From assembly GCA_003166955.1 (NCBI GenBank), contig PMUI01000067.1:1-64000 (forward strand): a DNA stretch of 64,000 nt. Reading direction: 5' to 3'. The DNA comes from Acidobacterium sp. (GTDB taxonomy: Bacteria; Acidobacteriota; Terriglobia; Terriglobales; Acidobacteriaceae). The notes beneath the pieces are model-generated. The model was not told the DNA's origin, did no database searches, and saw nothing but the letters and a program-made list of their open reading frames with translations. The translations under genes and the position numbers were made by a program. Of this stretch, positions 1 to 64,000 are shown piece after piece (within the stretch, counting starts at the first letter, position 1; each line of letters starts with the position of its first letter).

Positions 1-24
1 CCCAGGCCTCGACCTCCACGCCAC

Positions 25-71
25 AGCCTGTCCTGAGCGAGCTTGTGTAAGCGAGCGAGCCGAACGGGCCG
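25..71. repeat. Dispersed GAGCGAG...GCCGAACGGGC repeat, copy 1
   Basis: The copy contains tcctgagcgag, a variable middle and gagccgaacgggccg. Related copies lie at 301-376, 15778-15907 and 19750-19800, always between genes. The ends contain partly self-complementary GC-rich words. No function is known to me; it looks like a non-coding dispersed repeat family. Confidence 0.6.
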
Positions 72-300
72 ACTCCCAACGCAGCCCGGAGGAGCGAGGG
101 GCTGGAACTGCCCCGACCACCACCTGCCGAGCATCATCGCCTCGCAAAGCGAGGCTGGGTAAAAGAGTGGGGCTTCAGCCTCGCGTTCCGCAAGCACAAG
201 AGCCCAGAGGCTTCAGCCCCGGAACCCTACAGACCCTTCACGCGGCCGATGCCCTGCGCCCCGCGACCTGTTCCGAACGCCGGCCAGAGCATGTCACCCT

Positions 301-376
301 CGAGGTGAGCGTAGCGAGCCGAAGGGCTGCCCTGAGCGAGTCCGCGCGATCGGCCGAGCCGAACGGGCCGAACGCC
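301..376. repeat. Dispersed GAGCGAG...GCCGAACGGGC repeat, copy 2
   Basis: This copy carries the flanking phrase gtgagcgtagcgagccgaag, then gccctgagcgagtccgcgcg and gccgagccgaacgggccgaa. The order of words is the same as in the copy at 15778-15907, so the two are clearly related despite divergence. Confidence 0.65.
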
Positions 377-510
377 GAGCGCCCAACCCTACCCTGCACC
401 CAGTACCCTGTCCTGTTGTCGAGTCTGTCAACACCGCCAAAACCCACATTTCAAACACCAAAAAATCTGTCCCCCCGCAAAAAAACACAGTTTCGCCCGC
501 AAACTGCCGC

Positions 511-543
511 AAAAAGCAAAGGGAGCAGCCCAAAGCCGCTCCC
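511..543 (-). terminator. Rho-independent terminator for the leftward gene ending at 627
   Basis: Read on the minus strand, a stem (arms at 543-538 and 526-521, gggagc/gctccc) is followed by a T-rich tract complementary to 511-520. It lies about 85 bases past the stop codon of the gene at 627-1898, as expected for its transcription end. Confidence 0.6.
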
Positions 544-612
544 CGTCCTCTCCTTCGACCAAGCCTTAACCCGCTATTTCGCGAGCGGCGATCGCGGCCA
601 ACGAAGCGCGCC

Positions 613-629
613 CTAAACTCTAAACTCTA
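613..629. repeat. Short TAAACTC tandem overlapping a stop codon
   Basis: Two and a bit units of taaactc abut and supply the stop codon of the minus-strand gene at 627. Short-period intergenic tandems of this kind recur in the window (for example 14900-14933, 16502-16614 and 12795-12862). Confidence 0.5.
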
Positions 630-1898
630 ATTCGGATTCGCCGGCGGATTCGGAGGTGGACTGGTCTGCGACTGCCCCGAGTTCGAATTCGAGCCGCTCT
701 GCGGCTGCGAACCCGAACCAGCAGGCTGCGACCCCGATCCCTGCGACCCCGAATCCTGAGGCTTCGCCGACACCGTCGGCTTATACCCAGGATCCCCCGG
801 CCGCTGCAAATCCGGCGGCATCTTCACCGGTTGCATCGATCCGACAGGTTTGTCCTTGTCGTCGTCCGCCGGCAGTTCCTCGCCCGGTTTGCGCAGCGTC
901 GGGGCTGCTCGCGGTGCGTTCTCCTGGGTGCGGTCTGCATCGGTTGAATCGCCCAGCTTCACCTCATGCTGGTTCTTCGCAACCACCGGCTGATTGCCCC
1001 AGTAGTCGCCCATCTCGTTCTCGCTGCGCTCCTGGATCGGTTCGCCCACCTTCGCCAGCTGCACTCGCATCGCGAAGCTGCCTTCAAACCAGATCATCTC
1101 GACTGGCTGCGGCGACTCGCCATAAATCCAGATCTCAACCGGCTTCCCGTCCGCGCCCGTCTCCCGCACCTTCCGCATCGGCTGGCCCTTCGCAAACACC
1201 ACCATGTCCCGATCCATGCCCACCAGCACGCGATGCTGCTCGATCGCCTTGCGCAGAAAATCCGGCAGCGTCTCGGCAAACGCCTCCGCCGGCGACTTCA
1301 CGCCGAAGTCGATCATCGGCTTCAGCAGTCCCTGCAGTTGTTCGCCGTTCAGGTCCGGCACCCGTTCTTCGAACAGAAGAATCAGCCGCACTCCGGTCGG
1401 CGGCGTCCCGTCGTCGGCCGCCAGCGGCGTCTCCATCCCGCCCCCGCCGATCGCAATGTGCCGCAGATATTTGTGTTTGTGCTCCGGCCCGCCGTTCAGG
1501 TCCAGCTCAATCGTCTTTTCGCGAATCCTGATGTCGGTCACTACCACGCGGTCGCCGGCCTTCACTGACATGCCCTTCTGGTGCAGCTCCTCGACGTACT
1601 TCTCGCCGGTCGGATCCATGTGCCCGTTGGCGTGCAGCGTCAGATTCGCAATCGGCAGCGGCCGCATCGCAAACCCCTGCTCCGACTGCATGAATCGGAT
1701 CAGCTCTTCGCGGCCCAGCTGCGTCATCGGCTGCTCCGGATACTTCACGTGCGTCGGCGCAAACTCGGTGTAATGCTTCTCGACGTGCTCCGCCTCAACA
1801 ACGAACACCTGCGCGCGAAGAGGCAATGCGATGACAAGAAACGGTAGCGCGCAAAACGCCGCCAGAAGGGGGAAACCGGCACGTTCAGTCCTGGACAT
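627..1898 (-). CDS. Secreted protein of unknown function with a low-complexity tail
   Basis: A 423-residue protein. The start at 1898 (MSRTERAGF) is chosen because a typical signal peptide follows, ending near LPLRAQ; an upstream in-frame Met would add 33 residues without signal character. The mature part has a mixed-composition region (about residues 35-330) with no motif I recognise. The final roughly 110 residues are rich in Pro, Gly, Ser, Gln and Asn, with repeated GSQ and PPNPP words, typical of a disordered exported tail. It stands alone, followed by a hairpin terminator at 511-543. The product probably acts in the periplasm or cell envelope; no catalytic residues can be named. Confidence 0.75.
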   Translation of the reverse strand: MSRTERAGFPLLAAFCALPFLVIALPLRAQVFVVEAEHVEKHYTEFAPTHVKYPEQPMTQLGREELIRFMQSEQGFAMRPLPIANLTLHANGHMDPTGEKYVEELHQKGMSVKAGDRVVVTDIRIREKTIELDLNGGPEHKHKYLRHIAIGGGGMETPLAADDGTPPTGVRLILLFEERVPDLNGEQLQGLLKPMIDFGVKSPAEAFAETLPDFLRKAIEQHRVLVGMDRDMVVFAKGQPMRKVRETGADGKPVEIWIYGESPQPVEMIWFEGSFAMRVQLAKVGEPIQERSENEMGDYWGNQPVVAKNQHEVKLGDSTDADRTQENAPRAAPTLRKPGEELPADDDKDKPVGSMQPVKMPPDLQRPGDPGYKPTVSAKPQDSGSQGSGSQPAGSGSQPQSGSNSNSGQSQTSPPPNPPANPN

Positions 1899-2049
1899 AG
1901 AACCGCCTATCCATGGGAGCAGACTTCTTTCAGAATGGCCCTGTTCTGAGGAAAATTCAAGCGCTATGCCCGCGTCCATATCCAATTGTCCGCGCACGAA
2001 ACAAGACCTGGTTGGAGAGCCGGTCCCGCGGTTTCGTTGCCAGAGGATT

Positions 2050-4542
2050 TCACTCCGGCGCGGATTCGCGCCCCGAGCCTCCGCCCTGGCCTGCGACCGC
2101 TGCCGGCGCCGGGTTTTTCACGTAGGTGTCGAGCCAGTTGTCCATCTCCCACAGCATGTGCTCGAGCGACTCGCGCGCCGCGTAGCCGTGCGCCTCCAGC
2201 GGCAGGAACACCAGCCGCACGGTCGCGCCGTGACCCTTCAGCGCGTCGAAGAACCGCTCGCTTTGTATCGGAAATGTCCCGGAATTGTTGTCCGCCTCGC
2301 CGTGAATCATCAGCAGCGGAGCCTTGATTTTGTCCGCATACGAGAACGGCGACATTTTGAAGTACACATCCGGAGCCTCCCAGTAGCTGCGCTCCTCGTT
2401 CTGAAACCCAAACGGCGTAAGCGTCCTGTTGTACGCGCCGCTGCGCGCAATGCCCGCTTTGAAGAGGTCGCTGTGAGCCAGCAGATTCGCCGTCATAAAC
2501 GCGCCGTACGAATGCCCCATCACGGCCACGCGATTGCGATCCACCACGCCCAGCCGCGCGCCTTCGTCGATGGCCGCCTTCGCGCTCGAGACCAGCTGCT
2601 CGACGTACGTGTCGTTGGGCTGCGCATCGCCTTCGCCGACAATCGGGATCGCGGTATTCTCCAGCACCGCATAACCCTGCGTCACGAAGAACACCGGACT
2701 GCCCCACGAAAAGCGCGGGAACTGGTACGGCGATCCGGTAATCTGCCCCGCCGCCGAGCGCGACTTATACTCCGTCGGATAGGCCTCCATCAGCGTGGGC
2801 AGCGGCCCATCCGACGACTTGTACCCCGGCGGCAAATACAAATTCGCGCTCAGCTCCACCCCGTCCGCGCGCTTGTAGCGCAGAATCTGCTTCTTCGGCA
2901 GCGGCGTATCGCCATAAGGATTCGGGAAGTCCGTCACCTGCGTCAGCTCTCCCGCTGCGTTGCGCAGAAAATAATTCGGCGCCTGCTCCTGCGATTCGCG
3001 CCGGATCAGCAGCACGCCTTTTGCCCCGTCGATCACCGTCCCTGGCATCTCATAAAACGGAGCAGCGGAGCGCCAAATCTGCTCTTCTTTGCCGGTCGAG
3101 GTACTCATCACCGCCACGAACGGACGATCGCCTTCCGGACTCGCGCCCGGCGAGCTGAAATAGATCCCCGTCCCATCCGCCGTCATGTTCAGCACCAGGT
3201 GACCCGACGCATTTTCGCGGAAGACCGGCCGCCCCGGATCCTGATAGCGGTTCTCCGACGATCCCTCGTACAGCTTCTGCACCTGCGGTGCGCTTGCCGA
3301 CGGATCGACCTCGGCGATCACGCGCCGGCGGTGCGCCCACTCACGCTCGTTCAGCAGCGCCAGATGCTCGTTGCCCCATTCGATCCCCGCGAAGCGCATT
3401 GGGAGCTCGGCCAGCACCTGCGGCGAACCGGTGAACGGCGCATCCAGCAAATCGATCCGATCCCGCACCTCTGCCTTTTTCTTCGGATCGCCGCCGTCTC
3501 CGGCTTCCACCCAGGCCACCGTCGCAGGAGCATCGGATCGCCACTCGTAGTCGCGCGGCCCCACCGGCACCGCATCCTGTGCGATCGGAACATTGTCGGC
3601 CAGCGGCACGTCGGAGAGCTGCTTCTCCGCTCCCGTCCGCAAATCCACTACCATCGTGCGCCGCGGGAAATTCTCAAACGGCAGCTCGTACGAATAAGGA
3701 TGATGGCTCCCCGAAACCAGCGCGAAATGCCCGTCCGGCGATGGGTCCGCGGAGTCGATCACTGCAGGCTTGCCCACTGCCTTCGACCCTCCTGCCAGCG
3801 ACACTACGCGGACCTGCGCCGTCGCGTAGTAATCGAAGAAGCGCTCGTCTTCGGGATTCTTCAGCAAATCCTCGTAGGTCCGCGCCGGCGTCACCCGTCC
3901 CAGGTTTTGCTGCACCGCCGGGCCCGTCGGCACTTCGGAATGGGTTGGCGCTGTTCCGCGCCCCGTCGGAACCGTCAGACACAGCAGGCTGCGGCTGTCC
4001 GGCATCCACGAGCACGGATCGCCGAAAACCCCGTTCAGCGCCACGCCCGGAATGCGCGCCGCCTGCCCTGTTGCCGCATCGGCGGTCCACACGGTCAGCC
4101 CCGCCCCCGGATTTGTGCCCGTGATCAGCACAAATGCCACCCGCTTCGCATCCGGCGACCATTGCACGTATTCGATGTGCGGCTTCGCCGCCAGTCCCGT
4201 CACCGCAACCTCTTTCCCCGCGGGCAGCGTCTTGAACTTCAGTCCGATAATGTACGGCAGTCGGCTCGGTCCATTCGTCCGAGGATTGAATCGCAAACCC
4301 GCCAGCCGCAGTTCCGGCTGCGCCAGGTCCGCAATCGTCAGCAACCCGCCCGGCTGTTCGATCAGCAGCGTTCGCGGCCCGCTCTTCGATTCCGGCGAAA
4401 CCACCACCAGCGGCGTCGGTGGCGCTTCCAGCAGATCGGCGATCGCCTTAGGCGGCTTTTGATACGTGATGCTGCTTTGTGCAAACGCGGAAGCGGCCAC
4501 CAACACGCCGGCGGAGAAGGAAAGCAGAGAGCGCAGGTTCAC
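2050..4542 (-). CDS. Secreted S9-family serine peptidase, glutamyl-endopeptidase-like
   Basis: An 830-residue exported peptidase with a signal peptide (MNLRSLLSFSAG... ending at ASAFAQ). The first roughly 560 residues form the beta-propeller-type N-terminal region of prolyl-oligopeptidase relatives. The C-terminal alpha/beta hydrolase domain shows the nucleophile motif GHSYGAF (Ser about 678), HGEADNNSGT (Asp about 751) and LEAHGYAARES (His about 785). The motifs around Asp and His closely match plant chloroplast glutamyl endopeptidase (S9D), which suggests cleavage after acidic residues; that specificity is inferred. The gene is monocistronic and is followed at 1898 by an unrelated secreted protein on the same strand. 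No defect is visible. Confidence 0.9.
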   Translation of the reverse strand: MNLRSLLSFSAGVLVAASAFAQSSITYQKPPKAIADLLEAPPTPLVVVSPESKSGPRTLLIEQPGGLLTIADLAQPELRLAGLRFNPRTNGPSRLPYIIGLKFKTLPAGKEVAVTGLAAKPHIEYVQWSPDAKRVAFVLITGTNPGAGLTVWTADAATGQAARIPGVALNGVFGDPCSWMPDSRSLLCLTVPTGRGTAPTHSEVPTGPAVQQNLGRVTPARTYEDLLKNPEDERFFDYYATAQVRVVSLAGGSKAVGKPAVIDSADPSPDGHFALVSGSHHPYSYELPFENFPRRTMVVDLRTGAEKQLSDVPLADNVPIAQDAVPVGPRDYEWRSDAPATVAWVEAGDGGDPKKKAEVRDRIDLLDAPFTGSPQVLAELPMRFAGIEWGNEHLALLNEREWAHRRRVIAEVDPSASAPQVQKLYEGSSENRYQDPGRPVFRENASGHLVLNMTADGTGIYFSSPGASPEGDRPFVAVMSTSTGKEEQIWRSAAPFYEMPGTVIDGAKGVLLIRRESQEQAPNYFLRNAAGELTQVTDFPNPYGDTPLPKKQILRYKRADGVELSANLYLPPGYKSSDGPLPTLMEAYPTEYKSRSAAGQITGSPYQFPRFSWGSPVFFVTQGYAVLENTAIPIVGEGDAQPNDTYVEQLVSSAKAAIDEGARLGVVDRNRVAVMGHSYGAFMTANLLAHSDLFKAGIARSGAYNRTLTPFGFQNEERSYWEAPDVYFKMSPFSYADKIKAPLLMIHGEADNNSGTFPIQSERFFDALKGHGATVRLVFLPLEAHGYAARESLEHMLWEMDNWLDTYVKNPAPAAVAGQGGGSGRESAPE

Positions 4543-4691
4543 GAGCAGATGAGTCCTTTTTTTGAGAGCTGGCCGGGCAGGCCGAGAGACAGTGCGCCGA
4601 TTGTAGCAGTGGACGCCGGGCGCGCCAGAGGCGCAAGCCTCTCGGCCGGAATCCTCAGCCGTGCTGGATCATCGCCGCATGCCGCGGCGCA

Positions 4692-4964
4692 TCAATGGCC
4701 CGATTCTTGATCGCCCTCTTCCAGAATGTCGAGCGAATAGCGATGCCGGTGCTTCATGCTGACCGCGCCCAGAATCGTCCGCATCGAGCGCGCTGTGCGC
4801 CCCTGCTTGCCGATCACCTTCCCCACATCGGTCGGCGCCACCCGCAGCCGCAGCCTCGTGCCCTCTCCGCTCTCTTCGGCTTCGACTCTGACTTCCTCGG
4901 GAATGTCCACCAAAGCGCGAGCAATCTGGGTCACCAGCTCCTGCATGTTTTCCGGTTCCGGCAT
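4692..4964 (-). CDS. khpA: KH-domain RNA-binding protein KhpA
   Basis: A 90-residue protein made almost entirely of one KH domain. The GxxG loop is GKQG (residues 52-55) inside VGKVIGKQGRTARS, the nucleic-acid contact of KH domains. Length and sequence match the KhpA/YlqC family, which in other bacteria binds RNA together with KhpB and affects cell-wall synthesis and division. In many genomes khpA sits beside rpsP and rimM; here it does not, and its neighbours are a peptidase and a divergent PLP enzyme. The C-terminal tail is acidic. Confidence 0.93.
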   Translation of the reverse strand: MPEPENMQELVTQIARALVDIPEEVRVEAEESGEGTRLRLRVAPTDVGKVIGKQGRTARSMRTILGAVSMKHRHRYSLDILEEGDQESGH

Positions 4965-5165
4965 AGATTCCGCTGTAATCCCGCTAAGATCGGATATCGG
5001 CTCCAGCCGCCGGATCGGTTGAGGAAACGTAACCTAAACCTCGTACAAAAAGCTGTGATCCGGATCACAGACAACCGAATCCCTCCCGAACTCCGTCGAC
5101 GTCCAGAGCCCTCGCGGGTCCAGTCGGGTTGCGTCCCGACCCCTTTTACCCCTACAGTGCTTCCC

Positions 5166-6461
5166 ATGACTCTGACCGCCCGCCGCAGCTTCCTTAAACA
5201 GACCGCCGCCCTCGCCGGTGCCTTCTCCGTCAACAGCCTCTTCCACCAGGCGCACGCCGCCGACTTCGGCGCCGCCTCGCGCCCCGTCCGCGATCTTGCC
5301 CCCGCAGAAGTGGCTCAAAATGAGGACTACTGGTCGGTCATCCAGCGCTCTTACTCGGTCAACCCCGACATCATCAACCTCAACAACGGCGGCGTCTCGC
5401 CCGCCCCCATCGTTGTCCAGGAGGCCGTCGAGCGCTACAACCAGCTCTCCAACGAAGGCCCCTCCTATTACATGTGGCAGATCCTCGACCAGGGTCGCGA
5501 GCCCCTCCGCGAAAAGCTGGCCAACCTCGCCGGCGCCAAACCCGGCGAAATCGCCATCGACCGCAACTCCACTGAGGCCCTTAACACCATCATCTACGGC
5601 CTGCCCCTCAAAGCCGGCGACGAAGTCATCGGAACAAAGCAGGACTACCCCAACATGATCCAGGCCTACCGCCAGCGCGCCGAGCGCGACGGCATCGTCT
5701 ACAAACAGATCTCCTTCGATTTCCCCATTGAAGACGACGACGTCATCGTCCGCGCTTACGAACAGGCCATCACGCCGAAAACCCGACTCATCCACGTCAC
5801 CCACATGGTCAACTGGGTCGGCCAAACCACGCCCGTCCGCAAAATCGCCGACATGGCACACTCCCACAACATCGAAGTCCTCTGCGACGGCGCTCACTCC
5901 TTCGGCCTCATCGACTTCAAAGTCACCGACCTGCATTGCGACTACTTCGGCACCAGCCTCCACAAATTTCTTTCCGCCCCCATCGGCACCGGCATGATGT
6001 GGATCAGCGAAGACAAAATCGAGAAAGTCTGGCCGCTCACCTGCAACTCCACGCCCCACGCCGCCGACATCCGCAAATTCGAAACCCTCGGCACGCGCAG
6101 CTTTCCGCTGGAACAGGGCATCGGCGAAGCCATCAATTTCCACCAGGGCATCGGCCCCGCGCGCAAACAGCAGCGCATCTTCTACCTCAAGAACTACTGG
6201 TCCACCCGCGTGCAGTCCATCGCGAAGGTCAAACTCCACACCTCGCTCCGCCCCGAATACTCCTGCGCTATCGGCGGCGTCTCCGTCGACGGCATGACGC
6301 CCCAGCAACTCGCCGGTGCGCTCTTCGACAAATACAAAATCCACACCGTCGGCATCGTCTGGGAGAACATCAGCTGCGTCCGCGTCACCCCGCACGTCTA
6401 CACAACGCTGCCCGACCTCGACAAACTCGTCCGCGCCATCGGCGAATTATCCCAGGCGTAG
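5166..6461 (+). CDS. Tat-exported class V aminotransferase-fold PLP enzyme
   Basis: A 431-residue PLP-dependent enzyme of the isopenicillin-N-epimerase / cysteine-desulfurase-like branch. The start at 5166 (MTLTARRSFLKQTAAL) gives a twin-arginine signal (ARRSFLK plus a hydrophobic stretch ending at AHA); the frame stays open upstream but lacks protein character. The Schiff-base lysine is predicted at about residue 267 in TSLHKFLSAP, and the PLP-phosphate and aspartate motifs (NRNSTEAL, CDGAHSFG) are present. A Tat signal fits export after cofactor insertion. The substrate is unknown. A small membrane-protein gene follows after 13 bases and may be co-transcribed. Confidence 0.9.
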   Translation: MTLTARRSFLKQTAALAGAFSVNSLFHQAHAADFGAASRPVRDLAPAEVAQNEDYWSVIQRSYSVNPDIINLNNGGVSPAPIVVQEAVERYNQLSNEGPSYYMWQILDQGREPLREKLANLAGAKPGEIAIDRNSTEALNTIIYGLPLKAGDEVIGTKQDYPNMIQAYRQRAERDGIVYKQISFDFPIEDDDVIVRAYEQAITPKTRLIHVTHMVNWVGQTTPVRKIADMAHSHNIEVLCDGAHSFGLIDFKVTDLHCDYFGTSLHKFLSAPIGTGMMWISEDKIEKVWPLTCNSTPHAADIRKFETLGTRSFPLEQGIGEAINFHQGIGPARKQQRIFYLKNYWSTRVQSIAKVKLHTSLRPEYSCAIGGVSVDGMTPQQLAGALFDKYKIHTVGIVWENISCVRVTPHVYTTLPDLDKLVRAIGELSQA

Positions 6462-6474
6462 CGAGCATTGCACG

Positions 6475-6825
6475 ATGAGACAGCGGCCTCTCGCCATCAC
6501 TGCACTCGGCTGGCTCTATATCGCCGTGGGCGTAGCGGGTGTGGTAGTTCACGGACGCGAGTCGCTCCGCTCCTTTCACCGCGAAGACGTCTGGATCATC
6601 CTCGTTGAGTTGCTGGCCGTCATCGCCGGCGCATTCATGCTCCGCGGCGCCAACTGGGCGCGCTGGCTCGCCCTCCTCTGGATCGCCGCCCACGTCGTCA
6701 TCGGCTACCTCAACGGACTGCAGCAGGCGGTCTTTCACGTCATCATTTTCGCCGGCATCACCGTCCTTCTCTTCCGCGCCGACGCCCGCGCCTGGTTCCG
6801 GCACCGGCCGGCGACCGGCAACTGA
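6475..6825 (+). CDS. Small four-helix membrane protein
   Basis: A 116-residue hydrophobic protein beginning MRQRPLAITALGWLYI at 6475. About four membrane segments are visible (around residues 8-26, 40-57, 62-80 and 83-98) and a short basic tail ends in RHRPATGN. It lies 13 bases after the PLP enzyme and 2 bases before the alpha/beta hydrolase, so the three probably form one transcript. It resembles small, poorly characterised membrane proteins of soil bacteria; no function can be given. Confidence 0.8.
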   Translation: MRQRPLAITALGWLYIAVGVAGVVVHGRESLRSFHREDVWIILVELLAVIAGAFMLRGANWARWLALLWIAAHVVIGYLNGLQQAVFHVIIFAGITVLLFRADARAWFRHRPATGN

Positions 6826-6827
6826 GC

Positions 6828-7589
6828 ATGACCACCGTTCAGGAATTCCACGACACCTCGGGCGCCGAAGCCGTTCGCGGCTTTCTCCACACGCCCGACG
6901 CGCCGGCTCCAAACGCCGCCACCCTCGTCCTCGCGCACAGCGCCGGATCGAACTGCCAGGCCCCGCTTCTCGTCGTCCTCGCCGACGCCTTCGCCGCATC
7001 CGGTCTCGCCGTGCTCCGCTGCGACCTGCCCTTCCGCCAGGCGCGCCCCACCGGCCCACCGCTCCGCACCGCCGCGCGCGATCAGGCTGGGCTCCGCGCC
7101 GCGGTCGAGGCTATGCGCCGCCATACAAACTCAAAACCCGCTGAAGGCTCAACCTCAAAACCCGCTGAGGGCTCAAGCTCAAAATCCGCTGGGGGCTTCG
7201 CCAAGTGCATCTTCCTCGGCGGCCATTCCTACGGAGGACGCATGGCGTCGATGCTCGCCGCCGACGAACCTGGCCTCGTCGACGCGCTGCTCCTGCTTTC
7301 CTACCCGCTGCATCCTCCCAAACAACCGCAACAGCTGCGCAAGCAGCATTTCCCGCGCCTCGAAACGCCGGCTCTCTTCGTCTCCGGCACACACGACTGC
7401 TTCGGCTCGATCCTCGAGCTTCAATCCGCCCTTCAATTAATCCCCGCGCGCACGCGCCTGCTGCCCGTCGAGGGCGCCGGGCACGAACTCCTCAGCAAGC
7501 GCAACCGGGCCGAACTGCCGGGGACAATCGTCGATGCGTTTCGCATTTTTACCGAAGCGACCGCGGACCGCCCGAGTACGCCCGGCTAG
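6828..7589 (+). CDS. Alpha/beta hydrolase of the KANL3/Tex30 type
   Basis: A 253-residue cytoplasmic alpha/beta hydrolase. The nucleophile elbow is GGHSYGGRM, the oxyanion region LAHSAGSN, the acid lies in SGTHDCFG and the histidine in GAGHELL, all in the family order. The arrangement matches dienelactone-hydrolase-like or Tex30/KANL3-type proteins; the substrate is unknown. An unusual insert (about residues 101-125) is built from three copies of an eight-residue unit, SKPAEGST-like, encoded by a 24-bp tandem repeat at 7130-7201; it keeps the frame and lies in a probable surface loop. The stop codon overlaps that of the convergent gene ending at 7586 (shared CTAG). Confidence 0.88.
   Translation: MTTVQEFHDTSGAEAVRGFLHTPDAPAPNAATLVLAHSAGSNCQAPLLVVLADAFAASGLAVLRCDLPFRQARPTGPPLRTAARDQAGLRAAVEAMRRHTNSKPAEGSTSKPAEGSSSKSAGGFAKCIFLGGHSYGGRMASMLAADEPGLVDALLLLSYPLHPPKQPQQLRKQHFPRLETPALFVSGTHDCFGSILELQSALQLIPARTRLLPVEGAGHELLSKRNRAELPGTIVDAFRIFTEATADRPSTPG
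7130..7201 (+). repeat. Three 24-bp tandem units inside a hydrolase gene
   Basis: The units start at 7130, 7154 and 7178. Each begins ctcaaaa(c/t)ccgctg and they differ by a few substitutions. The multiple-of-three length keeps the host gene open. The words resemble intergenic ggcttcagcc-like repeats elsewhere in the window, so a repeat element may have expanded within the gene. Confidence 0.8.
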
Positions 7590-7861
7590 ACCGCGAGCTG
7601 TTTGTCGAGGACGAACATCTTCACGGTTTCCCGGAGCACGCCATCGACTGCCATCGCATCGGCCGTGGCTTTGGAACTTAGGATCCGGTTGTAAGTGTCG
7701 ACGTCCTTCACGTCGAGCATGACCGCCACCCAGTTGCCTTCTTGCCCGTAGTTGACCGGCGCTGTGGCGCCCATGCTCCGGAAAAGTTCAGCGTGGGTGA
7801 CAAAACCCTGTTCCCATTTCTTCGCATCCTGACACTGCGCAACAACCAGGACTCTCGCCAT
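7586..7861 (-). CDS. Small protein with ferredoxin-like-fold appearance, unknown function
   Basis: A 91-residue soluble protein starting MARVLVVAQCQDAKKWEQGF. A plausible ribosome site (gaggtg) lies about 8 bases before the ATG at 7861. The pattern of a short beta strand, a helix with paired charged residues, then NWVAVMLDVKDVDTYNRIL resembles dimeric alpha/beta-barrel (ABM/DUF1330-like) proteins, but no family is certain. It converges with the hydrolase gene ending at 7589, and both stop codons come from one CTAG. Confidence 0.78.
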   Translation of the reverse strand: MARVLVVAQCQDAKKWEQGFVTHAELFRSMGATAPVNYGQEGNWVAVMLDVKDVDTYNRILSSKATADAMAVDGVLRETVKMFVLDKQLAV

Positions 7862-8094
7862 TGTGTTCGCACCTCGTTCGTGGGTTCGGGGGAGCGAGCC
7901 ATGGTAGCAGAGCGCTTCGAGGCGTCGAATCTGTTTACCTATCGGTTAACACCCTTCGTAATAACACCTGCGGGCGATTTTACCGACTGTGTAACCCCCT
8001 GTACGCTGTCTTTTGTAAGTCCCGTCGCTCGGGAGCGCAGTTCGATCGCGCCTGTTCTCTGCACCCAGGTCCACGATCGTCCTTGTTTCTAAAG

Positions 8095-8322
8095 ATGCGA
8101 CCCGAAACGCTGATCCAGAAACTGTTTGCCATCGAACGCGCCATCGGCAACGCCAGCCCCGCTGCCCTGCGCGCCATGGTCATCGATGCGCAGGAGACCG
8201 CGCTGCGCATGGACCTCGACCAGCTCCACGACATCGACGGCATTCGCCGCCGCATCGACAACCACCGCGGGTCCGCCCTCCGCGAGTCAGGCGGCGAATC
8301 GAAAGTCTCCCGCGGCGTGTAA
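8095..8322 (+). CDS. Small helical protein, paralogue of the protein at 8419-8664
   Basis: A 75-residue protein starting MRPETLIQKLFAIERAIGNA. The first roughly 50 residues align with the convergent neighbour at 8419-8664: both share the pattern L..LL.IE.AIG...PA..R.MV..A.E..L. This looks like a single amphipathic-helix module. The C-terminal 25 residues are basic and Ser/Gly-rich and do not align. No ribosome-binding site is obvious. The function is unknown; a paralogous pair facing each other supports both being real genes. Confidence 0.68.
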   Translation: MRPETLIQKLFAIERAIGNASPAALRAMVIDAQETALRMDLDQLHDIDGIRRRIDNHRGSALRESGGESKVSRGV

Positions 8323-8418
8323 CTCCACGCAGCGGCGGTTGAGTTTTGCGGTATTGTACAACGGGCTGTTCCTCGGGTCCGTTCTCCTGGACGTCGCTCA
8401 TCTCCCGTGGGCGGCGTC

Positions 8419-8664
8419 CTAATTCACGAGAAACTTCTCAGGAGTTCCCGCTTCGGGCAAAGCCGAAACCGAAGGCGAGCGGAGGCTGTAGTCCATCAGC
8501 ATTTGCACGCTCTCGTTTTCCAGCAGAATTTCGATCATCTGCTTCTCCAGTTCAAGAACGCTCTCCTCAGCTTCAAAAACCATGCTGCGAATCTGTGCCG
8601 GTTCGAGCTTGCCGATGGCCTGTTCGATTTCCAGTAACTGTGTGATGAGATAGGCGGTATTCAT
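8419..8664 (-). CDS. Small helical protein, paralogue of the protein at 8095-8322
   Basis: An 81-residue acidic helical protein beginning MNTAYLITQLLEIEQAIGKL. A clear ribosome site (aaggag) precedes the ATG at 8664 by about 11 bases. It aligns over its first half with the rightward neighbour (IE.AIG...PA..R.MV..A.E). Residues 30-50 (EAEESVLELEKQMIEILLEN) look like a coiled-coil or amphipathic helix. No known domain is recognised. Confidence 0.72.
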   Translation of the reverse strand: MNTAYLITQLLEIEQAIGKLEPAQIRSMVFEAEESVLELEKQMIEILLENESVQMLMDYSLRSPSVSALPEAGTPEKFLVN

Positions 8665-8845
8665 CTGATTCCAGCTCCTTGCCGCAACGTTCTGGATAGT
8701 GTGCCGTCCGCCGCTGAATCAGGCTGTGACCTGAATCACGCCCCACGAATTGTGCACCAGGCGCGCACAAATTCGATCCGCGCACGGCCTGCCTCAGAGC
8801 AGACTCTGCCCGTGGACTAACATGGCCGGGGAGGATTTCCCGTAC

Positions 8846-9802
8846 ATGCGTGTCTCCGCGTCCATCTTATTGCCCGCGTTCCTGATCGCTTCCTTCGCCG
8901 CCGCCCAGTCTGGCTGGCCGCCCTCCGCGGGACACACGCAGATTCCAATCTGGCCCAACGGCGTGCCCACCCCAACGACGTCGGCCGCGCCTGGCGCGAA
9001 CCCCACGCCCGCGCCGCCGCCGGGCCCCGAGCACGACACCACCAAACCCACCGACAGACCAATCGCCGGCCGTCCCATCATCCGGCTTGGCGACGTGACC
9101 GTCCCGACCATCACGCTGTACGTAGCGCCGCAGGCGAACAACACCGGCGCAGCAGTGGTGGTCTTCCCCGGCGGCGGATACAACATCCTCGCCATCGACC
9201 TCGAAGGCACCGAGGTCTGCGACTGGCTCAACTCGATCGGCGTCAACTGTGTGCTGCTTAAGTATCGCGTGCCGGCCAGCGGACCTTATCCCAAGTCGTC
9301 CGCAGCGTTGGAGGATGCGCAGCGGGCCGTCGGCATGGTGCGCCAGCATGCGGCCGAGTGGGGCATCGAGCCGAAGCGCGTCGGCGTCCTCGGCTTCTCC
9401 GCCGGCGCACATCTGGCCGCGGCCCTCAGCACCCACTACGATCAGCGCCTATATCCACCCTTCGACGCGGCCGACCAGCAAAGCTGCAAGCCCGACTTCG
9501 CCATCGTGATCTATCCCGGCTATCTCTCCATCGCCGAGAAGAATTTCGAATTCAACCCCGACGTCCCGGTCACCGCGAACGTGCCGCCGACCTTCCTCGT
9601 GCAAGCCGAAAACGATCCCGTCCACGTCGAGAACGTGCTCCAGTATTTCGAGCAGTTGAAAAAAGCCGGTGTCTCTGCCGAACTCCACGTCTACACCAAA
9701 GGCGGCCACGGCTACGGCCTCCGCCCTACGGATTTACCCATAACCCACTGGCCGGACTTAGCAACAGCCTGGCTCAAAACCATCGGCGTGATAGGGAAGT
9801 GA
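8846..9802 (+). CDS. Secreted alpha/beta hydrolase, acetyl-xylan-esterase-like
   Basis: A 318-residue exported esterase. The start at 8846 (MRVSASILLPAFL) is chosen because ggggagga lies 10 bases upstream and a signal peptide ending SFAAAQ follows. After a Pro/Thr-rich linker the hydrolase domain shows the oxyanion-hole strand VVFPGGGYN, the nucleophile motif GFSAGAHLAA, the acid in AENDPVH and the histidine in GGHGYGLRP. This is the pattern of the endo-1,4-beta-xylanase-associated acetylesterase (BD-FAE-like) family. Activity on acetylated plant polysaccharide is inferred, and fits the GH115 and xylonate genes further along. Confidence 0.87.
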   Translation: MRVSASILLPAFLIASFAAAQSGWPPSAGHTQIPIWPNGVPTPTTSAAPGANPTPAPPPGPEHDTTKPTDRPIAGRPIIRLGDVTVPTITLYVAPQANNTGAAVVVFPGGGYNILAIDLEGTEVCDWLNSIGVNCVLLKYRVPASGPYPKSSAALEDAQRAVGMVRQHAAEWGIEPKRVGVLGFSAGAHLAAALSTHYDQRLYPPFDAADQQSCKPDFAIVIYPGYLSIAEKNFEFNPDVPVTANVPPTFLVQAENDPVHVENVLQYFEQLKKAGVSAELHVYTKGGHGYGLRPTDLPITHWPDLATAWLKTIGVIGK

Positions 9803-9848
9803 GTTCGGCAGCGAAGTCGGATAGGTACGCATTTGACAAAGAGGCGAA

Positions 9849-10367
9849 ATGCGAATTCTGAAGACATTCTGTTCTGTTTTGGCCGCGATTGTTCTGGTTC
9901 CATTCCCGGCCGTTGCTGCCCCCCCGGCAGGTCCGATAACCGTGTGCGATTTTGTGAAGCAGGTCAACGTCCTGAACGGGCGCATCGTCATAGTACGCGG
10001 CATCCTGAAGATGTTCGAAACCGACCCAGACGGAGCCACCCCCGATTACCTCGTCGCCACGTGTCCGGACCTGAAGAAGGGAATTGTTAAAGTGAGGGTC
10101 GAATCTCCTGACGTCTGGTTCTTGAAGGAGCCGCCGAAAGGCTATCGCTTGGACAAAGACTCCTTTCTTCGAACTCACAAAATTGTAATGAGCACACTAA
10201 AGGACGGCAAAGTGAAGGATCGGTACATTGCGACCATCGCGGGTCAAGCATATCGTTCTCCTCCCTCATCTTCCCCGCCCCCCGGTCTGCACATTACGCT
10301 CGACGGATCGTACGACGCCGGGATAGTCGTTGAAGGAATTTACGACGCGAAAATCCCCGTGGACTAA
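9849..10367 (+). CDS. Secreted protein of unknown function
   Basis: A 172-residue protein with a signal peptide (MRILKTFCSVLAAIVLVPFPAVAA). A gagg ribosome site lies just before the ATG at 9849. The mature part starts with ITVCDFVKQVNVLNGRIVIVRGIL, a pattern seen in small secreted acidobacterial proteins with an OB-like strand order, but no family is certain. A Pro/Ser-rich loop (SPPSSSPPPG) lies near residue 140. It sits 46 bases after the esterase gene on the same strand and may be read through from it. Confidence 0.7.
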   Translation: MRILKTFCSVLAAIVLVPFPAVAAPPAGPITVCDFVKQVNVLNGRIVIVRGILKMFETDPDGATPDYLVATCPDLKKGIVKVRVESPDVWFLKEPPKGYRLDKDSFLRTHKIVMSTLKDGKVKDRYIATIAGQAYRSPPSSSPPPGLHITLDGSYDAGIVVEGIYDAKIPVD

Positions 10368-10505
10368 GGTCTTGTGGCAGGGATGGGAGTTGAATGGAAG
10401 CCAGCGACCGTTGAGCGAGTGAAGAGAATCGTTCAGCAGAAACCCGCCAGCCTGCGACGAAGAAAGCTCGTGGCGTTCGCGAAGTACCGCGTTCGAGTAG
10501 TTGAC

Positions 10506-11546
10506 TTACAGCCGAATATTCACCAAACCCTCACCCGTAGCCGCCGGTGGGTTCGTAGGCCGCTGCGGAGCGCGCCAGTAATCGATAAACGAAATCTGGT
10601 GCACGCAGCTCACCGTGCAGTTCGGAGCGCAGCCTTTTTCCGTGAAAAATTCGCGCCTCAGATCGGTCTTCGTGTACTCAGCCAGCGGCACGCCCGGATA
10701 CCCCCGCTGCTGCGAACAGTAATGCACCAACCCGTTCTCGCAGATATACAAAAACCGCGATCCCGCGCGGCACCGCCAGTCATTCGGCTCGCCGTTCGCG
10801 ATGTTCACCTGAAAATGATTGAACCGCGAATAATTCCGCTTCTTCCACGACCGCATCTCCGACCAGACTTTCCGTTCATGATCGCCCAGCGGTTTTAGCT
10901 GGCCGCTGCCGTCGTGAATAATGCCAATCGTCGAAGTGAATCCCAAACCCAGCGCGCGCCGCCCAATCACCAGCGCGTCGTCAGGATTCTTAATCCCCCC
11001 GCCGACCACCGAATTGATGTTCACGTGAAAATCGGCGTGTTCGGCAAGAAATTCCAGCTTCTTGTCGAGCACCTTGAGGCTCTTCTTCGAAATCTCGTCC
11101 GGCTGCACGTTGTCGATCGAAATCTGCAGGTGGTCGAGCCCCGCCTTGTTCAGCCTCTGGATCCGCTCCGGCATCAGCAGATACCCATTCGTGATCATGC
11201 CCGCCATCCGCCCATGATGCCGGATGCGCGCGATGATCTGGTCGAGCTCCGGGTGCAGCAGCGGCTCGCCGCCTGAAATCGTGATGATGCTGGTCCCCAG
11301 CCGCGCCAGGTGATCGATCCGCCGGGTCATCTCCTCGATGGGCACCGGCTTCGAAACGTCGTCGTACTCATTGCAATACGCGCACGAGAGATTGCACCGC
11401 CGCATGGGCACAATCTGCGCCATCACCACGTGGCGCGTCGAGCCCAAAGCATGAACAACCAGACTCACCTCCCGCACCTTGCGTGAGGCAGCTTTCAGGC
11501 GGCGGGCGACGGTCATTTTGCGGGCCCCGAACATCTCTTCTGCCAT
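10506..11546 (-). CDS. Radical SAM protein with Cys-rich C-terminus
   Basis: A 346-residue radical S-adenosylmethionine enzyme. The cluster motif is CNLSCAYC (Cys 51, 55, 58), followed by the SAM-binding SGGEPLL (about residue 91). The C-terminal part has further cysteines (WRCRAG, ICENG, HYCSQQ, GCAPNCTVSCVH) that could hold an auxiliary iron-sulfur cluster, as in SPASM/twitch proteins. The N-terminus is basic. The substrate is unknown; no peptide precursor gene or partner enzyme is next to it, so assignment to peptide maturation would be speculation. It is flanked by secreted unknown proteins and seems to be transcribed alone. Confidence 0.88.
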   Translation of the reverse strand: MAEEMFGARKMTVARRLKAASRKVREVSLVVHALGSTRHVVMAQIVPMRRCNLSCAYCNEYDDVSKPVPIEEMTRRIDHLARLGTSIITISGGEPLLHPELDQIIARIRHHGRMAGMITNGYLLMPERIQRLNKAGLDHLQISIDNVQPDEISKKSLKVLDKKLEFLAEHADFHVNINSVVGGGIKNPDDALVIGRRALGLGFTSTIGIIHDGSGQLKPLGDHERKVWSEMRSWKKRNYSRFNHFQVNIANGEPNDWRCRAGSRFLYICENGLVHYCSQQRGYPGVPLAEYTKTDLRREFFTEKGCAPNCTVSCVHQISFIDYWRAPQRPTNPPAATGEGLVNIRL

Positions 11547-11646
11547 ATCTCTTCTATTGGAACATACCCGCCCGTCAGCAGCGATGCCGATGAATTAAAA
11601 CGCAGTTAGCATGCGGTGAACGGGAGTCAGCGAAGCTAAGCGAGTC

Positions 11647-12126
11647 TCAGTTCGCTTCCGGAACCCGGTGATACAGCCGATCCATGCGCGTGATGGCCAG
11701 CGTATAGTGCGTGGCCAGGTAGCGTGGCGCTCTGGGCGATGGAGCCAGCGCGCGCACATCCACTCCGCCCCCGTGGAACCGGACCCGCACACCTGTTTGG
11801 GGCGTCAGACCGGCCAGCACATTCTTGTTGGGGACCTCCAGCGAATGGATCTCCGGCGTCACCGTGGCGCCGATCATTGCCAGGATTTCCGAGTTGCTCG
11901 GCCCCGAGCGCAGAACGAACGGCTTCCCGTCCAGCAGGATCGTGTAGAACTTGTCGGATGGCCTGGAGCAGTATTCGAACGTCGGATCCGGCCGGCAAGT
12001 TGTTGCGCCCAGATAAGTCGCCTCCCGATATTCGGGAATCGGCGCCCGCCGCACCGAGGGCACCTGGGCCGCAGCTGAGCCGCAGCAAAAAGCGCAGACC
12101 ACGAGACTCGCGGCGTACCGGTGCAC
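11647..12126 (-). CDS. Secreted protein of unknown function
   Basis: A 159-residue protein starting with a GTG codon at 12126 and carrying a signal peptide (MHRYAASLVVCAFCCGSAAAQ). The mature part contains two cysteines near the start (TTCRPDPTFEYCSRP) and a conserved-looking core YTILLDGKPFVLRSG. Other frames over the same bases lack a signal peptide. No family is recognised. Confidence 0.65.
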   Translation of the reverse strand: MHRYAASLVVCAFCCGSAAAQVPSVRRAPIPEYREATYLGATTCRPDPTFEYCSRPSDKFYTILLDGKPFVLRSGPSNSEILAMIGATVTPEIHSLEVPNKNVLAGLTPQTGVRVRFHGGGVDVRALAPSPRAPRYLATHYTLAITRMDRLYHRVPEAN

Positions 12127-12294
12127 GCGCGAAGTCTACCAGAAGGGAGCACAGCTCGCGGTGGAATCTCCGCGACGTTTGGATTTGGATCGGTTCACTA
12201 CGGGCTACAGGCTACCGGCTCCTGCCTGGTGCCTATTGCCTATTGCCTGCTCTTCGGCGCTATACTTCCCCGATCCACGAAAAGGAGGCATCCT

Positions 12295-12788
12295 ATGGAC
12301 CCAAGAAGCGAAGCGGCCCTTGCCACCGTCAGCCCGGATTTAGCGGCGAAGGTGCGCATGGCCTCAGCACAACTCGCGGCGCAAGGGACCTTTTTCTCGT
12401 CGTCTCCGGTTTGCGGACCGCCGCGGAGCAGAATGCCTTGTACGCACAGGGCAGGACCACGCCCGGGCACATCGTGACCAATGCCAGGGCCGGTTTGTCG
12501 ATGCACAACTATGGCCTGGCCGTGGACGCAGTTCCCTATATGTCCGGAGATGGAGGCGCACTCAACTGGACGCCCAATACGCCTCAGTATCAGGCGTTTG
12601 TGGCGGCGATGAAGGCGCAGGGCCTGATCTGGGGCGGCGACTGGGTGAGCATACCCGACGAGGATCATTTTCAGATGCCGGGGCTGGCGGTGACGCCGAC
12701 CAGCGCCATGCAGGCCGACTACGGAGATGGTGGCCCGGCCGCGCTGGCCGCCATATGGACCAAAGCCACGCCCGGGGCCTACGCCTGA
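12295..12788 (+). pseudogene. M15-type peptidoglycan peptidase gene broken by a frameshift
   Basis: The reading frame opens at 12295 with a very good ribosome site (aaaggagg, 12280-12287) and encodes MDPRSEAALATVSPDLAAKV..., the usual start of VanY/CwlK-like M15 peptidases. Around 12380-12395 the family sequence moves into the -1 frame, continuing LFLVVSGLRTAAEQNALYAQ, then the zinc-binding SMHNYGLAVDAV and DEDHFQM motifs, to a stop at 12788. One base seems to be missing near gggacctttttc. All zinc ligands survive in the second frame, so the lesion is recent, or a sequencing error in a homopolymer. The intact product would trim peptidoglycan peptides. No signal peptide is visible. Confidence 0.8.
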
Positions 12789-12794
12789 CAGGGT

Positions 12795-12862
12795 CGCAGC
12801 GGCTACAGGCTACCGGCTCCAAGCTCCCGGCTTCCCGCTTCCTGCTTCCCGCTTCCTGCTAT
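12795..12862. repeat. Degenerate short-period tandem repeat
   Basis: Repeated words of 7-9 bases (ggctaccggct, cttcccg, cttcctg) run from the end of the M15 pseudogene into the stop codon of the PDZ gene. A similar run, ctacgggctacaggctaccg and following gcctattgcc copies, precedes the M15 start at about 12197-12250. Confidence 0.55.
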
Positions 12863-13758
12863 CCCTTGTCCTTCGGCCGCCCCGCCACCATGTTGACGGT
12901 GCCTTCGTGCCGGTCGCGGATCACGGTGAGCTGCACCTGCTTCCCGCGGTTGGCGTGCAGCGTGTGAACCCACTGGTTAGTCGTAGCAATGTTCTGCCCG
13001 TTCACTTTGGTGATCACGTCGCCCGCGCGCAGTCCCGCAACCGCGGCTGGACTGTTGTCGTCGACGCGCTTCACCAGCAACCCCTGCCCATCATGCACGC
13101 CGAAATAATTCGCCAGCTGCGGCCCCAGCATGTCCAGGTCAAGGCCCGTGTAGAACGGGTTCGATGTCAGCGAAGAAAAAATTCCGTTGCCGAAGCTGTT
13201 GCCCGTTCCTGCCGGCTGCGCGTCGCTGTCCGGGTCCGGAACCGGAATATGCTGCGACCACGCGTCCGCTTCCAGAGTCGCCCGGTCCGCCAGCTGCACC
13301 GACAATGTCTGCTGCTGCCCGTCCCGGCTGATCAGAAGGCTCACCGTGTGCCCCGACGACGTGTCGTGCAGCATCCGCTGCAGCTGCGCCTGTCCCACGA
13401 TCGGCTGGCCATTCATGCTCAGGATCACGTCGTGAACCTTGATCCCCGCCTTGCACGCCGGCGCGTCATGGTCCACGGTGGTCACCTCAACCCCCGTCGC
13501 CGCCTTCAGCTTCAGCTGCGCCGCGCGGTCCGTATCCACGTCCCGCATCCCTACGCCCAGGTACCCCTGGGACCCCTGGTTGAGCATTGCCGGGTCCTGC
13601 CCCGGAATCGAGACGTGCTGTTCCCCCGGTCCGGGGAACGAACCCCCCGCCCCCAGCAGGCCCTGTTGCCCGTGAACCACATGCGGGAGAGACAAACAGC
13701 AGGCGGCGACCGCCGCAACGGGAACGATTTTCAGCATCGGCCTCGAAAACGTGCTCAT
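12859..13758 (-). CDS. Secreted protein with two PDZ domains
   Basis: A 299-residue protein. The start at 13758 (MSTFSRPMLKIV) gives a signal peptide ending at VVHGQ; the frame remains open upstream only as a shadow of the next gene. PDZ domain 1 covers about residues 63-160 (YLGVGM..., DHDAPACKAGIKVHDVIL) and PDZ domain 2 about residues 205-299 (VDDNSPAAVAGLRAGDVITKVNG). No protease domain is present, so it is not a full DegP/HtrA protein; it may be an adaptor or sensor binding exposed C-termini in the periplasm. It is the third gene behind an ECF sigma factor and its anti-sigma factor, so it may belong to the same envelope-stress regulon. Confidence 0.85.
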   Translation of the reverse strand: MSTFSRPMLKIVPVAAVAACCLSLPHVVHGQQGLLGAGGSFPGPGEQHVSIPGQDPAMLNQGSQGYLGVGMRDVDTDRAAQLKLKAATGVEVTTVDHDAPACKAGIKVHDVILSMNGQPIVGQAQLQRMLHDTSSGHTVSLLISRDGQQQTLSVQLADRATLEADAWSQHIPVPDPDSDAQPAGTGNSFGNGIFSSLTSNPFYTGLDLDMLGPQLANYFGVHDGQGLLVKRVDDNSPAAVAGLRAGDVITKVNGQNIATTNQWVHTLHANRGKQVQLTVIRDRHEGTVNMVAGRPKDKG

Positions 13759-13859
13759 ACCCAGCGCCTCGTATTCTGTAGTTCTGACGAACGAGTTCAC
13801 CGCATCGTCAACCCGCGGCTGACATTCCTGATGGTACGAAAGCGGCAGCCCCCTTGTCT

Positions 13860-14834
13860 CTATCGAATCTGCGAAACCTGCTCGAGGTATTGCCGCGACA
13901 TCGTCCGGATGTACGGATTCTGATCCCGGTTCGCGACCGTTTCCAGCACCTCCTGCACCGCCGAATCGGCCTCTACCGGCTCCAGCAACCCAATGGCTTC
14001 GGTCCGCACTCCAGCATCGGAATCGTGCAGCAGCGCCTCCAGAACCGCGTCCCGGACCCGCGTGTCGATCGGGACATACGCCTCCAGTCCCTCCAGCGCC
14101 CTGCGCCGCACCCCCGCATCCCGGTCGTAACGCAGCGCCACCATCAGTGCGTTGCGGATCGGTCCGCCTGTGCACTGGTGCCCGGCGCGGCATTCTCGCG
14201 CCAGCAGGTTCACCGAATCGTCGTGAACCTCAGGATTGGCGCGGTTGCGCGCCCCCAGCAGCAGCAGCTGCCTGATTTGCGGATCGTCAAGCGTCCCGAA
14301 CGCCGTCTCCGGAATCACTCGCTCAAACCGCACCTCGACGTTTTCCGAGCCAGGCTCCAGAGTGATGCTGCTGACCCCGGCAATCTGCGCGGCGTCCACG
14401 TCCGCCACCACCGGAACCGCAGCCGCGGCATTTTGCGCCGGCTGGCTCGCATGCACCACACGCTGACCGGCGCGATAGCCGCCCCATCCGCCCGCGGCCA
14501 CTCCCGCCACCAGCAGGAACATCGCCATCACGGGCGCGCCCTGCAGCGTTCCCACGCCCCGGCGGAATCGCTGGCTCACACGGCGAAAAAATCCGCCCTG
14601 CGGCATCGCGTCCAGGGCCTCATCCAGTCGCAGCCGCGCCCGCGCCAGCAAACTCGGCGACGGTTCGGCCACCGGCGCCCCCGACATGGCCTTCTGCAGC
14701 CCCGCTGCCGCTTCCATCTCCTGCCGGCAGTGCTCGCACTGCGCAAGATGCTGTTCCAGCCGATGCGCCCGGTCGTCGGGCAACTCTCCATAAACCGACA
14801 GGACGATGTCTTCCTGTGCCAGTTCGCAATTCAT
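13860..14834 (-). CDS. Anti-sigma factor with zinc finger, one membrane helix and HEAT repeats
   Basis: A 324-residue protein. The N-terminus is a zf-HC2 anti-sigma domain with HLAQCEHC (His 29, Cys 33, Cys 36) and Cys 3, which in this family binds zinc and holds an ECF sigma factor. A single membrane segment lies at about residues 102-123. The outside part ends in HEAT-like repeats (about residues 190-320, for example DAGVRRRALEGLEAY and DAGVRTEAIGLLEPV), which may sense a partner protein. It lies 99 bases after the sigma gene on the same strand and is surely its partner. The HEAT-type sensor is an unusual choice for this role. Confidence 0.87.
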   Translation of the reverse strand: MNCELAQEDIVLSVYGELPDDRAHRLEQHLAQCEHCRQEMEAAAGLQKAMSGAPVAEPSPSLLARARLRLDEALDAMPQGGFFRRVSQRFRRGVGTLQGAPVMAMFLLVAGVAAGGWGGYRAGQRVVHASQPAQNAAAAVPVVADVDAAQIAGVSSITLEPGSENVEVRFERVIPETAFGTLDDPQIRQLLLLGARNRANPEVHDDSVNLLARECRAGHQCTGGPIRNALMVALRYDRDAGVRRRALEGLEAYVPIDTRVRDAVLEALLHDSDAGVRTEAIGLLEPVEADSAVQEVLETVANRDQNPYIRTMSRQYLEQVSQIR

Positions 14835-14899
14835 AATCGTACGTGCCTCACTTCACCTCGAAATTTTTCATGTGCCCCCGGATCTTCCTCGCCCGGTCC

Positions 14900-14933
14900 T
14901 CTAATCCCTAATCCCCAATCCCCAATCCTTGTC
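14900..14933. repeat. AATCCCC/TAATCCC tandem between sigma and anti-sigma genes
   Basis: Four to five 8-base units (ctaatccc, taatcccc, aatccccaatcc) fill part of the spacer between the sigma gene end and the anti-sigma start. It is the same kind of low-complexity run as at 16502-16614. Confidence 0.6.
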
Positions 14934-15530
14934 CTACCGCAGTTCGGCGAGTTTCGCTCGCAGTTTCTTCGTTGCCCGGAACAGCGTGTTCTTCGCCGTC
15001 TCTTCCGTCGTGTTCAGCATCTCCCCGATGGTCCGCAGCCGCAGCCCCTGGTAGTGCTTCAGCTCGAACACCATCCGTTCCCGCGGCGTCAGCTCACCGA
15101 GCGCCATCATGATCCGCTGCCCCAGAAATTTCCTGTCCAGCTCCCGCCCCGGGTTCGCACCCGAGCGGTCGTCCGACACATTCGTCAGCAGATCCATCTC
15201 CTCGCCCGACGAATCGATCACCACCGCCTGATCTTCGCGCCGCGACTTCCGCCGCCGCAGATGATCCAGACACAGATTCGTCACGATGCGATAAATCCAC
15301 GTGTAGAACGAGCACTCGAACCGGAAGTTGCCCAGATACCGGAATGCCTTGAGGAACGCCTCCTGCTGTATGTCCTGGGCGTCCTGTTCCGACCCGGTCA
15401 GATGCATCGCCAGCCGCAGGACCGCCTGATCATATTGACGAACCAAAGCGTCAAACGCCGTGCGCGATCCGGCCTGCGCTTCGCGAATTAAATCGGTTTC
15501 GGCCAGGTTCTCCCGGAGGGGACCACCCAT
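14934..15530 (-). CDS. ECF-family RNA polymerase sigma factor
   Basis: A 198-residue sigma-70 factor of the extracytoplasmic-function type. The start at 15530 (MGGPLRENLAETDLIREA) is chosen because the open frame above it is unlike protein. Region 2 (about residues 20-90) includes DAQDIQQEAFLKAFRYL and FYTWIYRIVTNLCLDHLRR for core binding and the -10 element; region 4 (about 135-190) has the helix-turn-helix LRTIGEMLNTTEETAKNTLFRA. It is followed by a zf-HC2 anti-sigma gene and a PDZ gene, which suggests a membrane-signalled envelope response. Confidence 0.92.
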   Translation of the reverse strand: MGGPLRENLAETDLIREAQAGSRTAFDALVRQYDQAVLRLAMHLTGSEQDAQDIQQEAFLKAFRYLGNFRFECSFYTWIYRIVTNLCLDHLRRRKSRREDQAVVIDSSGEEMDLLTNVSDDRSGANPGRELDRKFLGQRIMMALGELTPRERMVFELKHYQGLRLRTIGEMLNTTEETAKNTLFRATKKLRAKLAELR

Positions 15531-15905
15531 ACGCGAGGATTGTATGCGAGGCCTGGCAGGGGAAGGCCGGGCCGGAGACAAAAAGCGAAGCGCATCAGCA
15601 GGCATTGGGGCTCCTGGTGGCGTGGGTTGCGAGACTACGCAGAACTTCAGACGATCCAGAATCGATTTGGTGAGCAACGAAATCGAAGGCGCGTCGCACC
15701 CGCTCGCCAATGTCTACCAAACCAAAGCACGGAACAAAGTTCCGCGCTCCTTCGCCAATCGGACGGGCCCCAAGCCGTCGAGCCTGCCCTGAGCGAGTCT
15801 GCGCAAGCGGGCAAGTCATGTCACCCTGAGCGAGCCGAAGGCGAGTCGAATGGGCGAACGGAGCCTGCCTTGAGCGAGTCCGCGCAAGCGGACGAGCCGA
15901 ACGGG
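15531..15905. other. Intergenic region with dispersed repeat, no gene seen
   Basis: It lies upstream of the sigma gene and downstream of the next leftward gene, so it should hold the sigma operon promoter, although I cannot point to clear boxes. It includes a small hairpin (cggaacaaagttccg near 15730-15744) and copy 3 of the dispersed GAGCGAG/GCCGAACGGGC repeat. Confidence 0.5.
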
Positions 15906-15907
15906 CT
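15778..15907. repeat. Dispersed GAGCGAG...GCCGAACGGGC repeat, compound copy 3
   Basis: Two half-units stand in tandem: cctgccctgagcgagtctgc... and cctgccttgagcgagtccgc..., separated by tcaccctgagcgagccgaag. The last unit ends gccgaacgggctag, so its final bases supply the stop codon of the gene at 15906. Confidence 0.7.
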
Positions 15908-16430
15908 AGCTCTTCCGGTGTACCGTCGCCTCAACATATTTCGAAAACTGTCCCGGCTTGTCCGGCGGCGCCATCTCAAACAGGACCTTCACCGCCCCGC
16001 TGCCCAAATCGTCGTACGTCAGCCGGAACTGCGGCCCGCTGCCGGCCTCGCTCGTGAAGACAATTTCCTTGTCGTCGCCACTCAGGCTCACGTTGTAGTG
16101 GATGACGTGGCCTTCGCTGTCGTCGTAGAGCGCCTTCGTTGCCCCGCCGTCGCGATAGACGATCATCAGGTCTTCGTGCGTGAACGCAGGATGGTCCTTG
16201 GTCGCCGGATACTCCGCGTGATTCTTGCGCACCAGCACATTGCCGTTCAGGTCGGGCGCCAGCGTGAACCCGCCGCCGCTGGCCGCGCCTGGAACGCCGC
16301 TGCTTTCGCCCGCGTCGAATTCGCCAATTAAGAACTTCCAGCCGGTCCACGGATCCGGCGCCGCCGTTTGTGCCACTCCCATCAGAGAAAAGAGCACCAC
16401 ACCGCCGGCCAACAGGACGATCTGTCTCAT
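15906..16430 (-). CDS. Secreted DUF1579-like protein of unknown function
   Basis: A 174-residue protein with a signal peptide from the start at 16430 (MRQIVLLAGGVVLFSLMGVAQ). The mature sequence begins PWTGWKFLIGEFDAGESSG and has alternating strands and repeated polar motifs (HEDLMIVYRDGG, HVIHYNVSLSGDDKEIVF), consistent with a small beta-barrel of the lipocalin-like DUF1579 type found in acidobacterial secretomes. Its stop codon lies in a dispersed repeat, so the 3' end may have been reshaped by repeat insertion. Function unknown. Confidence 0.75.
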   Translation of the reverse strand: MRQIVLLAGGVVLFSLMGVAQTAAPDPWTGWKFLIGEFDAGESSGVPGAASGGGFTLAPDLNGNVLVRKNHAEYPATKDHPAFTHEDLMIVYRDGGATKALYDDSEGHVIHYNVSLSGDDKEIVFTSEAGSGPQFRLTYDDLGSGAVKVLFEMAPPDKPGQFSKYVEATVHRKS

Positions 16431-16501
16431 GCGAGCCCCCGGGGATTGAACCACGATACAGCAGAATCCCAGCCGTGCCCTTTCCGATCTGCGCTTTTTC
16501 C

Positions 16502-16614
16502 CGAACGCCGAACGCCGAACGCGGAACGCCGAACGCTGTCTACTGTCTCCTGCCTCCCGCCTCCCGCCTCCCGCCTCGAGTCTCCTGCCTCCCGCCTCGA
16601 GTCTCCTGCCTCCT
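16502..16614. repeat. Compound short-period tandem (CGAACGC and CCTCCCG units)
   Basis: Five 7-base CGAACGC units (16502-16536; one has a substitution) are followed by CCTCCCG units and two copies of a 21-base word cctcccgcctcgagtctcctg. It ends two bases before the recQ stop codon. Confidence 0.8.
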
Positions 16615-16616
16615 GA

Positions 16617-18626
16617 TCACTGATTACGGCACAGCCCACAAATCGCGCCCCCGTACCGCTCCGCCTTGTCAGGCCCAATCCCGCGAATGGTCCGCAGCTC
16701 GGGAATGGTTCGCGGAGCAGCAACCACCAGCGCACGAAGAATCGCGTCGGAGAACACGAAGAAGGCCGGCTTGCCTGCCAGCGCCGCCTCCGCCTTGCGC
16801 CATGCCCGAAGCCGGCCCTCCAACTCGGCCTGCAATGGTGTGTATTCCGTCACCAATTCCTTCCCTGCGAGGGCCACGCGTTCAGCCCGAGGCTTTCGAG
16901 CCTTCACCCCCGCATCGCCCTCCTCCGGAAGCAGAACTCCCAGCGGTTCCGCATCGCTCAGTCGCCGTCCCTCCTCCGTCAAATGAACCTTCTTGTACGC
17001 GACCTCGCGCCCCTCCGGGTTGGTCCAGGTTTCCGGAATCAGCGTCACCAGCCCCGCCCGCGCCAGCCCATCCAGCAACCGATCGAAATACCTGCGGTCC
17101 TTACCAACAGCGGCCTCGGTGAACAAGCGTCCCGCAGCCATCGCGCGGCTGTTCTCCAGCACCTCCAGAATCGCGCGCAAATCGCGCTCCTCCGTCCGCG
17201 TCGGTTCCGCATATCTTCGCGCAGTGGCCAGGTGCGGAGAACAAAAGTCGCAATGCCCGCATGGCCGGCTCGCCCCCCCCACATCGCCAAAATGCCGCAC
17301 CAGCGCGGACATCCGGCACTGCGGCGTCTCCGCAAACTGCACAATGCGATCCAGCTGCGCCCGCCGGTGCGCCACCTGCGTCTTGTATCCGGATCGCCAG
17401 CTCCCCACCCCGGTCCCCCGCACCTGCCCCTCCATGTCCAGCTGGGCCGCGCCCTGCGAACACAGCTTCTCCACCGCCTTGTTCACGGTCTCTGGGTCCA
17501 TCGTCAGCCGCTCACACAGGCGCTCCGCCGTCTGGAACTCAGCTGTCAAAACCCGCGCCACCCGATCCAGATCTTCCACCGGAGGATAGTCGCGCTCGAA
17601 GAAGCTCTCGTGAATCCGCCGATCCGCAAAGCTGTGCAGCAGGATCGCCCGCGACTGCAGGCCATCACGCCCTGCGCGCCCGATCTCCTGGTAATAGGCC
17701 TCCACCGAACCCGGCAGCGCCGCATGGATCACCGTCCGAATGTTCGCCTTGTCGATCCCCATTCCAAACGCAATCGTCGCCACCACAACCTCCAGCTCGC
17801 CCAGCTGAAATTGCCGTTGCACGCGCTCCCGCGTCCCCGCATCGAGTCCGGCATGATACGCCGCGGTCGGAAACTCGCCATTCAGTTGCACCGCCAGCTC
17901 ATCGGCCCCCCTGCGCGACGGCGCGTACACAATCGCCGGCCGCCTCGCCTCCACCTCCAGAAACTCCCCGATAAATTCCGCCCGCTGCGGCTTCGACAAC
18001 TCCACCACTTCGATTGCCAGGTTCTCGCGCCGAAAGCCGTGGATATAAAGCGAGGGCTCCATCAGTTTCAGCTGCTCGACGATGTCCTTCTGCACAATCG
18101 GCGTCGCCGTTGCCGTCAACGCGATCACTGGCGCGGGTCGCAGCAGCGGCAGATAATCCCCCAGCGTCCGGTAGTCGGGCCGGAAATCATGCCCCCATCC
18201 GGAAATGCAGTGAGCCTCATCGATGGCAATCAGCGAAGGCTTCCTCTTCGCCAGCATCTCCGGGAACCCCGGAACCCGCAGCCGCTCCGGAGCGATGAAC
18301 AGGAACTGCAGCGCCCCATCCAGATAATCGCGGCACGCCTGGCGAGCATCGTCGCGCGAAAGCCCCGAGTGGATGCGCGCGACTTTCAGTCCTTTCGCCG
18401 CCAGCTTCGTCGCCTGGTCGTCCATCAGCGCGATCAGCGGGCTCACCACCAGCGCCGTCCCTCCCCGCGCGACCGCCGGAAGCTGATAGCAGAGACTCTT
18501 GCCCGCGCCCGTGGGCATCACCAGCAGCACGTCGCGCCCCTCCGCCACGGAGCGGCAAACAGCCTCCTGATTTTCCCGAAAATCAGAAAACCCAAACGCA
18601 GACCGGAGCAAGGGGAGAAGATCCAT
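16617..18626 (-). CDS. recQ: RecQ-type ATP-dependent DNA helicase
   Basis: A 669-residue 3'-5' DNA helicase for recombination and fork repair. The superfamily-2 motifs are present: Walker A MPTGAGKSLCYQLP (Lys 43), the DEAH box IDEAHCISGWGHDFRPDY, motif III ALTATATP, and motif VI YYQEIGRAGRDG. A RecQ zinc-binding cluster follows (CRMSALVRHFG...CGHCDFC), then a winged-helix RQC region and a C-terminal HRDC domain (about residues 590-669, ending IPELRTIRGIGPDKAERYG). Length and domain order match standard RecQ. The zinc cluster carries a shortened spacing typical of some soil bacteria. Confidence 0.95.
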   Translation of the reverse strand: MDLLPLLRSAFGFSDFRENQEAVCRSVAEGRDVLLVMPTGAGKSLCYQLPAVARGGTALVVSPLIALMDDQATKLAAKGLKVARIHSGLSRDDARQACRDYLDGALQFLFIAPERLRVPGFPEMLAKRKPSLIAIDEAHCISGWGHDFRPDYRTLGDYLPLLRPAPVIALTATATPIVQKDIVEQLKLMEPSLYIHGFRRENLAIEVVELSKPQRAEFIGEFLEVEARRPAIVYAPSRRGADELAVQLNGEFPTAAYHAGLDAGTRERVQRQFQLGELEVVVATIAFGMGIDKANIRTVIHAALPGSVEAYYQEIGRAGRDGLQSRAILLHSFADRRIHESFFERDYPPVEDLDRVARVLTAEFQTAERLCERLTMDPETVNKAVEKLCSQGAAQLDMEGQVRGTGVGSWRSGYKTQVAHRRAQLDRIVQFAETPQCRMSALVRHFGDVGGASRPCGHCDFCSPHLATARRYAEPTRTEERDLRAILEVLENSRAMAAGRLFTEAAVGKDRRYFDRLLDGLARAGLVTLIPETWTNPEGREVAYKKVHLTEEGRRLSDAEPLGVLLPEEGDAGVKARKPRAERVALAGKELVTEYTPLQAELEGRLRAWRKAEAALAGKPAFFVFSDAILRALVVAAPRTIPELRTIRGIGPDKAERYGGAICGLCRNQ

Positions 18627-18732
18627 TGAAGTCTATTTTGCCCTGAGCACGGCGCGCCTGTCTGACGTGGAAACGGAGCCGCGCGGTAACACTGGTGATG
18701 CGAAACCTGCGAGGAAGGGTCTCGCCCCCTCT

Positions 18733-18790
18733 ACAGAACCAGATCACGGAACCAGGTTCCGCACGGCGGCGCCCGCCGCTTTGGTTCTGT
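18733..18790. repeat. Nested inverted repeat with three-way-junction potential
   Basis: Outer arms acagaacca (18733-18741) and tggttctgt (18782-18790) enclose two perfect inner hairpins: cggaacc/ggttccg (18747-18761) and cggcgg/ccgccg (18764-18778). The right end touches the first REP-like unit. Confidence 0.8.
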
Positions 18791-19462
18791 GTCAGGGCAC
18801 GACTTCACAGCCTGCGGAAAGAGCTCGCTGGGTGCCCCATTCTGGTGCGCGTGCTTTTCGCGCGCCAGGGTGGGCATCGCGCGAAGCGCGATCAGGTCTC
18901 CATCAGGTTGACTCTGCGCTCGACAGGAGCGAATGTCCCCGTGTCAGGGCACAACTTCACAGCTTGCGGGAAAACCCGGCGGTTTTGAACGGGCACAACT
19001 CCACAGTCTGCGGAAGCCTTGTGTCAGGGCACGACTTCCCAGCCCGCGCACCCCAAATGCAGGCCCAGCCAGGTTCACCCCACAGCAAGTAACGAACGCC
19101 TTTCCCACCCGAACATCAACACAAATCGTTAACGGGCTGATCCCCAAAGTACCGTCCTGTGCCATTCGCGGGATAGCGCCGCCTCAACTCTGTCCGTTGC
19201 TTTTTTCGCAACTTCTTCAGTCGCGACGATCCCACACAGAAGGAAAAAGGGCTTCAACCTCTGCGCTTTTGTGTCAGGGCAGGCTCTTCAGTCGTGCCGA
19301 TCAGCCTCCCAAAACCGAGCGGGCTTCAGCCCTTCGGCAGCATTGAAGGGGCACAGTTTCAGCCGTGCCGTAGAACTGTAGAATCAGTCCGGCTTCAGCC
19401 GCTGAGAGACGGTTTTTCTTCCTCGTAGGACTTTTTCCGCAAGCTGTTCAGCCGTGCGGTAA
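18790..19462 (+). repeat. Array of eight degenerate REP-like palindromic units
   Basis: Units occur at about 18790-18818, 18941-18971, 18988-19015, 19021-19050, 19207-19228, 19271-19300, 19347-19371 and 19433-19462, all in one orientation. The common form is tgtcagggcacgacttca followed by cagcctgcgg or a gtcgtgccg-like arm, so the best copies fold as a hairpin of the type ggcac-N-gtgcc around TTCA. Sequence between units is unrelated. Confidence 0.7.
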
Positions 19463-19472
19463 GGCCCCCAAA

Positions 19473-19692
19473 AGCCCCGACGCAGCCCGCCGCGCCGTCG
19501 CCGCCATTCGCCATTGGAGTGAAGGCGCTCGCCACCCATCCCGAGATTGGCCGCCCGGCCGAAGAGATCCTCCCCGAATTCCGCGAATAGATCATCGACT
19601 TCGGCCACGGAGCCTGCGTCGCTCTCTATCACTTCGACGGCAAACGCGTCGTCATCCTCGCCATCCGCCACAGCCGCGAAGCCGGCTATTGA
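19473..19692 (+). pseudogene. ParE/RelE-type toxin remnant (truncated, frameshifted, nonsense codon)
   Basis: From 19473 the translation SPDAARRAVAAIRH matches the middle of ParE toxins. The homology then moves one frame at about 19513 to GVKALATHPEIGRPAEEILP, meets an amber codon at 19588-19590 where the family has Trp (EFRE*IIDFG), and continues ACVALYHFDGKRVVILAIRHSREAGY to the natural stop at 19692. The first 20-25 residues and any antitoxin are missing; a REP-like unit ends 10 bases upstream. ParE toxins act on DNA gyrase, but this copy cannot work. Three independent lesions make it a true relic. Confidence 0.82.
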
Positions 19693-19749
19693 ACATCGCC
19701 CATCGCGAAATGAAGAATCTCCGGCCCATAAGGTGCCGCAACGCGGCAC

Positions 19750-19800
19750 AGAGCCCGCCCTGAGCGAGTTCGCGAGGGGGCGCTCGCATCTGTCACCCAG
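19750..19800. repeat. Dispersed GAGCGAG repeat, partial copy 4
   Basis: It contains agagcccgccctgagcgag, ttcgcgagggggcgctcgc and ctgtcaccc, the same words as in the copy at 15778-15907 but without the gccgaacgggc end. Confidence 0.5.
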
Positions 19801-19866
19801 GCCAAACTCCAAAAAGCTCCAGCGACTTCGCTGGTTGCCGCAGTTTTTCCAGCACCGACGGTTCCG

Positions 19867-20367
19867 TCATTTTGGATAGAACGGAACCTTCCAACCCATA
19901 GCGAGTTCATTCTCCAGGTGGAACCGGTCGATCGGTGTCAAATAAGACGCTAACTCTTCGGATAAAGGCCCTCCCGCAAGCACGTGCGCGCGTATCTCAT
20001 ACGGAAGTTCCCTTGGAAAGTGCTCTTCGAGCACGCGGCGAGCCTTACAGACGTGGCAGAGATAACTTTCTGGTTCGCCACGGCATTCCTGAAGAGCCAC
20101 GTCGAGCAGGACGTTGCGAGCATCAACGAGTTTCTTATTACTCCACTCTATTTCCTTTAGCAAAAATGCGATCATCCAACCTAGCACCAAGGTTCCAACG
20201 ATCAGTACTATGTTCGCGCGCGCCGCGGCGAAGAGAGCTGCAATCACCAGAGTTATGACGGCAATGCCGAGGTACTCGTGACAGGTGCTCCCATCTGGCT
20301 GCTGCCAGTGCGACTGCACCCACGACCTTACGCGCGCCACTACTCCTTTTCTGTCTTCGGAGTTCAC
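19867..20367 (-). CDS. Membrane protein with two helices and a soluble C-terminal domain, unknown
   Basis: A 166-residue protein. The GTG start at 20367 is chosen because gggagg lies about six bases upstream; a longer version from a TTG would lack this site. Two close membrane segments lie at about residues 33-50 and 54-69. The remaining 95 residues are soluble and charged, with CHVC (near residue 105) and a conserved-looking end MGWKVPFYPK. The first half is more A/T-rich than the core genes. Function unknown. Confidence 0.72.
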   Translation of the reverse strand: MNSEDRKGVVARVRSWVQSHWQQPDGSTCHEYLGIAVITLVIAALFAAARANIVLIVGTLVLGWMIAFLLKEIEWSNKKLVDARNVLLDVALQECRGEPESYLCHVCKARRVLEEHFPRELPYEIRAHVLAGGPLSEELASYLTPIDRFHLENELAMGWKVPFYPK

Positions 20368-20744
20368 CTGCTGCCTCCCTTGATCTTTTGTGCTGGCGCT
20401 ACCTCGCTCTGGCAACCGGGGGCAAAAGTCTTTATCGGATTGCAAACCTAATCCAGTGCAGCCCTGTAGTCAACCGGCGGAGCGATGCGACCTGCAAACG
20501 GTAAACTGCCTGCGACGCGATAGGGGATACTTCCGGGGGCGGACTTCGCCCGTGGAGATGGCCGGTGACACCCCGGAGTTGGACGCATGTCCGTATTGGA
20601 TTTTTCGAGCGACACCCTCCCCCTGTGGAAAATCTGTCAAGCCCCGATCCCAAAATCCAAAGTAATGACCCCACATTCCAAGCCACTTACAAGCCACCAA
20701 CGCAAAAGATATTTGGCAGTTTTATTCTCCGGACTTGGTATCCT
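20368..20744. other. Intergenic stretch left of the transposon, no gene seen
   Basis: No supported gene. The stretch becomes A/T-rich towards the right (ttattctccggacttggtatcc). Joined with the sequence right of the transposon it would restore the uninterrupted site ...tatcctAAAGATATagggtaaa. It may carry the promoter of the membrane-protein gene ending at 19867. Confidence 0.5.
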
Positions 20745-20752
20745 AAAGATAT
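20745..20752. repeat. Left target-site duplication AAAGATAT
   Basis: Eight bases directly outside the left terminal inverted repeat; an identical AAAGATAT directly follows the right terminal repeat at 24503-24510. Eight base pairs is the duplication length of the IS1595 family. Confidence 0.93.
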
Positions 20753-20774
20753 GGGAATTATATACTTGACTCCC
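20753..20774 (+). repeat. Left terminal inverted repeat of the transposon
   Basis: 22 bases starting gggaattatata and ending cttgactccc. It matches the inverted right end at 21 of 22 positions; the only difference is at position 4. Confidence 0.95.
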
Positions 20775-20834
20775 GCGCCCCTTTTTGGCGTGGCAGTGTG
20801 GACTGGCCTAGAATCAAGCAGGGGTACCGGCAAC

Positions 20835-21074
20835 ATGGACAACATTGACGAACCGATCATCTTGGATTGCGACGAGTGCGGCACGAACACAGTCTTTGGT
20901 CCAGACGGGCTTAAAAGTGACGAGCGTATTACCTGCCCTGCCTGTCACATGGATTACGGTTCCGTGGCAGAAATTCTTACTCTCAAAAAGGCTGCGGCAG
21001 AAACCGCTCAATTTCGCTTTGGGAAGACTTTTGAGGGTGTCGAAGACATCAAGTTCACGAAGGATGACATTTAA
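20835..21074 (+). CDS. Passenger: small zinc-ribbon protein (copy A)
   Basis: A 79-residue protein starting MDNIDEPIILDCDECGTNTV at 20835. Two Cys pairs, CDEC (residues 12-15) and CPAC (34-37), with PDGLKSDERIT between them make a typical zinc ribbon. The C-terminal 40 residues are helical and charged. It is paralogous to the protein at 22787-23014 on the other side of the transposase; both are preceded by gggtaccgg. The gene starts 60 bases inside the left end. The role is unknown: DNA or protein binding is plausible. An antisense frame exists but lacks any motif. Confidence 0.78.
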   Translation: MDNIDEPIILDCDECGTNTVFGPDGLKSDERITCPACHMDYGSVAEILTLKKAAAETAQFRFGKTFEGVEDIKFTKDDI

Positions 21075-21123
21075 GTTCGCCCAGCAATTTGCATCAATAC
21101 GTCCTTCAATCAATCTCATATCT

Positions 21124-21140
21124 CTCCAAACAGAAAACCC
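21124..21140. repeat. 17-bp direct repeat ctccaaacagaaaaccc, copy 1
   Basis: Identical to 21610-21626. Each copy is followed by a short inverted repeat (here gcc-atttca-ggc), so on the minus strand each looks like a hairpin followed by ggttttctgtttgg, that is, a terminator tail. Confidence 0.8.
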
Positions 21141-21161
21141 GCCATTTCAGGCGAGCCGTGG

Positions 21162-21187
21162 TTGACTCCCGTACCCCCTTTTGGGCG
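21162..21187 (+). repeat. Inner degenerate copy of the left transposon end
   Basis: ttgactcccgtaccccc and following ttttgggcg align with 20766-20790 just inside the left end (ttgactcccgcgcccc, tttttggcg). It precedes the second passenger gene as the true end precedes the first. Confidence 0.6.
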
Positions 21188-21204
21188 CGAGGTATGATCA
21201 GGGA

Positions 21205-21426
21205 ATGGCGAAGAGGAAACCCGTGGTGCATCCACCGATAAAGTGTGATACTCCGGGTTGTGACAGAGAGGCCGTGGTCAGTTTCAGAAAATACAGACCA
21301 GTGCCAGCCACATCACCTGTTGAATTTCTTCACATCTCAACCACAAATTGTTGTGAGATACACGCCCCAGAAGTCGAAGTGCACCATTCAGGGCCAAACG
21401 ACACCAAGGTGCCACTCGCAAGCTAA
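21205..21426 (+). CDS. Passenger: small Cys/His protein (copy B)
   Basis: A 73-residue protein starting MAKRKPVVHPPIKCDTPGCD at 21205; caggga precedes the ATG closely. The residues KCDTPGCDREA and CCEIH form a C-x4-C...CxxH arrangement that could bind zinc. It resembles the convergent protein at 21423-21605 (C-x4-C-xxEA...CxxH), so the two may be diverged paralogues. Its stop overlaps that gene's stop by four bases. Function unknown. Confidence 0.62.
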   Translation: MAKRKPVVHPPIKCDTPGCDREAVVSFRKYRPVPATSPVEFLHISTTNCCEIHAPEVEVHHSGPNDTKVPLAS

Positions 21427-21605
21427 AGAGAGGCTAACGCAAGCCTTACAAATTCTTCGTGCTTCGCACAATATGAGACAACGAGTGGCATACCCGGCGG
21501 CGTGGTTACAGGCGCACCAACGGTCCTTGTTTCTCCAAACTTACCGATAAAACCAATGGCTTCTTTCTTACAGCCACTTGCGCCACACCTTCGATCCGGG
21601 GTCAT
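21423..21605 (-). CDS. Passenger: small Cys/His protein (copy B')
   Basis: A 60-residue protein starting MTPDRRCGASGCKKEAIGFI at 21605. The ribosome site ggagg sits three bases before the ATG and is contained in the 17-bp direct repeat region. The motif RCGASGCKKEA...YCAKHE matches the pattern of the convergent protein at 21205-21426. A longer version with 21 more residues would begin inside the terminator hairpin and is less likely. Function unknown; a zinc-binding fold is plausible. Confidence 0.6.
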   Translation of the reverse strand: MTPDRRCGASGCKKEAIGFIGKFGETRTVGAPVTTPPGMPLVVSYCAKHEEFVRLALASL

Positions 21606-21609
21606 AATC

Positions 21610-21626
21610 CTCCAAACAGAAAACCC
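21610..21626. repeat. 17-bp direct repeat ctccaaacagaaaaccc, copy 2
   Basis: Identical to 21124-21140, 486 bases apart. On the minus strand it provides the T-rich terminator tail and then the ribosome site of the gene at 21423-21605. Confidence 0.85.
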
Positions 21627-21639
21627 ACCGTCAGGTGGG
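21614..21639 (-). terminator. Hairpin terminator after the transposase operon
   Basis: The perfect stem cccacc/ggtggg (21624-21639, loop gtca) is followed on the minus strand by ttttctgttt. The stop codon of the coupled small ORF (21633-21631) lies in the loop. The plus strand also has a pyrimidine run (ctctttcttcttt), so it may work in both directions. Confidence 0.8.
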
Positions 21640-21765
21640 CTCTTTCTTCTTTGATTTGGCAAGCGCACGTCGCCTGCGTTTCTTCTGTGCCTTAGTTCTC
21701 GGCTTTGGCCGGTAGGCTAGTACTTTGTCCACAATCCTGTTCAAAACGTCGGGAGCGTCTTTCAT
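21631..21765 (-). CDS. Small basic protein coupled to the transposase
   Basis: A 44-residue ORF, start MKDAPDVLNRIVDKVLAYRP, whose ATG (21765-21763) overlaps the transposase stop codon in the form ATGA, a classic sign of translational coupling. The second half is strongly basic (KAQKKRRRRALAKSKKKEPT), suggesting nucleic-acid or transposase binding. I recall similar short basic ORFs behind transposases of this type, which supports a role as an accessory factor; that is from memory and untested. Its stop is in the loop of the operon terminator. Confidence 0.75.
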   Translation of the reverse strand: MKDAPDVLNRIVDKVLAYRPKPRTKAQKKRRRRALAKSKKKEPT

Positions 21766-22676
21766 GCCGTCAACCTCGCATACGTGAGGCGAATGCCCTT
21801 GGTCGCGGCGATGAAACTCTCCAGCCGGTCCAGCGTGTGACGCTTCACGGTGCCATCATTCAGGCGGAAGGTGAACTCATCCACGTAACGGGTGATGTGC
21901 TTGGCGCTCACCTGATGGTAGACGCCGTGGATGCCGCGCTTCATGACCGCCCAGACGCTCTCCATGCCGTTCGTGGTCACACCGTCACGGGAATACTCGC
22001 CGACTGCATGATTGACCGTCTCGTGGAAGTAGTAATAAGCAAGTCCCTGATAGCCGCTGTGCTCGTCTGTGTGGAGTTCTGAGCCGCCTTCGATGTTCTC
22101 GTGGATGGTTTCGTGCAGCGCGATCCCGTCAACTTTAGCAAGGGCTTTGGCCTTAATCCGTCCGCCTTTTTCGCGCATCCCCAGAACCGCAGTCTTGCCG
22201 ATGGTTCCGCGTCCGCGCTTCTGTTTCTTGCTCTCGTGCTTATTCTTCTCTTTGCCTCCGAAGTAGGCTTCGTCAACTTCGACAACACCACGGAGCAACG
22301 TGAGGTCATTACCGCACGCCTCACGGAGCCGCTGAAGGACAAACCAGGCCGACTTCTGAGTGATGCCAATCTCTTTAGCCAACTGCATACTGGAGATTCC
22401 CTTGCGGGCAGTGACCAGCAGGTACATGGCGTATACCCACTTGTGGAGTGGAACGTGTGACCGCTCAAAGATGGTTCCCGTGCGGACGGTGAAGTCCAGC
22501 TTGCAGGCATTGCAGCGGTAGAAGCCGCCCTTGCGGGTCGTGATCCGTTCCTGACCCTTGCAGGTCGGACAGACTACACCGTTCGGCCAGAGACGCGCTT
22601 CAAGGTAGACCCGTGCGGTTTCAGCATCGGGGAACATCTGGAAGAGTTGGAAGGTGCTGATCGTGCTCTGGCTCAT
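21762..22676 (-). CDS. IS1595-family (ISXO2-like) transposase
   Basis: A 304-residue DDE transposase, apparently intact. The N-terminal zinc ribbon has CPTC (Cys 36, 39) and CNAC (Cys 55, 58). A helix-turn-helix region (SSMQLAKEIGITQKSAWFVL) follows, then the catalytic core: VEVDEAYFGG (Asp 135), LHTDEHSGY (Asp 204) and NGMESVWAVMKRGI (Glu 239). The ATG at 22676 is preferred over a TTG two codons earlier. It acts on the terminal repeats at 20753-20774 and 24481-24502. The coupled 44-residue ORF follows with ATGA overlap, and a terminator closes the operon. Confidence 0.95.
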   Translation of the reverse strand: MSQSTISTFQLFQMFPDAETARVYLEARLWPNGVVCPTCKGQERITTRKGGFYRCNACKLDFTVRTGTIFERSHVPLHKWVYAMYLLVTARKGISSMQLAKEIGITQKSAWFVLQRLREACGNDLTLLRGVVEVDEAYFGGKEKNKHESKKQKRGRGTIGKTAVLGMREKGGRIKAKALAKVDGIALHETIHENIEGGSELHTDEHSGYQGLAYYYFHETVNHAVGEYSRDGVTTNGMESVWAVMKRGIHGVYHQVSAKHITRYVDEFTFRLNDGTVKRHTLDRLESFIAATKGIRLTYARLTA

Positions 22677-22702
22677 GAACAAATAGTACTTAAGTCCCGT
22701 GA

Positions 22703-22723
22703 GGGAGTCAAGTATTATTTTGG
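22703..22723 (-). repeat. Inner degenerate copy of the right transposon end
   Basis: gggagtcaagtat (13 bases) is identical to the start of the right terminal repeat at 24481, then diverges (tattttgg against ataatcccc). It lies 26 bases upstream of the transposase start and, with 21162-21187, forms an inner inverted pair around the transposase. Confidence 0.75.
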
Positions 22724-22786
22724 CGTTTTAACAACCTATTTTCAATCAAGTAGAATATGATGAAGGGTACCGGAGATGTTCGCCAT

Positions 22787-23014
22787 ATGGAAGACACGAT
22801 CATTCTCAATACGTTTCAGGTTCAACCGCGCTGCATCAAGTGCGGCAGCGATAACCTTCTCATGCCCGATGGTGCCCTCGACCAAAGTGACCTCGCCGAC
22901 GACAGTCCGATTACCTGTGGAGGCTGTGGTGCTATCTACACCTATGTTGAACTTGTCGAAGCCTGTGAAGCGAGTAAGGCAAACGATCTCATAAACGGCA
23001 CCGGGGCGGGATAG
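22787..23014 (+). CDS. Passenger: small zinc-ribbon protein (copy A')
   Basis: A 75-residue protein starting MEDTIILNTFQVQPRCIKCG. Cys pairs CIKC and CGGC flank MPDGALDQSDLADDSPIT, giving the same zinc-ribbon plan as the protein at 20835-21074 (C..CG....PDG....ITC..C...Y). Both genes have gggtaccgg upstream, which supports choosing 22787 as the start; an ATG at 22760 in frame is possible. Function unknown. Its position mirrors copy A across the transposase. Confidence 0.75.
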   Translation: MEDTIILNTFQVQPRCIKCGSDNLLMPDGALDQSDLADDSPITCGGCGAIYTYVELVEACEASKANDLINGTGAG

Positions 23015-23100
23015 TGCTCTTTCCACTCGGAGTGAAACCTCTACAGGGATTGTGCCAAGTTTGCTACCCATGTTTCTCCTAATACAGAGAGGTGATGGAA

Positions 23101-23772
23101 ATGAAGACATTAACGCTACTGCTCTTGGCGACGGCATTGTCCTGCCAAGCACAAACAAGCCCGACAATCAAAGGTCACAAGTTGGGCGAAAGCCTGCAAG
23201 AGTTTGTGAACAATGCCAGCCCGACAACAACATACCTTATCAATTCATGCAAGTCTGATACAGACAGTGAAAACTATTCATGGTGCGTCGGCATCTACGG
23301 GATCACGACTCTTCTGGCCAAACCTGACGTGTCACCTACAGGTATAGACATGAAATGCGACACGAAAGCAGTAGACTTTCAAAATGTCGGTGCACTTGCC
23401 TCTCCCTTGGGAAAAACGTATATCCAATCGTGGTGTGCCGATTTCGATGGCGAAATCACATTCGAGGGAAACAAGCTGGTGCGCATCCAAACCAAAATCA
23501 TCCCTACTGGCCCTTGGAGCCAATCCTATAGCAGCTTGGTCAATAAATTCGGTAAGCCCACCACAACCCAATCACAAGTGCTTCAAAACGGCTTCGGCGC
23601 AAGGTTCCGCACAACTGATGGTTTGTGGGTAAGCAAAGGTTACAGCGTTCGGGCGCAGGAACTCTTGAATGATGATCTATCCAGATACGTCACGGTAGAA
23701 ATGATGACACCCGCTTACGCACACGAACAAATTCAAGAGGAACAGAAGGCACACGCCAATACGCTCGACTAG
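23101..23772 (+). CDS. Passenger: secreted protein of unknown function
   Basis: A 223-residue exported protein. The ATG at 23101 follows agagagg by 8 bases and opens a signal peptide MKTLTLLLLATALSCQAQ. The mature start SPTIKGHKLGESLQEFV is a pattern I associate with small secreted acidobacterial proteins. Four cysteines (SCKSD, SWCVG, MKCDT, SWCAD) could form two disulfides. Base composition is A/T-richer than in chromosomal genes. Nothing suggests an enzyme; it is the largest passenger. Confidence 0.75.
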   Translation: MKTLTLLLLATALSCQAQTSPTIKGHKLGESLQEFVNNASPTTTYLINSCKSDTDSENYSWCVGIYGITTLLAKPDVSPTGIDMKCDTKAVDFQNVGALASPLGKTYIQSWCADFDGEITFEGNKLVRIQTKIIPTGPWSQSYSSLVNKFGKPTTTQSQVLQNGFGARFRTTDGLWVSKGYSVRAQELLNDDLSRYVTVEMMTPAYAHEQIQEEQKAHANTLD

Positions 23773-23861
23773 CAAGTACGCCACCTACTAGGCAGCAGTA
23801 CCATTTTGACTTTTCAGAAGAATTTCTTCTACAAGTTTTGTGCTCAGAAAGGAGCAATCCA

Positions 23862-24032
23862 ATGGCAAAGGTACGAGCATATCATACAAGTTCAATGGAA
23901 GAACCGCCGAAAAATAGAGAGGTCCACCACGATCACGACGACTGCTTTGAAGGCAAGAAAATTGAAAAGAAGCATTGGGAAAAAGGAACCGGAGGGAAGC
24001 CACGCTGTAAAGAGTGCATCAAACTCGGCTAG
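23862..24032 (+). CDS. Passenger: small Cys/His-rich protein
   Basis: A 56-residue protein starting MAKVRAYHTSSMEEPPKN. A strong ribosome site (aaaggag) lies about 8 bases before the ATG at 23862. The core VHHDHDDCFEGKKI...GGKPRCKECIKLG resembles a recurrent family of short bacterial proteins with a His/Asp/Cys cluster and a CxxC end, probably metal-binding. The stop codon overlaps that of the next gene on the other strand (shared CTAG). Confidence 0.72.
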   Translation: MAKVRAYHTSSMEEPPKNREVHHDHDDCFEGKKIEKKHWEKGTGGKPRCKECIKLG

Positions 24033-24334
24033 TGCAACCGTTCGCGGAACGTAATCTCCCAATGAGGTCCGGTCACATCATTTGTATCCAATACATCCCA
24101 TACACGCCTTAGAGATTGAACCGGCAATCCATGGGTGAGACAAACCGAAACGGCGCTCCAGCCTGCCCCCGGTCCGCCGTAAAAGGCGACTGTCGGCTCC
24201 GGATAGGCGTGACCAGTACCTCCTTCACAGGATTCAAAAGTTTCGATGTCGTATTTTTGGAAAACTTCAACGGCTTTCCGAATGCCTACGTCTAGCTGTC
24301 CGACTATATGATCTGTGGGCGGCGGTTCCGGCAT
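24029..24334 (-). CDS. Passenger: small conserved protein of unknown function
   Basis: A 101-residue protein starting MPEPPPTDHIVGQLDVGIRK at 24334. The segment AVEVFQKYDIETFESCEGG, then HAYPEPTVAFYG, and the ending WDVLDTNDVTGPHWEITFRE, is a sequence pattern I recognise from uncharacterised proteins of diverse bacteria. The frame stays open upstream across the transposon end, but that extension is low-complexity and not protein-like. It lies 146 bases from the right end. Confidence 0.75.
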   Translation of the reverse strand: MPEPPPTDHIVGQLDVGIRKAVEVFQKYDIETFESCEGGTGHAYPEPTVAFYGGPGAGWSAVSVCLTHGLPVQSLRRVWDVLDTNDVTGPHWEITFRERLH

Positions 24335-24480
24335 CTGACGTTCTTTCGGCGCGGATCGCGCAGTATGCAAAATCAAGCCGCGTGTATTTTGCCGCGTCTC
24401 TGGTTCTTTTGTGCGCTCTAGGTGTGATCGTACCTGTCTACTGGATTTCAAACGACTAAATTCTCCGTTTCTGTCCGTTA

Positions 24481-24502
24481 GGGAGTCAAGTATATAATCC
24501 CC
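24481..24502 (-). repeat. Right terminal inverted repeat of the transposon
   Basis: 22 bases beginning gggagtcaag and ending ataatcccc on the plus strand; the reverse complement matches the left end with one difference. Confidence 0.95.
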
Positions 24503-24510
24503 AAAGATAT
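24503..24510. repeat. Right target-site duplication AAAGATAT
   Basis: Identical to 20745-20752 and directly adjoining the right terminal repeat. Confidence 0.93.
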
Positions 24511-24558
24511 AGGGTAAAAAGAGAAATCTTCCCGTAACTCCCGTAGATCGGAAACACC

Positions 24559-24590
24559 AAAAAGCCTCGCTCGCGCGAGGCTTTTTTATT
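24559..24590. terminator. Strong bidirectional hairpin terminator
   Basis: aaaaagcctcgc-tcgc-gcgaggctttttt: a 7-bp perfect stem with A and T tracts on the two sides, so it can stop transcription from either direction. It lies outside the transposon and separates it from the RNase H region. Confidence 0.88.
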
Positions 24591-24629
24591 GCCGGGAGAA
24601 TCGCCGTGGCTTGCGATTGCCCAATTCGC

Positions 24630-24800
24630 TCCGCCGAGTTTGCATCAAACCCGGCCGCGCCTGAAGCAAACTCAGCCGCGTTTGACGGCAACGCGGCCGA
24701 GTACCCGTCAAACTCGGCCAACCATGAGTCAAACGCAGCCGAGTTACAAATGACCCGCACTGAATCATCTACGCCTAACTCGGCCGCGTTTGACGCAAAC
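24630..24800. repeat. 21-bp degenerate tandem array
   Basis: Six consecutive 21-bp units (24630-24755) and one separate unit (about 24780-24800) share the words aactcggcc / gccgagttt and gcgtttgacg. The words are partly self-complementary, so both strands read similar heptapeptides (for example SAAFDGN, AAEYPSN). It lies between the terminator and the RNase H gene; 24801-25022 then holds no recognisable gene. Confidence 0.7.
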
Positions 24801-25022
24801 AAGTTCACGTCTGAATCAATCTCAGCCAGGTATCCATCTGATAGGTCCGCAGTCACTTGCCCGACCCATCGGATCGAACAGTTCCGCCAACGCAATGAAA
24901 ACAAGTCAACTGCCCAAAAACAGACCCCCCCAAAAAATTTCCCGCGATCGAAGCTCTGCACCAAAATCGATGCAAACAGAGGACAGCAAGACCCGGCTCA
25001 ACCCTTCCGCTAAACTCGGTCT

Positions 25023-25658
25023 ATGTTCTCGGAAAAAACGAGCGGCCGCCTCTTCGCGGACGAAAAACGTGCCGCCGGCGATTGGATCACCGCCTTCTGC
25101 GATGGCGGATCGCGCGGAAACCCCGGCCCTGCAGGCTACGGCGTCTTCATCGAGGGACCTGACGGGGAAAAGCTGGCCGAACTGAGCGAGTTCCTGGGCA
25201 AGACCACGAACAACGTCGCCGAATACTCGGCTCTGCTCGCCGCGCTCGAATGGGCGTTGAAAGAAGGTCGCTCACGGCTGCGCGTCGTCGCCGACTCGGA
25301 GCTCCTCGTCAAGCAGATTCAGGGCCGCTACAAAGTGAACAGTCCCGATCTGCGCCCGCTCTACGAAGAAGCGAAGCGCCGCATCGCGAAACTCGATGCG
25401 TTTCGCATCGAGCATGTCCTCCGCGGCAAGAACCAGAAGGCCGACCGGCTGGCAAACCTTGCCATGGACCGAGGAATGGGCCGCAAGACTGCCGGAGGCG
25501 ATGCAAAACCCGCGGCGCGCCCGGGTGCGCCCGCTGGCGCAAAGGGTGGGAATCAACCCCAGCCCCTGAAGGGCTACGTCAAAGGCGGAGTCGTGCATCT
25601 GCTCGAAGGCGAGTTGCCCGACGGAATGTTTGTGAAGATCACGCCGGACCGGCAATAG
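25023..25658 (+). CDS. RNase HI-type protein with an extra C-terminal domain
   Basis: A 211-residue protein. Residues 20-150 form an RNase HI fold with the four acidic catalytic residues: Asp 27 (FCDGGSRGNPG), Glu 67 (NNVAEYSAL), Asp 91 (VVADSELLVKQ) and Asp 141 (NQKADRLAN). It should cut RNA in RNA/DNA hybrids. A Gly/Ala/Pro linker follows, then about 28 residues (GYVKGGVVHLLEGELPDGMF...) that resemble short DUF104/AbrB-like strand motifs. The N-terminal 20 residues are unlike RNase HI. A GNAT gene follows 61 bases later. Confidence 0.9.
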   Translation: MFSEKTSGRLFADEKRAAGDWITAFCDGGSRGNPGPAGYGVFIEGPDGEKLAELSEFLGKTTNNVAEYSALLAALEWALKEGRSRLRVVADSELLVKQIQGRYKVNSPDLRPLYEEAKRRIAKLDAFRIEHVLRGKNQKADRLANLAMDRGMGRKTAGGDAKPAARPGAPAGAKGGNQPQPLKGYVKGGVVHLLEGELPDGMFVKITPDRQ

Positions 25659-25719
25659 CTCAGCCGGTAGCCGGTAGCCTGTGGCGGGGCCGCCGGCGAT
25701 CGGCGGGGGAGGAGCTGGA

Positions 25720-26220
25720 TTGGACTCGCTGACGATTCGCGCGGCTCGGCTCGACGATTTGCCGCGCCTCACCGCAATCTACAACCACTACGTCGTGCAC
25801 TCGCCCGCGACCTTCGACCTCGAGCCGAAGACTCTCGACCAGCGCTACGAATGGTTCACACAATTCAGGGAAGCGGGCCGCCACCGTCTCCTGGTCGCAG
25901 ACGAGGACGGGGCGGTCCTGGGTTACGCGGGCACGATGCGATGGCGTCCCAAGCCCGCTTACGACACGACCGTCGAAACGACGATCTACTGCGCGCCCGA
26001 GTCCCTCGGCAAGGGCATCGGCGCGAAGCTCTACGCCGCGCTCTTCGACGCGATTGCCTACGAGGACGTCCATCGCATCGTCGCGGGATACGTCCCGCCG
26101 AACCCCGCGTCCGCCGCGCTGCACGAACGCTTTGGATTCCGGCCGGTCGGGACCTTCAGCGAGGTCGGCTTCAAATTTGGGACGTATTGGGATGTGTGCT
26201 GGGTGGAGCGAAGAATCTAG
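25720..26220 (+). CDS. GNAT acetyltransferase, phosphinothricin-acetyltransferase-like
   Basis: A 166-residue N-acetyltransferase. The TTG start at 25720 is preferred because ggaggag lies five bases before it and the protein then begins at the family start LTIRAARLDDLPRLTAIYNHYV. The acetyl-CoA pyrophosphate loop is SLGKGIGAKLY (Q/RxxGxG type), followed by VPPNPASAALHERFGFRPVG. The whole matches the Bar/Pat/MnaT subgroup, which acetylates small amino compounds; the actual substrate is unknown. An earlier in-frame GTG at 25681 would add a Gly/Pro stretch encoded by repeat-like sequence. Confidence 0.9.
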   Translation: MDSLTIRAARLDDLPRLTAIYNHYVVHSPATFDLEPKTLDQRYEWFTQFREAGRHRLLVADEDGAVLGYAGTMRWRPKPAYDTTVETTIYCAPESLGKGIGAKLYAALFDAIAYEDVHRIVAGYVPPNPASAALHERFGFRPVGTFSEVGFKFGTYWDVCWVERRI

Positions 26221-26245
26221 CGCCTGTCCCTCGGACTTCCACCCA

Positions 26246-27427
26246 TCAGACCTTGCGCTTGCCGTGCGTGCTGGAAGCCTTCCGGGCCACGGCGTGGCCG
26301 GAGCGGCGAGGATAAGCCGCGGTGCGCAGGGCAGCGGTTGAACGGCCCCTCCGCCGATGCGCAACCGCAGGGCGCAGAACAGCGGCAATGCGCGCTTCCG
26401 ATGCCGCAGGATCGTCGAGATAACGCGGATCAAGCATGGCGATGACGGCAACGGCGCGGATGCGATAGAGCCGCGCCCACTGGCTTTGCATCAGCGAGTG
26501 CTGAACCTCGTCCCAATGGTCGGGGTCGGCAGCGGAGGTATCGGGTTGCGGCGCAGCCCCGGGATCGGAGAGCGCAGAGACGGTGACGGGCTCGTTGTTG
26601 ATGAGGCTGAGAAAGCGGCTGAACTCCCCGAGATTGACGCCCATCTGATAGACAAGCTGGCTCACGGCCATCTGCTGCGGCCCGGTGAGCGAATCGAAGT
26701 CGCGGCAATACGCGCGAGCATTCTCGATCGCCTGAATCGCAGCAATGCGCAGCAGAGAACTCGCTTCGTCGTCGGTGATCTGCGGCGCGAGCGCCCAGAT
26801 TCTGCGGCGGTAGCGCTTCATCGTCCGCCAAGTGGCCAGATTGTCGTTGAATTCTGCAAGAACCTGGTCGAGGCGCGCCGGATCAAGCCCCGCTGCCTGC
26901 CACAGCTCCGCAGAAGACGGCTCGACAAAAGTGTGAGGGTTCAGCGGATCGGTTTGCGCGTGTTGCCTCTCCGGCAAATCCAGGCTGAATCCAGCGCCGA
27001 TCAGCGGCCGGCCCGTCTTCGGGTCAGGATACGCCGCCAGCACCCATCCTTCGTGCCTTCGGTCCCGCAGCAAACCCATCAGCTCCGTCGGGCTGAACTT
27101 CACTTCGGAATCCCGGAAATCCAGCAGCGGCTGAAGAGACGCGGGAACGGCAGATGCTGCTGGCGCAAGCTGCGCGGATAAATTTTCCGAGAGTGTCGCC
27201 GGCGTGGAAACCGGATCAGCACCCGTCCCGCCAATCACGGCTGGAGTCCCCGGTGCCGCACTCTGCCCGAATATCGGCAGCGCAGCCGCCAGCAACAGTG
27301 CAGTGTTGAGCACCGTGGCGCGGAAGGCCTGGAAAGTCGTCGCAGGGCGCATGTGTTCCGTACAAGTTGCCGTAATTCGGAGGAAAAGACAATGACAAAA
27401 AAGGATCACCGGCCAGTAACGTTCCAT
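26246..27427 (-). CDS. Secreted lysozyme-like (GH24-type) protein
   Basis: A 393-residue protein. I prefer the ATG at 27427, which has aggag six bases upstream; an alternative ATG at 27352 gives a classical signal peptide directly (MRPATTFQAFRATVLN... ending at IFGQ). The middle has the T4-lysozyme-like order: RRHEGWVLAAYPD (likely catalytic Glu), GAGFSLDL, then a helical part with GPQQMAVSQLVYQMGVN. A basic, Arg-rich tail (about 50 residues) ends the protein. It probably cleaves peptidoglycan outside the cytoplasm, or is a remodelled relative. No immunity partner is seen. Confidence 0.78.
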   Translation of the reverse strand: MERYWPVILFCHCLFLRITATCTEHMRPATTFQAFRATVLNTALLLAAALPIFGQSAAPGTPAVIGGTGADPVSTPATLSENLSAQLAPAASAVPASLQPLLDFRDSEVKFSPTELMGLLRDRRHEGWVLAAYPDPKTGRPLIGAGFSLDLPERQHAQTDPLNPHTFVEPSSAELWQAAGLDPARLDQVLAEFNDNLATWRTMKRYRRRIWALAPQITDDEASSLLRIAAIQAIENARAYCRDFDSLTGPQQMAVSQLVYQMGVNLGEFSRFLSLINNEPVTVSALSDPGAAPQPDTSAADPDHWDEVQHSLMQSQWARLYRIRAVAVIAMLDPRYLDDPAASEARIAAVLRPAVAHRRRGRSTAALRTAAYPRRSGHAVARKASSTHGKRKV

Positions 27428-27521
27428 TTGTGACTCCTGGGCCATGCCCTTCCCGCAACGGGAAGCTCCGGATGTACAGTTATTGACATCCCGCAAGACG
27501 CCGTTCAGGAACGCCAAACCC

Positions 27522-28673
27522 ATGGCCACGGTTTCTGTCCAAAATCCCGCTACAACCGCCACCACGCGCATGCTCTCGCTCGATGTGCTGCGCGGAGTGA
27601 CCATCGCCTTCATGATCATGGTCAACAACAACGGCGGCCACGCCTGGTGGCCCTTCGAGCACGCCGACTGGAATGGCTGGACGCCCACCGACATGGTCTT
27701 CCCCACTTTCCTCTTTCTCGTCGGGGTCACCATCGTCTTCTCCACCGAATCCCGCCTCAAGCGCGGCGACTCCCCGGGCGCCATCGTCCCGCACATCCTG
27801 CGGCGCTTCCTCATCCTCTTTGGCCTGGGATTATTCCTCGCCCTCTTCCCCGTCTTTCACTGGTCGCACCTCCGCGTATGGGGAGTGCTGCAGCGCATCG
27901 CGCTCTGCTATCTGGTTTGCAACCTGCTGTACCTCTGGACCCGGCAGCTTGCGAACCGCGTCGTCCTCTACGCAGGTCTGCTGGTGGTGCTGCTCGCTGG
28001 CTACTGGGCGCTGATGCGATTCGTCCCAGTCCCCGGCTTCGGCGTTCCCGGGCGCGACATCCCGTTCCTCGATAAGGACGCGAACATCGTCGCCTGGCTC
28101 GATCGAACCATGCACATCGGCCGCCTCTACGAACACACTCGCGATCCCGAGGGTCTGCTGAGCACCTTCCCCGCCATCGGCACCACGCTGCTCGGCATGC
28201 TTGCCGCCCTGTGGTTGCGAACGAAACAGACGGTTGAGCGCAAATGCCTGGGCCTGCTCGTCGCTGGCCTGGTGCTCATCCTGCTCGGCCAGCTCTGGCA
28301 TCCCTGGTTTCCTATTAACAAGAAGCTCTGGACCAGCTCCTTCGTCCTGTTCATGGGCGGGTGCTCCACCGTCCTCTGGGCTCTTTTCATCTGGCTCATC
28401 GAAATCAAAGGCTGGAGAAGGGGCTGGGGCTTCTGGCTCGTCTTCGGGATGAACGCCATCGCCAGCTACGTTCTGTCGGACCTGCTGGTGGCGCCGCTCT
28501 GGGCCATTGACGTCAGCCCGCGCGTGAACCTCGGCGGATGGATCTACGCCCGTAGCTTCGCGCACATTCAGCCCCCCGGCTTCGGCTCGCTGCTCTACTC
28601 CATCACCTTCACCCTGGTCTGCTGGCTGGTGATGCTGGTCCTCTACCGAAAGAAGATCTTCATCAAGGTATAA
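27522..28673 (+). CDS. Multi-pass membrane acyltransferase, DUF5009/HGSNAT-like
   Basis: A 383-residue integral membrane protein with about ten helices. The start MATVSVQNPATTATTRMLSLDVLRG includes the family signature SLDVLRGVTIAFMIMVNN; next come WNGWTPTDMVFPTFLFLVG and RIALCYLVCNLLYL, all typical of the heparan-alpha-glucosaminide N-acetyltransferase-like (DUF5009) proteins. In bacteria these are thought to move acetyl groups across the membrane to sugars. The acceptor is unknown. It is divergent from the lysozyme-like gene; the short spacer must hold both promoters. Confidence 0.9.
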   Translation: MATVSVQNPATTATTRMLSLDVLRGVTIAFMIMVNNNGGHAWWPFEHADWNGWTPTDMVFPTFLFLVGVTIVFSTESRLKRGDSPGAIVPHILRRFLILFGLGLFLALFPVFHWSHLRVWGVLQRIALCYLVCNLLYLWTRQLANRVVLYAGLLVVLLAGYWALMRFVPVPGFGVPGRDIPFLDKDANIVAWLDRTMHIGRLYEHTRDPEGLLSTFPAIGTTLLGMLAALWLRTKQTVERKCLGLLVAGLVLILLGQLWHPWFPINKKLWTSSFVLFMGGCSTVLWALFIWLIEIKGWRRGWGFWLVFGMNAIASYVLSDLLVAPLWAIDVSPRVNLGGWIYARSFAHIQPPGFGSLLYSITFTLVCWLVMLVLYRKKIFIKV

Positions 28674-28727
28674 GGCCCGCGCGCAACCCCGTTCCCTTCC
28701 GCGCGAAATGCTCTAGACTGGCCACAC

Positions 28728-30902
28728 ATGGGAAGGCTGCGCAAGTTTGAAGTGGCGGTGTTCCGTCTGGTGCGTCGCGACCCGCCGGAAGGCTTCGTGC
28801 ATCGCGGGGCATTCTGGCTTTTTGTCGGATATCTCGGGCTATCACTTCCCGGATGGCTCCCGGGTACGGTGGGGAAGTTCTTCAGCGATCTCGCCGCGCT
28901 GGACTTCTTTCTCCTCATCATTCTCTGCATCCCGCTGTTGTGGCGTTTCATCTTCCTGCGCCTGCTCTGGAAGGTCCGCAACCGCCTGATCGTTACCTAT
29001 CTGCTGATGGGGCTGACGCCGGTCGTGCTCTTTGTCACTCTCGCGCTGATTCTGCTCTACGTTTTCTCCGGCCAGTTTGCGATCTTCGCCGCGACCAGCG
29101 TAGTGCACGACGAGTTGGAACACATTGGATCGGCCAACAGCAACCTGGCCATGCATATTGCTCACGTGCTGAATCAAACTCCTCGCGCGCGCAGCGTGTC
29201 GCTGCCGGAAGAAGGAGGCGGGCCGGCGGAACACGAGTACACCGGCCTTAGCGTTACTGCCTACGAGGATGGGAAGCCGGTGGCGCTGGATCCCGCGTCG
29301 ATCCAGCCGGCCCTGGCACCGCCCGTGCCGTCGTGGTTACACCAATCCTTCCGGGGCCTTGTGATTGATCATGGGCAGCTATGGCTGCGCGCGGCCGATA
29401 TCCAAAAGATCGGCGACCATACGACGGTCGTGATCTCGAGCGTGCCCCTCCAGCAGCAGAACGTCGAGGCAATTGCCGATGGTCTGGGCAGGGTTAGCAT
29501 CTTTCCGGGGGTAAGTTTCGGCGAGTTGCCGTCTGCGCCCCAGCCACCTCCAAAAACAAAGTTTGAATTCAGTGCCACCAGGCCGAATCAGGGCCAGGGG
29601 CAAATCGAGATCAACGGCGAGGACATCAACCAGGCGCGCAAGCACGCCATCGTGGCTGGAACTCTGCCGGCTCCTCTGCACTTCTACGATGTGCCGGTGG
29701 GCTTCCTTGCGCCGCTGACCACCTGGGAATGGTCAACCGGTCGTACCACCGAGGTCTATGCCGACGTGACTTCGCGGCCGTCGCTGCTCTATCGGCGGTT
29801 GTTTATCACCTCGCTGGACGTGGGGGATGTGATCCGCGAGATCCTCATCGCGATCGCCATCGCCTTCGGAGTCCTCGAACTGCTGGCCTTCCTCGCTGCG
29901 GTCCGCCTGAACCAGACCATCACCCGCTCCGTCCACGATCTCTACGAAGCCACCCTGGCCATCGACGGCGGCAATCTCGATCACCGCATCAAAGTGAAGC
30001 GCCGCGATCAGCTGGGTGCGCTCAGCCGCTCCTTCAACAGCATGGCAGCGTCGCTGGCGCGGTCGCTGGTCGAGCAGCGCGAAAAGCAGCGCATGCAGAA
30101 CGAGCTGTCGATCGCGCAGGAAGTCCAGGCCAATCTCTTTCCCCACGGACGTGTCGCGCTGACCATGCTGGAAATCCACGGCGTCTGCCTGCCCGCGCGC
30201 ACGGTCAGCGGCGACTACTACGATTTCCTGCTCTTCGGGGAAACCGGTCTCGGCATCGCTCTCGGCGACATCAGCGGCAAAGGAATCTCCGCGGCTCTGT
30301 TGATGGCCACCCTCCACTCCGCAGTCCGCGCCTACCGTTTCGCCGGCGAGGAATTGGTCACCGAGGGCTCCTACGCGCTCGCGAATCCCCGCACCCGGCG
30401 CGTCGGCGAGGAGGAAGTCGAGTGCGGAGAGTTGTTCGAGGAGCCCGCAAGGATCCTGTCCCTGCTGAATCGTCATCTTTACCGCAGTACCCAGCCAGAA
30501 AAATACGCGACCTTGTTCCTGGCGCACTACGACGGGCTTAGCCGCCGCCTGGTCTATTCCAATGGCGGTCACCTGCCCCCGCTGCTGCTCCGCGCCAACG
30601 ATACCGTGACCCGTCTCGATCGCGGCGGATCGGTCGTCGGCCTGCTCGACGATCTGGAATGGGAGCAGGGAACCGTGCACCTCGGAGTGGGCGACATTCT
30701 CATCGCCTACAGCGACGGCGTCACCGAGCCGGAAAATGACTTTGGCGAATTTGGCGAGTCGCGCCTCCTCGAAGTCGTGCGCCGCCACCGCCACCTCAGC
30801 CTCGAAGCTATCTCCGAGCAGGTGATCCAGACCCTGCGCAGCTGGATCGGCGTGCAGGAGCAGCCCGACGACATCACCCTCGTCCTGGCCCGCCAGCGAT
30901 AA
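28728..30902 (+). CDS. Membrane SpoIIE/PP2C-type serine phosphatase with HAMP domain
   Basis: A 724-residue signalling protein. Membrane segments lie at about residues 28-44, 57-76 and 88-112; a long presumably extracytoplasmic region follows (about 115-365). Another helix at about 368-392 leads into a HAMP domain (about 390-443) and the SpoIIE/RsbU phosphatase (about 457-724), with VSGDYYDFLLFG, GDISGKGISAALLM and AYSDGVTEPEND holding the metal-binding aspartates. Such phosphatases activate partner-switch regulators of sigma factors or secretion; no anti-sigma or STAS gene is adjacent, so the target is elsewhere. Confidence 0.92.
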   Translation: MGRLRKFEVAVFRLVRRDPPEGFVHRGAFWLFVGYLGLSLPGWLPGTVGKFFSDLAALDFFLLIILCIPLLWRFIFLRLLWKVRNRLIVTYLLMGLTPVVLFVTLALILLYVFSGQFAIFAATSVVHDELEHIGSANSNLAMHIAHVLNQTPRARSVSLPEEGGGPAEHEYTGLSVTAYEDGKPVALDPASIQPALAPPVPSWLHQSFRGLVIDHGQLWLRAADIQKIGDHTTVVISSVPLQQQNVEAIADGLGRVSIFPGVSFGELPSAPQPPPKTKFEFSATRPNQGQGQIEINGEDINQARKHAIVAGTLPAPLHFYDVPVGFLAPLTTWEWSTGRTTEVYADVTSRPSLLYRRLFITSLDVGDVIREILIAIAIAFGVLELLAFLAAVRLNQTITRSVHDLYEATLAIDGGNLDHRIKVKRRDQLGALSRSFNSMAASLARSLVEQREKQRMQNELSIAQEVQANLFPHGRVALTMLEIHGVCLPARTVSGDYYDFLLFGETGLGIALGDISGKGISAALLMATLHSAVRAYRFAGEELVTEGSYALANPRTRRVGEEEVECGELFEEPARILSLLNRHLYRSTQPEKYATLFLAHYDGLSRRLVYSNGGHLPPLLLRANDTVTRLDRGGSVVGLLDDLEWEQGTVHLGVGDILIAYSDGVTEPENDFGEFGESRLLEVVRRHRHLSLEAISEQVIQTLRSWIGVQEQPDDITLVLARQR

Positions 30903-30973
30903 AGCAGCTTTCGGCGCTCAGCGTTCAGCGTTCGGAAAAACAGAGAACGGCGAGCAAGAAACCAGCGAGACGA

Positions 30974-32146
30974 TCAGGGAATTTCTACTTCCGCGCCGCC
31001 GCGTTCTGCTGAGACGTACGCCGCGTAGATGGTCGCCATCGTGTCGCGCGCCAGTTCGGCGTTGGCCAGCGGCTCGCGTCCCGATGTAAGGCTCTCCATG
31101 AAATCCTGAAACTCCTGCGGATAGCCGTGCTGCCACGCCTCATCGGGAGCCGCATGGCTCCATCCCAGCTTCGTTTCGATCTTTTCCGTGAGGTAGACGT
31201 CACGAAAAGCATCCTGACTCGGAGTGAAGGTCTCCAGCGCATCGATGGGATTCAGCTGGCACCGCGTGCGATGGTTATTGGCCATCACCTCGAGCCAATT
31301 GCTCACTCCGCCCAGAACCAGCTCCGACGCAAAAATGTCGGCGACGGTGCCATCGGCGAACGTGATGTGCATCTGCCCGTAGTCCTCTATGTCCTGGTAG
31401 GCCGTGCGCAGAAATCCCTCGTCGCGGAACCCGCACAGTTTCGTGATTGCATGCGTGCGCGCGCTCACCGTCGCCGGTCGAATCGCTTTTCCGTCGCGTG
31501 CCGATCCCTCGGCCCGCTTGAGAACCAACGCTGCGCTCAGCGGATGGCAGCCCTTGCCCACCAACGATCCGCCCCCGGAGAAGCGCCACTGCCCGTAGTA
31601 GGGCGAATGCGAGCCACTGTGGGACTGGTTGCCCATCATCCACAGAATCTGCCCGCCCGATTTTGTAACAATCTCTCGCTCTTTTTGGATGGCTGGCGCG
31701 TAGATCCAGTTTTCTGCATAGCAGATCGTCTTTCCGCTCGCTCGCGCAGCTTCCTCCATGCGCCGGCAGCTCTCGATCGTGTGCCGCAGCATCGGCTCCT
31801 TAGCAGAAGTATTGCCGCGAAAATCATCAGTTCCCGTGCCGAAATATCCCGTGAACGGTTTCTCCACGATGACGTGTTTCCCGCGCCCCAGCGCCTCGAC
31901 CGCGAGCTGCTCGTGCGTCGAAGGCGGGCTGCACAGATCGACGACGTCCGACGCTTCGCAAAGTGCCTCAAAGCTGTCGAACGCGCCGACCGAATGCTCG
32001 CGGGCAAACGCTGCACGGCTTTCAGGCGACCGCGAAGTCACACCGGTGATTTCCACGGGCACGCCGTGAACCAGCCGCAGGTTATGCAGGTGAAATCGCG
32101 CTGCAAATCCCGCGCCGACGATACCAACATGAATAGGTTCTGCCAT
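30974..32146 (-). CDS. Gfo/Idh/MocA-family oxidoreductase
   Basis: A 390-residue NAD(P)-dependent sugar or inositol-type dehydrogenase. The start at 32146 (MAEPIHVGIVGAGFAARFHL) places the dinucleotide-binding GxGxxA motif at the N-terminus; the open frame above it is not protein-like. The motif VIVEKPF and the downstream YAENWIYAP, GCHPLSAALV fit the family, with Lys in EKP and His in GCHP as likely catalytic residues. There is no Tat signal, so it is cytoplasmic. It could oxidise a sugar released from hemicellulose, but substrate prediction within this family is unsafe. Confidence 0.9.
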   Translation of the reverse strand: MAEPIHVGIVGAGFAARFHLHNLRLVHGVPVEITGVTSRSPESRAAFAREHSVGAFDSFEALCEASDVVDLCSPPSTHEQLAVEALGRGKHVIVEKPFTGYFGTGTDDFRGNTSAKEPMLRHTIESCRRMEEAARASGKTICYAENWIYAPAIQKEREIVTKSGGQILWMMGNQSHSGSHSPYYGQWRFSGGGSLVGKGCHPLSAALVLKRAEGSARDGKAIRPATVSARTHAITKLCGFRDEGFLRTAYQDIEDYGQMHITFADGTVADIFASELVLGGVSNWLEVMANNHRTRCQLNPIDALETFTPSQDAFRDVYLTEKIETKLGWSHAAPDEAWQHGYPQEFQDFMESLTSGREPLANAELARDTMATIYAAYVSAERGGAEVEIP

Positions 32147-32427
32147 ATTCCGATCTGCCCCGGCTGAGAATACACTATGCCGCTTCGATCGGGGCTCGAT
32201 CTGGAGGAATGATTCGCGACAGCAACAATAGCCGCGGTTCATCGCCAATCGCGGAGGAAGGGCAGCGTCCGTAGCGAATAACGGAGCGCAGAAAGCAGCG
32301 TCCCGCTCTGCAAGACCTATTGCAGGTTCCGGCCCGCGGCTCGTTGACAGCCCAATCTCCGCTCTATAAAGTATGGCGCGCATACTAAATTAGCGCGTCG
32401 ATCGTGGCAAGCGCAGGAAAAGGCAAC

Positions 32428-34602
32428 ATGACAACGAACAGTGTGTTCAGCGGAAGCCTTCGAATAAGCGCAGTGGCCGCCTGTGCGGCCGTCCTGTATC
32501 TGTGTGGCGTCTTCGTCCATGCCCAGACCACCAAGACCGCAGCGCCCGGCGCGCTCGTTCTCGACCCGCGCCTGACCATTGTCGTCGGCGCGGAGGAGCC
32601 GGGCTCGGTTCATCTCGCCGCCGCCGACCTTGCCTCCGATTTCGAGAAGGTCCTCGGCACGAAGCCGAAGATCGCCGCCCATCGGGGCGAAACCGGAGCG
32701 ACGGTGCTGATCGGCGAAGCCGCGAAGCTCCCCGATGATCAGCGGCTGGCCGGCGTCGCCGATCCCGAGTCATTCTCGATCGCCGTCACAGGCAATACCC
32801 TGGTCCTCTCCGGTGCCGATATGCGCGGCACCCTCTACGCCATCTATCAGTTCTCCCAGGAATTCCTGGGCGTCGATCCCATGTACTACTGGACGGACCA
32901 CGAACCACTGCGACGCGCACGTATCGAATTACCCTCCGGGCTGAACAAATCCTATGCGGCGCCCATCTTCAAATACCGCGGCTTCTTCATCAACGACGAG
33001 GACCTGCTCACTGGCTGGGCTCCCGGCGCGAAGGATCACGCCGGCATCTCGCTGGAGGCGTGGAACAAGATCTATGAAACCAGCCTGCGTCTGAAAGCCA
33101 ACATGGTCGTGCCCGGCACGTGGATCTTCCCCGACGACCCGCAGATCAAAGCCGCGGCCGAGCGCGGGCTGATCGTCACGCAGCATCATGCCATCCCGCT
33201 CGGCGTCAATGTGGCGCGCTGGCCGAAGGACGTCGAGTACAACTACTCCACCCATCCGGAGATCATCGAGCGCGCCTGGAAGGATGCAGTCGCCACTTAC
33301 CCGAAGGACATCGAGATACTGTGGGCGGTCGGCCTGCGCGGGTTGTCGGACAGCAGCTACGCCTCGATGGATCCGAGCGTGCAGGGAAACGATGCGTTGC
33401 TCGGGAAGCGCATCAGCAGCGCGATTGATGAACAAATGAAGATCGTCCGCGCGGTCCATCCGGACGCGAAGTTTGTCACCGATCTCTGGTAGGAGGGCGC
33501 GCGCCTGGTGCAGCAGGGATACCTGAAGATTCCGCCGGAAGTGATCACCGTGTGGGCTGACGACGGCTACGGCTACATTGAGGACAAAGGCCAGGTTGCC
33601 GCCGGGCAGGGCACCTACTATCACGTCGCGATGATGAACAACCGCACGAATCAGCTCAGCGAGATGGTCCCCATTGAGCGTATCGCCGGAGAAATGGGCC
33701 GATACGTTAAGGCCGGAGCCACCCAGTACTTCCTCGTCAACACCAGCGACATTCGTCCCTACTCACTGACCATCCGCGCGGTAATGGACTACGCGTGGCT
33801 CGGGCATTTGCCGGGCGCGGAAGATGCGCCGTCCGGTTATTACACGCGATACGCCACCGAAGAGTTCGGCGCGCAGGCCGCGCCGGCGATTGCGGACATG
33901 TATAAGGACTACTTCGCCGCGCCCGCGCACGTTGGCGATCCGTCGCATGAGTACGGCGACCAGCTCTACCACACCGAAGGCCGCCAAATGATGCAGACCT
34001 TTATGGTCGATGCGCCGCTCTATGCGCTTCCCGGTCAGTCGCCGAAGTGGACCATCCCGCGATTGGTGGGTGAAGGCTACGGGCGCCCCGGTTTCGGCGG
34101 GAAACAGTGGCTCAGCACCACGGCCGCGCGGGAAATCCAGCAGTGCGGTGATGCCCAGGCGCGCTGGGATGCTGTGTGGAAGAAAGCGGTCGCCGCCCAG
34201 GCGCTGGTTCCTGCTGCGCGCCGGCCCTTCTACCAGGCATCTGTGCTCACCATGGTTACAATTAACCGCGAAAGCAATCGAATGCTGTTACATATTTCCA
34301 GGTCCATCCAGGCTGCGCAGAACGGCAGACTGGCGGAGGCGCAGCAGGAAGCGGCAGAGGCTCTTGCCGCAGTGGCGCAGGTCCGCCAGGCCCAGGCTGC
34401 CGCCGAGTACGGCAAGTGGAAGAACTGGTATCGCGGCGACTGGCTCACTGGCGTTTACCGCACGCAACAAACCCTCGAGGCCTATGCCTCGTTCCTCAAA
34501 GATCCGTTGACACATCTCGATCCGCCAATTCTTTGGAGCGGATGGGAGGCCTACTACCACATCATGATGTACGAAGGAGATCGCTCCGCCGACGTTCGTT
34601 GA
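32428..34602 (+). pseudogene. GH115 xylan alpha-glucuronidase gene with one in-frame amber codon
   Basis: One continuous frame of 725 codons encodes a GH115 family enzyme, which removes (4-O-methyl)glucuronic acid from xylan. The start at 32428 has aggaaaagg upstream and a signal peptide ending FVHAQ. The N-terminal domain (LAAADLASDFEKVLG), the barrel (FKYRGFFINDEDLLTGW, NMVVPGTWIFPDD) and the C-terminal part (EVITVWADDGYGYIED, ILWSGWEAYYHIMMYEGD) are all conserved. A single TAG at 33490-33492 interrupts VTDLW*EGARLVQQG. No other lesion is seen, so this is either a fresh nonsense mutation, a sequence error or readthrough. A GTG at 33508 could restart the second half. Confidence 0.85.
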
Positions 34603-34611
34603 ACCCCATCC

Positions 34612-37600
34612 TCATCGCGTCATGGCGTAGTGCACCTGCTCCTCGATGGCCGCGATCTTCAGCAGCTCGCGGTTGGCCGCCGTGAGCGCGGCATTCAGCG
34701 CGGCCAGGTCGACCGTCTTGAATTGCTGCCATGCATCGACGCCGTCCTGGGACGCCTTCTTCATCTGCGTGAAAATCTCCACAGCCGCCGCCGGCGCAGT
34801 CCGGTCGCCGCTTTCGACGAGGCGCAGATCGGTGCCCAACCCCGAGGTGGCTTCCGCAAGGCCGGCCTCCGATTCGCCACCCTTCGCCTCCGCATCGTGC
34901 TCGCCTGCGCGAATCCCATGCAGCTTTGCCTGCGCCTTGCCAATCGCGTCCTTCAATTCCGCGGGATTGTCGCTGGCCGACGCCAGCTTCTTCAGCTGGC
35001 TGTCGACGCTGTCAAGCTCTGCCATCGCCTTGCGCGCCTGCAGCAGTTGCCCATAGATCGACTCCGCAAGCGCATACTGCTGGCTCAGTACCTGCGGCGT
35101 CGCCGTCGCACGCGGATCCATGATGACCCGCAGAGGGCGATCCACAGTCTTACCATCCACTCCGAGCCGCATCGTGTAATTCCCGGGCGCCACCCGCGGT
35201 CCCGGAGGTCCCCCCGCTGCGTCATCCGCATCGTCATCGCCCAGGCCCGCGCTGGAACCCCCTGCGGCCAAATCCCACACAAACCGATGCTCGCCCCCGC
35301 TGGTCGCAAGCATCTCCGGCTTGGGAAACCACCGCTCCGCGATGGGCAGCAGCGGCCGGCTCGCGGCCTGCTTTTCGGCGCTCGAAAAATGTCGGATTAC
35401 ATGCCCCTGTGCATCGAGAATCTGCAGCGTCACTTTGGTCGCGTCGGCCGCAAGATAGTAATCCACAATACCGCCGTTCGGCGGATTATCCGCTTGTGGC
35501 TCTTCCGGCGGCAGCGGCGTGCCCAGAAATCCGTCGTTGTCGACGCGCACCGCCGCCGGTGGGCTGAAGAGATACGCCTGCGCATCGCGCACAGCAGCCG
35601 CCTGGCGCAGTGGCGCGATGTCGTCCAGAACCCAGAACGACCGGCCATGCGTCGCGATGATTAAGTCACTGCCATTGATATTCATGTCGCGCACAGAACT
35701 CACCGGCAGATTCATCTGCAGCGGTTGCCAGTGCGCGCCACCATCGAACGATGCGTAGATCCCGAACTCCGTCCCCGCAAATAACAAATTCTTCTGCTCG
35801 GTATCTTCGCGAACCGCGCCGACGAAGGAATGCGGTCCGATGCCGTCCACCGCCAGCTTCCACGTCCTGCCGTAGTCGCGCGTGATGTAGAGGTACGGTT
35901 TCTGGTCGTCGAGCCGATGCCGATCGACCGCCGCATACGCCGTCCCCGCATCGAAATGCGAAGCCTCGATCAGCGAAATTTTGCTCCACGGCGACAGCTC
36001 TCGCGGCGTCACGTCGCGCCACGTCTTGCCGCCGTCCGTCGTCAGATGAATCCGCCCGGTATCGCTGCCCGCCCAGATCAGGTCAGCGCGCAGCGGTGAT
36101 GGCGCAATTGTGTAAACCACACCGTACCCGCGCTGCATAGCGTTCTCGGGCGTCGTCGGTCCGTCAGCGCTCGCGGTCTTCGCTGCGCCGGTCAGGTCGG
36201 GGCTGATCTGCGACCAATGCAGGCCGCCATCCACGGTCTTCATCACATACTGCGTTCCCAGGTAAAGTGAGGTCTTGTCCGCCGCAGAGAAGACCAGCAC
36301 CGGCGTCCAGGGATCGCGATAACGGCGCTTGTTAATCTCCTGATCGAAGCCCCCCAGCGGCCACGGCGCAACGTTTTGACTGAACGACGTGCGCAGATCG
36401 GAGCGACCCACGCTTCCGTACGTCCCGGAAAGATAGACGATGTTCTCGTCCTTCGGATCAATCGCGGTGTACCCGCTCTCGCTGCCGCCGGGCAGGAACC
36501 AGTCACGCGTATCGATGTGGCCGTGGTCCGATCGGCTGTGAACCGCGATGGCGCCCGAGTCCTGTTGCGCCCCGTAAATGCTGTACGGGAATCTGTGATC
36601 CGTAATCACGTGATAGAGCTGCGCAGTCGCTTGGTTGTACCACGTCGTCCACGTCTTGCCGCGGTCCACGCTCACGCTCGCCCCCTGGTCGACGCCGAGC
36701 ACCAGATGATTCGAGTCCTTCGGATCGACCCAAACCTGGTGGTAGTCGTCGCCGCCGGGCGCGCCGCGCACAATCTCGATTGTCTTGCCGCCGTCGGTCG
36801 TCCTGTACAGCGCGACATTGGGCATGTAGAGAACGTCGGCGTCGTTGGGATCAATCGTGATCGAGTTGAAGTACCACGCGCGACTCGTCAAACGAGAATC
36901 GGAGCTGGCCAGCGTCCACGTATCGCCGTCGTCGTCGGAGCGATACAGCCCGGCATGCCCTTTGCAGTCGATGGTCGCGTAGACGTGCCTCCCATCGGCG
37001 CTGACTGCGATGCCGGTGCGACCCCACGTGCCTTCCGGCAGCCCATGTCCCGAGACTGGCGTCCAGTGCGTCCCGCCATCGGTCGTCCTATACAAACCGT
37101 TGCCCGGACCTTCCAGCGGAGCATACGTGCTCCAGGGCGGGCGATGCGCGTTCCACGTCGTGGCGAACAAAACCCCCGGCTGGTGGATGGCCATCGCGAG
37201 ATCGGCGATGCCGATTTCCGGCCCCTTGTCGAGCACGTGCGTCCAGTGCTCGCCGCCATCGGTCGACTTGTAAACCCCGCGCTCATCGTTCGGTCCGTAG
37301 GCGTGCCCCAGCGCGCCCACATACACCGTCTGCGGATCGGAAGGGTCGACAAGAATCCGGCTGATCTGCCGCGAATCTTCGAGGCCGATGTGTTTCCACG
37401 TCGCGCCCGCATCATCGCTGCGGTACACGCCATCGCCCGATGCTAGATCGGAGCGAATGTCCGACTCCCCCGTGCCCGCGTAAATGATCTTCGGGTCCGA
37501 AGGCGCTACCGCAAGAGCGCCGATGGACGCAACCGGTTCCTGATCGAAGACCGGCTGCCACACCGTGCCCGCATCCGTGGTTTTCCAAATGCCGCCGTCG

Positions 37601-37815
37601 ACGCCGCCAAAGTAGTAGGTCGTCGCGCTGCCGGAAACACCACTGACCGCGACCACGCGACCGGCTCGGAACGGTCCAACCAGCCGCCATCGAAGGCCGC
37701 TGAAGAGCTGTGGGGATACGGTCTGGGCGCGGGCTGAAGTTACCGCACACAGAGCAAGAAAGAGAAGGGGCAAATGAGTCCGAAGGCTCAGTTTTCGGAA
37801 GCAGGCGCTGTTCAT
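34612..37815 (-). CDS. Large secreted Asp-box beta-propeller protein (VPS10/sortilin-like), paralogue 1
   Basis: A 1067-residue exported protein; the start at 37815 (MNSACFRKLSLRTHLP) gives a signal peptide ending SARAQ. It carries many Asp-box repeats of the form S/T-x-D-x-G-x-x-W (TTDAGTVW, SDDAGATW, STDGGEHW, TTDGGTHW, SDDDGDTW, TVDGGLHW, TTDGGKTW, SFDGGAHW and more), so two stacked propellers probably occupy residues 40-740. A C-terminal region of about 300 residues has beta-sandwich and helical parts. Often annotated as glycosyl hydrolase, but no catalytic residues can be named; ligand binding is likelier. It has a same-sized divergent paralogue at 38031-41243. Confidence 0.87.
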   Translation of the reverse strand: MNSACFRKLSLRTHLPLLFLALCAVTSARAQTVSPQLFSGLRWRLVGPFRAGRVVAVSGVSGSATTYYFGGVDGGIWKTTDAGTVWQPVFDQEPVASIGALAVAPSDPKIIYAGTGESDIRSDLASGDGVYRSDDAGATWKHIGLEDSRQISRILVDPSDPQTVYVGALGHAYGPNDERGVYKSTDGGEHWTHVLDKGPEIGIADLAMAIHQPGVLFATTWNAHRPPWSTYAPLEGPGNGLYRTTDGGTHWTPVSGHGLPEGTWGRTGIAVSADGRHVYATIDCKGHAGLYRSDDDGDTWTLASSDSRLTSRAWYFNSITIDPNDADVLYMPNVALYRTTDGGKTIEIVRGAPGGDDYHQVWVDPKDSNHLVLGVDQGASVSVDRGKTWTTWYNQATAQLYHVITDHRFPYSIYGAQQDSGAIAVHSRSDHGHIDTRDWFLPGGSESGYTAIDPKDENIVYLSGTYGSVGRSDLRTSFSQNVAPWPLGGFDQEINKRRYRDPWTPVLVFSAADKTSLYLGTQYVMKTVDGGLHWSQISPDLTGAAKTASADGPTTPENAMQRGYGVVYTIAPSPLRADLIWAGSDTGRIHLTTDGGKTWRDVTPRELSPWSKISLIEASHFDAGTAYAAVDRHRLDDQKPYLYITRDYGRTWKLAVDGIGPHSFVGAVREDTEQKNLLFAGTEFGIYASFDGGAHWQPLQMNLPVSSVRDMNINGSDLIIATHGRSFWVLDDIAPLRQAAAVRDAQAYLFSPPAAVRVDNDGFLGTPLPPEEPQADNPPNGGIVDYYLAADATKVTLQILDAQGHVIRHFSSAEKQAASRPLLPIAERWFPKPEMLATSGGEHRFVWDLAAGGSSAGLGDDDADDAAGGPPGPRVAPGNYTMRLGVDGKTVDRPLRVIMDPRATATPQVLSQQYALAESIYGQLLQARKAMAELDSVDSQLKKLASASDNPAELKDAIGKAQAKLHGIRAGEHDAEAKGGESEAGLAEATSGLGTDLRLVESGDRTAPAAAVEIFTQMKKASQDGVDAWQQFKTVDLAALNAALTAANRELLKIAAIEEQVHYAMTR

Positions 37816-38030
37816 CGGTATGTCGATTGTGAATGCGAACGGGCCGGCGCGCAACCCCGCCAGGCGCGAGCAGGCCATTCTGCCTCTGGCGCGCTGGCTG
37901 GTATCACCAGCCAGCGCGATCCGTGCGAGCTCCGGTTCTCCGCGCAGATCGAGTCTGAAAGTTCTCCGATAGAATGTGCGCTGGCTATCGTTACTGCTCA
38001 CCCGTGCTCTGAAAGGAATCTCACCCCGCC

Positions 38031-41000
38031 ATGGTTCGCCGCTTCGCAGGAAGATCCGTATCGCTCGCCCTTTTCACTGCAGCCGCATTCGTCGCGGCGA
38101 TTCTGCCGGAAGCACCTCTCCTCGCGCAGGACCGCCCGATGCCCGAGATGCACTGGCGCATGATCGGGCCGTTTCGCGGGGGCCGCACGCGCGCCGTGGC
38201 TGGCGTGCCCGATCAGCCGAACGTCTTCTACATCGGGCAGGTGAATGGCGGCGTGTGGAAGTCGAACGACTACGGTCGCACGTGGAACCCGATCTTCGAT
38301 AGCGAAGACACGCAGTCGGTCGGAGCCATCGCCGTCGCCCCTTCCGACAGCAACATCGTCTACGTCGCCAGCGGCGAAGGCCTGCATCGCCCCGATCTTT
38401 CCGTCGGCGACGGCATCTATCGCTCCGACGACGCCGGAAAAACGTGGACGCGGCCTGGAGGGAAAGACGGGGGCCTGCAGGGCGGTCAGCAAATTCCGGC
38501 CATCACTGTCGATCCCACAAATCCGAACCGCCTGTTCGCCGCGGTCCTCGGCCATCCTTATGGACCGAACGAAGAGCGCGGCATCTTTCGCTCCGAAGAC
38601 GGTGGCAAGACCTGGAAGAAAGTGTTGTACAAGGGCGATCGCGTCGGAGGATCCGACGTCGTACTCGACCCCAATAATCCACGCATCGTCTACGCCTCGC
38701 TCTGGGAGGAAACCCTCGGCCCCTGGGAGGATGCGAACAGCTACGCGGGAACCAACGGCGGCCTGTTTAAGTCCGTCGACGGCGGTTCAACCTGGAAGCA
38801 GCTGACAAAAGGCTTCCCCGACGGGCTGGTCCAGATCAATGTCGCCATCGCCGCCAGCGATCCGCAGCGTATTTACGCCACCCTCGCGACAAAATCAGAA
38901 GGCGGCTACGCATCGGGCAGGGGGCTCGGCGTTTATCGCTCGGACGACGCTGGTGAAAGCTGGCAAAAGATCACCGACGACCCGCGCCCCGCAATGAAGA
39001 TCGGCGGCGGCGATCTCTCCATTCCGGTGGTCGATCCAAAGAACCCCGACACCGTTTATGTAACCAGCATTGTTACGTGTCGCTCGACCGACGGCGGCAA
39101 AACCTGGATCACCTTGCGCGGCGCGCCCGGCGGCGACGACTACCAGAACATGTGGATCAATCCCATCAATCCGCAGATTCTGCTGCTGGTGAGCGATCAG
39201 GGCGCGGTCATCACCGTCAACGGCGGCGAAACCTGGGGCTCCTGGTACAACCAGCCGACGGCCCAACTCTATCATGTAGCAGCCACGGATACATTTCCCT
39301 ATCTCGTCTGCGCTGGCCAGCAGGAAAGCGGCTCTGTGTGCACCTCCTCCCGCGGCAACGATGGATACATCACCTTCCGCGAGTGGCACCCCGCCGGCAT
39401 CATTGAATATGGATACGCCGCGCCCGACCCACTGCATCCGGAGATCATTTACGGAGCCGGCCGGACCGAAGTCTCGCGCTACAACAGTGTCACCGGCGAA
39501 GTGCAGAACATAACCCCGCTCCCCGTCCGCAAGCGCGATTTCCGCGGGGATCGCACCGAGCCGATCCTCTTCTCTCCGGTCGACCCGCACACGATGTACT
39601 ACGCCTCGAATCATCTCTTCAAATCCGCCGACTACGGCCACAGCTGGCAGACCATCAGCCCCGACCTGAGCCAGGAGAAAAGCGGTCAGCCCGAATCGCT
39701 GTCGCCGTTGACCGCGGACCAGCAGGCGCAGCGGCGCGGCGTCATTTACGCTGTCGCCGCGTCATACAAGACCACGCAAACCCTCTGGGCCGGGACCGAT
39801 GATGGCCTGGTGTGGATCACCCGCGACGGCGGCGCCAACTGGTCGAACATCACGCCGCCCAGCCTCACTCCGTGGAGCAAGATCGCGCAGATCGATGCGT
39901 CGCGTTTCGATGACGACACGGCATATGTGGCCGTGAACCGCTTTCGCATCGACGACCTGCGTCCTTACGCTTTTCGCACGCACGATGGAGGCAAAACCTG
40001 GCAGCCGATCAGCGCCGGCCTGCCTGATAACGCGCCGGTCGATGCGGTGCGTGCCGATCCCGTGCAGCCGGGCCTGCTCTACGCGGCCACCGAGCGCGCC
40101 GCCTGGGCCTCGTTCGATGATGGAGCGCACTGGCAGCCCATCCAGTACAACCTGCCCCACACCTCGATGCGCGACCTGCTGGTGAAAGATGACGACCTCG
40201 TCGTGGCCACGCACGGCCGCTCCTTCTGGATACTCGACGATGTCGCACCCCTCCGTGAAATGGCGGCGGACTCGGGCGAGAAAACAGCGATGCTGTTCAA
40301 ACCCGCAGCTGCATGGCGTGTGCGCAGCATGGAGTACCCCGATACGCCGTTGCCGCCCGATGAGCCAATGGGCGAGAATCCGCCCGATGGCGCAATCATC
40401 GACTACAACCTGGCCTCCAATGCGCAGGAGATCACTCTCGAGGTCCTCGATCGCGACGGTAAGTTGCTGCGCAGCTACTCCAGCAACGATCCCGCAACGC
40501 CCACGCCCGAAGAGATGAAGAAAAATCTCATCCCTCCCTACTGGCCGCTGCTGCACGAGCCATTGCCGGTCACCGCGGGCATGCACCGCTGGGTGTGGGA
40601 CCTGCGCTCAACCACGCCAACGGCCACGCGCTATGAGTATCCGATTTCTGCCGTGCCGCATCGAACGCCGCTCAAACCGCAGGGTCCCCCGGTATTGCCC
40701 GGCGCCTACACAGTGCGGCTCACGGTGGATGGTCACAGCGAAACACAGACCCTGACCGTCAAGATGGACCCGCGCATTCACACCGCAACTGCGGACCTTG
40801 AGGCCCTGCACGCCGCGCAGATGACGATGGCCGATGCGCTCGACACCGTCGCGAAGGCCGATCTGGCGGCGCATGCCGTTGTGGAGCAAATCAATGCGCC
40901 GCAAAACGCATCGCTGTCCGCACAGCTGGCGCCTTACAGCGATGCCTTGAAAGCTCTGCTAAGCGGTGATCCGGCGAAGCATCGCCCCGGCATCAACGAG

Positions 41001-41243
41001 GTCAACGGCGCAGTAGGCCAGGTTTATGGCGAGCTCGAGCAGGCCGACGCCGTTCCCACCGAAGCCCTCATGGCAGCGGCAACGGATGTGCAGGGAGAAG
41101 TAAAGGAAGTGTCGTCCGCATGGGTCGACTTCCGCGAGAACCAGCTGCCCGCGCTCAACAAGGTGCTCGAAGCCGCGCACCACGCACGCATCAATCTGGC
41201 GAAACCACCGGCCGATCTGCCGGACGAAGGGGATCAGGACTAA
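38031..41243 (+). CDS. Large secreted Asp-box beta-propeller protein (VPS10/sortilin-like), paralogue 2
   Basis: A 1070-residue exported protein with a signal peptide (MVRRFAGRSVSLALF... ending at PLLAQ). The mature start MHWRMIGPFRGGRTRAVAGV aligns with LRWRLVGPFRAGRVVAVSGV in the divergent neighbour. At least eleven Asp-boxes are visible (SNDYGRTW, SDDAGKTW, SEDGGKTW, SVDGGSTW, SDDAGESW, STDGGKTW, SADYGHSW, TRDGGANW, THDGGKTW, SFDDGAHW). The C-terminal part repeats the neighbour's plan (DTPLPPDEP.GENPPDGAIIDY, then a helical tail). Probably periplasmic or surface binding. The two starts are 215 bases apart, so a common regulatory region is likely. Confidence 0.88.
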   Translation: MVRRFAGRSVSLALFTAAAFVAAILPEAPLLAQDRPMPEMHWRMIGPFRGGRTRAVAGVPDQPNVFYIGQVNGGVWKSNDYGRTWNPIFDSEDTQSVGAIAVAPSDSNIVYVASGEGLHRPDLSVGDGIYRSDDAGKTWTRPGGKDGGLQGGQQIPAITVDPTNPNRLFAAVLGHPYGPNEERGIFRSEDGGKTWKKVLYKGDRVGGSDVVLDPNNPRIVYASLWEETLGPWEDANSYAGTNGGLFKSVDGGSTWKQLTKGFPDGLVQINVAIAASDPQRIYATLATKSEGGYASGRGLGVYRSDDAGESWQKITDDPRPAMKIGGGDLSIPVVDPKNPDTVYVTSIVTCRSTDGGKTWITLRGAPGGDDYQNMWINPINPQILLLVSDQGAVITVNGGETWGSWYNQPTAQLYHVAATDTFPYLVCAGQQESGSVCTSSRGNDGYITFREWHPAGIIEYGYAAPDPLHPEIIYGAGRTEVSRYNSVTGEVQNITPLPVRKRDFRGDRTEPILFSPVDPHTMYYASNHLFKSADYGHSWQTISPDLSQEKSGQPESLSPLTADQQAQRRGVIYAVAASYKTTQTLWAGTDDGLVWITRDGGANWSNITPPSLTPWSKIAQIDASRFDDDTAYVAVNRFRIDDLRPYAFRTHDGGKTWQPISAGLPDNAPVDAVRADPVQPGLLYAATERAAWASFDDGAHWQPIQYNLPHTSMRDLLVKDDDLVVATHGRSFWILDDVAPLREMAADSGEKTAMLFKPAAAWRVRSMEYPDTPLPPDEPMGENPPDGAIIDYNLASNAQEITLEVLDRDGKLLRSYSSNDPATPTPEEMKKNLIPPYWPLLHEPLPVTAGMHRWVWDLRSTTPTATRYEYPISAVPHRTPLKPQGPPVLPGAYTVRLTVDGHSETQTLTVKMDPRIHTATADLEALHAAQMTMADALDTVAKADLAAHAVVEQINAPQNASLSAQLAPYSDALKALLSGDPAKHRPGINEVNGAVGQVYGELEQADAVPTEALMAAATDVQGEVKEVSSAWVDFRENQLPALNKVLEAAHHARINLAKPPADLPDEGDQD

Positions 41244-41276
41244 CGTCCTGATCCGTAACCCGCTCTCTCCCTGACC

Positions 41277-42569
41277 ATGGACGCGATGAGTCCTGCCGAA
41301 TCCGAGCTGCGCAAACGATGGACACGTATCCTGCCCGCGGTCTTCATCACCTACAGCCTCGCCTATCTCGATCGCGCCAATTACGGCTTCGGCGCGGCAG
41401 CGGGCCTTGCGCAAACACTGCACATCAGCGGTTACAAATCCTCGCTGCTGGGCGCGCTGTTTTTTTTCGGCTATTCTTTGCCGCAGGTACCGGGCGTCAT
41501 TCTGGTGCAGCGCTACAGTGCGCGGCTGCTCATCTTTGGCGCACTCGTCGCGTGGGGCGCGTTCGCGGCTCTCACCGGCGTCATCCGCTCCTTCTGGCTG
41601 CTCGCGCTCGATCGCACGCTGCTCGGCGTTGCCGAGAGCTTCGTATTTCCCGCGCTGCTCATCGTGCTCACGCGGTGGTTCGCCCGCGCCGAGCGCTCGC
41701 GCTCCAATTCGCTCATGCTCGTCGCCAATCCCATGACCGTGCTTTGGATGTCCGCCGCGACCGGTTTTCTGATTCATGCCTGGGGATGGCAGCTCGCCTT
41801 TATCCTTGAGGGCCTGGCCGCCGTGGTATGGGGCTTCTTCTGGCTGGCGCTCATGCGCGACCACCCATCCGAGGCGCCGTGGCTTAGCCCCGCCGCGCGG
41901 GCTGAACTCGAGCGCTCGCTTGAGCAGGAACAACAGCAGTTGCCTCAATTCGCCAATTTCTGGGCCGCGTTTCGCGAGCGCAACGTGGTCCGCCTGTGCA
42001 TCAATTATTTCTTCTGGAGCCTCGGCATCTACGGGTTCGTACTCTGGCTGCCGGTCGTGATCCGCAACGCCACCAAAGCAGAAATGGGCGCGACCGGACT
42101 CGTGTCGGCGGTACCCTATCTAGTCGCAGTCGTCGTCATGGTGGTCGTCTCGCACCTCTCTGATCGCCGAGGACAGCGCAGGAAATTTGTGTGGCCGCTG
42201 CTCGTGCTCGCCGGCCTTGCGCTCGCCGGATCGTACTTCGCCGTCGATCGCTCCTTGACCGTCGCCTACGCTTGCGTCATCGTAGCCGGCACCTGCATGT
42301 ACGCACCCTTCGGGCCCTTTTGGGCGATGGTGCCGGAGCTGCTGCCGCGCAATGTTGCCGGCGAAACCATGGCGCTCATCAATTGCGTGGGCGCACTGGG
42401 AGGATTCTTCGGAACCTTGCTGGTGGGCATGCTGCAGACCTTCACGGGCAGCCCGGCGGCGGGGTTCCTGCTGATGTCGCTGTCGCTTATCCTGTCGGGG
42501 GTGCTGCTCCTCGGCATGGAGCCGTTACCCCGCGAGCGTGACGAGCGGGTTCCGAAACTGGCAGGTTAG
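41277..42569 (+). CDS. MFS transporter, sugar-acid (anion:cation symporter) type
   Basis: A 430-residue permease with about twelve membrane helices and a central cytoplasmic loop. Signature sequences include FITYSLAYLDRANYGFG in helix 1, typical of the anion:cation symporter (ACS) branch that moves galactonate, glucarate and related acids. The gene begins 34 bases after the Asp-box protein and stands 9 bases before the xylonate dehydratase gene, so uptake of xylonate or a similar acid is the natural inference. Confidence 0.9.
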   Translation: MDAMSPAESELRKRWTRILPAVFITYSLAYLDRANYGFGAAAGLAQTLHISGYKSSLLGALFFFGYSLPQVPGVILVQRYSARLLIFGALVAWGAFAALTGVIRSFWLLALDRTLLGVAESFVFPALLIVLTRWFARAERSRSNSLMLVANPMTVLWMSAATGFLIHAWGWQLAFILEGLAAVVWGFFWLALMRDHPSEAPWLSPAARAELERSLEQEQQQLPQFANFWAAFRERNVVRLCINYFFWSLGIYGFVLWLPVVIRNATKAEMGATGLVSAVPYLVAVVVMVVVSHLSDRRGQRRKFVWPLLVLAGLALAGSYFAVDRSLTVAYACVIVAGTCMYAPFGPFWAMVPELLPRNVAGETMALINCVGALGGFFGTLLVGMLQTFTGSPAAGFLLMSLSLILSGVLLLGMEPLPRERDERVPKLAG

Positions 42570-42578
42570 CAGGAAGAC

Positions 42579-44588
42579 GTGAAGGCAATCAGGGAAATCA
42601 ACGTCGGTGAAGTGCTGGAGTCGCGCGATCTGGATCTGCGCGGTGTCGCGACGCATGCGCCTGGGCCCGCCGGCGCGTTGCCACTGACCGCCGAAATGCT
42701 GCTCACGCAGCCCTCGGGAAATTTGTTCGGCTTAACCATGAATGCCGGCATGGGCTGGGACCCGGCGCGCATGGGCGGACCCGAGGTGTTGATCCTGAGC
42801 ACCCACGGCGGTCTCCGTGCGCAGGACGGATCGCCCATTGCGCTCGGCTTCCACACCGGCCATTGGGAAGTCGGTCTGCTCGTCGCTGAAGCGGCGCGCG
42901 AACTCAAGGCGCTCGACGCGGTCCCCTTCGCCGGCGCATGCACCGATCCCTGCGACGGCCGAACCCAGGGCACAACCGGCATGCTTGATTCTTTGCCGTA
43001 TCGCAACGATGCCGCCATCGTGCTGCGCCGGCTCATGCGCTCGCTGCCCACGCGTGCAGGCGTCCTTGGTGTCGCCACCTGCGACAAGGGACTCCCCGCC
43101 ATGATGATGGCGCTCGCGTCGTCGCGAGAGCTGCCGTCGGTGCTTATTCCGGGTGGCGTCACGCTGCTGCCGGAAGACGGCGAAGATGCGGGCAGGATTC
43201 AGACCATCGGTGCGCGCTTCGCCCAGGGGCAGATCAGTTTGGAATATGCGGCGGATGTGGGTTGCAGGGCATGCGCCACGCCAGGCGGCGGCTGCCAGTT
43301 TCTGGGAACCGCGGCGACATCGCAGGTGGTGGCGGAAGCGCTGGGGCTCGCGCTTCCGCACACGGCGCTCGCGCCCTCGGGACAGCCGGTGTGGCTCGAT
43401 GCCGCGAAGCGATCCGCTGCCGCGCTGCTGCGGCTGCGAGAGATTGGAGTGGGGACGCGCGACATTCTGACCGACGCCGCCTTCGAGAACGCGATGGTGG
43501 TGTACGCGGCGTTCGGTGGGTCGACGAATCTTCTGCTGCATGTGCCGGCGATCGCGCAGGCGGCTGGCCGCAGACGTCCTGAAGTGGCGGACTGGATACG
43601 CGTGAATCGCGAGGTGCCACGCATCGTCGATGCGCTGCCGAATGGACCGCGAAATTTTGCGACGGTGCAGGTATTCCTTGCCGGCGGGGTGCCTGAGGTG
43701 ATGCTGCATCTGCGCGCGGCGGGATTGCTCAACAGCAAAGCGATGACAGCCGCGGGCGTCACCCTGGGCGAGTGTCTGGACTGGTGGGAGCACAGCGAGC
43801 GCCGCAGGGCGCTGCAACAGAATCTCCGTGAACGCGACGGCATCGACGCCGATGACGTGATTTGTTCGCCTGAGAACGCGCGCGCTCGCGGGCTGACCTC
43901 GACCATCTGTTTTCCTAAAGGCAATCTTGCGCCTGAGGGCTCCGTGGTCAAGAGCACCGCAATCGATCCCAGCCTCATCGGCGACGACGGCGTCTTCTTC
44001 CATCGCGGTCCCGCGCGCATCTTCACCCTCGAAAGCGACGCGATCGGCGCGATCCGCACCGGCCGCATCGCAGCCGGCGACGTGATGGTGCTCGTATGCT
44101 GCGGCCCAAGGGGCGCGGGAATGCAGGAGATTTACCAGATTACAGCGGCGCTGAAGGCCCTGCCGCATTGCCGGCACGTCGCCCTGCTCACCGACGGCCG
44201 CTTCAGCGGCGTCTCCACCGGCCCGTGCATTGGCCACATCTCGCCTGAGGCGCTGGCCGATGGACCGATCGGAAAACTTCGCGAGGGAGACACGATCGAG
44301 ATTCGCATCGATCGCGGCAATCTCACCGCCACCGTGGATCTGGTGGGCGAGAATGGCGAGCAATTCGGAGCCGATGAAGGCTCGCGTCGCCTGGCCTCTC
44401 GCGCCTCGCGCCCGGACTTGCAACCGCACCCAGCGCTGCCGGACGACACGCGCCTCTGGGCAGCGATGGTCGAGGCCAGCGGCGGCATCTGGGGCGGTTG
44501 CGTTTACGATGTCGACGCGATTACTGCGCGGCTGGCGAGCCACGGCCACAACGCGAAGACCGCAACGGAATTGAAGGAGACAACGTGA
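42579..44588 (+). CDS. IlvD/Edd-type sugar-acid dehydratase, YjhG/YagF (D-xylonate) group
   Basis: A 669-residue iron-sulfur dehydratase starting with GTG (agga upstream). The cluster cysteines are in [18 protein letters not shown] and [12 protein letters not shown]. The long sequence and N-terminal [27 protein letters not shown] are typical of YjhG/YagF proteins, which turn D-xylonate into 2-keto-3-deoxy-D-xylonate. The last codons overlap the next gene as GTGA. The downstream FAH-family dehydratase and aldehyde dehydrogenase complete the lower Weimberg route, which supports the substrate. Confidence 0.92.
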
Positions 44589-45412
44589 TCCTGTATCGAA
44601 CATCGGATGGGCTGGTGGTGGTGGAGGACAACAAGACTTACGTTGTTGGAGAGACGCTGGACGAACTCGTGGCGCGTCAGGATGCGCAGGCGTTTTTGGC
44701 AGAGCGGGTTCAAAGCGGAGAAACAGTGGCTGCGCCGCGTGCGGCGCAGTTGCTGGCGCCGATCGGTAGCCAGGAGGTGTGGGCGGCGGGCGTCACATAT
44801 TTACGCAGCCGCGCCGCGCGCATGGCCGAGTCGAAGGATGCGAGCGGCGGCGATTTTTACGACCGCGTGTATTCGGCGGAGCGGCCGGAGCTGTTCTTCA
44901 AATCGCTGGCGCACAAAGTGGTGGGGCCGGGCGCGCCCGTCGGCCTGCGCAGCGATGCACACTGGTCCGTGCCGGAGCCGGAGCTGGCGCTGCTGATCGA
45001 TCCGCGCGGCCAGATCATCGGCTACACCATCGGCAATGATATGAGCTCGCGCGACATTGAGGGGCAGAACCCGCTCTATCTGCCCCAGGCGAAGGTTTAC
45101 AACCGCAGCTGCGCGCTGGGGCCGGGCATTCTGATCACGGAACAGCCGTTGCCATCCGCAACGCGCATTTCAATCGCGATTGTGCGCGCGGGACAGGCTG
45201 CGTTTGCGGGCGAGACGACGCTGGCGCAGATGAAACGCAGTCCGCAGGAGCTGGTCGACTACCTCTATCGCGATCAGACTTTTCCTTTCGGCAGTTTTCT
45301 GCTGACGGGAACCGGCATCGTTCCCCCGGATTCCTTTACGCTGGAGAAGGGCGACACCGTGCGGATCGGCATTGACGGAATCGGCGAGCTGGTGAATCCC
45401 GTCGATGCGTGA
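44585..45412 (+). CDS. FAH-family 2-keto-3-deoxy-sugar-acid dehydratase
   Basis: A 275-residue protein of the fumarylacetoacetate hydrolase superfamily. The GTG at 44585 has aaggag six bases upstream and overlaps the previous stop by four bases. Metal-binding region: [17 protein letters not shown], with acidic ligands; [25 protein letters not shown] is the typical following block. In this operon it probably acts as 2-keto-3-deoxy-D-xylonate dehydratase (as XylX in Caulobacter), giving 2-oxoglutarate semialdehyde. The assignment rests on context; the fold alone does not give the substrate. Confidence 0.88.
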
Positions 45413-45440
45413 GACGCTCTAAAACGCGAGGAGATGTGCG

Positions 45441-46973
45441 ATGCCAACAGCGGTAGCAACGGCGAAGGTTTTGATCGGTGGCGAGTGGCGGGACTCGGAT
45501 GCGGAAAGCATCTTCGAGCCGGAGAATCCGGCGACTGGCGAGAAGCTGGGTCGCGAATTTCCGATGAGCCGATGGAGCGACTGCGACCGCGCGCTCTCGG
45601 CAGCCGTCGAGGCAGCGCACCAGCTGGAGCAAATTTCGTCTGAGAAGATTGCCGCCTTTCTCGATGCCTATGCCGCGGAGCTGGAAGCGAACGCGGCCGC
45701 CATCGTGCAGGCCGCGCACGAAGAAACAGCGCTGCCGATATCGCCTCGATTAAAGGATGTGGAACTGCCGCGCACCACCGATCAGTTGCGGCAGGCAGCC
45801 GCGGCCGCGCGCCAGGGAACATGGCGCCGCGTGACCATCGACCGTCAGCGCAACCTGGCTTCGTGTTTCGCGCCCATCGGCCCGGTCGTCGTCTTCGGTC
45901 CCAACAATTTCCCCTTTGCGTTCAACGGCGTGAGCGGCGGAGATTTCGCCGCCGCCATCGCCGCCGGCAATCCGGTAATCGCCAAGGCCCACCCGCTGCA
46001 TGCCTACACGTCGCAGTTGATGGCAGAGGCAGCGGCCAAAGCGCTGCTGGGCTCCGGCCTGCCTGCCGCGACCGTGCAGATGATCTACAAAGTGAACCAC
46101 GACACCGGAACCAGGCTGGTCAGCGATCCCCGCATCGGCGCCGTCGGATTCACGGGCAGCAAAGGCGCGGGGCTGAAGCTGAAGCATGCCGCCGATGAGG
46201 CAGGCAAACCCATCTACCTCGAAATGTCCAGCCTGAATCCAGTGATCTTTCTGCCAGAGGGGCTGAAGGAGAACACACAGAAGTGGGCGAAGGAACTTGC
46301 CGACAGCTGCACCGCCGGATCGGGCCAGTTCTGCACGCGCCCAAACCTCGCCCTCCTCATCGCGAGCGACGTGACCGAGACCTTCCTTCAGGAACTCACC
46401 GGGGCCTTCAACAGCCGCGAGCCGCACGCCCTCCTCTCCGCCACCACGCTCAATCAGCTGCACGAGTCAATCGAGGCTCTCCAGGCCGCCGGCGCTGCCG
46501 TCGTCACCGGAGGCAGGAACCTGCCGGGCAGCGGCTATCGTTATGCGAGCACGCTGTTGCGCGTCCCGGGCAAGACATTTCTTTCCGCTCCGCATCGGCT
46601 TCAGCGCGAAGCCTTCGGCAATGAAGTCATGGCCATCGTCGCCGCCAACGAGGCCGAGCTCCTGCAGGTGTTGGAGCAGCTCGAAGGCAATCTCACCGGC
46701 TGCTTCTATTCGTCCGCATTGGGCGCCGACGACGCGCTCTATGCGCGCCTGGCTCCGGTGTTGCGGCGCAGAGTGGGTCGCCTCCTCAACGACAAAATGC
46801 CGACCGGCGTCGCGGTCAGCCCAGCGATGAATCACGGCGGCCCATATCCGGCCACCGGCCATCCCGGCTTCACTGCCGTCGGAATTCCGGCGTCCATCGC
46901 CCGCTTTACCGCGCTCCACTGCTACGACAACGTCCGCCCGGATCGCCTGCCCGCTTTCCTCCGCGGAGAATGA
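45441..46973 (+). CDS. 2-oxoglutarate semialdehyde (2,5-dioxovalerate) dehydrogenase
   Basis: A 510-residue aldehyde dehydrogenase of the NADP-type ketoglutarate-semialdehyde group. Catalytic residues: Cys 298 in AGSGQFCTRPNLA and Glu 261 in IYLEMSSLNPV; FGPNNFPFAF is the expected substrate-region motif and GFTGSKGAG the cofactor loop. It follows the FAH-family gene by 28 bases with an aggag site. It produces 2-oxoglutarate, the end of the Weimberg pathway, and closes the operon; the convergent efflux gene ends 3 bases later. Confidence 0.93.
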   Translation: MPTAVATAKVLIGGEWRDSDAESIFEPENPATGEKLGREFPMSRWSDCDRALSAAVEAAHQLEQISSEKIAAFLDAYAAELEANAAAIVQAAHEETALPISPRLKDVELPRTTDQLRQAAAAARQGTWRRVTIDRQRNLASCFAPIGPVVVFGPNNFPFAFNGVSGGDFAAAIAAGNPVIAKAHPLHAYTSQLMAEAAAKALLGSGLPAATVQMIYKVNHDTGTRLVSDPRIGAVGFTGSKGAGLKLKHAADEAGKPIYLEMSSLNPVIFLPEGLKENTQKWAKELADSCTAGSGQFCTRPNLALLIASDVTETFLQELTGAFNSREPHALLSATTLNQLHESIEALQAAGAAVVTGGRNLPGSGYRYASTLLRVPGKTFLSAPHRLQREAFGNEVMAIVAANEAELLQVLEQLEGNLTGCFYSSALGADDALYARLAPVLRRRVGRLLNDKMPTGVAVSPAMNHGGPYPATGHPGFTAVGIPASIARFTALHCYDNVRPDRLPAFLRGE

Positions 46974-46976
46974 TCC

Positions 46977-49900
46977 TCAGATTTCCTCGCTGTTGTTGTT
47001 GCGCAGTTCGCGCGCCAGGTCCTGCTTCGAAGTGAAGCGCCGCACCAGCAGCGGCATGACGAAGAGGATGGCGAAGACTGTCGTGATCATGCCGCCCACC
47101 ACCACGCGCGCCAGCGGCTGCTGCGCCTGAGCACCGATGCTGGTGGCGATCGCCGCGGGCAGCAGTCCAATGCCGGCGGCCATGCAGGCCATCACGACTG
47201 GACGCATCTCGTCGAGACAGCCCTTCTCCAGCCCGCGCTCCAGGCCCTCTTCGCGCTGGGCACGCCGTATGCCCGATAGAAATACGACAGCCCCCAGGGT
47301 CGCGACACCGGTGAGCGATGTAAACCCGACCGCGGCCGAAATGCTGAACGCCGTTCGCGTGATGAACAGCGACAGAATTCCCCCGATCGCCGCGAAGGGC
47401 AGCGTCCCGATCACGATGAACGCGTCGCGCCAGGTTCGGAACTGGATGTAAAGCAGGATGAGGATCACTGCGAGGCTGACCGGGATGATCAGCGCGAGAC
47501 GGCGCTGCTCCTTCTTCAGGCTGTCGAACTCGCCGGCCCACGTGTATTCGTATCCGGATGGCAACTTCACCTGGTCCTCCATGCGATCCTGCAGATCCAG
47601 AATCGCGCTCGCCAAATCGCGCCCACGCACGCTGAACTTGATGGGAATGTAGCGGCGCCCGCCCTCGTGATAGATCATGAAAGCGCCGTTGCGGATCGTC
47701 ACATTAGCCACCATCCCCAGCTGCACCTGGTTTCCGTCGGGCGTCGGCAGCAGGATGCGGGAAATCGCATCCGGCGTGTTGCGAAAATCCGGCGCGTAGC
47801 GAACCGCGAAGTCGAACCGGCGGTCATTGTCGATGATCTGCGTGACCGGTGCGCCGCCTACCGCGGCCTGCACAACATTGTTGATGTCCTGCGGCTGAAG
47901 GCCGTAACGCGCCGCCTTCGTGCGGTCGATCGAAACCAGCAGGCTCGGCTGCCCCGCCACGTCGAACACGCCGACGTCGGTAATGCCCGGGACTTTCTGC
48001 ATAATGCCGGCAATCTGCCCCGCAATCTTCGTCAGCTCCTCGAAATCGTTGCCGAAAAGCTTGAGTGAGTTTTCCCCCTTTACACCAGACATCGCCTCTT
48101 CCACGTTGTCCTGAATGTTCTGCGAAAAGTTGAAATCGACGCCAGGATACTGCTCGAAACTGTGGCTGATCGCGGCGATCAACTGCTCCTTATCCCCGTG
48201 GAATTGCGGCCGCCAATCGGCGACTGGTTTCAGGTCGGCGAGGAATTCAATGTTGTTAAACGTGCTCACGTCGGTGCCGTCATCCGGCCTGCCCATCTGC
48301 GAAACCACCTGCGTCACTTCCGGATACGCCCGCAGCGTCGCGCGAATATCGTCCGCCATTCTCTCCGAAGACTGAAACGAAATGTCCTGCTGCATATCCG
48401 CGCGAATCCACAGATTGCCTTCCTCCAGCGCCGGCATGAATTCGCCACCAACGAAGTGGAACAGCACCACCGCGCAGCCCAGCGCGACAAACGCAATGAT
48501 CCAGGCGACTCCTCCAAACTGAAGAGCCCGATTCAGCCCGCGATCGTAATGACGACGGAAAAACCCGCTCAGCCACGTCTCCTTCGCTTCGCCCTTCACG
48601 TTCACGTTCTTCGGAGTGGCCAGCGAGGCCAGCACTGGAGCAAAGATCAGCGCGAAGATCAGCGCTCCGGTTAGCGCAAAGCCGTAGGTCACCGACATAG
48701 GCGCAAAGATCTTTCCCGGAACCCCTTGCATCGTAAACAGCGGGATAAAGGCGACCAGAATGATTAGCGTCGCGAACAGCACAGGCGTAGCCGCATCCGC
48801 GACGCCCGCGAGAATCAGATCGAAAATCTCTTCACCCTCGATCCGCCGCGACACTTTGCGGTAAACGCTCTCCAGCACGACGATCGATGCGTCGACGAGG
48901 ATGCCGAAATCGATCGCGCCAATGGAAATCAGGTTAGCTGACTGATTCGTCAGCACCATCAGGCTGAACGCAAACAGAACCGCAAACGGAATCGTGATGG
49001 CCGCAATCAGCGTGATGCGCCAGTCGCCCAGCATACTCAGCAGCACCAGCGTCACCAGTGTGAGCCCCAATAGAACGATGTGCCGCACCGTGGACGTTGT
49101 GATGTGAATCAGTTTGGTCCGGTCGTAGATAGTGCTGATGTGCATGCCAGGCGGCAACAGATTCCCATGGTTCAGGTGGTCGATCTTCTCGTGCAGCGCT
49201 GCGAGCGCGGGCAACGACTTAGCCCCTTTCTGCAGCAGCACGATTGCCTGAACTATGTCGGGATCGTCATTGTGCTCGAAGTCGCTGCGGCCTACCTTCC
49301 CCAGACGCGGCTGATGGCCTTCCTGCACGTTCGACACATCCTGCAGCAGTACAGGCACTCCGTTCCGCTCCGCCACCACGATATTGCGCATATCGTCGAG
49401 CGAATGCAGCAGGCCGATGCCGCGCACGTTCACGCTCTGACTGCCGATCGTGAGATAGTTGCCGCCGGCGTTCGCATTGCTGCTGGTTACAGCGTTGACC
49501 AACTGGGTCATGGTCACGCCGTACGTCGCCAGCTTGTTTGGATCGACCTCTGCCTGATACTGCCGCGTCGTGCCTCCGAAAGTCGCAACGTCGATGATGC
49601 CCGGAACCTGTTTGATCTCGCGAACCAGCAGCCAATCCTGCGTGGCCTTGAGTTCATTGAGCGAGTATCCTGGCCCGGTGAGCTGATAGCGGTAAATCTC
49701 GCCCACCGGCGATTCCGGCGAGAGCTGCGGCTGCAGATTGTTGGGCAGCGTCACCTGCTGCAGCCGATTCAGCGCCTCCTGCCGATCCGTAAAGTAATCG
49801 CTGTCGAAGGCGAAATACATCTTCACGTCGCTCAACCCAAAAATGCTGATGGACCGGATCTGATCCAGTTGCGGCGTGCCGTACAGCCCGGTCTCCAGCG

Positions 49901-50099
49901 GGATCGTAACCTGCTGCTCCATCTCCTCCGCGGACCACGACGGATACTGCGTAATGAATTCCACCATCGGCGGCGACGGATCGGGGTACGCCTCGATGTC
50001 CAGCTGCAGGAAGGCATACGCGCCGATCGCCAGCATCGCGAGAAACACGATAAGGACGACATTGCGATAGCGGAGGAGAACGCGGATCAGCGCTTGCAT
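46977..50099 (-). CDS. RND efflux pump inner-membrane protein, CzcA/CusA-like
   Basis: A 1040-residue proton-driven efflux permease with the usual twelve helices and two large periplasmic loops. Helix 4 has GAIDFGILVDASIVVLESVYR with the two acidic residues of proton relay; PSWSAEEMEQQVTIPLE near the N-terminus is the heavy-metal efflux (HME) signature. I cannot decide between copper/silver and cobalt/zinc/nickel from the sequence. It is the third gene of a TolC-adaptor-RND operon, one base after the adaptor stop. Confidence 0.93.
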   Translation of the reverse strand: MQALIRVLLRYRNVVLIVFLAMLAIGAYAFLQLDIEAYPDPSPPMVEFITQYPSWSAEEMEQQVTIPLETGLYGTPQLDQIRSISIFGLSDVKMYFAFDSDYFTDRQEALNRLQQVTLPNNLQPQLSPESPVGEIYRYQLTGPGYSLNELKATQDWLLVREIKQVPGIIDVATFGGTTRQYQAEVDPNKLATYGVTMTQLVNAVTSSNANAGGNYLTIGSQSVNVRGIGLLHSLDDMRNIVVAERNGVPVLLQDVSNVQEGHQPRLGKVGRSDFEHNDDPDIVQAIVLLQKGAKSLPALAALHEKIDHLNHGNLLPPGMHISTIYDRTKLIHITTSTVRHIVLLGLTLVTLVLLSMLGDWRITLIAAITIPFAVLFAFSLMVLTNQSANLISIGAIDFGILVDASIVVLESVYRKVSRRIEGEEIFDLILAGVADAATPVLFATLIILVAFIPLFTMQGVPGKIFAPMSVTYGFALTGALIFALIFAPVLASLATPKNVNVKGEAKETWLSGFFRRHYDRGLNRALQFGGVAWIIAFVALGCAVVLFHFVGGEFMPALEEGNLWIRADMQQDISFQSSERMADDIRATLRAYPEVTQVVSQMGRPDDGTDVSTFNNIEFLADLKPVADWRPQFHGDKEQLIAAISHSFEQYPGVDFNFSQNIQDNVEEAMSGVKGENSLKLFGNDFEELTKIAGQIAGIMQKVPGITDVGVFDVAGQPSLLVSIDRTKAARYGLQPQDINNVVQAAVGGAPVTQIIDNDRRFDFAVRYAPDFRNTPDAISRILLPTPDGNQVQLGMVANVTIRNGAFMIYHEGGRRYIPIKFSVRGRDLASAILDLQDRMEDQVKLPSGYEYTWAGEFDSLKKEQRRLALIIPVSLAVILILLYIQFRTWRDAFIVIGTLPFAAIGGILSLFITRTAFSISAAVGFTSLTGVATLGAVVFLSGIRRAQREEGLERGLEKGCLDEMRPVVMACMAAGIGLLPAAIATSIGAQAQQPLARVVVGGMITTVFAILFVMPLLVRRFTSKQDLARELRNNNSEEI

Positions 50100-50100
50100 G

Positions 50101-51210
50101 CTACTGGGCCTCTTCCGCGCGCAGCAGCTCTGCTCCCGCTGTCACCACCCTGTCGCCGTCGTTCAGGCCCTGCGCGATCTCGTCGTTGTCCGCGTGCGTT
50201 TCGCCAAGCGTAACCGTGCGCCGCACATATTTGGCTGGTAAGCTGCCGTTCGCCTCCGCCATCTCGACAAAGACAAACGCCTCGCGCCCGTTCTGAATCA
50301 CGGCGGTCGCCGGAACAGCAAAAACGCTTCGCGGGGGCCCCACCACCGCCATGTTCGCGTACATCTGCGGCTTCAGCCGATGACCGGGATTCGGCAGTAC
50401 CACGCGCACTTTCAGCGTCAGTGACACAGGATCGACCGCATCGGAAATATTGTCGATAGCACCATGCAGCGTGAGCCCCGGATACCCGTTGACCGTGATC
50501 TCCGTCTGCTCCCCGGCGCGAATCGAGCCCTGATCGCGCGGATACAGGTCGCCCACTACCCAGATCGTGTCGATATCCGCGATCGTCGCGATGGTCGTCG
50601 CATTGTCCAGCGACCGCTGCAGCTCGCCCGGCCCCGTTTGCACATCCAGGACCACGCCGGAGATGGGCGCCACAATGGCGACCACGTCCGACGTATCGTT
50701 CTCGCTGAACCCCAGAAGATGCAGCGCCTGCCGCGCGCGCTCCAGCTCGGAGTGGTCAGAATCGTCCAGCGCCTTCAGATCGTCGTAGTCGCGCTGAGCC
50801 ATCACCTCGTGCTGCAGAAGTTCCTTTGCCCGGTTCAGTTGCAGATCGGCGCGCGCAGCTTCGATCCGCGCCTTCTCGAAATCCGACCGCCCCTGGGCGG
50901 CGTCGCTGCTCTCGAGCGTGCCAATCTTCTGTCCTTTGTGAACTTCCTGCCCCGGCAAAATGCTCAGCGAGAGCACGCGCCCGCTGATCAGCGGATAGAT
51001 GTGCACCATCGCCGTCGGGTTCGCCATAACGTGCGCGGGCAGAACCAGCCGGTTCGCCACCTGTTGTTGGTGGACCGTGACGGTTTCCACCACGCGTTCC
51101 TTCGGCGTCGCGGTTTGCGGAGGTGTCTCGTTGCGATGGCACGCCACCGTAGTCAGCGCCAGCAGCGTGGCCACTGTGGCGCTATAGAAGCTGAGTTTGT
51201 GCCGTTTCAT
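50101..51210 (-). CDS. Periplasmic adaptor (membrane fusion) subunit, lipoprotein
   Basis: A 369-residue HlyD/CusB-type adaptor. The signal sequence ends at TVACHRNE, a plausible lipobox with Cys 24 as the lipid anchor. Lipoyl-like halves (GRVLSLSILPGQEVHKGQKIG and IVAPISGVVLDVQTG) surround a coiled-coil hairpin (about residues 115-160); a barrel and membrane-proximal domain follow (NGYPGLTLHGAIDNISDAVDP). Its ATG overlaps the outer-membrane gene's stop as ATGA, so expression is coupled. There is no His-rich metal-binding tail. Confidence 0.92.
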   Translation of the reverse strand: MKRHKLSFYSATVATLLALTTVACHRNETPPQTATPKERVVETVTVHQQQVANRLVLPAHVMANPTAMVHIYPLISGRVLSLSILPGQEVHKGQKIGTLESSDAAQGRSDFEKARIEAARADLQLNRAKELLQHEVMAQRDYDDLKALDDSDHSELERARQALHLLGFSENDTSDVVAIVAPISGVVLDVQTGPGELQRSLDNATTIATIADIDTIWVVGDLYPRDQGSIRAGEQTEITVNGYPGLTLHGAIDNISDAVDPVSLTLKVRVVLPNPGHRLKPQMYANMAVVGPPRSVFAVPATAVIQNGREAFVFVEMAEANGSLPAKYVRRTVTLGETHADNDEIAQGLNDGDRVVTAGAELLRAEEAQ

Positions 51211-52469
51211 GGAACGATCTCCGTGGCAGCGGCGAAGCTGAGTTGGTGAATGCCGAGCCAGACCTGCTGGTTGGCAGTCAGCGCGTCGAGGTTGACCTGG
51301 CGGTAATCGCGCAGCGCGTCCAGATAGTCGAGCAGCGTTGCCCCGCCGTGCCGATAGCTGAATTCAAGGTTGTCGCGCACGCGCCGCGCCTCGTCGGTGT
51401 AGTGGCCGTTATACCGCTTCGCAAGGTCGAGAGCCGCGTCGTACGCGGCCCACGCCTGATCCACGTCGTTCAGCACCTGGTTGCGCGCCGCGATCTCTCC
51501 GAATCGCGCCGACTGCGCTTCGAAACGCGTGCGCTCCTTCTCGCCCTGATTGCGATCGAAGATGCGCAGCGGGATCGAAATCTGGAATCCCACGCTGTTG
51601 TAAACGCCAATGCGCTCATATTCGCCGCCGATCGTCGGATCCGTCGTCCCTTCCGCATCGGCAAGCTTCACATTTGCATCAGCCAGTGTTACAGATTGCC
51701 GTGCTGCCAGGTAGTCGGGCCGCGCCGCCAGCGCCTCCTGCTCTACCTGCGCCAGAGTGACCGCGGTTTCAGGAGGCTGAGTGGTGCCCGTGATGTCAAA
51801 AGCTGCATCGGGCTTCTCGATGCCCATCAGCAGCTGCAGCGAGTCGCTGGCCTGCGTCAGATCGAGCTTCGCGCTGTCATAGTCGGATTCAAATTCGGCA
51901 AGCTGCAGATCGATTCGCTCGAAATCCGTCTTGCTGATATCGCCCGCGTTCAGCCGCGCCTGGCTCAGCGCCACCGTCTTGCGATAGCCGTCCAGGTTGT
52001 CCTGCGCGATGTGCAGCGCCTCCTTCGCGATGAGCATGTTCGTGAACGCGTTCTTGATCTGCAGAATCGTCTGGCGCACCTGATCGTTGTACTGGCTGCG
52101 CGTCACATCGGTGGTCGAGTGCGCCACATCGAGCCGCCAACGCCGCTTCTGCCCGCGTTCGAAAAGACGCGAGATATTGCCAACGTAGGTGTAAGGGCTG
52201 CTGGGATTATTCGCCGGCAAAGTTGTGTTGGCCCCGGAAAGCAAGAACGTCGGATTCACCCGCAGACCTGCGGTAATCTCCGCGGCCTTCGTCGCTTCGA
52301 CGTGCTGCTCTGTCGAAAGCAGCGACGGATTCTTCGCTCGCGCGATGTCCAGCACCTGTGCGAGCGTCAGGGGCGCGGACGGCACAGCCGGTGCGCTCTG
52401 TGCGCGCGCGCCCAAACAGGCAACGCAAAGAGCCACTATCCATCCGGTTCCGGAAAGCCGGAGCTTCAT
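51207..52469 (-). CDS. TolC-family outer membrane efflux channel
   Basis: A 420-residue protein with a signal peptide (ending CLGARAQ). Two repeated helical OEP halves are visible: APLTLAQVLDIARAKNPSLL and following coiled coils, then TAVTLAQVEQEALAARPDYLAA. It would form the trimeric outer-membrane tunnel for the downstream adaptor and RND pump. Being first in the operon, it likely carries the promoter together with the small membrane protein upstream at 52548-52958. Confidence 0.92.
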   Translation of the reverse strand: MKLRLSGTGWIVALCVACLGARAQSAPAVPSAPLTLAQVLDIARAKNPSLLSTEQHVEATKAAEITAGLRVNPTFLLSGANTTLPANNPSSPYTYVGNISRLFERGQKRRWRLDVAHSTTDVTRSQYNDQVRQTILQIKNAFTNMLIAKEALHIAQDNLDGYRKTVALSQARLNAGDISKTDFERIDLQLAEFESDYDSAKLDLTQASDSLQLLMGIEKPDAAFDITGTTQPPETAVTLAQVEQEALAARPDYLAARQSVTLADANVKLADAEGTTDPTIGGEYERIGVYNSVGFQISIPLRIFDRNQGEKERTRFEAQSARFGEIAARNQVLNDVDQAWAAYDAALDLAKRYNGHYTDEARRVRDNLEFSYRHGGATLLDYLDALRDYRQVNLDALTANQQVWLGIHQLSFAAATEIVP

Positions 52470-52547
52470 AAGGAGGAATCCAGTGATCGTCCACAGACGG
52501 TCGGCGATATGTCAGGGGGGGAAATCAAACAAGAGCGGCGGAACGGC

Positions 52548-52958
52548 TTATGCCGCGGGAGGAGAACGAGCCGGCAGACCAGGGAAAAACCCCAGACGGA
52601 CTTCCGCGGTCGAGTGCTCTCTCGCAATGATCCCCCACGCCTGCATCCGCGGCAGCCGGGGAGCCGCCACCAGCACCGCCAGCGCCACCGGAAGGTGGTG
52701 CAGCGGCTGATCGGGTGAGGGCTGCAGGTCGCCGCCCCGCGCGACACGCTCGGTCTCGGCGGGATTGGTGTTGGCCTGCAGATCGTCCGTCAGCGAGATG
52801 ACCGGCAGCAGGATCACTGCCAGCACACCCAGCGCGACCAGCTGCATTCCAATCGTGGGCAGCACAGACTTCGCAGGGCACTGGCGCCGTCTCGTGAGCC
52901 ACAAAGCCCACAGCGCGACGGCAACGGCCACCCATAACAGATTGGAAAAAGTTTCCAC
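52548..52958 (-). CDS. Small membrane or exported protein linked to the efflux operon
   Basis: A 136-residue protein, METFSNLLWVAVAVALWALWL at the start, with a membrane segment at about residues 5-20, another at 36-55, and possibly a third near 88-100. A short C-terminal tail is basic and Pro-rich. It lies 78 bases before the TolC-like gene on the same strand. Similar small proteins precede metal-efflux operons in related bacteria as I recall, possibly as sensors; the function is unknown. Confidence 0.7.
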   Translation of the reverse strand: METFSNLLWVAVAVALWALWLTRRRQCPAKSVLPTIGMQLVALGVLAVILLPVISLTDDLQANTNPAETERVARGGDLQPSPDQPLHHLPVALAVLVAAPRLPRMQAWGIIAREHSTAEVRLGFFPGLPARSPPAA

Positions 52959-52996
52959 GATTGCAGGGGTCGATTATACGCAATTGGACGCCACGC

Positions 52997-53983
52997 TCAG
53001 GGCACAGGACGCACCTCGCCTTCCTGCAGGATCCAGAATTTGTCGACGTCTTCACGGTCCTGTAACGCACGCTGCAGCCGCTCCACAGGCTCCGTTTCGC
53101 CATCGTCGGCCAGCGCGAACGTCCCAAAGTGGATGCTGATCGCCGTCGCTGCGTCGAGAATGGAGCGCGCCTCGACGGCCTGCTCCGGCGTCATATGAAT
53201 CGGGCCCATGAACCACTCCGGCTCATACGCTCCAATCGGCAGCAACGCCAGCCGGAACCGGGAGAATCGGTCTCGCAGCGACGTGAACACCTCGCAGAAT
53301 CCAGTATCTCCGGCGAAGTACAGAATGCCGTGCGCAGCTTCGATCACCCACCCGCACCACAACGTGCGATTGCGATCGAAAGGCGTGCGCGCGGAAAAAT
53401 GTTGCGCCGGCACGCAGTGAATACTCCACTCGCCCAGCGCTTCCGGCTGCCACCAGTCCAGCTCGCGCACCTTCTGGAACCCGAGCCGCCGCAGCGGTCC
53501 GGCAAGCCCCAGAGGGCAAAAGACGGCAGGCTCATGGCGCGCCGCAAGCCGCTTCAGCGTAGGCGCATCGAAATGGTCATAGTGATTGTGACTAATCAGC
53601 AGGCAATGGATCTCCGGCAGATCCTCGAAGCGAATGCCAGGATCGCGGTGCCGCTCCGGACCCGTGAAGCTTACCGGACTCACCCGGCGTGACCACACCG
53701 GATCGGTCAGAATATTCATCCCCTCGGTTTGCATCAGCACCGTGGAGTGGTTCACAAAAGTCACGCGCAGCGTCGCGCCTTCTACCTGCGCCAGTGGCTT
53801 CGGTCCCGGAGTCGACGGAACCCATCGGTGCCACGGTCCGATCTTCCGGCGCATCATCCAGCGCAGAGCGTCGCGAAAACCGTGCTCGCGAACGCCCGGA
53901 TTGAAGAACCGTCCGTCGCGAAAATGCTCCACCACTTGTGATGTTTCCGTCGAATCCGGCACAAGATCCGTCGCTTCCGGCAT
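52997..53983 (-). CDS. MBL-fold metallo-hydrolase, UlaG/NAPE-PLD-like
   Basis: A 328-residue metal-dependent hydrolase. I choose the start at 53983 (MPEATDLVPDSTETSQ); an upstream start would add 24 basic residues. The metal motif is LLISHNHYDHFD (HxHxDH type), with further ligands in VPAQHFSAR, YFAGDTGFC and ISIHFGTFAL. The N-terminal RFFNPG...W and the overall plan agree with the NAPE-PLD/RomA-like group. Its natural substrate is probably a phosphodiester or lipid, but this is inference. Confidence 0.87.
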   Translation of the reverse strand: MPEATDLVPDSTETSQVVEHFRDGRFFNPGVREHGFRDALRWMMRRKIGPWHRWVPSTPGPKPLAQVEGATLRVTFVNHSTVLMQTEGMNILTDPVWSRRVSPVSFTGPERHRDPGIRFEDLPEIHCLLISHNHYDHFDAPTLKRLAARHEPAVFCPLGLAGPLRRLGFQKVRELDWWQPEALGEWSIHCVPAQHFSARTPFDRNRTLWCGWVIEAAHGILYFAGDTGFCEVFTSLRDRFSRFRLALLPIGAYEPEWFMGPIHMTPEQAVEARSILDAATAISIHFGTFALADDGETEPVERLQRALQDREDVDKFWILQEGEVRPVP

Positions 53984-54163
53984 GGATATAAGGATGCGGG
54001 TCGCCGCGGAACGGCGCAACTTCCTCCGCCTCGGCGCAGAAAGATTGCAGAACACGAGCCTGCAAAGCCCTGCCGGCCCGCCGCAATGGTCTATAGTGTT
54101 TCAATTACGCAATCTGTCGCAACCCCTGTAACTTAATTTCGCTCCTTTGTGAGGTCCATCTCT

Positions 54164-56404
54164 ATGCGCCTGCCGGTTGCCGCCTGCTGTCTGCTTGCCG
54201 TTGCCGCTTACGCCGTCGATGCTGTACATCCGCTGCGCGGCTACACCCCCGATGACTCCGCCACCGAGATCGGCTGGGAACAAAAATTCCGCCAGCTGCC
54301 GGACCCCGACCACATCCGCGAAAATATGCGCCGCCTCTCCGCGCGGCCGCATCACGTCGGCTCTCCATATGACAAGGACAACGCCGAGTGGCTCCTCGCG
54401 CAGTTGAAATCCTGGGGACTCGATGCGCAGATCGAGACCTTCTCCGCCCTCTTTCCCACGCCGAAATCGCGCAAGCTCGAGCTTCTCGGCCCAACTCCGT
54501 TTACCGCAAAGCTCCAGGAGCCTCCAATCAGCGTCGATCCCACTTCGGGGCAGACCAGCGAGCAATTGCCTACCTACAACGCTTACTCGCGCGACGGCGA
54601 TGTCACCGCGCCCCTGGTCTACGTCAATTACGGCCGTCCCGAAGACTATGAAGTGCTCGACCGCATGGGCATCTCGGTCAAGGGCGCCATCGTCATCGCG
54701 CGTTACGGCGCGAGCTGGCGCGGCATCAAGCCCAAAGTCGCGGCCGAGCACGGTGCCGTCGGCTGCATCATCTACTCCGATCCGCGCGACGACGGCTTCT
54801 ACCGCGGCGATCCCTACCCACAAGGTCCCATGCGTCCGGCCGATGGCGCGCAGCGTGGCAGCGTCATGGACATGCCTGTCTATCCCGGCGATCCGCAAAC
54901 GCCGGGAGTTGGCGCCGTCGAAGGGGTGAAGCTGATCCCCATCGATCAGGTCCAGACCATCACCAAAATTCCCGTTCTGCCCATCTCCTGGGCCGATGCC
55001 ACGCCCTTCCTCAAGGCCCTCGGCGGCGAAACCGTTCCCGAAGCGTGGCGCGGTTCGTTGCCCTTCACCTACCACGTCGGCCCCAGCACCGCGAAGGCGC
55101 ATCTCGCCGTCAGCTTCAACTGGGACCGCAAGCCGCTCTACGATGTCGTCGCGAAAATCAAAGGCAAGAAGTATCCCGACCAGTGGGTCATCCGCGGCAA
55201 TCACCACGATGCGTGGGTCAACGGCGCGGGCGATCCGCTTTCCGGCGCAAGCCCCGAACTCGAGGAAGCGCGCGCCCTGGGTGAATTGCTCAAACAAGGT
55301 TGGGAGCCCGACCGAACCATCATCTACTGCTTCTGGGATGGCGAGGAGCCGGCGCTGCTGGGCTCAACCGAATGGGCCGAGACCCACGCCGACGAGCTGA
55401 AGCAGCACGCCGTCGCTTACTTCAACTCCGATGGCAACGGCCGCGGCTACTTCCGCGCCGAAGGCTCGCACTCGCTCGAGAACTTCGTCAACGAAGTGGC
55501 GAAGGACATTCAGGATCCGGAAACCAAAATGACAGTCTGGAAGCGCGTGCGCCTCGTCGACATCAACCGCGCCACAAATCAGGCGCGCGGTGAGATTCGC
55601 TCCCGCTCCGACCTGCGCATTCCCGCCCTTGGATCCGGTTCCGACTACACCGTCTTCATCGACCACCTAGGCGTCGCCAGCGTCAACCTCGGCTACGGCG
55701 GCGAAGATGAAGGCGGCGGCCAGTATCACTCCGCCTACGATGACTTTTACTGGTACACGCACTTTTCCGACACCGACTTCAGTTACGGCCGCGCGCTCGC
55801 GCAAACCGCCGGCACCATGGTCATGCGCATGGCCGATGCTGACGTCCTCCCGTTCCAGTTTGGCGACCTCGCCGACACCGTGCACCTTTACGACACGCAG
55901 CTCAAGACCCTGCTCACCGAAAAGCGTGACGACGCGAAGGAGCGCGACCAGGAAATCTCCGATGGCGTCTACCAGGCGCTCTACGATCCGAGGAAGCAAA
56001 TGGTGCCTCCCCCCGTCGAGCCCGTCCCGCCCTATCTCAACTTCGCGCCGCTCGATCAGGCTTCTGACGACCTCACCGAAGCCGCAAAGGCCTTTGACCA
56101 GGCCTTCGCCGCCGCTAACGGCAACGCGCCTCTGGAACTGAACCTCGACCTGATTCGCAGCGAGCGCGTGCTCACCGATGATCGTGGCCTGCCCAGCCGC
56201 CCGTGGTTTGAGCACCTCCTCTACGCCCCGGGTTTCTACACCGGCTACGGCGTCAAGACCGTCCCCGGCGTCCGTGAGGCCATCGAACAGAAAAAATGGA
56301 CCGAGGCGGACGAGCAGATTACCCGCGTCTCCGCAGCCCTCGAACGCGAGGCCGATCTGCTGAAGGACGCAACAAAGCTCTTGCCCGCGAAAAAATCCGA
56401 ATAA
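54164..56404 (+). CDS. Secreted M28 zinc peptidase, glutamate-carboxypeptidase-II-like
   Basis: A 746-residue exported peptidase. The ATG at 54164 follows gtgagg by about 9 bases; the signal peptide ends near YAVDA. A PA domain (about residues 120-270) with VNYGRPEDYEVL precedes the M28 domain. The zinc ligands and catalytic base are visible: GNHHDAWVNGAGDP (His, Asp), FWDGEEPALLGS (Glu, Glu), NSDGNG (Asp) and YHSAYDDF (His). A C-terminal dimerisation domain follows. Its role is probably carboxy- or dipeptide trimming in the periplasm. An amidohydrolase follows 51 bases later. Confidence 0.93.
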   Translation: MRLPVAACCLLAVAAYAVDAVHPLRGYTPDDSATEIGWEQKFRQLPDPDHIRENMRRLSARPHHVGSPYDKDNAEWLLAQLKSWGLDAQIETFSALFPTPKSRKLELLGPTPFTAKLQEPPISVDPTSGQTSEQLPTYNAYSRDGDVTAPLVYVNYGRPEDYEVLDRMGISVKGAIVIARYGASWRGIKPKVAAEHGAVGCIIYSDPRDDGFYRGDPYPQGPMRPADGAQRGSVMDMPVYPGDPQTPGVGAVEGVKLIPIDQVQTITKIPVLPISWADATPFLKALGGETVPEAWRGSLPFTYHVGPSTAKAHLAVSFNWDRKPLYDVVAKIKGKKYPDQWVIRGNHHDAWVNGAGDPLSGASPELEEARALGELLKQGWEPDRTIIYCFWDGEEPALLGSTEWAETHADELKQHAVAYFNSDGNGRGYFRAEGSHSLENFVNEVAKDIQDPETKMTVWKRVRLVDINRATNQARGEIRSRSDLRIPALGSGSDYTVFIDHLGVASVNLGYGGEDEGGGQYHSAYDDFYWYTHFSDTDFSYGRALAQTAGTMVMRMADADVLPFQFGDLADTVHLYDTQLKTLLTEKRDDAKERDQEISDGVYQALYDPRKQMVPPPVEPVPPYLNFAPLDQASDDLTEAAKAFDQAFAAANGNAPLELNLDLIRSERVLTDDRGLPSRPWFEHLLYAPGFYTGYGVKTVPGVREAIEQKKWTEADEQITRVSAALEREADLLKDATKLLPAKKSE

Positions 56405-56455
56405 CAAAACGTGAGCCCGACGCCGATCGGCTCACCATGCTCTGAGGAGATACTC

Positions 56456-57793
56456 ATGAACCTGATGGATGCACTGCGACGGACCACAATCGTCGCCGCA
56501 TGTCTGCCCGTTGCCATTGCCCTGGCCCAGGATGCCCCGTCCCCCGCGCCCGCCGTCACCGTGATTCACTGCCCGAACCTCTTCGACAGCATCGCTGGCA
56601 AAATGCTCGGCCCCACCACCGTCTTCATCTCCGGCAACAAATTCGACAAAGTCGAGCCCGGCACGCAGACCGCTCCCGGAGCTACCGTCATTGAGCTAAC
56701 CGGCGCTACCTGCCTGCCCGGTCTCATCGATGACCACGTCCACCTCGACGATCAGTTCGGCAAAAACACCTACGCCGAAGCCGCCCACGTCAACTTTGCC
56801 GATGAAGTGCTGCGCTCGACCCTCTACGCCCGCCGCACCCTGCTCGCTGGATTCACTACCGTCCGCAACGTTGGCGATACGAACTACGACACCGTGGCTC
56901 TTCGCAAAGCCGTCGCGGAAGGCACTGTCGTCGGCCCCCGCATCTTCACCGCGGGGCCGGCGATCAGCACCACCGGCGGCCACGCCGACCACACCAACGG
57001 CCTCAGCATGGATCTGCAGGGCGATCCCGGTCCCATGCAATCCATCTTCAACGGTCCCGACGAAGCGCGGAAGGTGGTGCGCCTCCACTATAAGGAGGGC
57101 GCCGATCTCATCAAGGCCATGCCCTCCGGCGGCGTCATGGATCTCGGCACGAACGGCTCCGGCCCGCAGATGACTGAGGAGGAAATCCGCGCCATCGTCG
57201 AGACCGCCCACGACTACGGCATGAAAGTCGCCGTCCATGCCCACGGCGCGGAGGCCATCCGCCGCTCCGTCATTGCCGGCGTCGACTCCGTTGAGCACGG
57301 TACCTTCATGGACGACGCGGATATCAAGCTCATGAAGGAGCATGGCACCTTCTACTGCCCAACCGTCTACACCGGGCAGTTCGTCGCAGAGCAGGCAAAG
57401 AAAGGCGCGTACCCTCCCGCCGTCACCAAAAAGGCTTTGGAAGTCGGTCCACAAATCATTAAGACGGTCAGCCGCGCCTACCAGGGTGGCGTGAAATTCG
57501 CCTATGGCACCGACGCCGGCGTCTATCCTCACGGCCAGAACTGGGAAGACTTCATCTACCTCGTCAAAGCCGGTTTGCCCCCCGCCTATACCTTGCAAAT
57601 GGCCACGATCAACGCAGCCCAGTTACTCGGTCACGACGATGAGTTAGGCGTAGTGGCCCCGGGTAAACTCGCTGACTTAGTCGCCGTCCCTGGCAATCCG
57701 CTGGATGACATCACCGTCATGAGCAAAGTCAGCTTCGTCATGAAGGCGGGCGTCGTCTACAAGCGCGACAGCCAGGAAGTGCTGACCCAGTAG
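56456..57793 (+). CDS. Secreted amidohydrolase, imidazolonepropionase/Xaa-Pro-dipeptidase-like
   Basis: A 445-residue metal-dependent hydrolase. gaggag lies before the ATG at 56456, and the signal peptide ends ALAQ. Metal ligands: LIDDHVHLDD (HxH), a Lys in GADLIKAMPSGG, HAHGAEA, EHGTFMDD, and the Asp in YGTDAGVYPHG. The subgroup includes exported dipeptidases and related amidohydrolases, so a joint task with the M28 peptidase in using extracellular peptides is possible. The short spacing suggests one transcript with that gene. Confidence 0.92.
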   Translation: MNLMDALRRTTIVAACLPVAIALAQDAPSPAPAVTVIHCPNLFDSIAGKMLGPTTVFISGNKFDKVEPGTQTAPGATVIELTGATCLPGLIDDHVHLDDQFGKNTYAEAAHVNFADEVLRSTLYARRTLLAGFTTVRNVGDTNYDTVALRKAVAEGTVVGPRIFTAGPAISTTGGHADHTNGLSMDLQGDPGPMQSIFNGPDEARKVVRLHYKEGADLIKAMPSGGVMDLGTNGSGPQMTEEEIRAIVETAHDYGMKVAVHAHGAEAIRRSVIAGVDSVEHGTFMDDADIKLMKEHGTFYCPTVYTGQFVAEQAKKGAYPPAVTKKALEVGPQIIKTVSRAYQGGVKFAYGTDAGVYPHGQNWEDFIYLVKAGLPPAYTLQMATINAAQLLGHDDELGVVAPGKLADLVAVPGNPLDDITVMSKVSFVMKAGVVYKRDSQEVLTQ

Positions 57794-57897
57794 CAGAAGC
57801 CCGCATCGCCGGCAATCCGGCTTTCCAGCGGCGGCCGGGGCCGGTCGCGGTGTGATCCCGAAGCGAGAGGGCAAATCACGCGCGAAATGGGGGTTAC

Positions 57898-59346
57898 CTA
57901 ACCCATAAATCCCAGGTACGGACTGGTTCCGAAGTTAGCGAAGTTCGGGAAGATCTGTTTGATCTGCCCATCGGAAAGTCCGAACCACCGCGCCAGCGTT
58001 CCCGCGTATTGATCCACCGACGTAGTCGGAATCAGGCGGCCCGCGCCAACGTCGTTCGCCTGATCGACGCCGACCACCGGATACTGCCCGTACATATCGT
58101 GTCCTTGAACCGCCCCGCCCACGACAAAGTGGTGGCTGCCCCATCCGTGATCGGTGCCGTCGCTGTTGCTGGTCAGCGTGCGCCCAAAGTCCGACGCGGT
58201 GAACGTCGTCACTTGGTTCCCAATCCCCGCCGCGTTCATCAGTCCGTCGAAATACTCGAACGCCTGTCCCAGCTGTGTCAGCAGCCGCGCGTGCTGTGTT
58301 GCCTGGCCGTCGTGCGTGTCGAAGCTTCCCAGCTGCACATAGAAGATCTGGCGGTTCACACCCAGCCCGCCGCGTCCGCCGATGATGCGAGCCACCGTCT
58401 GCAACGAAGCAGCCAGCGGGTTATCGGTGAGCTTGTTCGTCATCGGGTCCAGGTATTGCGGCGGATTCGGAACCCCTCCCACGCCCGCGGGAAGCATCGA
58501 GGAGGCCAGCAATGCCTGCGCCTGCATCGATCGATTGACAACGACCTCGTACTCCTTTGCGAAGAGGTTCGTCTCCTCCGCAGTGAGAATCGAATTGAGC
58601 GCGCTCGAGCCGGCCTGCGAACCGAACAGCGGATTAGCCAACCCTGAGATAGGAATGGGCCCGGCGGGCGTGACGTTGAGCTGGAACGACGTTTGCCCTG
58701 AGAGGAACAGAGCGATGCCCGCGGTCGAAATGCAGGTGAACATGGAATTGCTGTTCATGTTCATGCTCTCGATCAGATCGGCGACCGCCCCGCCCCATCC
58801 CACGTGCTCCGCGCTGCCGCCGTTCGACGCGATGGCTTGCCACGCCGCCGTCTGATCGAAGTGGGAGAACAGTGAAGCGGGAAGCGGAACGGAACTGGCC
58901 TGCACCTGCGCCTTGCTCGCAGGCGTAATCAGCGTGCCGGTATTCGCGACGACTGCCGCGCGCCCTGCGTTGAAGAGGTTCTGAATGCCGCCCAGATACG
59001 GATTCAGCGCAAACGTCCGCCCGGACTGCGACGTGTTCGGCGTAATGGGCAGCAGTTGCGCCAGCGGGTAGGCCAGCCCCGGCGCTCCGGACCGCGCCTG
59101 TGTGAACGCCGAAAAGGAATCCGAGTCGGTCGCGATCACCGTACCGTGGCCATCGTTGCCGCCCTGCAAAAAGACGCACACCAGCGCGCGATAGTCCGTT
59201 GCGCCCGTGCTCTGCGCCATCGCCGCCAGCGAGTTAAGGCCCAGAATAAATGGGCTGGCGTACATTCCGGACATAGTGGCCAGTGATGCCGTTCTCAGGA
59301 ACTGGCGGCGGGACTGCTCTAATTTATTGTCGATGCACTTGCACAT
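57898..59346 (-). CDS. DUF1501 protein, Tat-exported
   Basis: A 482-residue protein with a twin-arginine signal SRRQFLR at residues 12-18 and hydrophobic stretch. The DUF1501 domain follows (ALVCVFLQGGNDGHGTVI, SFDTHDGQATQHARLLTQL, DFGRTLTSNSDGTDHGWGSHHF), which is related to alkaline-phosphatase/sulfatase folds. It is found together with DUF1800 in many Acidobacteria and Planctomycetes; together they may act on surface polysaccharides, though no activity is proven. It lies 27 bases behind the DUF1800 gene. Confidence 0.92.
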   Translation of the reverse strand: MCKCIDNKLEQSRRQFLRTASLATMSGMYASPFILGLNSLAAMAQSTGATDYRALVCVFLQGGNDGHGTVIATDSDSFSAFTQARSGAPGLAYPLAQLLPITPNTSQSGRTFALNPYLGGIQNLFNAGRAAVVANTGTLITPASKAQVQASSVPLPASLFSHFDQTAAWQAIASNGGSAEHVGWGGAVADLIESMNMNSNSMFTCISTAGIALFLSGQTSFQLNVTPAGPIPISGLANPLFGSQAGSSALNSILTAEETNLFAKEYEVVVNRSMQAQALLASSMLPAGVGGVPNPPQYLDPMTNKLTDNPLAASLQTVARIIGGRGGLGVNRQIFYVQLGSFDTHDGQATQHARLLTQLGQAFEYFDGLMNAAGIGNQVTTFTASDFGRTLTSNSDGTDHGWGSHHFVVGGAVQGHDMYGQYPVVGVDQANDVGAGRLIPTTSVDQYAGTLARWFGLSDGQIKQIFPNFANFGTSPYLGFMG

Positions 59347-59373
59347 TTCTCGGGCTCCCTGGTATTACGTGCT

Positions 59374-62211
59374 CTAGTATTGCGCGCTGAACGACGGCGA
59401 AGCCATCGTTAGATAGATAGCTGTCATAACTCGAGCATTCAGTGCCGCGTTAATAGCATTCTGATCGCCGGATGGAATATCGATGGCATTCACCGCGCCG
59501 AGTATCTCGCTGCGCAGCGTACCGTCCATTTCCCCGGCCATCAGCAACAGATTGATGCGATCCAATAGTGCATCCGGCGTCGCCGCCAGGCTCAGTTCCT
59601 CTCCGTAGTTCGAGAAAATGTCTGAACCGTTCGTAGCATTGCTGCCGATTGCGTCCTGCAGGTAATTCAGGAAGCCGACCACCGTCGAGACATTCGTCAT
59701 CTGCATCTCCGGCGCAACCAGCCCGGCGTGCGAGATGCTCGTGCCAGGCGGAACATATCCCGGAGCGAACCAGTTAAAGACCGTGGGCGACCGCATCGCC
59801 ATCTGGCCCAAACCCCAGATCGGATCTTCCGTGCTCCCAATCCCGTACGAGCCGGTCCGCGACTGCGCAGTGAAGGCGCGAGCCCACTCCGTGTACCGCA
59901 GCAGTGCTTCGCGCACTTTGCCGTATTGCGGATTTGCGAAGTCCGTCGCCGAGTCGCGAGCCTCCGGGTCGAGCAGGATCGCAGTAATCACCGCCTGCAT
60001 GTCGCCGCGAACTCCCAGTCCGTCGTTCTCAAATACCGCAGCGATGCGGCCAACATACGCCGGGCCGGGATTGCTGGTGACCAAATGCTCGATCAGCTGT
60101 TTGCAGAAGAATGCAGGCAGGTTCGGATGATTGAACAGAGTGTCCAGCGCGATCTTCAGGTCGCCATCCGGATCAGGAGCGCCCGACGATGGAATCGTCA
60201 CTCCCAGGAAGTCCTTCTCAGCGGTCGAGTGATGGCTCGGGTAGCTCTGCATTGGCAGCAACTCCTCGCCAAAGCCTGCCCCGGCGTAAATGCAGCAGCT
60301 TGACCAGGTTGTATCGCTGCCGTTCCCAGGGACGTTCCAGCTAAATCCGGTGAAAACTTTGGCCAATCCCATAACGTCCAGATTGGAGTAAGTCGGGATA
60401 GAATTTCCAGATGAGTCGAGCTTCTGCGTGCCGTCGTCATTCAACTGATAGAGGCCCACAGTAAACAGCTGCATCACCTCGCGCGCGTAGTTCTCGTCCG
60501 GATCGGTGATCGCATTACCCTTGTCGTTACCCAGCATCGAAAGAAACTGACCCATCATTGGGTTCAGCGTCACGTCATTCAGCAGGGTCCTGAAGTTTCC
60601 GAAGGCATCGTTACCGAGTAAGTCGTAGTAGTTCGCCTCGCCCCGCGGCATATTCTGTACAGACGAGTTACTCGTTGAAACCACGAAGATCTCCGACAGC
60701 GCATACTTCACGCGCTGACGAAGCTGATCGGGTGCGGCAAGGCTCTGTTGCCAGAAGGCGTCCTGCACGTAAATCTCGCTGGAGCTGTTCTGCACAAACA
60801 GCGCCGCGTTGCACTTCAGATCGCTCGCCGCGCAGGGCGGATTGTTGATAATCAGCGACTGTTCGACAAAGGGCTCCTGCGGCGTCGCAGGCAACGCGAA
60901 CTGCTCATTCAGCCAAGCCTGGTACCCATTCATCGAGACGTCATGGATGTCGGAATCAGTCGCTCCAAACGTCGCCTGCTCAAGAAAGCGCGACGCATCC
61001 TCCGGGCTGACCACCGGGACCGGCGGATTACCCTGCACCAGCGCGACCAGATCGGCCGACGTTGCCGGTCCGGGGCTGGGATTCAGCACCTGCAGATCGA
61101 AATTGCCGGCTTCGGTCAAAGTCAGGCTCGCCGTCAGTTGCGTCCCGCTGTTGAACGTCGTTGGAACCGCCGCCCCGTTCATCAGAACCTGCGCGCCGGA
61201 AATGAACTTCTGACCCTGCACCACCACCGTGGCCGTTCCCGTGTTGAAGCTCGACGGAGTAGCGGAAGTAAGAATTGGGATGGGGTTCAGTACAGAAATA
61301 TTCTGGTTAGTCGACACCTTTGGGTTATCGGTGCTCGTCACCGTCAGCTGCACAACATTGCTCGGAGTAGGAACCACGGCCGGCGCTGTATAAGTGATCG
61401 ATCCATCCGCGTTCGAAACCGCTGTCCCAACCTGGGCGTTGCCGCCCGCCACACCGTTCACCTGCAACGTGACCCCCGTGTTGGCTGTGCCCGTCACCAT
61501 CAACCCGAGGTTCAGCGAATTCGTCACGCGCACATCGGTGCCGTCGCTGGGCTCAATCTGAAGCACCACCTGGCCTGGACCCACCTGTACCGGGAGAGTC
61601 GCCGAGTTCGCCGCGCCAGGATTCGGATTGCCAACCGCCAGGGGATACGTCCCTGGAGCAGGCGCGGTGATGGAAGCCGCCACTTCGGTCGCCGAAACAA
61701 ACGTCGTCGGCACCGCCACGCCGTTCCACAGAATCTGCGCGCCGAAAACAAACTGCGTACCCTGGACCGTAATGAGCGTCGTGCCTTCGGTCGGGTTCGT
61801 CGGCGCCACACTGCCGATCACCGGGATCGGGTTCAGGATCGCCAGGGTCAACGTTCCCGGCGGGTATCCGGGATGGCCGTTGGCCGTCGCCGTGATGGTC
61901 ACAGTATTCGGATTGGGCACAATCGCCGGCGCCGTGTACAGGCCGTTGAACGTCACTGTGCCGAGCTCCGCATTACCGCCCTCAATGCCGTTCACATAGA
62001 AAGTCAGCGGCACTGCGGTAATCTGCATCCGCGTCGTGATCTGCATCTGCTGATTCACGCGAAGGCTGGCGGTCGATGCCGAGATAGCGGTCAGATTGCC
62101 GACATTGGCGACCACCGTTCCGCAGCCGGTTGTCGACAGAAGCGCACCGAGCAACAGAGCCAAAGACAGTGCGGTGCGGAAGGCGCCTGGGCGTTCGAGT
62201 CTTGCTTGCAC
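59374..62211 (-). CDS. DUF1800 lipoprotein with IPT/TIG domains
   Basis: A 945-residue protein. The GTG at 62211 has aggagg close upstream (spacing 4) and opens a lipoprotein signal ending LLSTTGC. The N-terminal half contains repeated Ig-like IPT/TIG modules (IPVIGSVAPTNPTEGTTLITVQG, IPILTSATPSSFNTGTATVVVQG) and bacterial Ig-like modules (NPNTVTITATANG). The C-terminal half is DUF1800 (ASRFLEQATFGATDSDI, DENYAREVMQLFTVGLYQL, FCKQLIEHLVTSNPG). Presumably it is anchored at the outer membrane, with the DUF1501 partner encoded next. A longer start is possible but lacks a signal. Confidence 0.92.
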   Translation of the reverse strand: MQARLERPGAFRTALSLALLLGALLSTTGCGTVVANVGNLTAISASTASLRVNQQMQITTRMQITAVPLTFYVNGIEGGNAELGTVTFNGLYTAPAIVPNPNTVTITATANGHPGYPPGTLTLAILNPIPVIGSVAPTNPTEGTTLITVQGTQFVFGAQILWNGVAVPTTFVSATEVAASITAPAPGTYPLAVGNPNPGAANSATLPVQVGPGQVVLQIEPSDGTDVRVTNSLNLGLMVTGTANTGVTLQVNGVAGGNAQVGTAVSNADGSITYTAPAVVPTPSNVVQLTVTSTDNPKVSTNQNISVLNPIPILTSATPSSFNTGTATVVVQGQKFISGAQVLMNGAAVPTTFNSGTQLTASLTLTEAGNFDLQVLNPSPGPATSADLVALVQGNPPVPVVSPEDASRFLEQATFGATDSDIHDVSMNGYQAWLNEQFALPATPQEPFVEQSLIINNPPCAASDLKCNAALFVQNSSSEIYVQDAFWQQSLAAPDQLRQRVKYALSEIFVVSTSNSSVQNMPRGEANYYDLLGNDAFGNFRTLLNDVTLNPMMGQFLSMLGNDKGNAITDPDENYAREVMQLFTVGLYQLNDDGTQKLDSSGNSIPTYSNLDVMGLAKVFTGFSWNVPGNGSDTTWSSCCIYAGAGFGEELLPMQSYPSHHSTAEKDFLGVTIPSSGAPDPDGDLKIALDTLFNHPNLPAFFCKQLIEHLVTSNPGPAYVGRIAAVFENDGLGVRGDMQAVITAILLDPEARDSATDFANPQYGKVREALLRYTEWARAFTAQSRTGSYGIGSTEDPIWGLGQMAMRSPTVFNWFAPGYVPPGTSISHAGLVAPEMQMTNVSTVVGFLNYLQDAIGSNATNGSDIFSNYGEELSLAATPDALLDRINLLLMAGEMDGTLRSEILGAVNAIDIPSGDQNAINAALNARVMTAIYLTMASPSFSAQY

Positions 62212-63018
62212 GCATCCTCCTGGGGGATGAAAGCTGCGTTTCCAGTTAGCGGCCGGTGAGCCTGGCTGAGGTGTTTTGTCCGCACAGCGTATCACCAGAA
62301 AGTGTCGATTGTTGTAAGAAATGGTTCCAGGTAACTACCACGAAAGTGGAGTGTGGTGCACAGGATTAAATCCAGTAACATTCCGCCTTTTGTCCAGGGA
62401 GTTACAGGCAAGTTACAGTTACTGCTGTCAGCGGCGCGGGCCGCACAACAACATCGCGCTTCGCGACCTGCGTGGCCCTGTAGGTCGGCAATCGGCCCCG
62501 GTTCGCGCTGCCTCCTCTACACCCCGCAAACTGGCACGCAGGTTCACCGCCGATCCGGCCCATGCCCTGTCCCGCTCCACCGTCGCGTTCCCCGCCCACC
62601 AACTCTCCCCCCGCACCAAAAACAGTGCATTCACCTCCGTCAAATGTCACCGAAATGCCAGGACCCGCAAAAAACCCCGCTCCCGACCGTGAATTCCCCC
62701 CGCATTTCCACGCCATCGGAACGAAATTCGCGCAAACAACAAAAGATTTGCGACAATGGTTCGCCACCCGCGCAGGGGTTTCCAGCACAATCCGGTGCCC
62801 GTGGCTGATGGGAAGTTGACCCGCGAAGCGACGAATCTCTTCCTCACGTTCACCTGTTGGTCGCAACAACAGGTTGCGAGGGACTCGTCCTCAGAGACCG
62901 TGAACGGCGCATGCCAGACGGTTCCACTCCCCACGGCCGCGTTTTGATCTCAACTCCGGATGTCCTCGCGGGTAAGCGATCGCAACTCGGTTTCTCGGCT
63001 GTTGGGAGGGTATTCGGC
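62212..63018. other. 800-bp intergenic region, no gene seen
   Basis: No supported gene on either strand. The stretch is between two outward-reading genes, so it should hold two promoters. I see a short inverted repeat (cctgttg...caacaacagg near 62851-62871) but no other element. Some open frames exist but lack signal peptides, motifs and ribosome sites. Confidence 0.6.
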
Positions 63019-64000
63019 ATGAAACTTCCTCTTCGCCTGCGGACTCCATCCCTGGTTTGCCTCTCCTGTCTCTGCGCCTGCTTCGCGGCGAGCGCGGCGA
63101 ATTTCGACGGCCCGCCATCGCCCTCCGACCACCCGCCCGCTGAGCGAGCCCGAGCAACCGTGTCCCCGGCCGGCGAGACCGTCGCCATCCCCGGCCCTTT
63201 GCGGTCATTTATGCGCATGGCCGGCATTAGCCAGGAGGCCGCGCCCGACGAAGTGCTGCCGCTGGTCGCGCGCAATGTTTCCTTGCACGGCTACGAGAAC
63301 GGCGGAGAAACGGAATATCTGGTCCTCCTCCGCCGCTATGTGCAATTTGCCCGCGAGCTCCGGCAGTTCGCCGGCGAGGACGGCGCCATCCACGTCGCCA
63401 ACTGCGACGACGCCGAGCGCCTGGTGGATATCCTCGGCTATCAGTTCGCCGAAGGCTGCGGCGAAAACAAGGCCTACCTGGTAACCGCGAACGCGGAGCG
63501 CGCGTTTCTGACCATCGACTCCGGTTTCCCCCTCACCGCGCTCGAAGAAGCCATCCAGAAGCACGCGCCCTTCAACTATCAATTTCCCGCCACCAACGTT
63601 CCCGTTCTGTTTCGCGAGCAGGACTGGACAGCAGCCAGTACCATGCGGCAAAAAGGAGCAGCCAGCCTCCTCGACCTGCTGCTCCACGATCAGGACGTCG
63701 ACCGGCTCTACTGGGCCCTGTCCCGGAATGATGAGGAAACCCGCCTCGCCCTCCATCAGTCCCGCAACCTCAGGTCGCTGCTCCCCCTGGCCACGGCGCT
63801 GGAATTCTACGGAAGCCAGATCTCCGTCCGCTCCGGCCGCGTTCTCGTTCCTGGCGGACCCTCTGCGGAGAAGGCCTGGCAGGAACTGGTCGGCGCTAAC
63901 CCGGATTCTCCCGGCGAGTTCATCGAGCATCTGTGCGCCAGAGATCGCGGCTGGCTCGCCGCCTACTACGATGCGATCTCGCGCGTGAGCCGCGATGAGC
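63019..64000 (+). CDS. Secreted protein of unknown function, 3' end beyond the window
   Basis: The frame from 63019 stays open to the window end (327 codons). gggaggg precedes the ATG by 8 bases. A signal peptide MKLPLRLRTPSLVCLSCLCACFAASAA opens the protein. The mature part contains FMRMAGISQEAAPDEVLPLVARN, ETEYLVLLRRYVQFARELR and, around residue 145, ENKAYLVTANAERAFLTIDSGFPL; it is helical and acidic and reminds me of large secreted acidobacterial proteins of unknown role. The family cannot be named. No C-terminal part is available. Confidence 0.85.
   Translation, partial: MKLPLRLRTPSLVCLSCLCACFAASAANFDGPPSPSDHPPAERARATVSPAGETVAIPGPLRSFMRMAGISQEAAPDEVLPLVARNVSLHGYENGGETEYLVLLRRYVQFARELRQFAGEDGAIHVANCDDAERLVDILGYQFAEGCGENKAYLVTANAERAFLTIDSGFPLTALEEAIQKHAPFNYQFPATNVPVLFREQDWTAASTMRQKGAASLLDLLLHDQDVDRLYWALSRNDEETRLALHQSRNLRSLLPLATALEFYGSQISVRSGRVLVPGGPSAEKAWQELVGANPDSPGEFIEHLCARDRGWLAAYYDAISRVSRDE

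Follow-up and report, generated by a model that had tools for sequence, protein, structure and literature searches.

An IS1595-family transposon carrying cargo genes in an Acidobacterium chromosome, and its relatives in uncultivated viral contigs

Transposons of the IS1595 family encode a transposase with an N-terminal zinc ribbon in all groups except IS1016 (PMC8101967). Members which also carry passenger genes are known as transporter IS, or tIS (a passage of PMC3129680 citing Siguier 2009), while phages are regarded as containing few transposable elements, if any (a passage of PMC9600943 citing Leclercq and Cordaux 2011). The element described here is like the tIS of Siguier, Gagnevin and Chandler (2009) in having a DDE_Tnp_IS1595 domain with a zinc ribbon, ends which start with GG, an 8-bp duplication and passenger genes; what is particular to the present lineage is a coupled basic peptide, residence in phages, slot-wise exchange of cargo and nesting. 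Some of its relatives (L184, L190, L192, L195, L197 and L246) are similar to mobile insertion cassettes (MIC, e.g. MIC231) or MITEs, having a gene or filler but no transposase between cognate ends, and by analogy these would be moved in trans, whereas the element in our window has its own transposase. ISApl4/Tn7560, from the IS1016 group (PMC12561309), shares the family and an A/T-rich 8-bp duplication but is a compound structure of two IS copies, unlike the single unit with one functional pair of ends found here. Integron gene cassettes also combine a fixed platform with exchangeable small genes, but the present element uses a DDE transposase and inverted ends. In the open-access literature searched, neither an IS1595 lineage resident in phages nor the coupled peptide, slot-wise exchange or nesting turned out to be described, and this negative is a limited one because the key paper (Siguier 2009) and ISfinder fell outside the search. 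The transporter-IS type has already been described, and what appears to be new is the phage-associated lineage, its tag peptide, the exchange of cargo in fixed slots and the nesting.

The window is a 64,000-nucleotide stretch of Acidobacterium sp. contig PMUI01000067.1 (assembly GCA_003166955.1), and the features of the element found within it are listed in Table 1. We consider it likely that this locus is an autonomous IS1595-family transposon which belongs to a phage-associated lineage with exchangeable cargo, contains a probable decayed nested pair and is inserted in a chromosomal repeat.

Table 1 Features of the element and its immediate borders (positions within the window).
Feature	Position	Strand	Description
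Target duplication, left copy	20745..20752		8 bp, AAAGATAT; single copy in empty site L231
IS1595-family element	20753-24502		3.75 kb, between 22-bp inverted ends
Terminal inverted repeat, transposase-distal	20753..20774	+	Same 22-mer family in 83 relatives
Cargo A	20835..21074	+	79 aa, two CxxC pairs; paralogue of cargo E (E=2e-4)
Weak hairpin module	21118..21160		CTCCAAACAGAAAACCC..; repeated at 21605-21650; twice in L040
Inner decayed transposase-distal end copy	21149..21170	+	Core TTGACTCCC at 21162-21170; same position in L040
Cargo B	21205..21426	+	73 aa, Cys-containing
Cargo C	21423..21605	-	60 aa; weakly similar to B (33% over 21 aa); GGAGG ribosome site
Terminator-like hairpin after small coupled gene	21605..21650		-16 kcal/mol, U-rich tail
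Conserved small basic protein (tag)	21631..21765	-	44 aa, tag LNRIVDKVLAYRPKPR and basic tail; 4-base overlap with the transposase stop
IS1595-family transposase	21762..22676	-	ATG at 22676; TTG at 22682 possible
Transposase promoter	22683..22711	-	TTGACT-17 bp-TACTAT, predicted from sequence
Inner decayed transposase-proximal end copy	22703..22724	-	GCCAAAATAATACTTGACTCCC; likewise in L040
Cargo E	22787..23014	+	75 aa, zinc-ribbon protein; ECs_2282 6.9e-8 (below cut-off), phrog_23920 3.1e-8
Cargo F	23095..23772	+	225 aa, signal-like N-terminal stretch; without known family
Cargo G	23862..24032	+	56 aa, uncertain; good ribosome site
Cargo H	24029..24334	-	101 aa; distant match, Mesorhizobium plasmid (49% over 47 aa, 2e-7)
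Terminal inverted repeat, transposase-proximal, outer	24481..24502	-	Outermost right end
Target duplication, right copy	24503..24510		AAAGATAT, directly outside end

The two outer ends are identical at 21 of 22 bp when inverted and, with a perfect AAAGATAT duplication, an intact transposase and matching empty sites, they bear out the original prediction of a complete IS1595-family unit with cargo. The GC content of the element is 51%, against 62% in its surroundings. When the flanks are joined without the element they match a dispersed repeat with a core of about 145 bp which occurs many times in the genus; a third AAAGATAT copy at 20705-20712 is part of this target repeat. An empty site reading TATCCT-AAAGATAT-AGGGTAAA had been predicted and is present in a genome of the same genus (L231 in G002), where GGTATCCTAAAGATAT abuts AGGGTAAAAAC to give the exact single-copy target. 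Another empty site in the element's own genome (L223, 89% over 214 bp) has TATCCTAAATATAT next to AGGGTAGAAA. Both are other copies of the repeat and not the orthologous locus, and together they confirm the borders and the duplication.

This dispersed intergenic repeat lies in a bacterial chromosome, with genes for RNase H and SpoIIE to the right of the element and one isolated endolysin-like gene 8 kb away to the left. No phage structural genes were found among the ORFs scanned around the element, and it does not qualify as prophage-borne. It is the only copy in its own assembly (5.4 Mb, 142 contigs), and no further ends were found elsewhere in that assembly with up to 3 mismatches allowed. 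The genome contains approximately 12 other IS1595 transposases, but these are only about 40% identical to that of the element and belong elsewhere. A compound transposon was also considered and rejected, as there is one transposase, the ends are single 22-bp repeats and no IS flanks the unit. Recent movement of the whole unit, which had been suggested previously, is compatible with the perfect duplication and the intact genes, but there is a single copy and no age can be assigned.

The transposase matched the profiles PF12762 (4.7e-42), PF12760 (1.2e-9) and NF033547 (2.5e-57) (above cut-off), and consists of a zinc ribbon followed by D137, D206 and E241 (numbered from the TTG). These three catalytic residues are invariant in 84/84 aligned complete elements, as are three of the four zinc-ribbon cysteines, the fourth being present in 83. 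The gene is intact and its product is predicted to be active; a search of the PDB with the protein gave no match. By the family definition (PMC8101967), the DDE_Tnp_IS1595 domain with its D-D-E triad, the zinc ribbon and the 8-bp duplication are those of IS1595. The same definition describes a single transposase gene, usually with no other gene, while our unit has a coupled small gene and seven cargo ORFs. It should be noted that this point is worded as "usually" and that tIS are an accepted form of the family: here the ends of one IS-type unit enclose passenger genes that have nothing to do with transposition. The transposase would bind the 22-bp ends and insert the unit at staggered positions, 8 bp apart, in an A/T-rich target. 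Given the anatomy observed, everything between the outermost functional ends would be expected to move.

Seven candidate cargo ORFs are present besides the transposase and its coupled gene, in agreement with the original prediction; we regard F, E, A and H as well founded, B and C as probable and G as uncertain. None of the seven was recognised as a resistance or metabolic gene, again as predicted. Cargo B and C are both small Cys proteins. AlphaFold without alignments gave a pLDDT of 34 for cargo F and 45 for cargo H, and these models were set aside. We found no relatives of cargo A–H in the other elements compared, and searches of related genomes and viral contigs likewise gave no meaningful match.

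Relatives of the element with 52–74% protein identity were found in MAGs labelled with many phyla; some contamination of such bins by phage contigs is likely. They have the 22-mer GGGAATTATATACTTGACTCCC and 8-bp duplications in common with the window element. We obtained 83 non-redundant complete elements of 1448–4344 bp (median 1900); an exact 8-bp duplication was found in 64/83 of these, compared to 5/6806 mismatched left/right pairings, so the duplications are not due to chance. A scan of uncultivated viral contigs gave 164 related stretches (the 80 best were retained). The same procedure gave 13 when run with one of the ordinary IS1595 transposases from the element's own genome, the peptide patterns differing between the two scans. 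The flanks of the viral relatives contain portal, terminase, capsid, DnaB and RecT genes: L143 has a terminase gene on one side and a portal gene on the other, and L142 lies between genes for DNA polymerase and ribonucleotide reductase. In a tree of 107 transposases viral and genomic copies interleave, and the window protein groups with the viral L106 and then with L031 (bootstrap 99). On this sequence evidence, the closest relatives of the window element are mostly in bacterial-virus genomes. No match at ≥ 60% was found among INPHARED phages, so the link to phages rests on uncultivated viral contigs, and no plasmid relative was found at ≥ 60%, on which ground a plasmid-borne lineage was rejected. 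As the window copy sits in a chromosome, its delivery by a phage is something that we infer.

A peptide with the pattern LDxIADxVLxYRPKPK and a basic tail, which we call the tag, is encoded in 81/84 complete elements, downstream of the transposase and often across its stop codon. A model of the tag built from elements of the genome collection only, with no viral sequences, found it in 63/64 viral elements, while giving one match in 397 kb of viral flanks and one in the window, at the expected place. The tag matched no family in Pfam, PHROG or NCBIfam. The small basic protein made from this overlapping gene belongs to the core of the element, where it would probably act together with either the transposase or the end DNA.

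The TTGACTCCC core occurs exactly four times in the 64 kb, at 20766(+), 21162(+), 22703(-) and 24481(-), corresponding to an outer and an inner pair of ends in nested orientation. The outer half is missing from the inner transposase-proximal copy, but TTGACT-17-TACTAT has been kept, with the TTGACT box falling inside this copy; the -35 box of the transposase promoter would thus be supplied by the inner half of an end, and the inverted core between the promoter boxes is a possible operator. The inner ends have no 8-bp duplication (GTTTTAAC vs GCCATTTC). The inner relics and the hairpin modules recur in L040, whose transposase falls in a different subclade. The hairpin module was dismissed as a general cassette recombination site, since it was seen only in these two elements besides one chance-like match. 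We suggest that a transposase-bearing element probably came to lie within another pair of ends, an arrangement that is intact in L148, and this would explain why the window element is larger than most; the inner ends would then have decayed, one surviving as the transposase promoter, leaving the outer ends to bound the 3.75-kb unit. The window element looks like an old nested pair in which the function has passed to the outer ends, although such an arrangement could also have arisen by end capture or recombination. These two decayed copies refine our reading of a complete element without refuting it. The same is true of ends without a full element between them, which the original prediction had counted as contrary evidence: transposase-less copies do occur (L190, L195 and L184).

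The 115 cargo ORFs of ≥ 75 aa formed 100 clusters, and only C5- and N4/N6-methyltransferases were recurrent. Unrelated cargo was found in elements with 88–97% identical transposase DNA. L142, L143, L145, L150 and L156, and likewise L168/L170, have their first 80–98 bp (end and promoter) in common and again everything between roughly the start codon of the transposase and the far end, with unrelated genes separating the two shared parts. In L138/L144, L152/L167 and L181/L184 the part from the end to the transposase is constant and the downstream part differs. Cargo breakpoints often lie at the promoter and where the transposase gene starts, and the genomic flanks, which were compared in most of the backbone-sharing groups, are unrelated. 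Comparison of these copies shows cargo being replaced in fixed slots while the backbone stays. The slots would be before the transposase, or between the transposase and tag and the far end, and exchange could occur by homologous recombination in shared segments or by nesting followed by deletion. In L148 a complete element (duplication ATCGAAAG, with its own transposase and tag) lies in the cargo slot of another (duplication TAAAAAAG); a 787-aa "cargo" ORF of L148 was discarded as an artefact antisense to the nested element. Single-gene cassettes of 285–411 bp with cognate ends and perfect duplications were found in L184, L190, L195 and L246.

The main rival to nesting is an exchange of arms, given the lack of a duplication at the inner ends. 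The element would then have grown by end capture or by homologous recombination in the shared promoter and end segments, an explanation which we regard as quite possible while leaning slightly against it. The relics and modules shared between the window element and L040 across subclades look as if arms had been exchanged, and the cargo breakpoints coincide with conserved promoter and transposase segments, but L148 and L246 are intact nested insertions with both duplications present. It is very improbable that the locus is a dead remnant with a fortuitous duplication; this might be expected from a single copy with two decayed inner ends and many small cargo ORFs on both strands, but not from a transposase with conserved triad and cysteines, ends matching at 21/22, a perfect duplication and an intact predicted promoter.

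As to the origin of the cargo, an ordinary IS1595 transporter IS could have picked up seven chromosomal genes in one chance event, with the viral relatives and variable cargo as background. IS1595 members with passenger genes are known (in the passage of PMC3129680) and the context is chromosomal. We nevertheless find this unlikely: for the two cargo genes searched, E and H, neither 150 related genomes nor the rest of their own genome yielded a homologue, the cargo DNA has no match in 100 relatives, and variable cargo, tag and phage residence are characteristic of the whole lineage. A more plausible suggestion, though still a rather doubtful one, is that the cargo is defence or host-takeover equipment selected for the benefit of the phage, making the element a phage gene-delivery unit. 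DNA methyltransferases recur (9 C5, 5 N4/N6 and one Dam-type match), one SfiI-type restriction pair, NADAR, PAPS reductase and HNH are among the cargo, and cargo E resembles phage-type zinc-binding proteins; set against this, most cargo ORFs are without any match and restriction partners are rarely recognisable.

Returning to the reading of a phage-associated transposon with exchangeable cargo, different genes at fixed positions in near-identical copies make the lineage look like a gene-shuffling platform that links phages and bacteria. We tentatively suggest, as an idea to which we are not committed, that the phage-resident lineage is a gene-exchange platform in which the promoter end, transposase, tag peptide and far end make up a constant backbone, while the genes in its slots undergo wholesale swaps between elements and phages; the tag, alone or fused to methyltransferases and P63C proteins, would dock cargo products to the transposase or the ends. 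If so, a small and widespread phage-borne cargo transposon, hopping between unrelated phages and chromosomes while swapping methyltransferases, an SfiI-type restriction pair and many small genes at set places, would give a definite path by which the accessory genes of phages could turn over quickly. A candidate new accessory factor of a DDE transposase is seen in the tag peptide. In five elements (L032, L052, L055, L106 and L126) a methyltransferase or P63C protein has the tag as its N-terminus, the tagged methyltransferase of L032 being followed by the SfiI-type restriction enzyme.

The target of insertion was a dispersed intergenic repeat, which occupies 20624-20752 and 24511-24935 of the window and is found in many copies in the same genome and in other genomes of the genus. 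This repeat has a core of approximately 145 bp, with the closest copies extending to approximately 550 bp, and its longer versions include the series of degenerate repeats built around AACTCGGCCGCGTTTGA which adjoins the element at 24606-24990. Elsewhere in the window (11724-12788) we found a gene whose product contains an M15 peptidase domain and matches an endolysin PHROG (2.7e-31); no phage structural genes were found among its neighbours.

Outside the window, four single-gene cassettes without a transposase were identified (285-411 bp, encoding 77-120 aa), each lying between cognate ends and having perfect 8-bp duplications.

Positions of the single-gene cassettes in four stretches outside the window
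Stretch	Positions
L190	1501-1807
L195	1112-1522
L184	6780-7064
L246	2498-2858

A further stretch contained an intact Russian-doll transposon (L148:727-5070), in which one complete element (1624-3784) is enclosed by another, each with perfect 8-bp duplications. The motif of the tag peptide, the short basic protein usually encoded beside the transposase, opens a long frame continuing for approximately 390 codons past the tag in two other stretches (L092:1-3003 and L096:1-3149). An IS1595 element in another (L032:4119-6743) carries as cargo a complete type II restriction-modification pair, in which the N4/N6 methyltransferase forms a fusion with the tag peptide and the endonuclease is of the SfiI type.
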